39,964 nt of DNA from a virus, in IMG/VR virus record IMGVR_UViG_3300046804_003091, positions 1 through 39,964 of that record. One strand, given 5' to 3'. The translations under genes were made by a program, and so were the position numbers. Positions 1 through 39,964 of this stretch are shown in pieces. Below the pieces are notes generated by a model. The model worked only from the letters and a program-made list of their open reading frames with translations, ran no database searches and was not told the DNA's origin. Numbering within the stretch: position 1 is the first letter of the stretch; each line of letters starts with the position of its first letter.

Positions 1-315
1 AAATATGACATCTAAGCCATCAGTTGTATCACATACAATACTTACAGAATTAGACGGAGCTAAGAGTAATTTCTCACCACCATTAATAATCCTAGCACTA
101 CTTTGTGGAGCAATCTCCAAATCTTTTATATAATAACCTTTGGTTGAAGTATTATCTGTAACAAATACAGAAGCTTTAACTATAGTATCAGTTACGTTTG
201 CAAGGCTTAAACCAACGCACGCACCTTTTTGTACTGAAGAAGTAGATACAAGAGTTTGTTCAGTTTTACCTAAACTCTTTATTACCTTATTTGTAATATT
301 ACTTACTGATGCCAT
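1..315 (-). CDS. Partial virion-type protein, N-terminal 105 residues
   Basis: An open frame starts at ATG 315-313 (MASVSNITNKVIKSLG) and runs off the left edge without a stop, so only the N-terminus is here. The visible part is rich in Ser, Thr, Val and Asn, with alternating beta-type stretches and no Cys cluster or membrane segment. This is the texture of a phage beta-sandwich tail or fibre accessory domain. It lies four bases upstream of the next minus-strand gene's stop region, in the same small-structural-protein run. I do not recognise a family. The frame is much longer than the antisense reading on the plus strand, which I treat as a shadow. Confidence 0.7.
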   Translation of the reverse strand, partial: MASVSNITNKVIKSLGKTEQTLVSTSSVQKGACVGLSLANVTDTIVKASVFVTDNTSTKGYYIKDLEIAPQSSARIINGGEKLLLAPSNSVSIVCDTTDGLDVIF

Positions 316-318
316 ATC

Positions 319-582
319 TTATCCATAAATGATTGATTGAACTAATGCAATTTCTTCAGCACCAGCTGCATTAATTGATTCACCGGCAGAAGCAGCGGAT
401 TGCCACTCTGTACCATTAAATACTTCTATAACCTGACTATCGTCGCTATAACGAATAGTTCCTTTTAATGGATCAACTGGTCTAGCAAACCCTGTACCGT
501 GTGGTATGACAAGTTGACGTCCAGCAGCATTATCTACTACTAAATCGTCTTTTACTATGAAAGCTTTATTGGTTGTTGTCAT
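319..582 (-). CDS. Small virion structural protein
   Basis: This 87-residue protein has a central block GTIRYSDDSQVIEVFNGTEW, which matches the RFNTTNNVFEGYDGIAW block of the 461-aa protein at 1293-2678. That block is common in phage tail fibre and virion accessory proteins. The C-terminus is Ala-rich. A TATAAATA sequence (590-597, minus) sits directly upstream but so close that transcripts would be nearly leaderless, so it may be coincidental. No clear Shine-Dalgarno is present. Probably a minor tail or fibre-associated protein; the exact position in the virion is unknown. Confidence 0.7.
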   Translation of the reverse strand: MTTTNKAFIVKDDLVVDNAAGRQLVIPHGTGFARPVDPLKGTIRYSDDSQVIEVFNGTEWQSAASAGESINAAGAEEIALVQSIIYG

Positions 583-592
583 ATTATTCTAT

Positions 593-1099
593 TTATAATT
601 GCTGCATGATACGTACAAATTTAGCTACATAATTTGTGTTAGAACTTAAAGGAGTACTTGTAAGTCTCAACCTTAAATTTCCACTTGTAATATCAGCTGT
701 GACAGTAGCTATTTCTCCATCAGTGTCTATTACTCCGTATCTAGTGACAAACGCATCAGTACCATTATGAATAACGATAACTTCCATGGCTTGATAATAA
801 GCAGTTGCTGTTGCACCGCTACTTTGTATTTCAATAAAATACTTTGCTGTCTTGTGCAATGAGATATCAAAAGAATCTAGTGTGATAGTTGTTGTCGTCG
901 CATGATTCCATACAGATTGATTAGATTCTAATACACCAAATGGAATACCTTCAACTACAGCTTCGCCATCAGCTACGCGAGTATAAAGCTTGCGATTAAA
1001 TGTGTTGATCGCAACTTCACCATCATACAGAACTGTACCATCAGGCGCATCGTCCTGGGTATTACTTCTGCGAAGTTGAATTATTGTACCGTTTGCCAT
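593..1099 (-). CDS. Tail fibre-type virion protein
   Basis: This 168-residue protein opens with GTIIQLRRSNTQDDAP followed by LYDGEVAINTFNRKLY. The pattern of a beta strand, a 'GE(V/L)A.N' turn and a 'KLY' strand is typical of N-terminal or shaft modules of phage fibre proteins. The same pattern is at the start of the 461-aa protein (TLATGELAYSYLQ, DRLYIGTG). The C-terminal 100 residues look like a beta-sandwich. Its start codon overlaps the stop of the upstream 57-aa coiled-coil gene (TAATG), so the two are probably translationally coupled and may form one assembly. The receptor or attachment role is inferred. Confidence 0.72.
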   Translation of the reverse strand: MANGTIIQLRRSNTQDDAPDGTVLYDGEVAINTFNRKLYTRVADGEAVVEGIPFGVLESNQSVWNHATTTTITLDSFDISLHKTAKYFIEIQSSGATATAYYQAMEVIVIHNGTDAFVTRYGVIDTDGEIATVTADITSGNLRLRLTSTPLSSNTNYVAKFVRIMQQL

Positions 1100-1272
1100 T
1101 ACTCTTTAATTTCTTCTTTTTCTTTTTCACTAGTTTCTAAAGCAGCTATTCTATCTTGAGCAACTGCTAATTGAGTTTCTAATAAGATAACCTTATTCAT
1201 TAAATCAGCAATCGCTCTTTGTTGACGCTCTACAAACTTATTCACAAATTCTTGACTCGCTTCAATAGCCAT
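1099..1272 (-). CDS. 57-aa coiled-coil protein
   Basis: A short gene read from the sequence: ATG 1272-1270 to TAA 1101-1099, whose last base is shared with the next gene's ATG. The product starts MAIEASQEFVNKFVERQQ, then has heptad-like leucine, isoleucine and valine spacing (about residues 20-46) and a highly charged EKEKEEIKE tail. This suggests an amphipathic helix that trimerises, as in short connectors of fibre proteins. Its position between two fibre-type genes supports a structural role. No enzymatic motif is visible. Confidence 0.72.
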   Translation of the reverse strand: MAIEASQEFVNKFVERQQRAIADLMNKVILLETQLAVAQDRIAALETSEKEKEEIKE

Positions 1273-1292
1273 AATATATCCTTAATAATTAA

Positions 1293-2678
1293 TTAATATG
1301 TGCCGCAATCAATGTGACTGAATACTGGTAAACCAGACGCATTCATCTGTAGTACTTGACCAGTTGTATCACCACCATTATAAACACTAGCACTATCTCC
1401 AGTAATAAAACCAGCATCTCCATCTACATCAATCCAAGGTACTGAATTTGCAGTAAATGAAGAGAAAGATAATGATGTTAGTAATGCATTACCAAATCGA
1501 ACGTTTGATGGAGTACCAGAGAATGTATCAGCAGTATTAGTTGCATCTTCGATGAACGTAAAACGATTTGCAGATGAGTCATAACCAAAGAAACCAGACT
1601 TAGCCGCTGAACCATTATGCCATCTAAATTCTAAACCCTTATCTAAACCATCTGGTGCTGTTAATGCAGTCTCTTCACCAGAAGAATTAGATTGCATACC
1701 CAAGATAAATGTTGGGTTATTTGATTGTACTGATGCAGAGTTAACAGTAGTTGTTACACCCTTGATTGTTAAGTTACCTTCAATAACGACAGAACCAGTA
1801 TTCGATGCACCTGTACTTGGATCTAAATAAAGGATATCTGAACCAAATGTAGAGATCTTGTTATTTAAGATCTTTGTACCAACTGGAGTCGCAGCTGTCA
1901 TGTCAGCTGAGAACTTAGATGTGCCGTCAGCTTCTATACGGAATCTTTCAAGACCGTCTGTAAACATACGCAACTGGTTATTATTTGCACCAGGTGAGTT
2001 TTCTGGAGAAACATATGTGTTACCATCAACGTCTTGTAGTTTAGAACCGATTGAGTTCCAAGCAATACCATCATAACCTTCAAATACGTTATTTGTAGTA
2101 TTGAAGCGGATCATACCTGCAAGAGGTGATGCGTCACGCGAAGATTGATTACCTACTGGTAGACGTAGAGCATTTTGACTAGAGATCTGAACATAACCTG
2201 TACCAGTTGGTTCGATGAAGATTTTCCCATCGTTTCTTGATGAACCAATTGTATCAACGTTAATAAATGTTAAATCAATATCGGAATCGATGATAACTGT
2301 ACCTGTGCCGTTAGCAGCAAGGTGTAAATCACCGTTTGTTTCTGTAACAGATAAAGTATTACCGTCTAAACGAATATTATCGACGTTAAATTGGTTTACT
2401 TTACTATTTGAATCTGTAATAACAGCAGAGTTTGGAGTTAGAACACCATTTTGGTGATCCAGCATATCCATGAAATACTTACCACCGATATGTACGATAT
2501 CAGTAGCTTCACCAGCAACCTCAGTACCTGTACCAATGTATAAGCGATCACCACCGTTTGAACTTACAACGCCTTGAATAGGCAATTGTTGTAAGTATGA
2601 ATACGCTAACTCTCCCGTTGCAAGCGTCGATGGGGATCCGCTTGTGCCGGAATTTTTAATTTTAATAATGGTTGCCAT
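1293..2678 (-). CDS. Tail fibre-like structural protein
   Basis: This 461-residue protein is rich in Asn, Thr, Gly and Asp. The N-terminus (TLATGELAYSYLQ, then DRLYIGTG) is the fibre-module pattern. The middle holds repeated DGNTLSV / NGDLHLA / GTGTVIIDSDID type beta strands, followed by RFNTTNNVFEGYDGIAW around residues 190-210. The C-terminal half has the block GLDKGLEFRWHNGSAAKSG, which I associate with virion structural proteins of marine T4-like phages (from memory). It is four bases from the next upstream gene, in a continuous minus-strand structural run. Likely a fibre or baseplate-decoration protein; host-range function is inference. Confidence 0.78.
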   Translation of the reverse strand: MATIIKIKNSGTSGSPSTLATGELAYSYLQQLPIQGVVSSNGGDRLYIGTGTEVAGEATDIVHIGGKYFMDMLDHQNGVLTPNSAVITDSNSKVNQFNVDNIRLDGNTLSVTETNGDLHLAANGTGTVIIDSDIDLTFINVDTIGSSRNDGKIFIEPTGTGYVQISSQNALRLPVGNQSSRDASPLAGMIRFNTTNNVFEGYDGIAWNSIGSKLQDVDGNTYVSPENSPGANNNQLRMFTDGLERFRIEADGTSKFSADMTAATPVGTKILNNKISTFGSDILYLDPSTGASNTGSVVIEGNLTIKGVTTTVNSASVQSNNPTFILGMQSNSSGEETALTAPDGLDKGLEFRWHNGSAAKSGFFGYDSSANRFTFIEDATNTADTFSGTPSNVRFGNALLTSLSFSSFTANSVPWIDVDGDAGFITGDSASVYNGGDTTGQVLQMNASGLPVFSHIDCGTY

Positions 2679-2681
2679 GGT

Positions 2682-2909
2682 TTAGTACTTTCCTCCGATG
2701 ATTTTGACCTTTGATCTAGGGTGATCAACCGTAGCTGTTAATTTAAATTTTGCAGTATCAGCATCATATATCATCATAGCACCGTCTTCTAATTCCGTTG
2801 CATCGACATCATTCAAGTCTAATAAGTTAAGCGACGTGATACCAAGAGCAAACGTACGTACGGTTACTGGGGTATCAAGTTTAATCTTCGATCTTAACGC
2901 GGTAGACAT
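2682..2909 (-). CDS. Small virion protein, 75 aa
   Basis: A 75-residue product starting MSTALRSKIKLDTPVTVRTF and containing SLNLLDLNDVDATELEDGAMMIYDADTAKFKL. The 'L.DLNDVD...l.dG.vL.yD...kW/F' pattern is a familiar short module of phage fibre proteins, here as a stand-alone gene. The stop lies three bases before the ATG of the 461-aa fibre-like gene, so it is probably co-translated with and possibly associated with that protein. There is an AAGGAT Shine-Dalgarno just upstream (TTAAGGATTTATAGATG). Confidence 0.72.
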   Translation of the reverse strand: MSTALRSKIKLDTPVTVRTFALGITSLNLLDLNDVDATELEDGAMMIYDADTAKFKLTATVDHPRSKVKIIGGKY

Positions 2910-2925
2910 CTATAAATCCTTAAGG

Positions 2926-3264
2926 TTAAGTTGGTCTAGTTGCTCTAGGTGTTACTGTAACCTGTCCTTCAACAACACGGATAACTGTGTCTAATGTTGA
3001 ATGAACAATTTCAATATCATAGACATAACGACCATCACGCATTCCACCAGTTTGATCTGCTGTTAGCGTTAACTTAACTTCACCTTGATTAGTAGTTTTT
3101 GCACATCCAATATCAACTGCGGTGATGGATGTATATGTCTTCCTAATTTGACCTCGTACAGTATATGGTCCAAGATCAATAGGAGTACCGATTGAATCTT
3201 CAATGTCCAATGTGGCCACGAAGTCTGACCCCTGATCTATAACTAGGTTAACTAACTGAGACAT
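2926..3264 (-). CDS. Small tail protein with Ig-like fold
   Basis: A 112-residue product. Residues 1-25 (LVNLVIDQGSDFVATLDIED) and the following alternating strands (YTVRGQIRKTYTS, GEVKLTLTADQT, GRYVYDIEIVHS, VIRVVEGQVTVTP) look like a single beta-sandwich domain of the kind found in phage upper-baseplate and fibre-adaptor proteins. It is the first structural gene after the accessory island. A perfect T4-type late promoter sequence TATAAATA lies 36 bases upstream (3300-3307), so it seems to head its own late transcript. Confidence 0.72.
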   Translation of the reverse strand: MSQLVNLVIDQGSDFVATLDIEDSIGTPIDLGPYTVRGQIRKTYTSITAVDIGCAKTTNQGEVKLTLTADQTGGMRDGRYVYDIEIVHSTLDTVIRVVEGQVTVTPRATRPT

Positions 3265-3299
3265 TTATTGCGAAATCCAAAAAAGAGTTATTCTGGCTT

Positions 3300-3307
3300 T
3301 ATTTATA
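3300..3307 (-). promoter_or_regulatory. T4-type late promoter, TATAAATA
   Basis: The minus strand reads TATAAATA, the T4 late consensus recognised by the gp55-type sigma factor. It overlaps the stop codon of the DUF3050 gene. The predicted transcript start at about 3293 gives a leader of roughly 30 bases to the ATG at 3264. Its placement between the accessory island and the structural genes suggests the two are transcribed as separate units. Confidence 0.6.
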
Positions 3308-4058
3308 TGAGTTGCGATTCTATAGCATCAAATAGTTTAATTCTTGCTTTGATTGCTTTTATAGCAGCTTGTTCAGCCTCGTGAATCAAGAATGGATCAT
3401 CTTTACAGAAGTAATTTACTAACTGTTCTGCCATGGGTCCATGGCTTTCACCATCTACTTGTATATGTCTTTCCAAATAATAATGAAATTTGGGTGCATC
3501 AGTCTCAGAAACATCTATCTGTTTTAAGATCTTCTTAAACATTGTAGGAATGACTGATTCCCTACCATAACAAAATGAGGCTGCTGCACAATGAGGTCCT
3601 TTTCTAATCGTATCAAATGTGCTTTCTACAAATTCCATAGCACCAGCCGGTGCATATTGACAGTTTACATGCATCTTAAGTTTATCAACTGATTCTAAAT
3701 AGTTCCTAACCGGTCCAATATCTGCATCTACTTCCATCATTGCTTGCAAGTACAAGTCAAAGTGACTTATAGAAGCCTTACCATCTGGTGAAATGTCAGA
3801 TTCTTCACAGAGCACAATCTCATTAATCATCCTTGCGATATCTGACCTTGTTCCAGCAGTCGGTAACCATATATTGCCTGAAGGAACTACATTGTGTTGT
3901 AAAGTCTTTAATAGACTCATGAAGTCCCATACTGCATAGACATGGCTTTGCATGAAGATCCTTAGATCCTCAACAGATTGTATAGTATTAGTTACAAGGA
4001 GAGAGTGATTCTCAAGTAGAGATCTGTGTTCTTGTATCTTCTTCAGGTCTAATTTCAT
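3303..4058 (-). CDS. DUF3050 heme-oxygenase-like diiron oxidase candidate
   Basis: The 251-residue sequence matches my memory of the DUF3050 family, which has the heme-oxygenase-like fold. The N-terminal block FMQSHVYAVWDFMSLLKTLQ (35-54), a Glu-rich segment EIVLCEESD (80-88) followed by SHF (98-100), PHCAAASFCYGRE (155-166) and HIQVDGESHGP (198-208) are its typical blocks. Candidate metal ligands are H39, E80/E85/E86, H99, E166 and the H198-D202-H206 helix. Related heme-oxygenase-like diiron enzymes oxidise amino acids or peptides, but this family's substrate is unknown to me. The start overlaps the upstream radical-SAM gene by 47 bases. I keep it because the family blocks begin almost at once. 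It is the last gene of the cassette and probably acts with the radical-SAM enzymes. Confidence 0.8.
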   Translation of the reverse strand: MKLDLKKIQEHRSLLENHSLLVTNTIQSVEDLRIFMQSHVYAVWDFMSLLKTLQHNVVPSGNIWLPTAGTRSDIARMINEIVLCEESDISPDGKASISHFDLYLQAMMEVDADIGPVRNYLESVDKLKMHVNCQYAPAGAMEFVESTFDTIRKGPHCAAASFCYGRESVIPTMFKKILKQIDVSETDAPKFHYYLERHIQVDGESHGPMAEQLVNYFCKDDPFLIHEAEQAAIKAIKARIKLFDAIESQLI

Positions 4059-5343
4059 TTAATCCAACTTCTAAAAGTTCAATTGATTCGCCAAATAATA
4101 GAGAGAATGCATTCTGCTGGATTGCAGAATACCAAATCTTTTCAACCCTGCAATTGTGCAAGAATACTTCTGTAGGAAACTTAATAGGACAACTTGACTT
4201 ACACAGTCTACGAACCGGACATGTATAACAGTGTTCATTTTTCCTATCTAAATCTAGTTGGATAATCTTAACACCTTTTAGATTATTAATGTGTCCACCT
4301 TTAAACTTTTCAGAAGTATGAGGACATAACCTAACTTGACCCATGATATCCATAGAAAGGATATCAGCTGAGTCAGCACCACAATTTGAAGTCATAGTGA
4401 TTGGAATTTGGTGCCTTGTCAAACCGGCATATTTTAAAACACCAGCATCGCCATCGATGACGTTAGAATTTAATATCCTATCTCCGCCTTCTTTAAGTTG
4501 TTTGATTGCAGTCTTAATATAATCATTGACTACTTTCTTAAACTTGGGTAAATCGTCGCCTTTGATAACATGCTCAGCAGAGTTTTTAGAATCTGTGTCA
4601 TCATAAACCCTAGCCGGAATATAACTTATCCTAGCATGCTTTAAACCCAATTTATCTTTAATTGCTTTGAAATAATCATTAATCTCAAATAGATCAAAGT
4701 TTGTAGCAGATACAACAGGATTGAAACTATATTGTATCTTAGGACTCATATCATCGAACTGTTTAATTACATCGACAACGCTTTTCCTATCAAAGATATC
4801 TTCGCCACGAAGTCTTTCATGTCCAGGACCATCGTGCGAAATACCCATCATAACGCTTGCTGTTAATGTTTTAAAGAAGTCAACATGTTTTTGTCTAAGC
4901 GGTGATGCATTAGTAGAGATATAGAAGTGTCTACCTGGTCCATCAAGTAACTTCATGATAGGAACCATATCATTCCAATATAGGAAAGGTTCACCACCCC
5001 AAAGTTCGATGCGTTCTAAATTTTCTAAGTCGAGATACTTATTAATAGATTCTACAAATGATTCAAGCCAAAAGTTTTGTGGTCTCTCATCTGGATTGCC
5101 GATATCTTTTTGCATGCAATATGTACATGAATAGTTACACGCATGACCCAATAAAATCCTTAGTGCAGTAGGTTTATTAGTCTTGTGTTGTACACCAAAA
5201 TTGTGTTGTACAGATTCAAAGAATTCATACCCTTCTTTTGGAGGCAAAGATAATATCTCACCCTTATCATTATGAAGGCTGTTATCTAGGTTTCTATAAT
5301 AGAATACTTTACCAGACTCTGTTTTAAATTTACTAAAACTCAT
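4012..5343 (-). CDS. Radical SAM/SPASM enzyme (cassette enzyme 4)
   Basis: A 443-residue protein with the radical-SAM cluster C69-x3-C73-x2-C76 (HACNYSCTYC) and the SAM-binding GGEP at 116-119. The C-terminus has a full SPASM cysteine set: C321, C340, C372, C375, C381, C385 and C398, which should hold two auxiliary 4Fe-4S clusters. SPASM enzymes usually modify side chains of ribosomal peptides or proteins (thioether, C-C or C-O bonds, or sulfatase formylglycine). The first 60 residues are a small leader domain without cysteines. Its ATG overlaps the previous stop (ATGA), and its 3' end overlaps the DUF3050 gene. The substrate is not known; the Cys-tailed peptide at 9203-9409 is the obvious candidate. 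Confidence 0.92.
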   Translation of the reverse strand: MSFSKFKTESGKVFYYRNLDNSLHNDKGEILSLPPKEGYEFFESVQHNFGVQHKTNKPTALRILLGHACNYSCTYCMQKDIGNPDERPQNFWLESFVESINKYLDLENLERIELWGGEPFLYWNDMVPIMKLLDGPGRHFYISTNASPLRQKHVDFFKTLTASVMMGISHDGPGHERLRGEDIFDRKSVVDVIKQFDDMSPKIQYSFNPVVSATNFDLFEINDYFKAIKDKLGLKHARISYIPARVYDDTDSKNSAEHVIKGDDLPKFKKVVNDYIKTAIKQLKEGGDRILNSNVIDGDAGVLKYAGLTRHQIPITMTSNCGADSADILSMDIMGQVRLCPHTSEKFKGGHINNLKGVKIIQLDLDRKNEHCYTCPVRRLCKSSCPIKFPTEVFLHNCRVEKIWYSAIQQNAFSLLFGESIELLEVGLNEIRPEEDTRTQIST

Positions 5344-6401
5344 TTTATCCCCAAAATTGGCACAATGGTGCCTTCATTAGGCTTAACTAAACCAAATTTA
5401 GTCTTAACCCATCCATTTTCTAATAACTTATAACAGTATTTACTATACGGTGGAATCATCAACCCAGGAATAAAATTAAACTTAGGATTGATATCGTACT
5501 CGCCAACAAGATTGAAGTAATCCTTAAATTTAGGATTCTTTGTTCTGTTAGCCCATTTTTTATATGCTTTTTGTTTTCCCAATAACAGATCAGTTAAGAA
5601 TGCTTCTCTATCAAAATTATTTTCTACATGATGAAATGCTTCTTCATTTAAATCACTTGCATCATCACTAGAATAATACCACCGATCGAAGTACAGATGC
5701 ACAGATTCTCTATAAATCTGCATCAAGCCCTGTTCATCACTATCAACCCAAGTGGTTTGTTCTTGGGCCCATTCATGTTCTAATACTTCTCTATCACCAA
5801 GAAAATTATGATGAACTATATTATCCATATTGTGTTTATTTGCCAACTCAATATATGGAGCAAATAATTCTGGATATCCATCATCAATAAACTTAAGTTT
5901 TAAGATAGGAGATTTATCGTTTAACCTTTCCAATGCATCCATTAATTTATTAGGATTAACGGATTTTAAAAAGGTTGAGCTTATACTAATATTTGCTAAA
6001 GCTTTAAACTTAATTGTATCAAGTATCTTAGCTGTCCTAAAGATAGCATTGTCAGTAAAACAATATTCTAGGTTATGTGCATTTTCCTGATACCATCTAT
6101 ATGCGTCAGGATAATTTAACTTTAAGAATAGCATATCGTCGTTAGTACGAACTACCAAGAAATGCGAGAACACTTCTTGCCACATATCTTCATATTTTTG
6201 TGTTATCTTTGGGAAGTATGTGTTTAAGTTTGGTTTTATGCTTTTAAAGTTTTTATCGATATAGCATATCTTACAACCAGCTGCACAATAGTATCTAGTG
6301 CCTAAACTAAAATATACATCATAGTTAACTGGATGTAGTGCGTCCTGAGTCAACCAATACTCGTGTAAATTATCGGCCTTTTCAAAATCTTCAGTAATCA
6401 T
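5340..6401 (-). CDS. Divergent radical SAM-like protein without SPASM
   Basis: This 353-residue protein carries C39-x3-C43-x2-C46 (RYYCAAGCKICYID), the radical-SAM cluster motif, in a setting otherwise unlike its neighbours. I see no GGEP box and no C-terminal SPASM cysteine array. The second half is rich in aromatic and charged residues (HLYFDRWYYSSDDASD) and ends with PPYSKYCYKLLENGWVKTKFG. It overlaps both neighbours by four bases (ATGA), so it is part of the cassette. It could be a degenerate radical-SAM enzyme, a partner subunit or an enzyme with a distinct reaction. Confidence is high that it is a gene and moderate that it binds a cluster. Confidence 0.78.
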   Translation of the reverse strand: MITEDFEKADNLHEYWLTQDALHPVNYDVYFSLGTRYYCAAGCKICYIDKNFKSIKPNLNTYFPKITQKYEDMWQEVFSHFLVVRTNDDMLFLKLNYPDAYRWYQENAHNLEYCFTDNAIFRTAKILDTIKFKALANISISSTFLKSVNPNKLMDALERLNDKSPILKLKFIDDGYPELFAPYIELANKHNMDNIVHHNFLGDREVLEHEWAQEQTTWVDSDEQGLMQIYRESVHLYFDRWYYSSDDASDLNEEAFHHVENNFDREAFLTDLLLGKQKAYKKWANRTKNPKFKDYFNLVGEYDINPKFNFIPGLMIPPYSKYCYKLLENGWVKTKFGLVKPNEGTIVPILGIK

Positions 6402-7516
6402 ATATTAACCTTGAATTGATTATCTATACCTATTCTTTGGAATAGACTTTTCTCTTTTTTCAATTCGGCATTATGCATGATAGCAACGTCAACAAACTTA
6501 TAGAAATCTTTGCAACTTCCATGTGGTTGTCTATCAAATAATTTATAGAGATACTTTAATCCACAACTTGGTTTTTGTTCACAAGTATTACAAGAATCTT
6601 GGATCCTGCCTTCATCACCTAAAGGTTCCCAAACTTCTACTCCGCCTTGCCACTTACCGATGCGAGTATTCTCAACCTTATATTCTAAGAAATCAAACTC
6701 TGGATACAGATAACCGTCAGGTGATAATATTACTTTATTGTGTTCTGCAAAATATGCTTTATCAATCTTATCGTAATTACCATCGATGAATACGTTTAAC
6801 TTCTTAATATAAAGAATCTGTATGAATTCTATGAATGCACCAAAGAATTGAGGAAGGTTAACTCGATCAATAATAACGTCAAACTTATCTTCGCCGCGAT
6901 GATGTCTAAGCGGGATTATATTAACTGTCTTGCACCCAGTCTTATAACACGTGTCAACCACTGATTGTATATTTTCAAATGAGAAGGCGCGCTTATCTTC
7001 GATGGGTAATACATACTGCCACTTCCAATCAAAGCAATGCTTATTAAGCACTTCTGCCATTTGTATAATATCTAGTTTGTCACGATTCTCTTCTTGGAAC
7101 ATAAAATCATAACTGATAGTTGCACCAAGTTTACCTGAATACTTTTGGAATATGTGTTCATTCTCTTTAACTAATGAACCATTGGTAGTCATACCAACTT
7201 TCCAACTATTACGTTCTGCTATCGGCATCAACCATTCTAAACACTGTTCCATGCGTTTAGCAAATAATAGTGGCTCTCCACCATGGAAAGATACCCATTC
7301 AACTACATTTTCTTGCTGTTCTGCCCACAAGAAGAACTCTTGTAGAGATTGCGTTGTATTACCGTTTAAAGATTGTCCACCAAGAGATTCAATATAACCG
7401 CGATCACAATAAACACAATCAAAGTTACATTTGTTCCCAAGGTAAATGATAAGCATCTTAACATTATTAAGAGGCTTATCTCTTTTAGTGTAGAAGTTTA
7501 TAGCTGATTGCATCAT
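6398..7516 (-). CDS. Radical SAM enzyme with partial SPASM (cassette enzyme 2)
   Basis: A 372-residue protein with C30-x3-C34-x2-C37 (KCNFDCVYC), GGEP at 79-82 and a TTNGS strand at 109-113. The C-terminus has ILSPDGYLYPEFDF and then C308, C311, C317 and C334, an abbreviated SPASM or twitch-type set probably holding one auxiliary cluster. Its ATG lies inside the end of the upstream radical-SAM gene (32-base overlap), and it overlaps the next gene by ATGA. The short N-terminus means the cluster motif starts almost at the start codon, so there is no leader-binding domain. The size is similar to PqqE, but nothing here ties it to the distant PqqA-like gene. Confidence 0.9.
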   Translation of the reverse strand: MMQSAINFYTKRDKPLNNVKMLIIYLGNKCNFDCVYCDRGYIESLGGQSLNGNTTQSLQEFFLWAEQQENVVEWVSFHGGEPLLFAKRMEQCLEWLMPIAERNSWKVGMTTNGSLVKENEHIFQKYSGKLGATISYDFMFQEENRDKLDIIQMAEVLNKHCFDWKWQYVLPIEDKRAFSFENIQSVVDTCYKTGCKTVNIIPLRHHRGEDKFDVIIDRVNLPQFFGAFIEFIQILYIKKLNVFIDGNYDKIDKAYFAEHNKVILSPDGYLYPEFDFLEYKVENTRIGKWQGGVEVWEPLGDEGRIQDSCNTCEQKPSCGLKYLYKLFDRQPHGSCKDFYKFVDVAIMHNAELKKEKSLFQRIGIDNQFKVNI

Positions 7517-9206
7517 CTAGAGCTCGATCTTCCGAAGCCAATATCAATACATGAAGTAGTGCTAAGAAGAAAACTTCTTGCATTTGGTTTTGTACCTTAA
7601 CGACCCTACCAGTTGGCATGTTTCGTTTTTTCAATACATCATAATAGAAGTCATCAATACTTACTTCTTTATCTCCAATTAAATGTTCAACTCCATCTAA
7701 AAAATCTTCGGGTTTAACAGTTTCTAATTGTTTGTGCTTACCTTCCATGATTTCTGCCCAAAATCCAAGCATCCTTTGTGGAGTCTTAAATTTGGCCACT
7801 AAATCATTATGAACTTTGTCCAGAGATGGATGATATTGATAAACATAATAAAATAACATGTAGCTTATAGCTTTAAGGAATGTCTGTTCATATCCTTCAG
7901 TGTGTAAAGCACGAACTAAAGTATCGTACTTAATCTTAAATTGTTTCTTAGCGATATCTTCTTGCAAGTCAACATATAGCTTAACAATCTTTTGACACAT
8001 GTCGTCTGGTCTAAACATACGAGTTCCAGTATCTAAGTTGCCAGCCGGACACTGATAACATGCATTCTTATAGTCGCACGTCTTGCACTGCTCTTCCTCT
8101 TCGAACATCTTAGCATATTCTTTTTGGAAATGCTTATATCGATCTATATAGATCGTATCATTAAAAATATTTCCAAGGATAGTATCAGCAGTTGGACCAC
8201 CTTTTTGGTTTGTGAAGAAGTAGCAACCAGAGAAGTCACCGCTTGCATCAATCGCGATCATATCAGAACCGATCATGCAATTCTCTTCGCCTTTCTTACC
8301 AACACCTTCACTGAAGTGTATTTGCAAATCTTCATACTTGTCTAGTGAGTTAAGGATGTCTTTATGCAGAGTATTCCATTCCTGCTCTGTCCATTGGATA
8401 AATCCACGTGCAGAATCTAATATAAGCGGATGAACAACTAAGCGTCTAATTCCTCGCTCATACAGGTTATCAACAAACTCTGCAAAGTATGGTGCATTCT
8501 CTCTTGCAAGTGTACAACGTACAGTTACTCGTTTTTGGAATTTGGGCTCTTCTGGGATGTTTTGGATCTGATCCATGAGCTTGTTTATCTTATCTTGACC
8601 GATCTCTCTGTGATCGACCTCTGACTTGTCAGTATCTAGCGAGATAAGCATATATGTGAAGTCGTGCGAGAAATATTCATCAACGAGCTCTTGAGTTAAT
8701 AATAACCCGTTAGTTACTATGCCGATGACAGTATTACTTTCACCACGAGAGTTAACCTCTAATTCAGTCGTATTCTTACGGAGGAAATCTAAGATGATAT
8801 CTTTATGGATGAGCGGTTCGCCGCCAAAGAATTGAAATACTTTCTTTTGATTAGTATTTGCATCTTTTAAGAATCTATACGCAGTTAAGAGAGACTCATT
8901 GGTAAACCTACCAAAGTCTTTCTTGTGCTGCTCATAACAATAAGAACATGACAAATTACATGCATTAGTTAATATAAGGTTCATCTGTTTCAATTCACTA
9001 AACAGATACTTTGTATTGCTTATATTAAGTATTGTCTCGCCTTCCTTTGGAACGACAGAGATTAACTTGTTAATTTTGTCCAATCCTTTAGGAGTAATAA
9101 TCTTCTCACTAAGGAATTGAAACTGACCATCAGTCTCAACTACTGAGGCTTTATGATCTTCTTGTCTTTGTCTTTGAGCTTCGGTTTTTAACCAAATAGT
9201 CTTCAT
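7485..9206 (-). CDS. Radical SAM/SPASM enzyme (cassette enzyme 1)
   Basis: I take the start at ATG 9206-9204, which overlaps the stop of the Cys-tailed peptide gene as ATGA, giving 573 residues. A further in-frame start is possible at 9242 but would sit inside that gene. The cluster motif is C83-x3-C87-x2-C90 (NACNLSCSYC), with GGEP at 128-131 and a TNG strand at 165-167. SPASM cysteines are C310, C328, C374, C377, C383, C386 and C404. About 165 helical residues follow, an extension unusual for sulfatase-maturase types. The direct translational coupling to the peptide gene makes this the most likely first modifying enzyme. Chemistry is not predictable from the sequence alone. Confidence 0.93.
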   Translation of the reverse strand: MKTIWLKTEAQRQRQEDHKASVVETDGQFQFLSEKIITPKGLDKINKLISVVPKEGETILNISNTKYLFSELKQMNLILTNACNLSCSYCYEQHKKDFGRFTNESLLTAYRFLKDANTNQKKVFQFFGGEPLIHKDIILDFLRKNTTELEVNSRGESNTVIGIVTNGLLLTQELVDEYFSHDFTYMLISLDTDKSEVDHREIGQDKINKLMDQIQNIPEEPKFQKRVTVRCTLARENAPYFAEFVDNLYERGIRRLVVHPLILDSARGFIQWTEQEWNTLHKDILNSLDKYEDLQIHFSEGVGKKGEENCMIGSDMIAIDASGDFSGCYFFTNQKGGPTADTILGNIFNDTIYIDRYKHFQKEYAKMFEEEEQCKTCDYKNACYQCPAGNLDTGTRMFRPDDMCQKIVKLYVDLQEDIAKKQFKIKYDTLVRALHTEGYEQTFLKAISYMLFYYVYQYHPSLDKVHNDLVAKFKTPQRMLGFWAEIMEGKHKQLETVKPEDFLDGVEHLIGDKEVSIDDFYYDVLKKRNMPTGRVVKVQNQMQEVFFLALLHVLILASEDRALDDAISYKLLH

Positions 9207-9409
9207 ACAGTCCCACGGCCACAAGCGCAAGCACACTGACATTCACAGACAGTGTTATAATCATCATAAAATATGTGGCTGTGAGATGCTAAAGATTCTA
9301 GCACATCGAGCATTTGTCTAAATGTATCAGCAGAGATGGTATCGCCTGCATTTTTTGTTGATCCAAGCGATGAACCACTACTGAATTCACTTGTATTTTC
9401 TACACCCAT
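9203..9409 (-). CDS. 68-aa Cys-tailed peptide, candidate substrate of the radical SAM cassette
   Basis: The product begins MGVENTSEFSSGSSLG, has a helical middle (SADTFRQMLDVLESL, 26-40), then HSHIFYDDYNT and a tail with cysteines at 55, 57, 59, 61 and 63 (CECQCACAC) followed by GRGTV. Such strict C-x-C alternation in the last 14 residues is the pattern of a modified or metal-binding tail, and the arrangement of leader, helix and Cys core looks like a RiPP precursor. The segment I25-T53 lines up without gaps with residues of the 123-aa virion protein at 11609-11980 (H-x-H-x(1-2)-Y-D-D), so the body may be a structural domain. The gene starts one base after the upstream stop and its own stop overlaps the first radical-SAM start. 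A metallothionein-like role is the main alternative. Confidence 0.85.
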   Translation of the reverse strand: MGVENTSEFSSGSSLGSTKNAGDTISADTFRQMLDVLESLASHSHIFYDDYNTVCECQCACACGRGTV

Positions 9410-9410
9410 C

Positions 9411-10376
9411 TTAATTTACCTCTTCGTAATGTTTAGTAACTTTAATGTTGTATACTAAACGGTTTCCACTATTAATAAATGTCCAATCCATGGTATTTCC
9501 AGTATTTAGTCTTAAACTAATATAGCCGCTTTGTTGTCCATTTTTAAATCGTGCTTTGTATTTATTAGATCCCAAATTATCGATATTTAAGTCAGATGCA
9601 ATTTTTATTAATGTTGGATCTATATTTTCATCTAAAGCTTGTCTAAGAATACCTAATGCACCGATATCCATATCAAACTCATTGCCCTTTACTACATACC
9701 ACTTATCTTCAAGAGGATATGCATTCTTACTCATCTTAGGTTTTAAGAACTGAGTAGCAAAATCTCCCATATGCGCATCTAGATTTCGAAATCTGGCTTT
9801 ATCTGTTTCAAATTCTATATCATCGCCTAATACTAATACCGAAGGATTAAATACTACTAGATATATTGGAGCATCTTTCATCTTATAAGCATAAAACCAT
9901 GTCACAGTACTAATATGCTTATTTGAATCTTCGGTTATAAATTCATCTTTCTCTACATTATAAAGATGTCCACCCATCCAAGGGTTTCTAGTATAGAATA
10001 CACTATTCTGAATAATATCAGTGTGTGTTCCACCATTCATAAAAGTTCCAAAGCCCAACGACTTTTCTTGATTTTTATCTAGCCAATCAATTATAAAATC
10101 TACAGCAATTCCACGTGTTACAGACTTATTCATGTCCATACCAGGTTGTACAAACTGTTTAGTAAGTACAAAGTCAACAGGATCTTCTATATAACCATTA
10201 TTCTTATTGAATACAATCTTATTCTCTTTCTTTTCGAAGTGATATAGATAAGATTGTGGTTCCTTTGGGTTTATCCAAAAACCTTTATTGTCATAATCAG
10301 AATTCCATGTTTGGACAGCATCTAGCCATGGGGTACTTTTTGTTTGACCACATTGAAAAAATACTATAGGTTTCAT
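9411..10376 (-). CDS. Unrecognised 321-aa protein heading the cassette
   Basis: I place the start at ATG 10376-10374, preceded by GGAG five bases away (GGAGATGTGATG); a longer frame to 10424 lacks such a site. The 321-residue product begins MKPIVFFQCGQTKSTPWLDA. It contains FGTFMNGGTHTDIIQN near residue 130, several aromatic-rich strands and a C-terminal beta-rich stretch (YISLRLNTGNTMDWTFINSG). I do not recognise a family, and no radical-SAM, P-loop or protease motif is evident. It is one base upstream of the Cys-tailed peptide gene and so is first in the coupled cassette. It may be a virion domain protein, a carrier or an unidentified enzyme. Its start is only ten bases from the divergent aminotransferase start. 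Confidence 0.82.
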   Translation of the reverse strand: MKPIVFFQCGQTKSTPWLDAVQTWNSDYDNKGFWINPKEPQSYLYHFEKKENKIVFNKNNGYIEDPVDFVLTKQFVQPGMDMNKSVTRGIAVDFIIDWLDKNQEKSLGFGTFMNGGTHTDIIQNSVFYTRNPWMGGHLYNVEKDEFITEDSNKHISTVTWFYAYKMKDAPIYLVVFNPSVLVLGDDIEFETDKARFRNLDAHMGDFATQFLKPKMSKNAYPLEDKWYVVKGNEFDMDIGALGILRQALDENIDPTLIKIASDLNIDNLGSNKYKARFKNGQQSGYISLRLNTGNTMDWTFINSGNRLVYNIKVTKHYEEVN

Positions 10377-10385
10377 CACATCTCC

Positions 10386-11612
10386 ATGTTTAATTATAAT
10401 TATGTTCTTCCGTATACAAATCACTCGGATCTTGAACCACTAATCATCAGTTCCGCTGAGGACTTCCATTTGATTACGAAGTCTGGCCAGCGGATCCTAG
10501 ATGCCCAATGCGGTAATATAAACTGCAACCTGGGTTACTCTCAACATTCAATATCCAATGCTATTTATAACGCCTCCCAAACTTTACCATTCAGCAGGCA
10601 CAATAATGGTATGTTGGCTGAGATAGGTGTTACGTATAGTCAACGATTAGCAGAATATTTCCCCGTACATAAGAAGTTCTTTTTTGGAAGTTCTGGCTCA
10701 GATGCTATTGAGACCGCATTGCGTTTGTCCTATATGACACGTTTAAAACAAAAGAGTGATAAGACAAAGATAGTCACAGTTAAAGGATCGTATCATGGGT
10801 CTACATGGTTAACTGGTTCTATCAGTGATCTTGGTGGGTTAGGACAACACTTACCAGATTGGCCAGAAAATATTAAAGTATCATCGCCATTTGGAAATGA
10901 TGGTCAAGCAACTCTAAATGAATTGGCGCGTTTAGATGTATCAAAGATTAGTTCAATCGTCATCGAACCATTTACTTACTTATCTGGTGTGTTTGAATGT
11001 CACTATGATTTCTGGGATGAGTTAAGTTATTTCTGTGTAGCAAACGATATTCATCTAATCTTAGACGAATCTGCATCTAGCTTCTTTAAAACGGGTGATG
11101 CATTCCATTATTATTCATTACCAATTACACCAACATTTATTGTGCTATCGAAGAGTATCACCGCTGGATATGTGCCTCTATCTGCTGTAGGAATTCATAA
11201 AGATATTTGGGAGATATTAGAGTCTGAATGGATAGTGCATGGATGGACAAATAGTGGATCGATTGTTGGTCTTGCTGCTGCAAATGAAGCACTGAATCTA
11301 TTTGAACAAAACAACTATGATAATCACGCGCTTGTCGAAGAGTTTTTAGATTGGCTAATAAGTGAGCATGACATTACCTCAACTAGACAGGTTGGTAATT
11401 TCTTTGCGTTTGATATGAAATCTAGGAAATGGCGCCGAGATGTTGGCGTTAGATTTGCATCCGTTGCATTAAAGCATGATCTTCAATTAACAACGTTTAA
11501 GTATGATGCTATTGCTAGAGGCTTAATACCTCTAAATGCTGGAAAAGAATATTTTGATGAATTAAAAGAAAAAGTTAGCAGAGTCGTAGAAGACTCTGCT
11601 CTACTACGTTAA
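10386..11612 (+). CDS. Class III PLP aminotransferase (GSA-aminomutase/BioA type)
   Basis: This 408-residue protein has the fold-type I, class III signature. GSSGSDAIETA (101-111) binds the cofactor phosphate, YHGS (136-139) stacks on PLP, E194-P195 and D227-E228 (LILDES) contact the pyridine ring, and K256 in LSKSITAGYVPL is the Schiff-base lysine. GWTNSGS (286-292) matches the usual 'T.SG.P' loop. Members move amino groups between amines or amino acids and keto acids, or act as aminomutases or epimerases on them. I use ATG 10386 rather than the TTG at 10344. It is the only plus-strand gene between 1 and 30.6 kb, facing the cassette head-to-head and meeting the 123-aa gene tail-to-tail with overlapping stops. 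It may supply or modify an amine for the cassette; this is inference. Confidence 0.9.
   Translation: MFNYNYVLPYTNHSDLEPLIISSAEDFHLITKSGQRILDAQCGNINCNLGYSQHSISNAIYNASQTLPFSRHNNGMLAEIGVTYSQRLAEYFPVHKKFFFGSSGSDAIETALRLSYMTRLKQKSDKTKIVTVKGSYHGSTWLTGSISDLGGLGQHLPDWPENIKVSSPFGNDGQATLNELARLDVSKISSIVIEPFTYLSGVFECHYDFWDELSYFCVANDIHLILDESASSFFKTGDAFHYYSLPITPTFIVLSKSITAGYVPLSAVGIHKDIWEILESEWIVHGWTNSGSIVGLAAANEALNLFEQNNYDNHALVEEFLDWLISEHDITSTRQVGNFFAFDMKSRKWRRDVGVRFASVALKHDLQLTTFKYDAIARGLIPLNAGKEYFDELKEKVSRVVEDSALLR
11577..11600 (+). other. Perfect 9-bp hairpin at the aminotransferase 3' end
   Basis: AGCAGAGTC and GACTCTGCT form a perfect stem around the loop GTAGAA, inside the last codons of the aminotransferase and just before the convergent gene's stop. 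There is no T run after it, so it is a weak terminator at best. It could slow or block readthrough between the convergent genes. Confidence 0.4.
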
Positions 11613-11980
11613 GCTGTACGATCATTAATTTCATGAGAATGGATTCGTAATACACCCACTCTTTGTTGTAAATATTGCTGAATTAATGCAGTGACTTCAT
11701 CAGTACTCGTCACATTTGGAATTGCACCAATTGATGCTACTGCTGATGTGCTTTTGTCTTCATAATAATTATTTCTATCTCCATTATTACCATATGTGGC
11801 AAGTTGATAAGCGTCGTCATATGTGTGATAATGACCTAACCAGCTGTTGGTTAAATTGATTAATGAATTCATATCATCTAATCTTATTACATTTCCAGAT
11901 TGAATATTATTTCTTAATGTAGTTATTGGACTATTATCTGGAAATACATTAGCTTTAGGAGAACGAGAATCTTGTGCCAT
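11609..11980 (-). CDS. Virion-type protein, 123 aa
   Basis: The protein contains GNVIRLDDMNSLINLTNSWL followed by GHYHTYDDAYQLATYG, then a Ser/Thr linker, a helix (DEVTALIQQYLQQR) and a HSHEIND tail. The first block aligns with the central segment of the Cys-tailed peptide (9203-9409), pointing to a shared small fold. It lies at the distal end of the baseplate and fibre operon, and its stop overlaps that of the convergent aminotransferase. I take it as a minor tail or fibre component. No catalytic motif is visible. Confidence 0.72.
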   Translation of the reverse strand: MAQDSRSPKANVFPDNSPITTLRNNIQSGNVIRLDDMNSLINLTNSWLGHYHTYDDAYQLATYGNNGDRNNYYEDKSTSAVASIGAIPNVTSTDEVTALIQQYLQQRVGVLRIHSHEINDRTA

Positions 11981-11981
11981 A

Positions 11982-12383
11982 TTATGCCTCTATGACTTCG
12001 TCATAAAAAGATTTATCTGCTGTAGGAGGTATTCGTACATACACTTTATTTGCTACAATGCCCATTTCGATCATCTTCTTAACTAAACCATCAATATAAG
12101 TTTGTGTTTCATTGATATCATAAGATTCTAATAGCGATTGAATATAATCCACAGATTCTTTATCATGATCTATATTAAGAAAGCTTTCATAAATTTCATC
12201 CCAATTAGGATCAATTACTGTATTACTAGAAATCTTCAATAGATCTCCAATATATGGTATTGCAGTATCATCATTTCCAATAATAGCAATTACTTGTTGT
12301 CCCTGTGGTTTGTCACCAAATACAAGATGAGTTAATATGTCATGCTTAATGACAAAATTAAAGAATACTTCTTCGTGTGTCAT
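11982..12383 (-). CDS. Unrecognised protein of the fibre operon, 133 aa
   Basis: I use ATG 12383-12381, which overlaps the stop of the fibre-like gene as TAATG; an ATG 15 bases upstream is less likely. The product (MTHEEVFFNFVIKHDILTHL) is acidic and largely helical, with EEIYESFLNID-like and SYDINETQTYIDGLVKKMIE segments but no membrane span. It could be a small fibre-assembly chaperone given its place directly after a fibre gene, but no family is recognised. Confidence 0.7.
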   Translation of the reverse strand: MTHEEVFFNFVIKHDILTHLVFGDKPQGQQVIAIIGNDDTAIPYIGDLLKISSNTVIDPNWDEIYESFLNIDHDKESVDYIQSLLESYDINETQTYIDGLVKKMIEMGIVANKVYVRIPPTADKSFYDEVIEA

Positions 12384-13489
12384 TATAGTATCACGCACTC
12401 AACTAGTTTTTCATTAAAATCCATATTAGACTCCAGTGCGATAGCTACTGGATTTACCATACCATAAATTGCTCTACCATCATTGGAAGCAATTACTGTT
12501 TGACCTTTAGAGATCGGGCCAATAACTCTTACAGGTACACGGCCGCGAAGAGCTATAGCTTGACCATCTGCATCCTTATTCATTAAGAATGCAGGGTTTT
12601 CTGAGATAACACCGACAGCGATTTGGCCTGGTGCAAATGATTGAGTGCACTCTGAATCACCTCCCATAGCAACAACCATAACTGTACCAACTGGATATTC
12701 TCTATCAGTTGTATATTTTTCTGCCAAGTCAGCGTATGATGCTGAAGTTGCACGACCACGGAATACATTCGTTGTGATATCACCATTTACGTCTCGCAAA
12801 GCAATTGTATTTGCAGTTGCTGCTGTCGCAGAAGCAAAACCATCTAACAAGTCTGCATCAAGACCTGAACCAAGTCCATCATTACCAGAGTGCCATGGAG
12901 TGTAACCAAGAGCTGCAACAACATTAGCGTTAGTTAAACTAAATTGCCCATTCGTAGAATTATATGTGATGTTGCCGTTTGTTGGAACACTTACTGCAGA
13001 TCTTGCACGTGCATTTGTGAAATAAAGATTAGTGCTACCTTCAGCTGTTGCATCAGTCGTGAAACTAATATTTGCAGAACCATCAAATGATGCGCCATTG
13101 ATTGTACGTCCTGTCGCTAACTTAGTAGCTGTACCAGCATTTCCACTTACATTACCTGTAACGTTACCTGTTAAATTTCCAGTCACATCTCCAGTTACAG
13201 GACCATTAAACTTAGTTGCTGTCATCTCTCCGGTAATTGATAAGTTACCAGCTGCAGTCAATACTAATTCATTTGTGTCAATTGAATCGACGTTAACTTT
13301 AAATTCATTTCCGCTAGTACTAATAACACCTGCAAGTGGAGCAGCTGCGCGAACCTCGTTGATAGCGTCAACTAGTGTTTCACCAACTGTTAAAAGCCCG
13401 GTTGTATCGCCAACGAAATCTCCAAGCTCATTGCTCTTTAATCTCCATTGGTTAAATGTATCTTGTAAGGTTACGTTAATGGCTGCCAT
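12383..13489 (-). CDS. Tail fibre-like protein with glycine-rich repeats and C-terminal G2-type domain
   Basis: This 368-residue protein has three parts. The N-terminal ~95 residues (FNQWRLKSNELGDFVGDTTGLL) resemble fibre-attachment modules. A short repeat region (VTGDVTGNLTGNVTGNVSGN, 98-117) and a 'T...S.TTD..EG.tNLYFTNAR' module follow, both very common in phage fibre shafts. The C-terminal ~130 residues start at YADLAEKYTTDREYPVGTVM, recalling peptidase G2-like or intramolecular chaperone domains of fibre tips. Likely a trimeric short fibre or whisker-like protein. Confidence 0.78.
   Translation of the reverse strand: MAAINVTLQDTFNQWRLKSNELGDFVGDTTGLLTVGETLVDAINEVRAAAPLAGVISTSGNEFKVNVDSIDTNELVLTAAGNLSITGEMTATKFNGPVTGDVTGNLTGNVTGNVSGNAGTATKLATGRTINGASFDGSANISFTTDATAEGSTNLYFTNARARSAVSVPTNGNITYNSTNGQFSLTNANVVAALGYTPWHSGNDGLGSGLDADLLDGFASATAATANTIALRDVNGDITTNVFRGRATSASYADLAEKYTTDREYPVGTVMVVAMGGDSECTQSFAPGQIAVGVISENPAFLMNKDADGQAIALRGRVPVRVIGPISKGQTVIASNDGRAIYGMVNPVAIALESNMDFNEKLVECVIL
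13136..13201 (-). repeat. Short direct repeats coding VTGN-type units
   Basis: About five units of 12 bases coding (V/L)(T/S)G(D/N) in tandem, in the fibre-like gene. They are part of the shaft-forming repeat rather than a separate DNA element. The low complexity creates long antisense open frames on the plus strand here, which I disregard. Confidence 0.6.
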
Positions 13490-13499
13490 TTATGTCTCT

Positions 13500-13742
13500 C
13501 TATTTTTGTATGTTAGCAACAAGGGTAGCTAACATCCCTTTAATTTCACATAGTTCTTCTTTGATATTACTAATATCATTTGTATTCTTTTCAACATCAG
13601 CCTGTGTTTTAATCAAGCGTTGACGCTGTTGCAAATACTTATTATAAGCACTGTCATCTTTATTTATGACGCTCTTAGAGACTGGGTCTCGAAATAAACG
13701 AGACTCATTCTCTACTTTTATAAGACCTTCACCGTTATGCAC
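13500..13742 (-). CDS. 80-aa baseplate-region protein with C-terminal coiled coil
   Basis: I choose GTG 13742-13740, nine bases after AAGGA; TTG 13748 would leave only three. The product starts with a conserved-looking module, EGLIKVENESRLFRDPVSKSV, a type I have seen in small baseplate-region proteins of marine T4-like phages (from memory). It ends in a helix with heptad pattern (NDISNIKEELCEIKGMLATL). It overlaps the 3' end of the 2133-aa gene, so expression is coupled to it. Confidence 0.72.
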   Translation of the reverse strand: MHNGEGLIKVENESRLFRDPVSKSVINKDDSAYNKYLQQRQRLIKTQADVEKNTNDISNIKEELCEIKGMLATLVANIQK

Positions 13743-16700
13743 AAGCAATAATCCTTAGATCTTTCACACGAGGTACTTGAGCAGTATTACCTGACTTAAA
13801 CACAATCTTAACTACAACCGCATCAAAAGCTGCTAAGTCACTCATCTCATATGTAACATCAGTAAATGTATTTTGACTAGATGTCTTAGTTAATGCTGCA
13901 GTTGGTTCAGCTTTAACGAAATTAAACTGTGTAATATCAGTAGTTGAACCAGATGGTAATAGCTTATAATAAACTTCAATATCTGAACCTGTAACTGCTG
14001 GAATATTAGCGCCAAACATAATTCTTAAGTATGTAGACTCGTTAGCTAAGTTAACTACTCGAGTAATATACTTAGACTCACCTGAACCACCCACAGGAGC
14101 AATCTCTGATACAAAGTTATCTAACATTGTGATAGTAGTTGCAGTAGATGATTGAGTTGTAAATGTGTGGTCACAAGTAATAGTTGAACCATCAGATGCC
14201 ACAGCAGTCACTAAGATAGGATCAGTTGTATTATTTGTACCAGATGATGTATTACTAATGCTAATATACTTACCAACACCGATACTTGCTGCATCACTGC
14301 GATATGTACTTGTATTTGGAATGCTAATTACACTACCAGAATATGTTACACCCGTAGTTGCAGTCATCACAGTCTTATAATCAATATCCACATTGTTCTT
14401 AGTAGAATATGTGTAAGTATCAATCTTATTATTGATAGTAGTCAACGACATACGTGATGTATCAATAACTGGAGACAAGTTCTTGTTCTCAGAGGTTAGA
14501 CGAGCTACAACATTTAATGATTTATCTCCAGACAAAGCAGACAAGTTTTCATTTGTTTGTGAAGCAATAATATTTGGTGTATCAAAGTATGTAGTAATAT
14601 TTGGTACTAATGATGTCTCTGTAGAAGCTGGATTGTATGACTGATTAATAGGAGTCATACCAAACGCTAATGTTGTTTCAGAGAATGTTTGTGATTGAGC
14701 GATAAAGTTAACAGCATCATAACCAACGTTTATAGTTGCTACAACATCTGAACCACCTACATAACCGCTTGCGGTAGCATTAGAACCTACGTCGATTACA
14801 AATGAATCAATCTCAGTATCAACAACTGTAAATGTGTCATTTAAACCGCTTGATGAAGTTGTTACTATGCCGTTATATGTTCCAGCTGCAACGTTAGAGA
14901 TGATTACTGATGAACCATTTGGCATAGAATGGTTCTTTGCAAATACACGAACCATAGAAGAACCGCTCTTGGTTTGGAATGGATCTCCTTCTAATACGAT
15001 TGGAGGTAATGGTTCATTATTAAAATTAACTGCTGGAGTCTTTGTAATATCAAACTCTGCAGCATATATTGTAAACTTCAAGTCTTGTTCTTGGTTGGCT
15101 GTCCATGTAGAAGCATTTTGTGATTTAAATAGAACGCCAGCGTAAGGTTGCTCAGAGATGAAACGATCTGTACCGATATTCTTCTCACCAAGCTGTGCAA
15201 TCCAAACTCTATATGCGTTAGAGTCTGATAATAATACTATACAATATTCAGTAGCATCTTGTAAGTAAACAGGCGACGCAAATGTGAATGTAGTTGCAAC
15301 TGGTTCAATTCCTGATGGATCCACATTAACTTTATCTGGTGTTAATGTAACACGAGAGAATGGAAGAACACGTTGACCTGGATAACCGTTTACAACTTCG
15401 CGAATTTGAAGTGTCACAGGAATGCCGATATCTTTAGTTGCAAAGAATACATCTACTTTAGTAATGAATGAACCGCCGTTAGATTGTACCAAGAATGTTT
15501 GTGCAAGAGGATCATACCAACCAGTATCACGCGTTAAACGTTCGTCTGAATAAACTTCTGTTTGTCTTGTTTGGCCAACGGCTTGTGTTGTTATCTCAGC
15601 ATTTCTAACGGCGTTGATGGTCTTTTGCTTAGTTTCTAAAATACCCTGTGCACGATATTGTGAACGACCTTGGGTTGTAAAGTCAAGAGAACCAGTTGCG
15701 CTATCAGTTAATTTAAAATCACGTATACCAGTGCGGAAACGAATAGAATCTGTATTTGGAATAGAGAATACACCAGCAACAGAACCATTAAAGTTTGTTA
15801 TTAAATCGCTAGCAGTAGTTGCAACTACTACACTTCCATTGATTGTATATTCAGCACCAGAGATTGAACCCTTTATGATATCTCCATCTTGGAAAGCGCC
15901 TTTAATATTTAATAAGTAAACGGCTTCTGCGTATGGTTGTTCAGAAGATTTTTCTGTTAAAACTGCAATGCCAGTAGCTGGAGATATAGCTTGTGTGTTA
16001 TAAGTTGTACTACCACGCTGCTTAACGTATACAACATCACCTTTGTTGTATGACATTTCAGCTTTACCATTAACTTGACGAGCAAACTCTTCAGCTGCAC
16101 CTCCCACGTTGGTATCAGTAATAAATGGTGTACCATTACCAGCAGTAATATTAACTTTTGTAGCTGGAGTTACAAATAAGTCAATGTCTGTATCATCAAA
16201 GAAAGGATGTAACAATGTATTTGGTTTTAAACCTTTACATACAAACAGTAGTTCACGCGAACGAATATAGGGGATTAATGCAGATTGAAGAACTTTATCT
16301 TCAACAACTTGATAATCTGTCTTAGCAGTAATGGATGTTTGAATACCTGTACGAGATTGTCCAAGTGTAGTAGCTTGTGTTTGGAATGTAAGTACACGAG
16401 CACCAGCAGCTCCATTACCAAATGAAGTTGCATCACCACCAATAGCTTGTAATTCAGCTTGTGTAAATGTGTGACGATCTGACCAACGACCTGCACCTAA
16501 ACCATAATCTTTGCTGTCGAATCCACGAGTAACAACCAAACGATCGATATTACGAGTTTGACCAACCCAATTAGTTTCCCATGCACCCCAAACAGTACCT
16601 AATGCACCTGTTGCTTCAAGCGCGGTTTGTACAGCTGTGAAGTTGCCTTCCACATTGTTTACAATGTCTGGACGACGGTTTACTTCAAACCACTCATCTG

Positions 16701-19700
16701 AAGGCGGGTTAAGGTTCACGCTACCTAAGAATGTAAAGATAGCAAATGGGTTGACGTTCTCAGTGCGAGAAGAGAAAGGCTGATCAACTAATATACGATG
16801 TGTATACGGCAATGTGATGATATCACCAGTCAATGCATACCCGTCAGTTGTACGATCTTCATCTAATTGATTTGTCTCTAATAGATTTACGTTACTCATT
16901 GTGTAGAACGGACGTAATTCTTGTGCTGTCATATCAATAGCACAACGATAATCTACAGATCCAGTATCTCCTAGATCTGTACCTTTGAAGCTATCTACAA
17001 TGAAACCATTCTTAAATCTATCTAATCCAAGTTCATCTTGAATTGTTAATGATTTAGTTTCTTGTTCTAATAAAGACAACGCTGTATAGTATTCAAGGTT
17101 TTCAATACGCTTATCTAACTTACCAATGTCTCGCATAGTATAACGTTTAGTATCGATAGTTTCAATTTGGATAGAACCTTGAGATGGGAACATTGTATAA
17201 GCAGAGATATGTAACTTTGCAATAAGCATGCCCAAGTTAGGATCTTTTGGTTCTTCAGGATTCAAGCTTGGAACACCATCTGCTGTAAAGAATGTACCAT
17301 CAATATTAAGAGCTAACTTATCTGAACGTGGTAAGTAGTATGAATAGCTTGTTGAAGTTTCAAAACCAATTTTTGGAAGCTCTGAGCGAGAAGCGCCAGT
17401 ACCACTGAATAACGTACCAGCATTGCCAATACGTGGACGGAAGTCCATCACATCTGAAAGAGCTACAACACCTGTTGAAGAGATGTAGTATGGAATCTTA
17501 TTATATGGAACTTCACCAGTATATGAATTAACTGTGAAGTAATCACCGGCAGTACCAGTACTATGATCGAAGTAATCGAAGATTACACGAACTGCACCAG
17601 TTGGAACTGGATAACCATCTTTACGAGTAATAGTCGCAACATCATAGTGAGTATCACGCTGGCCATTATCAAATGTATACCAAGAAGTAATATCTGTAGT
17701 AGTTGCTGGATTAGACGACGCTGTCCATGTACCAGCTTGAGCCATTCTAATAGTTACGATTCTATAACCATCTGCTTTAGCTAGAGAAAGTGTTAAAGGA
17801 GTAACAGCGGCTGAACTTGTAAAGTCTGCTGTTGCATTATCAACGAGTGTTTTCTTCTTCTCTTGTGCAGAAGAACCAGTCTTACGCACTGGAGCAAATA
17901 AGCTATATGATTTACTTGCTGTTAAGCCTGTAAGTAAAACGTCAACGCCGTTATTCTGTAATGTAATATTAGTTGGAGCATCAATTGTGCCATCAGTTCT
18001 ATTAACTAAAATATAATCGCTTGATTGTGCTGATGGGTTAAATTCTGCACCAGTAGTAGTTGATCCTGTAGCAGAACCAACTGAGAATGTTAATGATGTA
18101 ACACCTGAACCAGTAGAGCTATCAAATCTTTGAGTAGTTGTATAAGTGTTTAATTGTTCATTATCACCAGTACCACCGCGTGTATTACGAATGAATGAAT
18201 ATGCTAGTGGGAATAATAATGGTAAACCACCAGAATCATTTACGCCTGTACCAACTCGCGAATATACTGCACCTGAAACTGTTCCACTAAAAGCTGAATC
18301 TATCGTCAATGAAGAATTAGATGCTATAGCAGTAACACGACGGAATTCATATGCACCGGTTGAATTTACAGTTCTGATATAATCATTAACTTTTAGTTGA
18401 GTAGTAAATGCAGAACCAGAAGCACCAGTCACTGTTGTGCTAGAGCCACTAATAAATCCAGAAAGCGTTGTGTATGTTCCATAAACATCAGCTGCAATAT
18501 TTGTTTTTGTTGTACCAGTATCATAGAATACTTGTTTAACATCTCTTTCAAATGTATAACCAGATAACATCTCTACATCAAAGATGTATGCTTTATAAAC
18601 ACCAGTGCTTGTTCCTGGAGTACCAGAATCAAATTCAAATCCACGAAGGCGAGCATAACCAACTAAAGTACCAGAACCAGCAGCTTGTGGATTTGATGAA
18701 GGAGTTAATCTATTATATAGAGAAACTTTAGGGAATGTTGAACAATCAACTAAACCATGTACATTATTTAAGTACATATAGTTACCGTATGAAACTGGGA
18801 TAGCATCACCAGAGATACGATCGTATGTTCTTGCTTTAGGAACTTTTACATATTCTGTTGCGATCTTCTCGATCTCATAACCTTGAACATATGCTTTACC
18901 TGGTTCGATAGCTACTGCTACAGCATCATCGTCACCACCCTTTTCAGGAGTTAAATAACCTCGATTAAATGCCGGATTTGTTGTATAGTTCCAATCAATA
19001 ATACCATCATTGACGTTTTGATATGGATCTGTTGCATCAAATGAAGTAGAAGGTTCTACTGCACCAGATAAACCTGTCTTAAGAGCCACAAAATAATTAC
19101 CGCCAGAAGTTACTATATCTCCAAGTCTATATGCTGTACCTGGGCCTGTCCATTCTCCACGATCATTATTGCGGTGTTCACGTACAGCTACTTTAAATGG
19201 AGAAACAGTATAGTGCCCAGATTCATCATATGTACGACGAGCTAGAGTCTTAGCTAGTATAGAATATTCTGTCTCGCTAACTTTAGACTGTAATATACCA
19301 TCAGTAACTCGAATAAGCTCAATAAAGTTTGAGTCAGATACTGAATCAACTGCAAGTTTTGATAGTGTTAGAACGATTTGATAACGATGTGCTCCAGGAG
19401 CATTCTCATTAGGAACTCCATTGGCATTATCATTGAGTGTGTTATCATCATTTGAATCGATGATGTTTTCTGCAACACTTAAACCAACTCTATATGTTGG
19501 AGTGTTTGAATATTTTTCTAGTACAATTGTTTGTGATTCTACAAGAGCGAATTGCCCTTTAATAAAGTAGATACCTTGTTCAATGGCTGCAAGAGCACTC
19601 TTACCAATTACACCAGAACCAGTCTTAATCTGTACTGTTCTCTCAAGACCACTAATTGTAGTATCTGCAGAAGCAACTAGTGTTTCACCAGCAGTGAATA

Positions 19701-20136
19701 CTTTGGTTGTGTTATCATCACCAGAAGATGTATAACGAATGAATAATGTAATAGCATCAGTAACTAAAGGATTAGTAGCATTTGCTTCTTCTGCTACAAC
19801 TTTAGATACGCGCGCAGTAACTCCAGAAGTTTGACCAGTGATAGTAGCACCAACTAGATCAGACACGATTGTATTAACATCAATCGCATTAGTTTCAGAT
19901 TCTATCTTTAAATATGTCACATCTGTATCAACAGAAGATTGACCAGGAATAACCATGGCACCTTCTTTGAAAAGATGTAAACCTACACGTTCAACTTGAG
20001 ATTGTAAATAAGTTTGAAGTTGGTTTAATTCTCTTACTTGTAAAGAGACACCAGGTCTAAATAATACTCGAAGGTATTTCTTAGTCTCATCATAATCATC
20101 ATAATATGGCGGTTGAGAAAAGATCTTTAATGACAT
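13735..20136 (-). CDS. Giant baseplate-associated structural protein, DUF4815-type N-terminus
   Basis: This 2133-residue protein starts SLKIFSQPPYYDDYDETKKY and continues with FRPGVSLQVRELNQLQTYLQ (27-46), which matches the DUF4815 block of large phage structural proteins. The rest is beta-rich with repeated Ser/Thr/Gly stretches and no transmembrane segments. A helical RIENLEYYTALSLLEQETKS segment lies near the centre. Its place after gp6, the gp7-slot gene and gp8 corresponds to the gp9/gp10/gp11 part of T4, so it may replace these proteins in linking fibres to the baseplate. T4 has no single protein of this size there. The functional placement is inferred from order. Confidence 0.83.
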   Translation of the reverse strand: MSLKIFSQPPYYDDYDETKKYLRVLFRPGVSLQVRELNQLQTYLQSQVERVGLHLFKEGAMVIPGQSSVDTDVTYLKIESETNAIDVNTIVSDLVGATITGQTSGVTARVSKVVAEEANATNPLVTDAITLFIRYTSSGDDNTTKVFTAGETLVASADTTISGLERTVQIKTGSGVIGKSALAAIEQGIYFIKGQFALVESQTIVLEKYSNTPTYRVGLSVAENIIDSNDDNTLNDNANGVPNENAPGAHRYQIVLTLSKLAVDSVSDSNFIELIRVTDGILQSKVSETEYSILAKTLARRTYDESGHYTVSPFKVAVREHRNNDRGEWTGPGTAYRLGDIVTSGGNYFVALKTGLSGAVEPSTSFDATDPYQNVNDGIIDWNYTTNPAFNRGYLTPEKGGDDDAVAVAIEPGKAYVQGYEIEKIATEYVKVPKARTYDRISGDAIPVSYGNYMYLNNVHGLVDCSTFPKVSLYNRLTPSSNPQAAGSGTLVGYARLRGFEFDSGTPGTSTGVYKAYIFDVEMLSGYTFERDVKQVFYDTGTTKTNIAADVYGTYTTLSGFISGSSTTVTGASGSAFTTQLKVNDYIRTVNSTGAYEFRRVTAIASNSSLTIDSAFSGTVSGAVYSRVGTGVNDSGGLPLLFPLAYSFIRNTRGGTGDNEQLNTYTTTQRFDSSTGSGVTSLTFSVGSATGSTTTGAEFNPSAQSSDYILVNRTDGTIDAPTNITLQNNGVDVLLTGLTASKSYSLFAPVRKTGSSAQEKKKTLVDNATADFTSSAAVTPLTLSLAKADGYRIVTIRMAQAGTWTASSNPATTTDITSWYTFDNGQRDTHYDVATITRKDGYPVPTGAVRVIFDYFDHSTGTAGDYFTVNSYTGEVPYNKIPYYISSTGVVALSDVMDFRPRIGNAGTLFSGTGASRSELPKIGFETSTSYSYYLPRSDKLALNIDGTFFTADGVPSLNPEEPKDPNLGMLIAKLHISAYTMFPSQGSIQIETIDTKRYTMRDIGKLDKRIENLEYYTALSLLEQETKSLTIQDELGLDRFKNGFIVDSFKGTDLGDTGSVDYRCAIDMTAQELRPFYTMSNVNLLETNQLDEDRTTDGYALTGDIITLPYTHRILVDQPFSSRTENVNPFAIFTFLGSVNLNPPSDEWFEVNRRPDIVNNVEGNFTAVQTALEATGALGTVWGAWETNWVGQTRNIDRLVVTRGFDSKDYGLGAGRWSDRHTFTQAELQAIGGDATSFGNGAAGARVLTFQTQATTLGQSRTGIQTSITAKTDYQVVEDKVLQSALIPYIRSRELLFVCKGLKPNTLLHPFFDDTDIDLFVTPATKVNITAGNGTPFITDTNVGGAAEEFARQVNGKAEMSYNKGDVVYVKQRGSTTYNTQAISPATGIAVLTEKSSEQPYAEAVYLLNIKGAFQDGDIIKGSISGAEYTINGSVVVATTASDLITNFNGSVAGVFSIPNTDSIRFRTGIRDFKLTDSATGSLDFTTQGRSQYRAQGILETKQKTINAVRNAEITTQAVGQTRQTEVYSDERLTRDTGWYDPLAQTFLVQSNGGSFITKVDVFFATKDIGIPVTLQIREVVNGYPGQRVLPFSRVTLTPDKVNVDPSGIEPVATTFTFASPVYLQDATEYCIVLLSDSNAYRVWIAQLGEKNIGTDRFISEQPYAGVLFKSQNASTWTANQEQDLKFTIYAAEFDITKTPAVNFNNEPLPPIVLEGDPFQTKSGSSMVRVFAKNHSMPNGSSVIISNVAAGTYNGIVTTSSSGLNDTFTVVDTEIDSFVIDVGSNATASGYVGGSDVVATINVGYDAVNFIAQSQTFSETTLAFGMTPINQSYNPASTETSLVPNITTYFDTPNIIASQTNENLSALSGDKSLNVVARLTSENKNLSPVIDTSRMSLTTINNKIDTYTYSTKNNVDIDYKTVMTATTGVTYSGSVISIPNTSTYRSDAASIGVGKYISISNTSSGTNNTTDPILVTAVASDGSTITCDHTFTTQSSTATTITMLDNFVSEIAPVGGSGESKYITRVVNLANESTYLRIMFGANIPAVTGSDIEVYYKLLPSGSTTDITQFNFVKAEPTAALTKTSSQNTFTDVTYEMSDLAAFDAVVVKIVFKSGNTAQVPRVKDLRIIACA

Positions 20137-20158
20137 ATTTTAAAAGCCTTAATTTAAT

Positions 20159-21628
20159 TTATAGTTCTAATACTAGTTTAATATCTTCTGTTTGGCTGAT
20201 ATTTCTATTTACAGGTGATAAATTCTCAACGTAAACTAATTTACCTGACACTGGAACATATTCTGGAGCTGTGATAGAATCGATTGTTGCTGTAGCAGTT
20301 CCTATAGTAATAGTTTCGCCAACTTCAAATGATTTATATCCTGTGGTAGAGTTCTGATGAAACTTAATAGTTAAATCACCTGTGTCAATACTATCTACAT
20401 AACCCACCGCAGTAGATGTTGAGCCTGTTACGTTCTGGTCTTTGGCTAAAGTACCAACTAAACCAGAATATGTAATAGTAGTTAATGCATTTAATGTAGC
20501 TGAGTTGGCTACTGTTGCTGGATCCCAATATACAGGTAAATCAGCTGCGAATGTTGCCGCAGCTGTATGATCATTGTTTGCTACATAAGACATTCCATCA
20601 ACATATACTGTATCACCAGTAACATATTCTGTGCCAGTAACCCATTTTCCTAACAAGGAAAGCGAACCGCTATCTGTTTCATATGGATTTGCAACTAGAC
20701 CGATTTGACGGAAATCGTTGTCAACTAAGAAATCTCCTGAACCTTCATCTGCAACAAGTTGAACGTCAACCATCACATAAAAAGAACCTAGTTCGCCTAC
20801 GGCGTCAGCACCGTGGCCACCTGGAGGGGAGATAACAGCACGAGCTGTAGCTGGAGTGCCTGAAGTACCTCCGCTCAAACTTACAGTTGCATTACTATAT
20901 CCATGACCGCAACGTGCTGAATTAACTAAGATCTCTGTTACCGCACCGCCAGAAATTGTTACGTCTGCTGCAATAACTGTGCAACCTTCGCCATCACCAG
21001 TAATAGTTACTGTTGGCTTAGTAGTATAACCTGAGCCGCCGCTCGTAATTTTAATACGATGAATAGCACCCGGTAAAGCTGCTTGTTGAACATCCCATTG
21101 GACTGAATCATCATCGGTCTCTAAAGTTTTAACTGCAATAAACGATGCAGTGTTGAACTTAGCAACGTCTGAACCAGATAATGTGTACATATACTTCCAT
21201 TGATAACCGTCTGCTAGTACAGATCCAATAGAAGTCGATGAACCGGTTGGTTTGATTGAAGAACCACCAGAACCAGCTTTAATACATTTATAAACGCTCA
21301 ATTCGTCTGTAACCACAAAGTATTGTTTTGTGCTTAATGCACTATCCCTATCATCGTATTCTGAATATGTAGAACCAGAAATCCAGTTATAGCGTGGAAT
21401 TGCACGAGTAACGTTGGTAGCAGCCAACTTCTTCAGCGCTAAGATATTTTGCTGAGCATCATACTCATGATACTGAGAATCATCTGGGGTTGGCGGGCTA
21501 CTATCAGAAGTCCATGCGAATGAACGGCCAATGAATAGGTAATAGACGTCGTCTAAAGTACCATTTAACCCTTGAACCAAGGTATTGGCATTTTGATAAC
21601 GAAACTTTGTAGTAATAATTGCAGACAT
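20159..21628 (-). CDS. 8: Baseplate wedge protein gp8-like
   Basis: This 489-residue protein begins MSAIITTKFRYQNANTLVQG. It has a YYVF/YFVV-type core, then repeated GSGYTTKPTVTITGDGEG / CGHGYSNATVSLSGG strands followed by ISPPGGHGADAVGELGSFYVM (about 260-280). I associate that block with gp8 wedge proteins of T4-like phages. Gene order gp25, gp6, gp7 slot, gp8 agrees. In T4, gp8 (334 aa) is a dimer within each of the six baseplate wedges. This version is longer, with an added C-terminal strand-rich module. A TATAAATA late promoter lies 33 bases upstream. Confidence 0.75.
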   Translation of the reverse strand: MSAIITTKFRYQNANTLVQGLNGTLDDVYYLFIGRSFAWTSDSSPPTPDDSQYHEYDAQQNILALKKLAATNVTRAIPRYNWISGSTYSEYDDRDSALSTKQYFVVTDELSVYKCIKAGSGGSSIKPTGSSTSIGSVLADGYQWKYMYTLSGSDVAKFNTASFIAVKTLETDDDSVQWDVQQAALPGAIHRIKITSGGSGYTTKPTVTITGDGEGCTVIAADVTISGGAVTEILVNSARCGHGYSNATVSLSGGTSGTPATARAVISPPGGHGADAVGELGSFYVMVDVQLVADEGSGDFLVDNDFRQIGLVANPYETDSGSLSLLGKWVTGTEYVTGDTVYVDGMSYVANNDHTAAATFAADLPVYWDPATVANSATLNALTTITYSGLVGTLAKDQNVTGSTSTAVGYVDSIDTGDLTIKFHQNSTTGYKSFEVGETITIGTATATIDSITAPEYVPVSGKLVYVENLSPVNRNISQTEDIKLVLEL

Positions 21629-21660
21629 GGTTTTTTAAGTCCTTAAGGAATATATGTTTC

Positions 21661-21668
21661 TATTTATA
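21661..21668 (-). promoter_or_regulatory. T4-type late promoter, TATAAATA
   Basis: Exact TATAAATA on the minus strand. The expected start near 21654 gives a ~26-base leader with AAGGAC before the ATG at 21628. It is in the 40-base gap between two wedge genes, so it probably gives extra late transcription of the gp8-like gene and everything downstream. Confidence 0.62.
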
Positions 21669-22754
21669 TCACGAGAGATCAACTACAACAGTTGTTCCTT
21701 CTGTTATTGGATCGGTTAAATCAATTGTTTCATTATATGCTCCAGAGCCTAGATCTGCTGGTTGAGTATATAAGAAGCTAGCTAATAAGATAGTTGTATT
21801 AGCATAACCTTCATCTAACTGTGCTTGGTTAACTGAAGGCATAATATTTGTCTTCAATCCTAAGCATGGTCCTTCTAATACAACGTCGTCATATTTAGAA
21901 GCAAAATCTAATAATGTAAATTTATATTGATCAAAATGTTTAAATGTTGGGCCAAGCGGGATAGAAGCCTTAGATAACAATGCACCAAGATTATAATTAC
22001 CCAACAGATCTCTGTATACCAATGCGATAGACATTGGAGAAGATACTAAATCTGCAATTATAGGTCTAGTAGCAGCTTCAGCAGCAATAGAACCCGGTTG
22101 CAATCTTGGAAATTTTAATTTTTTATTAAAAGGGATTGAAACAATCTTAATCTCGCCGAAGAATATAAATCCGGCCGGATGTAGCACCTTTGTTACAATA
22201 TCTTTCCAAAGTTCATATGTCTTACTAGTCTTAATAACATATGAATAGTCTTGATAGTAATAACTATCCTGCAAATATTTACGATCTGATAAGAAACCAT
22301 TATTATCTAAGTATCTTCCATCGGTGTTATTCCAATTACCAGAAGATGGTCTAAGCATATCCACACGAGGGAAATAAAGTTCGATCTGATCTTGGAACAA
22401 TATATTAAATAGAGCTTCATATGATGGCAAAGAACCTTTAGCCAAATAAAGATCTACGATCTGTTTATATAGTTTACGACGATCTACACCAGCAACATCT
22501 GGAATTGGACTAGCGATAGAACGCTGGATATACGGTATAAATTCTTCAGCAACGTTATCGATATTCTTAATATCAACTAGTTTATTGATGATATTTGCTG
22601 GAGAATAAACAGTTTGTTGTTGCCACTCTAAATACGCTTCCATGAATTCCATGAAGCGCGCATTCTCACGCAGATGCTCAGGTACTACACCGTCTAATGT
22701 GTAAAAATCTGGTAACGTTGTACCTAATCTATCGGTTAATACGGTATATGGCAT
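21669..22754 (-). CDS. Baseplate wedge protein in the gp7 position
   Basis: The 361-residue product has DRRKLYKQIVDLYLAKGSLP, then YEALFNILFQDQIELYFPRVDML and DSYYYQDYSYVIKTSKTYELW, ending in VLHPAGFIFFGEI. The blocks 'KGS..SYe.LFr.lF', 'YYQDYSYVI' and 'HPAG' are those I recognise from wedge proteins of T4-like phages. It follows gp6 by two bases, the place of T4 gene 7. T4 gp7 is about three times longer, so this is either a minimal version or a functional replacement. The label by position is less certain than the baseplate assignment. Confidence 0.72.
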   Translation of the reverse strand: MPYTVLTDRLGTTLPDFYTLDGVVPEHLRENARFMEFMEAYLEWQQQTVYSPANIINKLVDIKNIDNVAEEFIPYIQRSIASPIPDVAGVDRRKLYKQIVDLYLAKGSLPSYEALFNILFQDQIELYFPRVDMLRPSSGNWNNTDGRYLDNNGFLSDRKYLQDSYYYQDYSYVIKTSKTYELWKDIVTKVLHPAGFIFFGEIKIVSIPFNKKLKFPRLQPGSIAAEAATRPIIADLVSSPMSIALVYRDLLGNYNLGALLSKASIPLGPTFKHFDQYKFTLLDFASKYDDVVLEGPCLGLKTNIMPSVNQAQLDEGYANTTILLASFLYTQPADLGSGAYNETIDLTDPITEGTTVVVDLS

Positions 22755-22756
22755 TT

Positions 22757-24631
22757 TTAATCAGATTCGTGACGAGAAGTTGTAGTATAACCGATACCAG
22801 CTGGAGTACCACCAGTTGCAATAGTATCGATCTCGCCCGTTACAGTCACGTCATCCATTACAATCTTAATTAATTGATTGCGTTTAGGAGCAATGTCATT
22901 TGAATTTGGTATTGCTGTAAATGTAATATAATCTCCAGCAATAGCAGAAGGCGCAAACTTAGATAATACAACTAAACCTTGATTTGCAATAATATAACCA
23001 ACGTCTGATTCAGTTGTAATCTTATTATTATTTAAGATCTTATACATCTCTAATGTATGAGTTCCACCAACGTCGCTATGTGGATCACTTGCACCCAATA
23101 CTTGTGCACGATCTTGCAAATATGTGTCTATTCCATTATATGTAAATGAAGTAGATGTTATAACTTTTTCATTAGAACGTGTAGTGTATAAAGGAGATGA
23201 AAACTGGATATTATAAAGTCTTGGTGTATTTAATATAGGAACCAAACGTTTTGTCATATAAACACGAACAGTGCTATTAAGTATTGATGGATCACACGCA
23301 TCAATTAATCGCGTTAATTTAGAATGTCTAAATACACCATCAAACTGTTGAAGGTCTGAAGTATTATACGCGGAAATTGTATCAGTTACTAATTGATTTA
23401 ATTCTCCAGCTGTCAAAGATGTAAGAGCTGGATTATATTTGTAGTAAACCTGCAATTTAATATATGTGTATTCTGGATCAACGATCTCAGGTGTAATAGA
23501 AACAATATTTCTCGTCTTTAAGATTGTATCTTTAATCTTTGTCTTTTCAATATCATCTAATGCTTCACCATCTTTTGGTTTAATAGAGATATATGCTTTA
23601 CCATATTGCGGTGGATCATTTTGTTCTCCACCCCAAACAGTGATAGATTCTACGTTTGCATAGTTTTCTAAGATAGCTGCACGATAATCATCTGGTGTAA
23701 CAACTCTGTTTTGTGCAATATATGTTAATGGTGCATTAAACTTGATAGAATCTTTAGATTCGCGATCTGAACCAGAATCTGATTTTGTTAATGTTGCAAT
23801 TGTTGCATTAGTATTACCTTGAATATTTCCATTTAGAGCGAATACAGTTGCTCCATTACCTTCTGCTGCATCTGTTGACAACCACTCGATAATAACAACA
23901 TTACCTGCATCTAACTTTAATGATGTTATACCATCACCAAAATAGATTTCGAATCTTTCTGAAACAGCTTCTTGTAAATAATAAGCTTTAGATGTAGAAT
24001 TTAATTTAGTAAAGTCTTTAGCGAGTGTAAACACATCATATGATGTTGCTGATTCGTTTTCTTTAACTTTGACTACAATGGTTTGTCTATCACAGTTTAG
24101 ATCTGGTATTTCATAATATTGGTGTGTGTCAAAGTTATCAACTGTATATTGAATTGTTTTTAAGATACCTTGATTAATCGTCACATTTGAAAATGTGTAA
24201 ACTCCAGAAACTGGAGCAATCGTCTTTGCTTCTAATGCTGTAAACACGTATTGCTTATCATTAATAGTAGTCGTAAATTGTGTTCCACGATCTAGCGTTA
24301 AACGAGAAGGAGAACCTGTAGGAGAATTAACAGTAATATCGACAGTTGCAAACGAAGAAGTCTTTGAACGAGGGATATAACCTAGTAATTTTGCGTGTGA
24401 AACTATGTTTTGACGGCGATCAGCAGAATCAAGGAAAACCTCATTAATAGCCATGTTTGCATTCATAGCATTATAATGAGTGTTATAAGCTAGAAGATCT
24501 ATAAGCACGGCCATGCCAGAACCTTCAAAGTCATAGTCAGTAAACTTGCCTGAAGCTTGTAGACCCTTCATGTGGGATTTTAGATTTTCCTTAATTTGGA
24601 AAAAGTCTAGTTCGGTTACCTTAAGTGCCAT
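22757..24631 (-). CDS. 6: Baseplate wedge protein gp6 (baseplate J-like)
   Basis: A 624-residue protein with the N-terminal gp6 pattern: FTDYDFEGSGMAVLIDLLAYNTHY, then NMAINEVFLDSADRRQNIVS and AKLLGYIP. The central AP.TYIAQNRVVTPDDYRAAI segment is the baseplate J core. T4 gp6 (660 aa) dimerises to form the continuous inner ring of the baseplate, and the size agrees. It is one base from gp25 upstream, as in T4-like tails where gp25 and gp6 form the wedge core. Confidence 0.93.
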   Translation of the reverse strand: MALKVTELDFFQIKENLKSHMKGLQASGKFTDYDFEGSGMAVLIDLLAYNTHYNAMNANMAINEVFLDSADRRQNIVSHAKLLGYIPRSKTSSFATVDITVNSPTGSPSRLTLDRGTQFTTTINDKQYVFTALEAKTIAPVSGVYTFSNVTINQGILKTIQYTVDNFDTHQYYEIPDLNCDRQTIVVKVKENESATSYDVFTLAKDFTKLNSTSKAYYLQEAVSERFEIYFGDGITSLKLDAGNVVIIEWLSTDAAEGNGATVFALNGNIQGNTNATIATLTKSDSGSDRESKDSIKFNAPLTYIAQNRVVTPDDYRAAILENYANVESITVWGGEQNDPPQYGKAYISIKPKDGEALDDIEKTKIKDTILKTRNIVSITPEIVDPEYTYIKLQVYYKYNPALTSLTAGELNQLVTDTISAYNTSDLQQFDGVFRHSKLTRLIDACDPSILNSTVRVYMTKRLVPILNTPRLYNIQFSSPLYTTRSNEKVITSTSFTYNGIDTYLQDRAQVLGASDPHSDVGGTHTLEMYKILNNNKITTESDVGYIIANQGLVVLSKFAPSAIAGDYITFTAIPNSNDIAPKRNQLIKIVMDDVTVTGEIDTIATGGTPAGIGYTTTSRHESD

Positions 24632-24632
24632 A

Positions 24633-25103
24633 TTATCTTATTCTCTCTAATACAATAGTTGTTGTTGCTACTTGGCCTGTAGATACTACTTGAAACTCTA
24701 ATGTAAGTCTGTAAGCATTTTGATCCTCAAAGAATTCTGAATCTATTTCTAAGATACGAACTCTTGGTTCAAAGTTGGTTATAACACGACGTACTGCTTC
24801 TTCAATACCATGAATAGTAATATCATCAGCTGGTTCAAATAATAGACCACGAACTCCAGAGCCAATTTCTGGTTGGAATGGTCTTTCATTGAAATTAGTT
24901 AGCACTAAGTTGACCACAGATTTTTTAACTGCTTCAGTATCTCTAAGCGGGTTGATATCTCCAGTGACTGGATTTGGTCTAAACAGTAGGTCTAAATCTG
25001 AATACGTTGATTCTCTACCACCATATGATAGTGTGCGCATAGGCGCAGGAGACGATGGTGAATTTATACCTAGTGGTTTATCTGATAGATTTTGTGATCG
25101 CAT
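24633..25103 (-). CDS. 25: Baseplate wedge protein gp25
   Basis: This 156-residue product has the gp25/GpW family core: VKKSVVNLVLTNFNERPFQPEIGSG, then LLFEP and a helix ending AVRRVITNFEPRVRI. The EPR-type motif (E-P-R at about 117-119) is the signature that nucleates the sheath in contractile systems. T4 gp25 (132 aa) bridges the wedges and first sheath ring. The N-terminal ~25 residues are a short extension. It lies between the hub genes and gp6. Confidence 0.93.
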   Translation of the reverse strand: MRSQNLSDKPLGINSPSSPAPMRTLSYGGRESTYSDLDLLFRPNPVTGDINPLRDTEAVKKSVVNLVLTNFNERPFQPEIGSGVRGLLFEPADDITIHGIEEAVRRVITNFEPRVRILEIDSEFFEDQNAYRLTLEFQVVSTGQVATTTIVLERIR

Positions 25104-25114
25104 GGTTCTATTTA

Positions 25115-26440
25115 TTATGCCGAGAATACGCTATAGGCTTTTTCAGTAAATTTAACACGCTTTTCATAATCTATAACTTTAGCTGGATCTGCATTTGGTT
25201 TTCCTGCATTAACTAAAGCTCCGCATTCACCCCAAGCTTTCTTATCAGCATAGTCTGAAATATTCTTAGTTTTAAAATACCAAGCTCCAGTCTCAACAGC
25301 AATGTTCTTATCTGTTACAACTAAATCTGGATTTTTTACTAGACGATCATCACCAAAGAAAGCTTTTGATGCTCTTAAGTAATTGTCTTTAAATGTAAGT
25401 TGTTTTAAACCTCTACCACGATATTTCCAACCATCTCCTGGTTCTGGATCTAATAATTTGCGTTCTACCATATAGATGATATTCGCAACGTATTCTGCAC
25501 CCTTAGAAACAGCAATTTTTGCGTCATCAAGTGTAGCAAAACGTTTATTTCCTGGATTTAACTTGTTAAATAAAAATTCTGCACTATACTTAACGGTCTC
25601 TTCAATATTTTTCCAACTTGTTTCAACTCCTACATTACCAACAAAGGCTGCTACTCGTTCAGGAGTAGTAATATTATACTTTGGCAATGTAGTATTCAAA
25701 TAATCATACCATTCACCGGCAGCAGATCCTCCAGCTTTGATTAACTTATCTTTTGTAAATTGAAATGTAAATCCTGAAGACGGAGGAGTTGATGGTTTTG
25801 TCTCTATAACAGGATCTTTTTTAGGAGTTACAGGAGGAGTTGGTTTAGGTTTTGGAGTATCATAAACTGGAGCACCAGTCGTATCAGTCACCACCATCAC
25901 ATTACCGTTCGAATCTGTAGTAGTCTTAGCTTGTACTTCAACGTTTGGAACTACAGGAACTTCTTTCTTAGTTACAGGATCTATTTTCTTTTCATTACAA
26001 ATATTAGCTGTAATAGATTCTAAAGATGTCTCTGATATTTTCTGTTGTACATTTTGGAAAGCTGCGCCAACGTTACCTAATGCATCATTAAGTTGTGCAA
26101 AGATATCTTTATTGCCTTGTGCATTTAATCCAGCAGGTTTAGGGATCTTTGCAATGATAGCATCTAAATCTGGAACAGCTGTACCGAATTTGGCTTTTAA
26201 TTCTGCAACTTTTGCAGAATATTCATCAGCGCTTAAATTTGGAAGATTAATAAGTTCTTCCTTCAAATTAATCGAAGGGATTTGAGGCACATTTACCTCT
26301 TGCAACTTATTTTTAATGGTATCAGCGATAGAACCAATGTCGCCAATACCATTTAAACCTGTAGCGATCTTTTCTTTTAAGCTGTCTATTCCAGCCTTTG
26401 CTTCATCTAAGGCTGCATTAATTCCGCATGGAGATGCCAT
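25115..26440 (-). CDS. Virion-associated muralytic protein, GH19-like domain
   Basis: This 441-residue protein has a helical N-terminus (1-150, DEAKAGIDSLKEKIATGLNG), a Pro/Lys/Thr-rich linker (about 195-222) and a C-terminal domain of the chitinase/lysozyme GH19 type. The blocks are VAAFVGNVGVETSWKN (candidate catalytic E273) and GDGWKYRGRGLKQLTFKDNY (335-354). GH19-like phage enzymes cut peptidoglycan. It lies between gp5 (which lacks a lysozyme domain) and gp25, so it probably supplies the hole-making activity at the hub during infection. There is no signal peptide or membrane span. A role in lysis is possible but less likely from its place. Confidence 0.88.
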   Translation of the reverse strand: MASPCGINAALDEAKAGIDSLKEKIATGLNGIGDIGSIADTIKNKLQEVNVPQIPSINLKEELINLPNLSADEYSAKVAELKAKFGTAVPDLDAIIAKIPKPAGLNAQGNKDIFAQLNDALGNVGAAFQNVQQKISETSLESITANICNEKKIDPVTKKEVPVVPNVEVQAKTTTDSNGNVMVVTDTTGAPVYDTPKPKPTPPVTPKKDPVIETKPSTPPSSGFTFQFTKDKLIKAGGSAAGEWYDYLNTTLPKYNITTPERVAAFVGNVGVETSWKNIEETVKYSAEFLFNKLNPGNKRFATLDDAKIAVSKGAEYVANIIYMVERKLLDPEPGDGWKYRGRGLKQLTFKDNYLRASKAFFGDDRLVKNPDLVVTDKNIAVETGAWYFKTKNISDYADKKAWGECGALVNAGKPNADPAKVIDYEKRVKFTEKAYSVFSA

Positions 26441-26449
26441 AGTTTATCC

Positions 26450-27715
26450 TTAGTTTAAATCAATCTTAGGAGCAGTAACTTTATAGTTGCCGCTGCTAGT
26501 AGTTGTAAATGTGCTACCAGTATTAATGCCTAATGTACCCACTGTAGTGATAGTCATATTTGCATTACACTTAAGATTCCAATCTGCTTCAGAACCAAAC
26601 TCTAAACCATCTTTTGATAGGAATCGTTGAGTTGAATTTGTTGATACTGATTGTGCACCATTTGAGAATGTGCTCATAGTATCTAAGAACACATTATCTA
26701 CTTTTCCTGTTACCATCAATGATGATGTTCCACCAATTGTCTCTGTCTTATTGACATCTATTAACAACGTTTGATTCTTACCGACACGAGTCAAGAAATC
26801 TTCTTTAACGTTTAAGTTAAAGTTACCAACGGTTTCAATTGCATCATTTTGTGATATCTTAGTATACCGATTACCATGGACTTTTAAGTTATAGTCACCC
26901 ATAACTTCCATCACATAATCGCCTTTAACTAAAACACGCTGATCGCCTTCAATCGTAATGTTTTGTGTACCACGAATTAAGATGTTATCATCGTAAACAA
27001 CTATCGTATAATTTTCACCAGAAACTTTAGTTACTTTATCTCCGTCTGGAAATATCTCGTAGAATGTACCTGCAGGATGATGCTCAACAATTCGCGAGTT
27101 ATTTTCAGAATCATCGATCTCACGGATGATGCCTGTTTCACTCTCAAACGTGTGGACGAATGGATATGTTCCTCTAACTCCACGACGTGGTTCTGGCTCT
27201 TCCCATGTGCCCCTGGTTTCTTCTTGTGAATCACTTACAACTGTAGGAATGTAAGGTTTTGTAGATTTCTCAATCCCTTTAATCTGCTCTTGATAGCGAG
27301 AATAATAAGACACATGATCTTTCCATTCATTTCTCGCTACTTTACTTACATCAGTTTCATTATACCAACGAGGATAGTTACCATTAAAATCTTTAAAAGC
27401 ATTACGTTCATTTACGTTTTGTGTTGGATAACCATGTATAGAACCTAAGATGATAGGATCTTGACAACTATCTCCGTCTGCAAAGAAACCAACAACCCAT
27501 GAACCCTCAACTAAACCAGTTGGCGACCATCCCAAACCAGAGATAGAAGCAGAAGTTGTAGGCATCATCGTATGTGCCCAAGGTAAATCGCTTGTTCTAA
27601 TTTTAGAGATATCATCTGTGTGTAGACCAAATATGCGAACGCGCACACGACCCATTTCTTGTGGATCATCGCGATCTTCTACAACACCGGTAAACCAATT
27701 CATGTAATTCTTCAT
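26450..27715 (-). CDS. 5: Baseplate hub spike gp5-like, without lysozyme domain
   Basis: A 421-residue protein. Residues 1-110 are an OB-fold typical of gp5/VgrG hubs: WFTGVVEDRDDPQEMGRVRV, then GLHTDD and DLPWAHTMMPTTSA, GLVEGSWVVGFFADGDSCQDP. The C-terminal half is a strand-repeat needle (GDQRVLVKGDYVMEVMGDYN and onwards), the trimeric beta-helix of the tail spike. The T4 gp5 lysozyme domain is absent between these parts, and a GH19-type protein is the next gene. It starts at MKNYMNWF with gp27 just upstream, as in the gp27-gp5 hub pair. Confidence 0.92.
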   Translation of the reverse strand: MKNYMNWFTGVVEDRDDPQEMGRVRVRIFGLHTDDISKIRTSDLPWAHTMMPTTSASISGLGWSPTGLVEGSWVVGFFADGDSCQDPIILGSIHGYPTQNVNERNAFKDFNGNYPRWYNETDVSKVARNEWKDHVSYYSRYQEQIKGIEKSTKPYIPTVVSDSQEETRGTWEEPEPRRGVRGTYPFVHTFESETGIIREIDDSENNSRIVEHHPAGTFYEIFPDGDKVTKVSGENYTIVVYDDNILIRGTQNITIEGDQRVLVKGDYVMEVMGDYNLKVHGNRYTKISQNDAIETVGNFNLNVKEDFLTRVGKNQTLLIDVNKTETIGGTSSLMVTGKVDNVFLDTMSTFSNGAQSVSTNSTQRFLSKDGLEFGSEADWNLKCNANMTITTVGTLGINTGSTFTTTSSGNYKVTAPKIDLN

Positions 27716-27718
27716 ATT

Positions 27719-28978
27719 TTATCCACGCTTCTTAACTTTCTTGCCAAGAGAATCTCTAACAACATCCATAATAATACTATACTTACCGTCTACCATCTTA
27801 TGATGTACATGCATAACCAAATATTTGCCTGAGATATATTCGTTAATGTCTTTTGTAGAACCATGAATAGAAGGTCTATCTCGATCTACTTCAAACTCAA
27901 TAACTTTTCCAGGAGTTAGATCAGTTCTACCACGAACTACCATATTTAGTGTAGTTAGCCCAAGCTGATAGATGTATGGATCTGTCTCTAATTTTGTAAA
28001 TTCTGCTTCGTTATTATAGTTGTTATATTCTTGTTTACCCCATGCGCGAGAATTCTTATTCACGACATGATGTATTGAATCGTATTGATTGATAGATTTT
28101 TCTTGCACTTTAAAGTTCTCATTAATAAATGGAGTCTTATCTAAATGCGATTTCTTGCTAAAATCTTTTATATAATCATATTTCAATAGCTTATATGTGC
28201 GAGTGCCAACATCAATAGTATGCATGCCTGAACCGAATGTTCCGCGCAAAGTATTCTTATATGTGTTAGAGTAATCTCTTATATCATATTCGATAGCAAC
28301 ATTATAAGAAGCTTGTAATTGACCTGCATCATCTTTTGCAGCTGTACCACCTTTATGCACAAACTTATTATAAGTCTTTTTATTGAACATTGTTGTATAA
28401 GACTCTAGTTTGTGTCCATCGATAAACGTTTCATAGAATGCAAAAGGAGTTTGTTTTGCATCCATAGCTTTACGCGTTAACCAATCAATAGCTTGGAATG
28501 GGTTCCAATTTGGAATCACTACTTTATAATTACCAGTAGTCTCTTCTAATGTTTTAACTTTACCTTTTAGATAATCGCGAGTAATATCATCAATAGCTTT
28601 AGATATTTTTCCAGTATAGGCGTGTGATACTAATACTAAACTATTCATCATTTGTTCAGGTGTGATCAGCTTAAGAGTGTACATAGAAGACTGATTATTA
28701 CCACGAATATAGTTTGCTACTGAAGCAACATAGAAAGTCTTCTTAATTTTCTTAGTGCCTTCAAGTATACTTAGTTCTACTTTTTCTTGGCCTAGAATTG
28801 GCACGGTTTCAAGTAAGTTGGCTGCATCAGAAATGCCCAACTCTACTTTAATATAAGGAGTCATTAAAGATTCGTAGATATCAATTGATATTACAAGATC
28901 TTTTATCTCTAACTTTTCACCAGTAGATGATGTAAGTTGAACCGACTCAACTGAATAGTCAAATTTACCTAAAGACAT
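27719..28978 (-). CDS. 27: Baseplate hub protein gp27-like
   Basis: This 419-residue protein has the tube-like hub domain: LEIKDLVISIDIYESLMTPY, then LGQEKVELSIL and an internal PEQMMNSLVLVSHAYTGKIS block. The size is close to T4 gp27 (391 aa), the trimer that connects the tail tube to gp5. It shares its start with the stop of gp53 (TAATG) and precedes gp5. No enzymatic motif is expected or seen. Confidence 0.88.
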   Translation of the reverse strand: MSLGKFDYSVESVQLTSSTGEKLEIKDLVISIDIYESLMTPYIKVELGISDAANLLETVPILGQEKVELSILEGTKKIKKTFYVASVANYIRGNNQSSMYTLKLITPEQMMNSLVLVSHAYTGKISKAIDDITRDYLKGKVKTLEETTGNYKVVIPNWNPFQAIDWLTRKAMDAKQTPFAFYETFIDGHKLESYTTMFNKKTYNKFVHKGGTAAKDDAGQLQASYNVAIEYDIRDYSNTYKNTLRGTFGSGMHTIDVGTRTYKLLKYDYIKDFSKKSHLDKTPFINENFKVQEKSINQYDSIHHVVNKNSRAWGKQEYNNYNNEAEFTKLETDPYIYQLGLTTLNMVVRGRTDLTPGKVIEFEVDRDRPSIHGSTKDINEYISGKYLVMHVHHKMVDGKYSIIMDVVRDSLGKKVKKRG

Positions 28979-29706
28979 TATGCAGCATCTGGATTAATAA
29001 TTTTAAAAAACTCATCAGCCAATTGACTTACATATTCTGGCTTGATGACACGAATGTCTGTCTTATACTCATTCCAAATTCTTTCATGCTCATCATTACT
29101 TACTGGAACAGAAAATGGTGTTCCCTTTTGAACCCAACTTCCGTCAGGAGCTTCGAAATGATTAGGAGCATCTTTATATTCACGCTGTGAATTAATAGTT
29201 ATTGTATGACCAGACGTTAGGCCTTTTATAAGTTCTCCAGATCTAAACTCGCCGACAACACTTCCTAATTGTAAACGAATTACTCCTTTATCAGTATCTT
29301 TTTGCAGTATAGTTGCAGTCGCTCCAGAAATAAAACCTTGTAAAGTTTCACCTTTAACAAACTTAGTAGACATATTTTCATCTGTGAGCAATACTTGTCC
29401 ACTATATTTTACTCGGATCTTATTATCCATCTCTATGCGAGAACATGGCCAATCTGCAAATGTATTAACTAAGTTTTCATTAATCATGAAGAAAGTCCAG
29501 TAATAGTCTGTAGTACCATAAAGCTTTAATGATACATGATCTGGTCTTTCACCGTCTTGGATATGATAACTCTTATACAATAAGATATCGTCACGAATAC
29601 TATTTTTTATACGAACAGCTCTAAATAAGTCAGTCGTTTCAACTGGTTTTCCATTCGCCATGATATCATAAAACATGGTTGGAAAACCTTGGAAGAAGTA
29701 TGACAT
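28978..29706 (-). CDS. 53: Baseplate wedge protein gp53
   Basis: A 242-residue protein starting MSYFFQGFPTMFYDI, with RIKNSIRDDILLYKSYHIQDGERPDH followed by LYGTTDYYWTFFMINENL, the T4 gp53 pattern. Gp53 joins neighbouring wedges into the six-fold baseplate. It is 46 residues longer than T4 gp53, due to a middle insert (about 100-160, FVKGETLQGFISGATATILQ) that looks like a small beta domain. It is followed directly by the gp27-like gene. Confidence 0.9.
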   Translation of the reverse strand: MSYFFQGFPTMFYDIMANGKPVETTDLFRAVRIKNSIRDDILLYKSYHIQDGERPDHVSLKLYGTTDYYWTFFMINENLVNTFADWPCSRIEMDNKIRVKYSGQVLLTDENMSTKFVKGETLQGFISGATATILQKDTDKGVIRLQLGSVVGEFRSGELIKGLTSGHTITINSQREYKDAPNHFEAPDGSWVQKGTPFSVPVSNDEHERIWNEYKTDIRVIKPEYVSQLADEFFKIINPDAA

Positions 29707-29707
29707 A

Positions 29708-30616
29708 TTAATAACCTCCAGAAATGATTAGATCTCTGTTTAGTGCTTTGCTTTCTTGGAAAGTCAATGAGAGATCAATCTCAGATGGCATACCATCTTC
29801 ATAGAATGTAGGACTTGTTGAATTATAGTTAACTGTAACAGATGTCAGATACGATTCCATCATCTTAATCATGTGTTTATTTTCTTTACTGCCAGTTAAG
29901 AACGTAACCTTAAACACGTCCGGAAATTTAAATGTGGACATATTTACTTGATCGGAACCACTTCCAGTTCCAAGCTGTGGATATGCAGCAACTCGGAAAA
30001 ATTGTACTATCTTAATAATCTCTTGTGCTTCTGCCTTTGTACGAGGGAACATCTTAAATTGAAATTGAAATTGACGAAGCGAAGGTGACTTAAATAACAT
30101 CTGTGTATGCGGATTCACAACTTCACCGCGATTGATGATAGCTTGTGTAGCAGCACCACCTACCATACCTTTACTTTGTGCAACTTTTGCTGTGCCACCA
30201 GCAACAGCTGTTTGTGCAACTCCCTTTGCTTGTCCTTTTAATGTATCAACGAATTCACCTGGAGAAGCTGATGAACCACCCGCTTTCATGAGTTCTCCAC
30301 CCAAACCGGTATCGGCATTATCATAGCTTAATGTATCTGCAACGCTTATTCCTGCAGGCATATATAAAGTTACTGAACCAAGTGCAGACTCTGCAAACTT
30401 GGCTACTTTGAAATCTAATACACTGCTTTTCTTAACACGAGCGATAGCCTCAAACTTAATAACGTTTTGATGTTTTTGAAGGTCTCCTTTTGGATAGCGA
30501 AGCTGAGGAGCTTGACTACCAAACGGGTTCATGAAGTTTAACGTCGATAAAGTATTCTTAACGAATGACTCGACGTTACTAAAAGCAGACGATATGTCAT
30601 TTAATGGGTTTGCCAT
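29708..30616 (-). CDS. 48: Tail tube cap protein, gp48/gp54-like
   Basis: This 302-residue protein has the tube-initiator C-terminal half: LRQFQFQFKMFPRTKAEAQE, then FKFPDVFKVTFL, SYLTSVTVNYNSTSPTFYEDGMPSEIDLSLTFQE. T4 gp48 and gp54 share this fold and sit on top of the baseplate to start tube polymerisation. I cannot separate the two with confidence, and gp48 is chosen by usual order. An Ala/Gly-rich insert (about 110-160) is a possible membrane-free linker. A TATAAATA late promoter directly upstream makes it the head of the long minus-strand baseplate transcript. Confidence 0.82.
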   Translation of the reverse strand: MANPLNDISSAFSNVESFVKNTLSTLNFMNPFGSQAPQLRYPKGDLQKHQNVIKFEAIARVKKSSVLDFKVAKFAESALGSVTLYMPAGISVADTLSYDNADTGLGGELMKAGGSSASPGEFVDTLKGQAKGVAQTAVAGGTAKVAQSKGMVGGAATQAIINRGEVVNPHTQMLFKSPSLRQFQFQFKMFPRTKAEAQEIIKIVQFFRVAAYPQLGTGSGSDQVNMSTFKFPDVFKVTFLTGSKENKHMIKMMESYLTSVTVNYNSTSPTFYEDGMPSEIDLSLTFQESKALNRDLIISGGY

Positions 30617-30657
30617 GCTATGCCTTTTGAATGATTCTTTTTACATACGGACTCTCT

Positions 30658-30665
30658 TATTTATA
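30658..30665 (-). promoter_or_regulatory. T4-type late promoter, TATAAATA
   Basis: Exact TATAAATA on the minus strand in the only divergent gap between structural blocks (30617-30664). The predicted start near 30651 gives a ~35-base leader to the gp48-like gene at 30616, so it probably starts the baseplate operon. I found no equivalent late box for the plus-strand genes that begin at 30665. Confidence 0.68.
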
Positions 30666-31108
30666 TGGCTACATACAAAGGTTTTTACAGAGTTAAGAAT
30701 CCAGCAAAATATGACGGCGACTTCAAAAACGTTGTATATCGATCACTGTGGGAACGTCAAGTTTTCAGATGGTGTGACGAAAACACACAAGTCTTAAAAT
30801 GGTCTTCAGAAGAGACCGTTGTTGACTATTATTACCCATTAGACAAAAAATGGCATCGTTACTTTATTGATGTAAAGTATACAACTGCACAAGGTACATT
30901 CCTAGTAGAGATTAAGCCAAAATCTCAGACTCTCCCTCCAAAGAAACCAAGTAGACAGACTAAGCGTTACTTGGAAGAAGCACGCGCTTATGTAAAAAAT
31001 CAGTGTAAATGGAAAGCAGCTACAGACTATGCAAAAGATCGTAATTGGCAATTCGTTATTTGGACAGAAGATACGATTAAATCGATGGGCATCCGGTTAC
31101 TTACATAA
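30665..31108 (+). CDS. 4: Head completion protein gp4, PD-(D/E)XK nuclease-like
   Basis: The 147-residue product MATYKGFYRVKNPAKYDGDF has the familiar gp4 (gp50/gp4) head-completion pattern: YRSLWE (about 25-30), WCDEN, YFIDVKY and FLVEIKP. The residues E30, D69 and E82-x-K84 make a TnsA-like PD-(D/E)XK arrangement, so it may be a nuclease or a nuclease-derived fold. In T4 gp4 acts on filled heads before tail joining. It starts on the opposite strand from the gp48-like gene and begins the plus-strand structural group. Confidence 0.9.
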   Translation: MATYKGFYRVKNPAKYDGDFKNVVYRSLWERQVFRWCDENTQVLKWSSEETVVDYYYPLDKKWHRYFIDVKYTTAQGTFLVEIKPKSQTLPPKKPSRQTKRYLEEARAYVKNQCKWKAATDYAKDRNWQFVIWTEDTIKSMGIRLLT

Positions 31109-31116
31109 ATAGAAGT

Positions 31117-31722
31117 ATGGCAACAAAAGCAAAAAGTTTATTTGACAAGCTTCGTGATGGGATGACTGTCCCTGAACGTACTAATTCGTCTAAAAAATGG
31201 TTTACTGAAAAAGTTAAGTCTCTTAAAGGAAATGTCAATGCGATGCAGTTCCTTAAAGATCCTCACTTCATCAAAAAGACGACATTTAGACCAGGATTCA
31301 TGTATCATTTTTTATATGATGCAAAATATGCAGAGACTTTACCATACTATGATCGTTTTCCTTTAGTTGTAGCAGTCGGTCCTGCACAAGGCGGGTTTTA
31401 TGGTATCAACTTACACTACATAGCGCCACCGTTGAGAGCACGCTTTTTAGATAGGTTGATGGACACGACTAATAATGAAGCGTATGATGAGACTACTAAG
31501 TTCAAGATTAATTACAACATCTTAACTTCGATGAGTAAACTTAGAGCTTTTAGACCATGTTTTAAGCATTATCTCTTTAATCAGATGACTTCTAGGATCA
31601 TGATGGTCCCAGCATCTGAATGGGAGATTGCAATATTCTTACCAACTGAAAAATTCATTGGTGATAACAAGAGAAACGTTTGGAGAGAGTCTAAACGTAT
31701 GATAACAGGATACAGAGCATAA
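31117..31722 (+). CDS. Conserved myophage protein, 201 aa, function unknown
   Basis: The product includes a conserved-looking block PGFMYHFLYDAKYAETLPYY then DRFPLVVAVG, GFYGINLHYIAPPLRARFLD (residues 66-108). I recognise this as a type present in many T4-like marine phages beside head-completion genes, but I cannot name its function. T4 gp2 (DNA end protector) does not match from memory. It is eight bases from gp4, and a weak ATAAATAG sequence lies upstream. Aromatic and basic residues suggest a nucleic-acid or tail-end contact; this is inference. Confidence 0.8.
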   Translation: MATKAKSLFDKLRDGMTVPERTNSSKKWFTEKVKSLKGNVNAMQFLKDPHFIKKTTFRPGFMYHFLYDAKYAETLPYYDRFPLVVAVGPAQGGFYGINLHYIAPPLRARFLDRLMDTTNNEAYDETTKFKINYNILTSMSKLRAFRPCFKHYLFNQMTSRIMMVPASEWEIAIFLPTEKFIGDNKRNVWRESKRMITGYRA

Positions 31723-31723
31723 A

Positions 31724-32365
31724 ATGCCAGAAATCGATAAGTTCAAATCAGTCATATCTAAGCGAGGAGGTCTTGCACCAGCAAACCGTTTCGCAGTTTA
31801 TATGGCTTTACCATTAATTAGCTTCGATCCACAAAATTTGATCGCAAAAGTCTTTAATCAAGGCACTGCAAGTCCTTTTATCAACGACCCACGCGATATT
31901 TCTATACTTTGTGACTCTGTTACGCTTCCTGGACGTCAAATTTCGACCACGGAAGTCCAAACTAACTTATTGGCAGTAAAAACGCCTTACAATTACATCA
32001 ATGATGATGTCCAGATGAGTTTTCACATCACAAATGATCATTTTATGAAAAAATATTTCGAAAAATGGTTCAATAGTATGTTCGATCGCTCAAAAATGAC
32101 GATGAAGTATCGTTCTCAGTATACAACTGACATCATTATTCAACAATTAGATCAAAGAGACGTTCCAGTTTATACAGTTACGCTCAGAAATGCGTATCCA
32201 ACGACTATAACGTCATATGAACTAACAAATAGTGGCGAAAATCAGACTCAAAAGCTACAAATTACGTTTGCTTATGAAGATTGGAATGAAGAAGGTTTCG
32301 TAGAATCAATCCTATCGAAGGGAAAAGTGCTACTTGGCTCAGTTGGCCGAACATTTGGATTATAA
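31724..32365 (+). CDS. Tail tube-fold protein (gp19/gp54-like)
   Basis: A 213-residue protein with the tail-tube pattern: APANRFAVYMALP, then CDSVTLPGRQISTTEVQTN, YNYINDDVQMSFHITNDHFM, FEKWFNSMFD and QITFAYEDWNEEG. T4-like phages carry this fold in gp19 (tube), gp48 and gp54 (caps). The location beside gp4 and gp26 rather than the sheath genes suggests a second tube-like protein, perhaps the gp54-type initiator, while the main gp19 lies outside the window. It is one base from the upstream gene. Confidence 0.8.
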   Translation: MPEIDKFKSVISKRGGLAPANRFAVYMALPLISFDPQNLIAKVFNQGTASPFINDPRDISILCDSVTLPGRQISTTEVQTNLLAVKTPYNYINDDVQMSFHITNDHFMKKYFEKWFNSMFDRSKMTMKYRSQYTTDIIIQQLDQRDVPVYTVTLRNAYPTTITSYELTNSGENQTQKLQITFAYEDWNEEGFVESILSKGKVLLGSVGRTFGL

Positions 32366-32386
32366 CATTATTATCAGGAGTATATT

Positions 32387-33097
32387 ATGTCTTTACCTAT
32401 TATTTTAAACACGCCGACCTATGAAGTGGAACTACCATTAAGTAAGAAGACGGTGAAGTATAGACCATATTTGGTCAAAGAAGAAAAGTTATTGATGATG
32501 GCCATGGAGTCTCAAGATCAAAAGATGATCATGAAGACAGTCCAAGACATCATTGAAGCATGTACGTTTGGCGATGTGAAGGCAAAAACACTGCCAACAG
32601 CTGAACTTGAACTATTGTTCTTAAAATTGCGTACAAAGTCAGTCGGTGAAACTACTGCAATTGGCTATGAATGCAAGTCATGTGGAACAAAGAACGAATT
32701 ATCCATAAATTTGGAGAGCGTAAAGCTCAACCAAGATAAAGTTACGGATAGTAAGATCATGTTAACAGATAAAGTAGGTGTAATCATGAAGTTCCCTACA
32801 GCTGATGACGTGACAAAAGTCTTAAACTCTAATGAAGGCGAAGTTAAGAACACATTTGCTATCATCAATTCGTGTATCGAAGCAATATTTGATGATAAAG
32901 GTGTATACGAAGCAGCTAACTTAGAGAAGAAAGAAGTAGAAGCGTTTGTAGAATCATTAAATTCGCAACAATTTAAGAAGATCCAAGAATTTTTTGAGGG
33001 TATTCCTAAATTGTCGCATGATGCAAGTTTTGATTGCGAAAAGTGCGGAGCTCATAACGATCTAGTTATTGAGGGCCTCCAAGCTTTTTTCGTATAG
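32387..33097 (+). CDS. 26: Baseplate hub gp26-like / tail assembly chaperone, short form
   Basis: This 236-residue protein is of the T4 gp26 type (T4_baseplate family): MSLPIILNTPTYEVELP, KKTVKYRPYLVKEEKLLMMA and IIEACTFGD, with two Cys pairs C96-x2-C99 and C217-x2-C220 that probably form a Zn ribbon. T4 gp26 is 208 aa. An AGGAG site precedes the ATG. It lies just before a holin-like gene and the tape measure, the place of tail assembly chaperones in many tailed phages. The last codons (GCT TTT TTC GTA TAG) hold a T TTT TTC slippery heptamer, and the -1 frame extends the protein (next entry). Both forms may be made. Confidence 0.9.
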   Translation: MSLPIILNTPTYEVELPLSKKTVKYRPYLVKEEKLLMMAMESQDQKMIMKTVQDIIEACTFGDVKAKTLPTAELELLFLKLRTKSVGETTAIGYECKSCGTKNELSINLESVKLNQDKVTDSKIMLTDKVGVIMKFPTADDVTKVLNSNEGEVKNTFAIINSCIEAIFDDKGVYEAANLEKKEVEAFVESLNSQQFKKIQEFFEGIPKLSHDASFDCEKCGAHNDLVIEGLQAFFV

Positions 33098-33285
33098 CTC
33101 TCTCACATGAATCCTTGGAGAACCATTTCCGAGGAAACTTTATCATGATGCAGCATCACAAGTATAGTTTGACTGAACTAAATGAGATGTTACCATGGGA
33201 GAGAGAAGTATATGTGGCTATGTTGATTGAATATGTTAAGGAAGAAAACGAACGTATTAAGAAAGCAAATCAAAAATACCACTAA
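33073..33285 (+). CDS. Predicted -1 frame extension of gp26, gp51-like
   Basis: In the -1 frame relative to gp26, a reading opens after TGA 33070-33072 and runs to TAA 33283-33285. If ribosomes slip at 33085-33091, gp26 residues 1-235 fuse to 64 new residues starting RIALSHESLENHFRGNFIMM and continuing SLTELNEMLPWEREVYVAML, giving about 299 aa. That block resembles chaperone 'T' portions and gp51-like sequences in myophages (from memory). An internal ATG (33145) could also give a 46-aa product. A 46-aa alternative with no good Shine-Dalgarno is less convincing than the frameshift. The fusion role would be in loading the tape measure or hub. Confidence 0.72.
   Translation, partial: GPPSFFRIALSHESLENHFRGNFIMMQHHKYSLTELNEMLPWEREVYVAMLIEYVKEENERIKKANQKYH
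33085..33091 (+). promoter_or_regulatory. Predicted -1 ribosomal slip site T TTT TTC
   Basis: The heptamer T TTT TTC lies in gp26 frame two codons before the stop (GTA TAG). It fits the X XXY YYZ rule for -1 slippage. The stop six bases later and an open -1 frame with a conserved-looking extension support a programmed event rather than a chance T run. I saw no strong downstream stem, so efficiency is unknown. Confidence 0.68.
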
Positions 33286-33295
33286 GGAGTAACAG

Positions 33296-33733
33296 ATGGC
33301 AGACGAACAGAAAAATTATAACGATATGTCTGATAGCGAAAAGAAAAAAGAAGATTGGATGAATTCCAAATGGCGTCCAGCCATGGGTTGGATGTATATG
33401 GCAGTATGTGTGTTTGACTTCATACTTGCTCCTATCCTTTGGGCAGTAATCCAGTTCTGGGAAACACAAGCAGCAAACGATGCATTCCGTCAATGGCAAC
33501 CACTAACACTACAAGGTGCTGGTCTTTTCCATATGGCTATGGGTGCAGTATTAGGTCTTGCAGCTTGGGGTAGAACACAAGAAAAATTAAGTGGAGCAAA
33601 TAACGGTGGTGCAGGAGCAACAACTCCTTCAATCCCAACTCCATCAATCCCATCTGTCGGTGCTGATACACCTGCAGTAACAGTTCCAAAAGTACCACCA
33701 GTTGTGGCTCCTCCAAAGATCCCAACAGTTTAA
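33296..33733 (+). CDS. Holin-like membrane protein with 2 membrane spans
   Basis: The 145-residue product has a charged N-terminus (MADEQKNYNDMSDSEKKKED), a long hydrophobic span after KWRPAMGWMY (about 26-55) and a second (LTLQGAGLFHMAMGAVLG, about 70-90), then a Pro/Val/Thr-rich C-terminal tail (95-145). This is a holin-type layout I associate with the GTA/3TM holin group, and would form membrane holes at lysis. The AAGGAG site overlaps the stop of the frameshift extension (TAAGGAG). Location between tail chaperone and tape measure is unusual, so it might instead be a tail-tip membrane protein. No endolysin gene is adjacent. Confidence 0.75.
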   Translation: MADEQKNYNDMSDSEKKKEDWMNSKWRPAMGWMYMAVCVFDFILAPILWAVIQFWETQAANDAFRQWQPLTLQGAGLFHMAMGAVLGLAAWGRTQEKLSGANNGGAGATTPSIPTPSIPSVGADTPAVTVPKVPPVVAPPKIPTV

Positions 33734-33748
33734 CAAGGTTAAGTAAAC

Positions 33749-35290
33749 ATGGCTAAGAATAAGTACGTCACATCAGGTTCTAATATACAAGAGCTGATCA
33801 CTGCTGTACAGCAATCCAACAAGATCCTAGAAGAGACTCAACAAGATAACCTCGTTGAGAGCTATGCTATGCAGAATATCAATAATGTGATAGTTGATAT
33901 CCATGATTCCATAGTTGCTATTGAGAAGATCATCACTGGTCAACACATGAAAGATCTTGAGTCTGCTCGTGAACAGAACAAGTACAATGAAGACTTGCTC
34001 GAAGCCATCAGAGGTTTGAAACCAAAGGCACCTGAGAAGAAGGAAAAAGATGGAGATTTTTCATGGCTCGGTCTAGCAGGTTCATTGATTGCTGGCTTAG
34101 TCATGGGTGGAATGGCATTCGTTAAGAACTATGTACAAGGTTTTATGAGGTTCTGGGGAAAAGTAGCTAAGTCACTCAAGTTAGACGTCTTAGTCACGAA
34201 GATCTTCACGACCATGGAAGAAGGTTGGATGTTCATCAAGAACTTAGTCGGAGAAGGGTTTGCAAAAGCCTGGAACTGGATTAAAGGTTTCTTTGGTGAG
34301 AACAAGCTTATCGCTACTATCTCTGAATTCTTTGGTAAGGTAGTAAAAGGTCTAAAGGCGTTCTTTAACTGGGAAGAGTTATTACCAGAGTTTAAGATCC
34401 TATGGCAATCTATCAAGGATATCTTCGCAATGATATCTAAGCCGATCACCAAGTTATTCTCAGGTGGTGGCGGGTTCTTCAGTGATATCTTAAAATCCCT
34501 CGAGTTCTTCTCCCCGATCACCAAGTTCTTCAAAGCATTTGGTTCTATCCTTGGTAAGATAGCATACCCATTACAGATCATCATGTCAATATGGGATACT
34601 GTGAAGGGTGCACTCGATGGCTGGGACAAGACAGAGGGTGACTTCATCGCTAAGTTCTTTGGTGCCATGAAAGGTGCTCTAACCGGACTATTGAATGGCT
34701 TGATCGGTGGCTTACTAGACTTGTTGAAGGACGGTCTATCCTGGATCCTCGAGGCACTTGGCTTTGATAAGGCTGCTAAGATCCTTGATAGCTTCTCATT
34801 CTCTGACCTAATCACAAAGGTAGTCGGTGGTTTCTATGACATGGTTGAGGGGTTAGTACGATGGGTGATCGACCTATTTAAAAACCCAGGCAAAGCGATG
34901 GACTCATTGGGCGAGGCAGTGGGAAAACTTGGTGATATGGCTAAGAACCTCTTGAAAGGTATCCTTAAGTCAGCGCTTCCAAACCCACAAGGAAGCCTAG
35001 CTGAGAAGATCGCATCTAAGGCAATCCCAGATTCTGTGTATGAATTTGCTGGCCTCGATCCTAAGACAGGCACAGCCCTCGCGGCCGCCACGGTAGAGAA
35101 TACTGCTGAGAAGGGCACACAGATGGTAAACCAAGCTGTAGCTGCTGGACAACAAGCGGTCCAAGGTGTGGTCAATGCTGGTCAGACGATCATCAATAAT
35201 GGTAACACTGCACTCATCTCTGCTAAGTCTAAAGTACAAGACATGGAAGACATGTTTGCACGAGGATGGCAGAACGCCTTCGGCCACTAA
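33749..35290 (+). CDS. 29: Tail length tape measure protein (gp29-like)
   Basis: A 513-residue protein with an N-terminal helical part (IQELITAVQQSNKILEETQQ), then repeated hydrophobic and amphipathic segments (WLGLAGSLIAGLVMGGMAF, GALTGLLNGLIGGLLDLL) and an Ala/Gln-rich C-terminal helix. This is the pattern of tape measure proteins, which fix tail length and are pushed into the host membrane. T4 gp29 is 590 aa. It follows the gp26 chaperone with its predicted frameshift, the classic order. Codon usage is visibly higher in G+C than the upstream tail genes. It ends before a strong terminator. Confidence 0.88.
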   Translation: MAKNKYVTSGSNIQELITAVQQSNKILEETQQDNLVESYAMQNINNVIVDIHDSIVAIEKIITGQHMKDLESAREQNKYNEDLLEAIRGLKPKAPEKKEKDGDFSWLGLAGSLIAGLVMGGMAFVKNYVQGFMRFWGKVAKSLKLDVLVTKIFTTMEEGWMFIKNLVGEGFAKAWNWIKGFFGENKLIATISEFFGKVVKGLKAFFNWEELLPEFKILWQSIKDIFAMISKPITKLFSGGGGFFSDILKSLEFFSPITKFFKAFGSILGKIAYPLQIIMSIWDTVKGALDGWDKTEGDFIAKFFGAMKGALTGLLNGLIGGLLDLLKDGLSWILEALGFDKAAKILDSFSFSDLITKVVGGFYDMVEGLVRWVIDLFKNPGKAMDSLGEAVGKLGDMAKNLLKGILKSALPNPQGSLAEKIASKAIPDSVYEFAGLDPKTGTALAAATVENTAEKGTQMVNQAVAAGQQAVQGVVNAGQTIINNGNTALISAKSKVQDMEDMFARGWQNAFGH

Positions 35291-35312
35291 TAATATTAGG
35301 CATAAGAAGATC

Positions 35313-35337
35313 GGGGAGCTTTCGCTCCCCTTTTTTT
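35313..35337 (+). terminator. Rho-independent terminator of the plus-strand block
   Basis: GGGGAGC (35313-35319) pairs with GCTCCCC (35324-35330) around the loop TTTC, followed by seven T. It lies 22 bases after the tape measure stop and just before the convergent minus-strand gene, so it closes the plus-strand transcript. Confidence 0.92.
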
Positions 35338-35530
35338 ATACCCCGAATAACATATCACCTATATTATTTGGGAAACTCGCCCCATAGGCCATGATATACT
35401 CGATGTCAGTACCCTCCAGGCCAGAGTTAGCCGCGCCGATATAGTACTTGATACCTTCATACTCTACCTCACACCTAACGATCCCTACGGTACTCCCACC
35501 ACTAAACCATAAAACATCTAAAAATTTCAT
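35336..35530 (-). CDS. Small protein, 64 aa
   Basis: The product begins MKFLDVLWFSGGSTVGIVRC and contains EVEYEGIKYYIGAANSGLEG, a compact alpha/beta pattern, with no membrane span. GGAG precedes the ATG and overlaps the upstream 40-aa gene's end (AAATGA). It ends beside the plus-strand terminator. Function not recognised. Confidence 0.7.
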   Translation of the reverse strand: MKFLDVLWFSGGSTVGIVRCEVEYEGIKYYIGAANSGLEGTDIEYIMAYGASFPNNIGDMLFGV

Positions 35531-35649
35531 TTAAATACGCTCCAATAATCTAATATGATCCATAATGCCAAGAAAGCCAAGATCGGACTATCATTCCAGG
35601 CAAGGATCCCGGGCACCACAAAAACTAACCACTTCAAGTACTTATCCAT
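35527..35649 (-). CDS. 40-aa membrane peptide
   Basis: A gene read directly from the sequence: ATG 35649-35647 to TGA 35529-35527. The product (MDKYLKWLVFVVPGILAWND, then LAFLALWIILDYWSVFK) is largely hydrophobic, one or two short membrane spans with Lys ends. Shine-Dalgarno AAGGAGCG lies ten bases upstream, and the ATGA overlap couples it to the next gene. It could be a small holin/spanin-like or superinfection peptide; this is a guess. Confidence 0.72.
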   Translation of the reverse strand: MDKYLKWLVFVVPGILAWNDSPILAFLALWIILDYWSVFK

Positions 35650-35663
35650 ACGCGCGCTCCTTA

Positions 35664-35846
35664 TTATTTCACCCATCTCCACCCACGTTTTAAATCTTTC
35701 TTAGTCCAACCATTAGCTAATAGATCTTTATTCCATGCTTTATACCAAGAATCAGGGTAGACAAAAGTCCCGCCAGGAAAAGGAGGCACGACTTCCTTCT
35801 TCTTCTCTTTCTTACCCCCAGCCCTAAACATACCACAACTAAACAT
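35664..35846 (-). CDS. Small basic protein, 60 aa
   Basis: The product MFSCGMFRAGGKKEKKKEVV has a Lys-rich N-terminal half, then FPGGTFVYPDSWYKAWNKDL and a basic Trp-rich end (KKDLKRGWRWVK). TAAGGAGCG precedes the ATG with good spacing. A strong sigma70-type promoter lies 62 bases upstream, so this is the first gene of a short early unit. Function not recognised; the charge pattern would fit nucleic-acid or protein binding. Confidence 0.72.
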   Translation of the reverse strand: MFSCGMFRAGGKKEKKKEVVPPFPGGTFVYPDSWYKAWNKDLLANGWTKKDLKRGWRWVK

Positions 35847-35849
35847 AAC

Positions 35850-36301
35850 GACGCTCCTTATATTACCAGGCAGATAGCCGGCTCACGAAATTTTTCCATA
35901 TACATCTATTATACCATAAAAATACTCTGCTGTAAACTGGTTAATACACTGACCAATACTATAATACTGTGGATACTCTGTTAACCATTATCGGCAATAC
36001 TGATGCATCCTGCAGATAATGCGTTACATTATCCTGCTAACAATAGAATACAACAACCTAAGGGGATCAATGTGAAGGTTGTACGGTATCATCTAAGGGA
36101 TAGCAGCACCACCCAGGGGGAATTTTTCTGAGACACAACCTGGGTAAAATTCTGCATGCCCGGGGGATTTTCCAGGACTGAAGGCCTGAAGTCCTTCTAG
36201 GAATTAGGTAACGGATGCATACGGCTGAACCGAAAGGGTAACCAATAGATGGTCTCCTACTAATATGGAACCTTAATAAAGGGTACCTTATAGGGGTACT
36301 G
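35850..36301. other. Gene-poor structured region
   Basis: No convincing gene is seen in these about 450 bases. The left end holds the promoter at 35908-35936. The rest contains several inverted repeats: GCAGATAATG/CATTATCCTGC (36012-36037, one bulge), a partial CCCAGG/CCTGGG pair (about 36113-36143), and the near-palindrome AGGACTGA-AGGCCT-GAAGTCCT (36174-36195). Two G-runs (CCCAGGGGGAA, CCCGGGGGATT) resemble each other. This may be an untranslated leader, a noncoding RNA or a replication or packaging site; the sequence alone does not decide. Confidence 0.45.
35908..35936 (-). promoter_or_regulatory. Early sigma70-type promoter
   Basis: Minus strand TTTACA (35936-35931), 17-base spacer and TATAAT (35913-35908), with GG before the -10. 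Spacing is optimal. It points at the 60-aa, 40-aa and 64-aa genes. The GGTATAAT core matches the promoters at 37820 and 38115. Confidence 0.8.
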
Positions 36302-36502
36302 CTATTCCTTAATCTCTACTATACTGCTTTTCCAACTATAGTCCCACTTGGTCTGATCTACTGGTGGCTGGTACACCTTATGAACCCTGACTGGATGCAT
36401 CCATCTGTATAGATCATGCTGTGCATCTATGAGTGTGACCAACAGGACCAATGTGATACAGATATAGACCGACCAGTGTAGGCGTTGTATGTCCTCATCC
36501 AT
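36302..36502 (-). CDS. Small membrane protein, 66 aa
   Basis: Product MDEDIQRLHWSVYICITLVL has one membrane span (about residues 9-27) followed by a basic and aromatic soluble part (HPVRVHKVYQPPVDQTKWDY). It overlaps the upstream 64-aa gene by eight bases and is the last gene of the ATPase operon. Function not recognised. Confidence 0.7.
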   Translation of the reverse strand: MDEDIQRLHWSVYICITLVLLVTLIDAQHDLYRWMHPVRVHKVYQPPVDQTKWDYSWKSSIVEIKE

Positions 36503-36689
36503 CCTTTAATACCTGTGTGATGACGGCTTCGGTGGTGTTAAGGGTTGCTGCTATGGTAGGGATGGACATACCAACAGAGGCATATAGTCTGATCTGCTGC
36601 ATGAACAGGTCAAACTCGTTCTGCTCCCATAGGGAGATGATCCGCTGTCTGTCTGCAGCTGCATGCTTCTTAGACCTGTATCCGCTCAT
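36495..36689 (-). CDS. Small helix-turn-helix-like protein, 64 aa
   Basis: Product MSGYRSKKHAAADRQRIISL is basic at the N-terminus, and the C-terminal part (GMSIPTIAATLNTTEAVITQ) fits a helix-turn-helix of the 'IA..L..s...V' kind. It overlaps the upstream gene by ATGA. It could be a small transcription regulator or DNA-binding protein; no target is known. Confidence 0.7.
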   Translation of the reverse strand: MSGYRSKKHAAADRQRIISLWEQNEFDLFMQQIRLYASVGMSIPTIAATLNTTEAVITQVLKDG

Positions 36690-36874
36690 AGTGGTGTCCT
36701 GAACATGTGTCTCTGGATATACTTACTGATGTACTCGTGCTGGTCAACCAGGTCGTCCATCTCCAGGTCCTGGTCTAAGTTGTCCCTGATGAAGTCGTCC
36801 ACCAGCTCTTCAATCTGGGATAGCAGCTCGGCTGCTAGCTGTTCGTTTCTTTGCTTTTTAGTTAGTGAGGACAT
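36686..36874 (-). CDS. Small acidic helical protein, 62 aa
   Basis: I use ATG 36874, which lies inside the end of the ATPase gene (17-base overlap). A longer frame to 36976 is unlikely. The product MSSLTKKQRNEQLAAELLSQ has a strongly acidic middle (IEELVDDFIRDNLDQDLEMD), predicted mostly helical. No family recognised. It is in the ATPase operon, so it could be its partner. Confidence 0.68.
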   Translation of the reverse strand: MSSLTKKQRNEQLAAELLSQIEELVDDFIRDNLDQDLEMDDLVDQHEYISKYIQRHMFRTPL

Positions 36875-37784
36875 AAGTAGCCAAATCCTTATAATCATGT
36901 GGGTTAGCAGCGCGGATCTTAGCAACGCTGATGAGTGTACGGAGGCTAATCTCCTTAGCATCGTCCTTAACAGCACGGATCAAGTCGAGTGCATCCTGCT
37001 TGATCTCCATGGTGTACTCAGGCATGAACTCGTCTGAGGCAGCGATGTGTTCCATACGGTCGATCTTCTGGTCATCTGTCATGGACAAGTCGATCATCAT
37101 TGAACGGCTACGGATAGCTTGGTCGATCTTGTCTTGGTCCATGTTAGAGATGAACACAACACGACCTTTGAACTCGAAGCTGCGTGGTAGGTCGTCGTCC
37201 TTACCAAAGGATTCTGCGTTCCAGCTGATGATACGCTTGCCGTAGGAATCCAATGCACCTTTCAACAAGTTCAGGGCCACAGGGTCCTTGAGGATGGAAT
37301 CACAGTCATCGAACACGATCGTCGCGTTCTGGTTCTCAAACAATGTACGGTACAAACCTTTAGGGGTTGAGTAGCCTTTGACAGTGACGTATAAGGTCTT
37401 CATAGGGATGGTGGCGCCCACAGGCAACTTCTGAACCACTTCATTGTAGTCACGGAGACCATGAGCTTGAAGGGTCTTCATCACTGTGTAGGTCTTACCC
37501 AACCCACCCTGACCGGTAATGATAGTCGATGGCTGGACACCGGTGGCGACCATGCCTACGATCTTCTCCACGAAACCAAAACGCTCGTTGATGCCAAACT
37601 TCTCAGAAGGTGCTGCCTTCTGCATGGCTTCGATCTGCTTGAATGTAGCCTTCTGGCCAGTGATTTGTTTGTACATGTATTCGATGTACTGCTGTTTGGT
37701 CGTCGTGAACTTCTGACCGTTGATGGCGCACTTGAACTTACCTTGTGCCTTGTCAAAACTAATCATTACTGTTGCGTTTGTCAT
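36858..37784 (-). CDS. AAA+ ATPase, 308 aa
   Basis: I use ATG 37784, with AAGGA a few bases upstream, because the promoter at 37820 would leave only a few bases before an ATG at 37808. The N-terminal ~70 residues (AINGQKFTTTKQQYIEYMYK) are a small separate module. The ATPase core has Walker A GQGGLGKT (91-98), Walker B TIVFDDCD (155-162), sensor-1 N214 in FISNMD and candidate arginine fingers R225/R227 in AIRSRS. It belongs to the AAA+ class seen in phage and plasmid genomes; a substrate is not evident. Position in the early region suggests a role in replication or host takeover; this is inference. Confidence 0.87.
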   Translation of the reverse strand: MTNATVMISFDKAQGKFKCAINGQKFTTTKQQYIEYMYKQITGQKATFKQIEAMQKAAPSEKFGINERFGFVEKIVGMVATGVQPSTIITGQGGLGKTYTVMKTLQAHGLRDYNEVVQKLPVGATIPMKTLYVTVKGYSTPKGLYRTLFENQNATIVFDDCDSILKDPVALNLLKGALDSYGKRIISWNAESFGKDDDLPRSFEFKGRVVFISNMDQDKIDQAIRSRSMMIDLSMTDDQKIDRMEHIAASDEFMPEYTMEIKQDALDLIRAVKDDAKEISLRTLISVAKIRAANPHDYKDLATYVLTN

Positions 37785-37819
37785 ATATTCCTTAGTCTGT
37801 TTAATCATTTAATGGAACC

Positions 37820-37848
37820 ATTATACCCTATTTTTTCGCTGTTGTACA
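37820..37848 (-). promoter_or_regulatory. Early sigma70-type promoter of the ATPase operon
   Basis: Minus strand TGTACA (37848-37843), 17-base spacer and TATAAT (37825-37820) in the context GGGTATAATGG. The predicted start near 37813 gives a leader of about 29 bases to the ATG at 37784. The ATGTACAA and GGTATAAT cores recur at 38115-38143. Confidence 0.8.
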
Positions 37849-37938
37849 TAGGCCCTGCGAAAAATAATTTGTCCAATAGAATCATAGACTTGCACGGGAG
37901 TGCTTGGATCTGGGCTGATTCCATGATGTAAAATAATC

Positions 37939-38091
37939 TCACTGGGGATCAAGGTCAGATAGGGTAATGAGCTCCTTGGTCACCTCGGGGTGGTTGTGGA
38001 GGAATATGTTGATGTGTTCTAAGGATGAGAAGTGTTCAGTGAAGGTGTGTGGCTGTAGTTCGGATGTCATGTGTAAGGTATAGATTGTCAT
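37939..38091 (-). CDS. Small protein, 50 aa
   Basis: Read directly: ATG 38091-38089, six bases after GGAG, to TGA 37941-37939. The product MTIYTLHMTSELQPHTFTEH is His-rich and acidic, ending VTKELITLSDLDPQ. It has its own promoter, whose start lies about 17 bases upstream of the ATG. Function not recognised. Confidence 0.72.
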   Translation of the reverse strand: MTIYTLHMTSELQPHTFTEHFSSLEHINIFLHNHPEVTKELITLSDLDPQ

Positions 38092-38114
38092 ATAAGTCTC
38101 CATTAAAAGACCCC

Positions 38115-38143
38115 ATTATACCATAACTGCGGACAATTGTACA
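38115..38143 (-). promoter_or_regulatory. Early sigma70-type promoter
   Basis: Minus strand TGTACA (38143-38138), 17-base spacer and TATAAT (38120-38115) in ATGGTATAATGG. It points at the 50-aa gene; the GGAG site and ATG follow with normal spacing. It sits just downstream of the terminator-like hairpin after the PqqA-like gene. Confidence 0.82.
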
Positions 38144-38169
38144 TGCCTAAATTGTATCGAGGATGTAAC

Positions 38170-38193
38170 AAAGGCCTCATTGCGAGGCCCTTT
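38170..38193 (-). terminator. Hairpin after the PqqA-like gene
   Basis: AAAGGCCTC (38170-38178) pairs with GAGGCCCTTT (38184-38193; one bulged base) around ATTGC. On the minus strand this is a stem ending in TTTG, a moderate rho-independent terminator without a long T run. It separates the PqqA-like gene from the downstream promoter at 38115. Confidence 0.6.
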
Positions 38194-38211
38194 GGCTTGG
38201 ATCCGTGGTGA

Positions 38212-38295
38212 TTACTTATTCATCACGTACATAGTTACTTCAAATCCGAATCTCATTTCAGTAGCTTGAGGTGTTGTCCATACTGCTGCGCTCAT
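38212..38295 (-). CDS. pqqA: PqqA-like precursor peptide, 27 aa
   Basis: A gene too short for standard calling: ATG 38295-38293 to TAA 38214-38212, with AAAGGA nine bases before the ATG. The product begins MSAAVWTTPQATEMRF, then GFEVTMYVMNK. It shares with bacterial PqqA the W-x-x-P start, the R-x-G-F/L-E-V-T-x-Y core and a basic end. The key E-x-x-x-Y pair is E19 and Y23. In PQQ synthesis, PqqA is the ribosomal substrate from which PqqE joins the Glu and Tyr side chains, after which PqqF/G, PqqB and PqqC finish the cofactor. No pqqB-E genes are in the window, so it would act as a substrate for host enzymes. It lies alone between a structured region and a terminator-like hairpin. Identity rests on my memory of PqqA sequences. 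Confidence 0.87.
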   Translation of the reverse strand: MSAAVWTTPQATEMRFGFEVTMYVMNK

Positions 38296-38468
38296 GATTT
38301 CATTTCCTTTAGTATTAGGCGATGTTGCCTACAGTAGTTATACAGCGGTGAATAGAATCTCTATAGTGAAAACCATTAATTCGATGTAATCCTGACACTA
38401 TATTCATCAAGGCCCTAATTCTCGCGATCCTCAGTTGCTACCTACGAAGTTCCTATGTTAGGTGAGGA
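38296..38468. other. Leader region of the PqqA-like gene
   Basis: No gene is seen here. The region has an inverted repeat GATCCTCA (38426-38433) and TGAGGATC (38463-38470) enclosing a weaker TACCTA/TAGGTG pair. It begins at the stop of the upstream membrane gene. Promoter-like TATAAC (38342-38337) and TATAGA (38365-38360) have no good -35, so the PqqA-like gene may be read through from the upstream operon or use a weak promoter here. Confidence 0.4.
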
Positions 38469-38470
38469 TC
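38426..38470. repeat. Inverted repeat at the end of the upstream operon
   Basis: Eight-base perfect arms GATCCTCA and TGAGGATC, 29 bases apart, with a nested pair in between. It overlaps the stop of the 84-aa membrane gene. There is no T run, so it may protect an RNA end, act as a processing site or be a DNA-level site. Confidence 0.5.
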
Positions 38471-38723
38471 ATCTTATCTTCTTATTGATTAACCTGATCC
38501 CCGCATAGGTCACGAGGATGGTGGATACTAACTTGAGAATGGTCTCCCATGAGTTGTCTTCGTTGATCTGTACCTTCACCACACCTGCTACCTCGATCGA
38601 TGCATCTGGTGGGGGTGGGAGGGAGAGTGTCTTGACTTGTGTACTCATGTAGTAGTCAACGATGATGTATGTCCCGATGCCTAACATGATCGAGATGAAG
38701 AGGGTGAGGACTAGCTTGCGCAT
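38469..38723 (-). CDS. Membrane protein, 84 aa
   Basis: Product MRKLVLTLFISIMLGIGTYI has an N-terminal membrane span (about 4-25), a Pro-rich periplasm-like stretch (LSLPPPPDASIEVAG) and a second hydrophobic span (ETILKLVSTILVTYAGIRLI) with Lys end. The layout would suit a small inner-membrane protein such as a superinfection or lysis-control factor; no family is recognised. The next upstream gene stops one base before. Confidence 0.7.
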   Translation of the reverse strand: MRKLVLTLFISIMLGIGTYIIVDYYMSTQVKTLSLPPPPDASIEVAGVVKVQINEDNSWETILKLVSTILVTYAGIRLINKKIR

Positions 38724-38724
38724 G

Positions 38725-38916
38725 TTAGAATTCTGTCTTCCTTATGTTCTTTAACCATTCCTGTTGTTCTTCATGTGTGGCGATGGTATCTGTTGGTGGG
38801 AGTTTTGGGCGATGCGCACAGAAGTCGCATTGTGGATCTGTACATGTGGTCTCGAGCCATTGCTTGGTAGTCGTGTCATACCATGCATCATGGGTTGGGT
38901 CGTACTTCACCGTCAT
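38725..38916 (-). CDS. Small protein with Cys motif, 63 aa
   Basis: Product MTVKYDPTHDAWYDTTTKQW has a C-x4-C-x2-C cluster (CTDPQCDFC) with a His shortly after, a possible metal-binding knuckle. The C-terminal half is acidic. It is two bases from the upstream 96-aa gene, within a continuous run of small genes. Function not recognised. Confidence 0.68.
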   Translation of the reverse strand: MTVKYDPTHDAWYDTTTKQWLETTCTDPQCDFCAHRPKLPPTDTIATHEEQQEWLKNIRKTEF

Positions 38917-38917
38917 A

Positions 38918-39208
38918 CTAAATCGAGAGGATCCCGACCATGATCTCTTTATCCTTCGTGGCTTTCTTCACGATATCATTGTAGACCTTATTCATGTCAG
39001 CCGTCATCCCTTGGAGGTGACGCATACACTTATACATCGTGCCATCACGGACATACACTTCCCAATAGTCGTCTCGATCCTCGATCGTGTCAATGATATG
39101 CGATAGTTCCCATGATTGGCTATTGGTAAAGCCTACCAGTGCCTTCCTAAAGGAATTACCATCCTTTGTCCATTCAACGATTACCCATCTGTCTGGTCTT
39201 ATCATCAT
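38918..39208 (-). CDS. Unrecognised protein, 96 aa
   Basis: Product MMIRPDRWVIVEWTKDGNSF, then ALVGFTNSQSWELSHIIDTI, YWEVYVRDGTMYKCMRHLQG, alpha/beta and soluble. The start overlaps the upstream 49-aa gene's stop (ATGATGA), and the second ATG (39205) is equally possible. No family recognised. Confidence 0.7.
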   Translation of the reverse strand: MMIRPDRWVIVEWTKDGNSFRKALVGFTNSQSWELSHIIDTIEDRDDYWEVYVRDGTMYKCMRHLQGMTADMNKVYNDIVKKATKDKEIMVGILSI

Positions 39209-39354
39209 CTTATACGTGCTCTCTGTTCTTTGTAGTATTTCAATAGTTTAACACAATGTGCGAACCTCAATGGTTCATGTTCTGGGTTGGGGAGTTGGTC
39301 ACCGAAGTGCTCGACTAACTCGTTCCAAAACTGTTCTGCCTCTGCATCTGTCAT
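39205..39354 (-). CDS. Small protein, 49 aa
   Basis: Read directly from the sequence: ATG 39354-39352 to TGA 39207-39205. The product MTDAEAEQFWNELVEHFGDQ is helical and charged, with a basic end (KYYKEQRARIR). It overlaps both neighbours by ATGA-type junctions, which supports it as a real gene. Function not recognised. Confidence 0.7.
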   Translation of the reverse strand: MTDAEAEQFWNELVEHFGDQLPNPEHEPLRFAHCVKLLKYYKEQRARIR

Positions 39355-39563
39355 AGCTTATCATCACTCCATTCCCATCCCAATAATTTCTTACTGAAGT
39401 AGATATGGACCCATGATGGCTTCTTTGTCGAGGCAACGAAGAAGTTAGGTGTGATCTTCCAGTGGCCGACATACTTAGGTTGTTCCCAAAATGAAACAGT
39501 AGACACTTCCTCATCATTGATAACTTGTGTCGAGGTGTAGTCGACCTTGATCTCTTCGCTCAT
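39351..39563 (-). CDS. Small protein, 70 aa
   Basis: Product MSEEIKVDYTSTQVINDEEV, then PKYVGHWKITPNFFVAST and SWVHIYFSKKLLGWEWSDD, an acidic and Trp-rich soluble protein. The stop overlaps the ATG of the 49-aa gene (ATGA), and its ATG overlaps the upstream stop. Function not recognised. Confidence 0.7.
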   Translation of the reverse strand: MSEEIKVDYTSTQVINDEEVSTVSFWEQPKYVGHWKITPNFFVASTKKPSWVHIYFSKKLLGWEWSDDKL

Positions 39564-39766
39564 GAGTACTGTCCTCCGTAGGCATGGTTCATCAAATAAT
39601 CGTGGACTTGCATAGCATCGGGTCCATCAAATACTTCTTGTGGTGTCTTACCTTCCCAGTGTTTGTTCGGGGAATCCCACCAATCCTCAACGTGGTTGTG
39701 TCCTACCAAGCTTTCGAGTAAGTAATCACAACGCTCACGGACCTTTTGTTTATTCATTATTACCAT
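39560..39766 (-). CDS. Small protein, 68 aa
   Basis: Product MVIMNKQKVRERCDYLLESL, then VEDWWDSPNKHWEGKTPQEV; the PNKHWEGKTPQEVF block resembles small phage proteins with antitoxin-like 'N.hL.g.tP.e.f' segments that I recall, but function is unknown. AGGAA precedes the first ATG; the second ATG at 39757 is possible. It overlaps the upstream gene by seven bases. Confidence 0.7.
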   Translation of the reverse strand: MVIMNKQKVRERCDYLLESLVGHNHVEDWWDSPNKHWEGKTPQEVFDGPDAMQVHDYLMNHAYGGQYS

Positions 39767-39964
39767 CTGTCAACTTCCTGCCAATTATCATCGTCTTTTA
39801 AGTCGTCATCTGTATCTATAGTGCCACCTGGTATCATATACCAATCATCTTCTTGTAGCACATACTCACCGTTCTGACGCTTCTCTTCATTCTCTCTGTA
39901 CCTATCATGGTCTCGTCTTAGTTTCTTTGATGATGCGATCCCTTCAGGTGTCTGCTTGTATTCC
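39760..39964 (-). CDS. Partial gene running off the right edge, C-terminal 67 residues
   Basis: An open frame enters from the right edge and ends at TAA 39762-39760. The visible product (EYKQTPEGIASSKKLRRDHD, then GEYVLQEDDWYMIPGGTI, DDDLKDDDNWQEVDRW) is charged, acidic at the end, without membrane span. Only the C-terminus is seen; family not recognised. Confidence 0.7.
   Translation of the reverse strand, partial: EYKQTPEGIASSKKLRRDHDRYRENEEKRQNGEYVLQEDDWYMIPGGTIDTDDDLKDDDNWQEVDRW

Follow-up and report, generated by a model that had tools for sequence, protein, structure and literature searches.

Introduction

In tail assembly chaperones of the phage lambda G/GT type, the short form is present in large excess and binds the tape measure protein, the long form binds the tube protein, and neither is found in the virion. 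The lambda slip sequence is GGGAAAG, which differs from the T TTT TTC considered here, as does the heptamer of E. coli dnaX. A stimulatory stem of the dnaX type starts about 5–9 nt past the slip site. Lambda gpG and gpGT are described in Atkins 2016 as linking the tape measure with the major tail protein. The signals described for E. coli dnaX are a slip heptamer, an upstream internal Shine–Dalgarno (SD) sequence and a downstream structure.

A frameshifted chaperone in a T4-like phage is not new in kind: it was described in 2022, in work whose abstract reportedly names genes 26 and 51 and is said to find frameshifting conserved in several T4-like groups. That study (Vladimirov, Gautam and Davidson 2022, Virology 566:9-15) concerns the tail assembly chaperones of T4-like phages. 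PRFect cites it for T4-like phages in which a short gene is accompanied by a longer, fused one, and PMC12846349 cites it for poly-T slip signals in T4-like chaperone genes. In the account of Leiman 2010, gp26 and gp51 are hub assembly chaperones, and gp51 is required for assembly and absent from the particle. Sullivan 2010 states that the gp51 of cyanophages and of marine vibriophages lacks the first ~200 residues, and that Aeh1 has no gp51.

Here we analyze a stretch of 39,964 nucleotides of viral DNA (the window), which differs from the T4-like chaperone systems of Vladimirov 2022 in coming from an uncultivated phage. A gp26-like gene and a gp51-like extension in this window very probably constitute one gene with two protein products, a tail assembly chaperone of the lambda G/GT type made by –1 slippage on T TTT TTC.

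Organization of the chaperone locus

The chaperone locus sits between the tail tube and tape measure genes, in the order tail tube, chaperone, holin-like protein, tape measure (Table 1); the assignment of the tape measure is weak. The sequence-only reading had named a holin-like gene and then the tape measure as the next genes, and the profile matches bear this out, the second as a weak call. The gp26-like protein has 236 residues and matches positions 5–232 of phrog_150. Because the match of the extension directly continues that of gp26 in the same family, phrog_150 already holds joined proteins. The family phrog_634, which the extension also matches, is annotated as “gp51 catalyst” or “baseplate hub assembly catalyst”, and the extension is annotated as gp51 in relatives.

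Table 1 Features of the chaperone locus, in window coordinates.
Feature	Position	Strand	Evidence or remark
Tail tube gene, directly 5' of gp26	31724..32365	+	phrog_45 E 1.6e-37, PF06841 E 2e-7
gp26-like gene, short chaperone form (TAC-N, lambda G analogue)	32387..33097	+	PF12322 E 1.5e-66, phrog_150 E 9.6e-70
SD-like GAGG, proposed upstream stimulator	33071..33074	+	SD motif above synonymous controls in relatives
Slip heptamer (–1), T TTT TTC	33085..33091	+	
–1 frame extension (TAC-C, T analogue), stop included	33091..33285	+	phrog_634 E 1.8e-25; phrog_150 positions 232-278 E 0.0015
Short-form TAG stop	33095..33097	+	
Predicted 10-bp hairpin, ~20 nt past slip site	33112..33135	+	Possible stimulator, weakly supported
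GAGGA, 9 nt 5' of in-frame ATG 33145	33131..33135	+	Possible independent start, 46-aa product
Holin-like membrane protein gene	33296..33733	+	PF11351 E 1.9e-6, phrog_3427 E 1.3e-9
Tape-measure-like gene	33749..35290	+	phrog_5448 E 3.3e-6, phrog_8462 E 9.4e-6; Pfam gives no support

In the proposed mechanism, most ribosomes would stop at TAG 33095 and release the 236-residue gp26-like chaperone. A minority would slip back by one base on T TTT TTC, with the Phe-tRNAs re-pairing from TTT to TTT and from TTC to TTT, and would then read the –1 frame to yield a chaperone of ~300 residues that carries the 64-residue “gp51” domain. If the analogy with lambda G/GT holds, coating of the tape measure protein would fall to the short form and recruitment of tail tube subunits to the long form. 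The slipping in vivo, its efficiency and the chaperone role are what we infer. The likeness to lambda gpG/gpGT lies in a short chaperone with a –1 frameshifted long form; the locus differs from lambda in the larger size and the two Cys pairs of gp26 and in the holin-like gene ahead of the tape measure. With slip site, extension and a place between tube and tape measure genes, the G/GT-type organization suggested by the sequence-only reading is supported.

The slot that the holin-like gene occupies between chaperone and tape measure holds small genes of other PHROGs in phiN3, RL2RES, Mosig and Melnitz-3, and no gene in S-PM2 and phi-pp2. Elsewhere in the window, a gp4-like head-completion gene at 30665–31108 matches the head closure family phrog_218 (E 4e-53) and also a TnsA-like endonuclease domain (PF08722, E 4e-14).

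The slip site and its conservation

The gp26 gene ends in CAA GCT TTT TTC GTA TAG, with the heptamer in X XXY YYZ phase and separated from the stop by a single sense codon, GTA, in agreement with the earlier claim of an in-frame T TTT TTC just before the end of gp26. TTTTTTC is not enriched in the window, with 7 occurrences against 11.6 expected, and heptamer rarity was dropped as evidence since this frequency is no higher than chance. Because the heptamer alone is not unusual, the evidence for slipping is its position and its conservation.

A gp26-seeded search of viral contigs retained 80 loci, 78 of which carry a phased TTTTTT[T/C] at the junction; the remaining two (L010 and L044) end upstream of the junction. 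The gp26 stop falls within the locus in 77 of the 80, and all 77 have the in-frame heptamer together with a –1 frame that is open for 52–71 codons past the stop. In a non-redundant set (<90% protein identity, n = 36, window included) the heptamer is in phase in every sequence. The codon before it ends in T in 36/36, across six residues (A, S, N, H, D and T; codon usage gives a nominal P of 3e-11), and TTT encodes the first Phe in 36/36, compared with 254 of 384 Phe codons in gp26 bodies (nominal P 3e-7), although neither value is a true probability because the sequences are related.

A second search was seeded with the extension, and its best 80 of 599 relatives form the second set. Of the six patterns used for it, one started with FF, which favors Phe codons at the junction, but not TTT over TTC and not a frame. 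TTTTTT is present at the junction in all 80 loci, followed by C in 50, T in 15 and A in 15. In the 15 loci with TTTTTTA (L114, L126 and L132 among them), a frame-0 Leu codon, TTA, replaces the second Phe, so the heptamer outlives the amino acid. That a T stays in front of the codon pair despite residue changes, and that TTC swaps to TTT or TTA, indicates that the heptamer itself is selected. The slip site from which the frameshift had been predicted is thus conserved among relatives retrieved from either side of the junction.

These counts refute the explanation that a sequencing error or a degenerating gene has split one gp26–gp51 frame. Both domains do lie in one frame in some other T4-like genomes (gp51 of T4, AnYang and Ac42), but the same frame break recurs in 78/80 and 80/80 loci and in 20/20 isolate junctions with separate frames, which leaves this explanation with a negligible probability. 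The long form could also arise by transcriptional slippage on the T run instead of ribosomal frameshifting. A run of six T, or at least seven in some relatives, could slip, and homopolymer slippage is known (Atkins 2016). However, a ribosomal –1 slip accords with the phase of the X XXY YYZ motif, with the SD-like element and with the RNA structure, and the run stays at six T in most relatives (TTTTTTC in 50/80 and TTTTTTA in 15/80 extension-seeded loci), which makes transcriptional slippage a very improbable source of the long form.

The –1 frame extension

Reading in the –1 frame from the slip site gives FF followed by RIALSHESLENHFRGNFIMMQHHKYSLTELNEMLPWEREVYVAMLIEYVKEENERIKKANQKYH, that is, 64 residues after FF, ending at 33285. 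The addition of 64 gp51-like residues had been claimed in the sequence-only reading, and the phrog_634 match confirms it. Within 49 codons past the slip, stops occur in none of the 36 non-redundant sequences in the –1 frame and in 36/36 in each other frame. Over codons 0–17, which lie before the usual ATG, the third-position difference among seven close relatives is 0.45 in the –1 frame versus 0.17 and 0.19 in the others. These values show that the –1 frame is under selection for coding, starting at the slip. Mean identity in the –1 frame is 0.50 over both codons 0–9 and codons 10–18, and 0.62 over codons 19–40.

The conserved –1 protein starts at the slip, ~19 codons upstream of the usual ATG, which argues against the extension being a small gene of its own (gp51) that starts independently. 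It is annotated as such in most GenBank records, for example those of S-PM2, Mosig, Melnitz-3 and phiN3, but that reading leaves the invariant heptamer unexplained. A conserved independent start or ribosome-binding site was not found among 89 non-redundant junctions: an ATG with an SD sequence occurs in four of them (synonymous control mean 4.8), and in seven the first 25 codons of the extension lack an ATG. An independent gene with its own ribosome-binding site in relatives was what the sequence-only reading had set against its prediction, and this configuration is seen at the level of the controls. The window is itself one of the four, with GAGGA followed by ATG ATG, and because GAGGA precedes the in-frame ATG 33145 by 9 nt a short independent product is possible in this phage. 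Overall, we consider a separate gp51 gene improbable.

Named phage isolates and the T4 arrangement

We chose 23 regions of named phages by hand, 20 of which carry the extension in a separate frame. TTTTTT[C/T/G] is found in 15 of these 20: S-PM2, Mosig, phi-pp2, phiN3, pf16, AsFcp_4, SH-Ab 15599, Bhz51, RL2RES, Astolliot, MC09, D482, Melnitz-3, ACG-2014j and S-WAM1. D482, Bhz51 and RL2RES have, in addition to the heptamer, an ATG that overlaps the gp26 stop. In the other five, [A/C]TTTTC takes the place of the heptamer and the –1 frame still encodes the extension; the five are the enterobacterial phages KEP4, Bullseye_ER20, RC-2014 and SKML-39, of the Ackermannviridae type (loci L089, L091, L092 and L093), and Vibrio phage K368 (L094).

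The slip of T7 gene 10 provides a model for [A/C]TTTTC, which is likely a slip-site variant of that kind. In both KEP4 and Bullseye_ER20, the conserved residues of the –1 frame continue from the slip and the first ATG comes ~15 codons on; because these residues precede the ATG, a T7-gene-10-like slip is likelier than a new start. SKML-39, RC-2014 and K368 have a start that overlaps the gp26 stop (TAATG), a possible alternative to slipping in these three.

The remaining three isolates, T4, Ac42 and AnYang, are without the frameshift, and their gp51 consists of a gp26-like domain plus the extension. This fusion is based on PF12322 and PHROGs in T4, on the extension profile in T4 and Ac42, and on length and sequence judged by eye in AnYang. 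T4 gp51 covers positions 13–280 of the 282 in phrog_150 (E 2.6e-84), with PF12322 over residues 1–201 (E 3.9e-52). T4 thus has the PF12322 domain in both gp26 and gp51, the extension also in gp51, and two separate, divergently transcribed genes in place of a frameshift. In T4 and AnYang gp26 keeps ...EFF, but the slip site is lost because these residues are encoded GAG TTC TTT. Within the 39,964-base fragment examined, the split-gene arrangement of T4 was not found: at this locus the extension is present in no other form than as the –1 frame of gp26.

Large independent sets of relatives confirm that what is called “gp51” in cyanophages and other marine T4-like phages is best taken, instead of as a separate gene, as a tail added to gp26 by frameshifting. 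This explains the old puzzle, as put in Sullivan 2010, of a cyanophage gp51 that lacks the first ~200 residues of T4 gp51. It also implies that in many deposited genomes the start of the extension is wrongly annotated or the extension is missed. The extension is unannotated in AsFcp_4, ACG-2014j and S-WAM1 (loci L090, L103 and L104); AsFcp_4, an Aeromonas phage, has it in the –1 frame.

Candidate stimulatory signals

SD-like motifs were scored 6–17 nt upstream of the slip site by a rule given in PMC4066793. They are present in 22/36 sequences of the non-redundant set (synonymous control mean 13.9, maximum 21 in 300 controls) and in 43/65 non-redundant extension-seeded loci (mean 25.3, maximum 33 in 300), with a background rate of 10% in gp26 bodies. 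The GAGG of the window lies 11 nt from the slip site, a spacing that fits the rule of PMC4066793.

Downstream of the slip, the first 60 nt are more stable than synonymous versions, with z –6.1 for codon permutation within each sequence and –5.9 for controls drawn from each sequence's own codon usage. In the extension-seeded set the folding z is –7.9, and 37/48 sequences fall below their own control mean. When all 36 downstream sequences were folded to a consensus, no structure shared by them emerged (0.0 kcal/mol); the downstream RNA structure occurs only in subgroups. Stem A, of 9 bp and starting 7 nt past the slip, is formed in 9/36 (control mean 1.1, maximum 5 in 300), and an alignment of eight of the nine carriers (L057 left out) shows three of the nine pairs changed on both sides. 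It is absent from the extension-seeded set (0/48, control 0.46) and is not formed in the window, where 5/9 pairs are present. Stem B is not above synonymous controls (9/36, mean 6.4). Stem C has 9/9 pairs in the window; among relatives it reaches at least 8 pairs in 3/36 (control mean 1.7) and at least 7 pairs in 6/36 (mean 5.6), and in the second set it is found in 8/48 (control 2.1, maximum 6). Because the stem C counts in the 36-sequence set are near those of the controls, selection of the window hairpin is unsupported, and at ~20 nt from the slip this hairpin is too far away for a classical stimulator. For both reasons the SD-like element is the better supported stimulator in the window. 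We infer that the upstream GAGG and downstream RNA structure stimulate slipping, and these signals make the ratio of short to long form testable.

The upstream SD-like element and the downstream structure, both predicted here, resemble those of dnaX; the difference is that the stem with canonical spacing is confined to a subgroup to which the window does not belong. Tentatively, and with somewhat less than even confidence, we propose that in marine T4-like phages two dnaX-like signals tune the chaperone frameshift, an internal SD sequence ~10 nt 5' of the slip and a downstream stem that changes rapidly (in one subgroup the 9-bp stem 7 nt past the slip, in that of the window other hairpins), that the Ackermannviridae moved to a T7-gene-10-like NTTTTC slip, and that in the T4 group gene duplication into gp26 and gp51 replaced the frameshift. 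Such a duplication, if it took place, would account for the need of T4 for two hub-assembly chaperone genes. In the literature searched, a scope that stops short of the full text of Vladimirov 2022, we recognized no paper on signals that stimulate the chaperone frameshift in T4-like phages; possibly new are the SD-like element, the downstream structure and the non-heptamer variant of the Ackermannviridae.

Predicted fold of gp26

The predicted structure of gp26 has a mean pLDDT of 88. A Foldseek search with this model matched no PDB entry at E ≤0.001 (2ob9 at E 2.3), and a sequence comparison likewise yielded no relative of gp26 in the PDB. Structural re-alignment of the Foldseek candidates (625 of 626 aligned) placed 3fgx (Z 7.8), 2ob9 (Z 7.5) and 5ir0 (Z 4.7) at the top of the chains with Z ≥2, all on gp26 residues ~3–95, with unrelated rows at Z ≤2.7; past residue 95 this re-alignment established no further fold. 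3fgx is uncharacterized and 5ir0 is a protein of a PICI-like element. The HK97 tail assembly chaperone 2ob9, a chain of 107 residues, aligns with gp26 residues 3–86 over 82 residues with an rmsd of 3.6 and a Z score below the caution level of 8. The model is suggestive of a resemblance between the first ~90 residues of gp26 and the HK97 chaperone fold, at 7% sequence identity and with ~150 further residues in gp26. The two Cys pairs of the window gp26 lie in YECKSCG and FDCEKCG, give weak zinc-ribbon matches and may bind one zinc.
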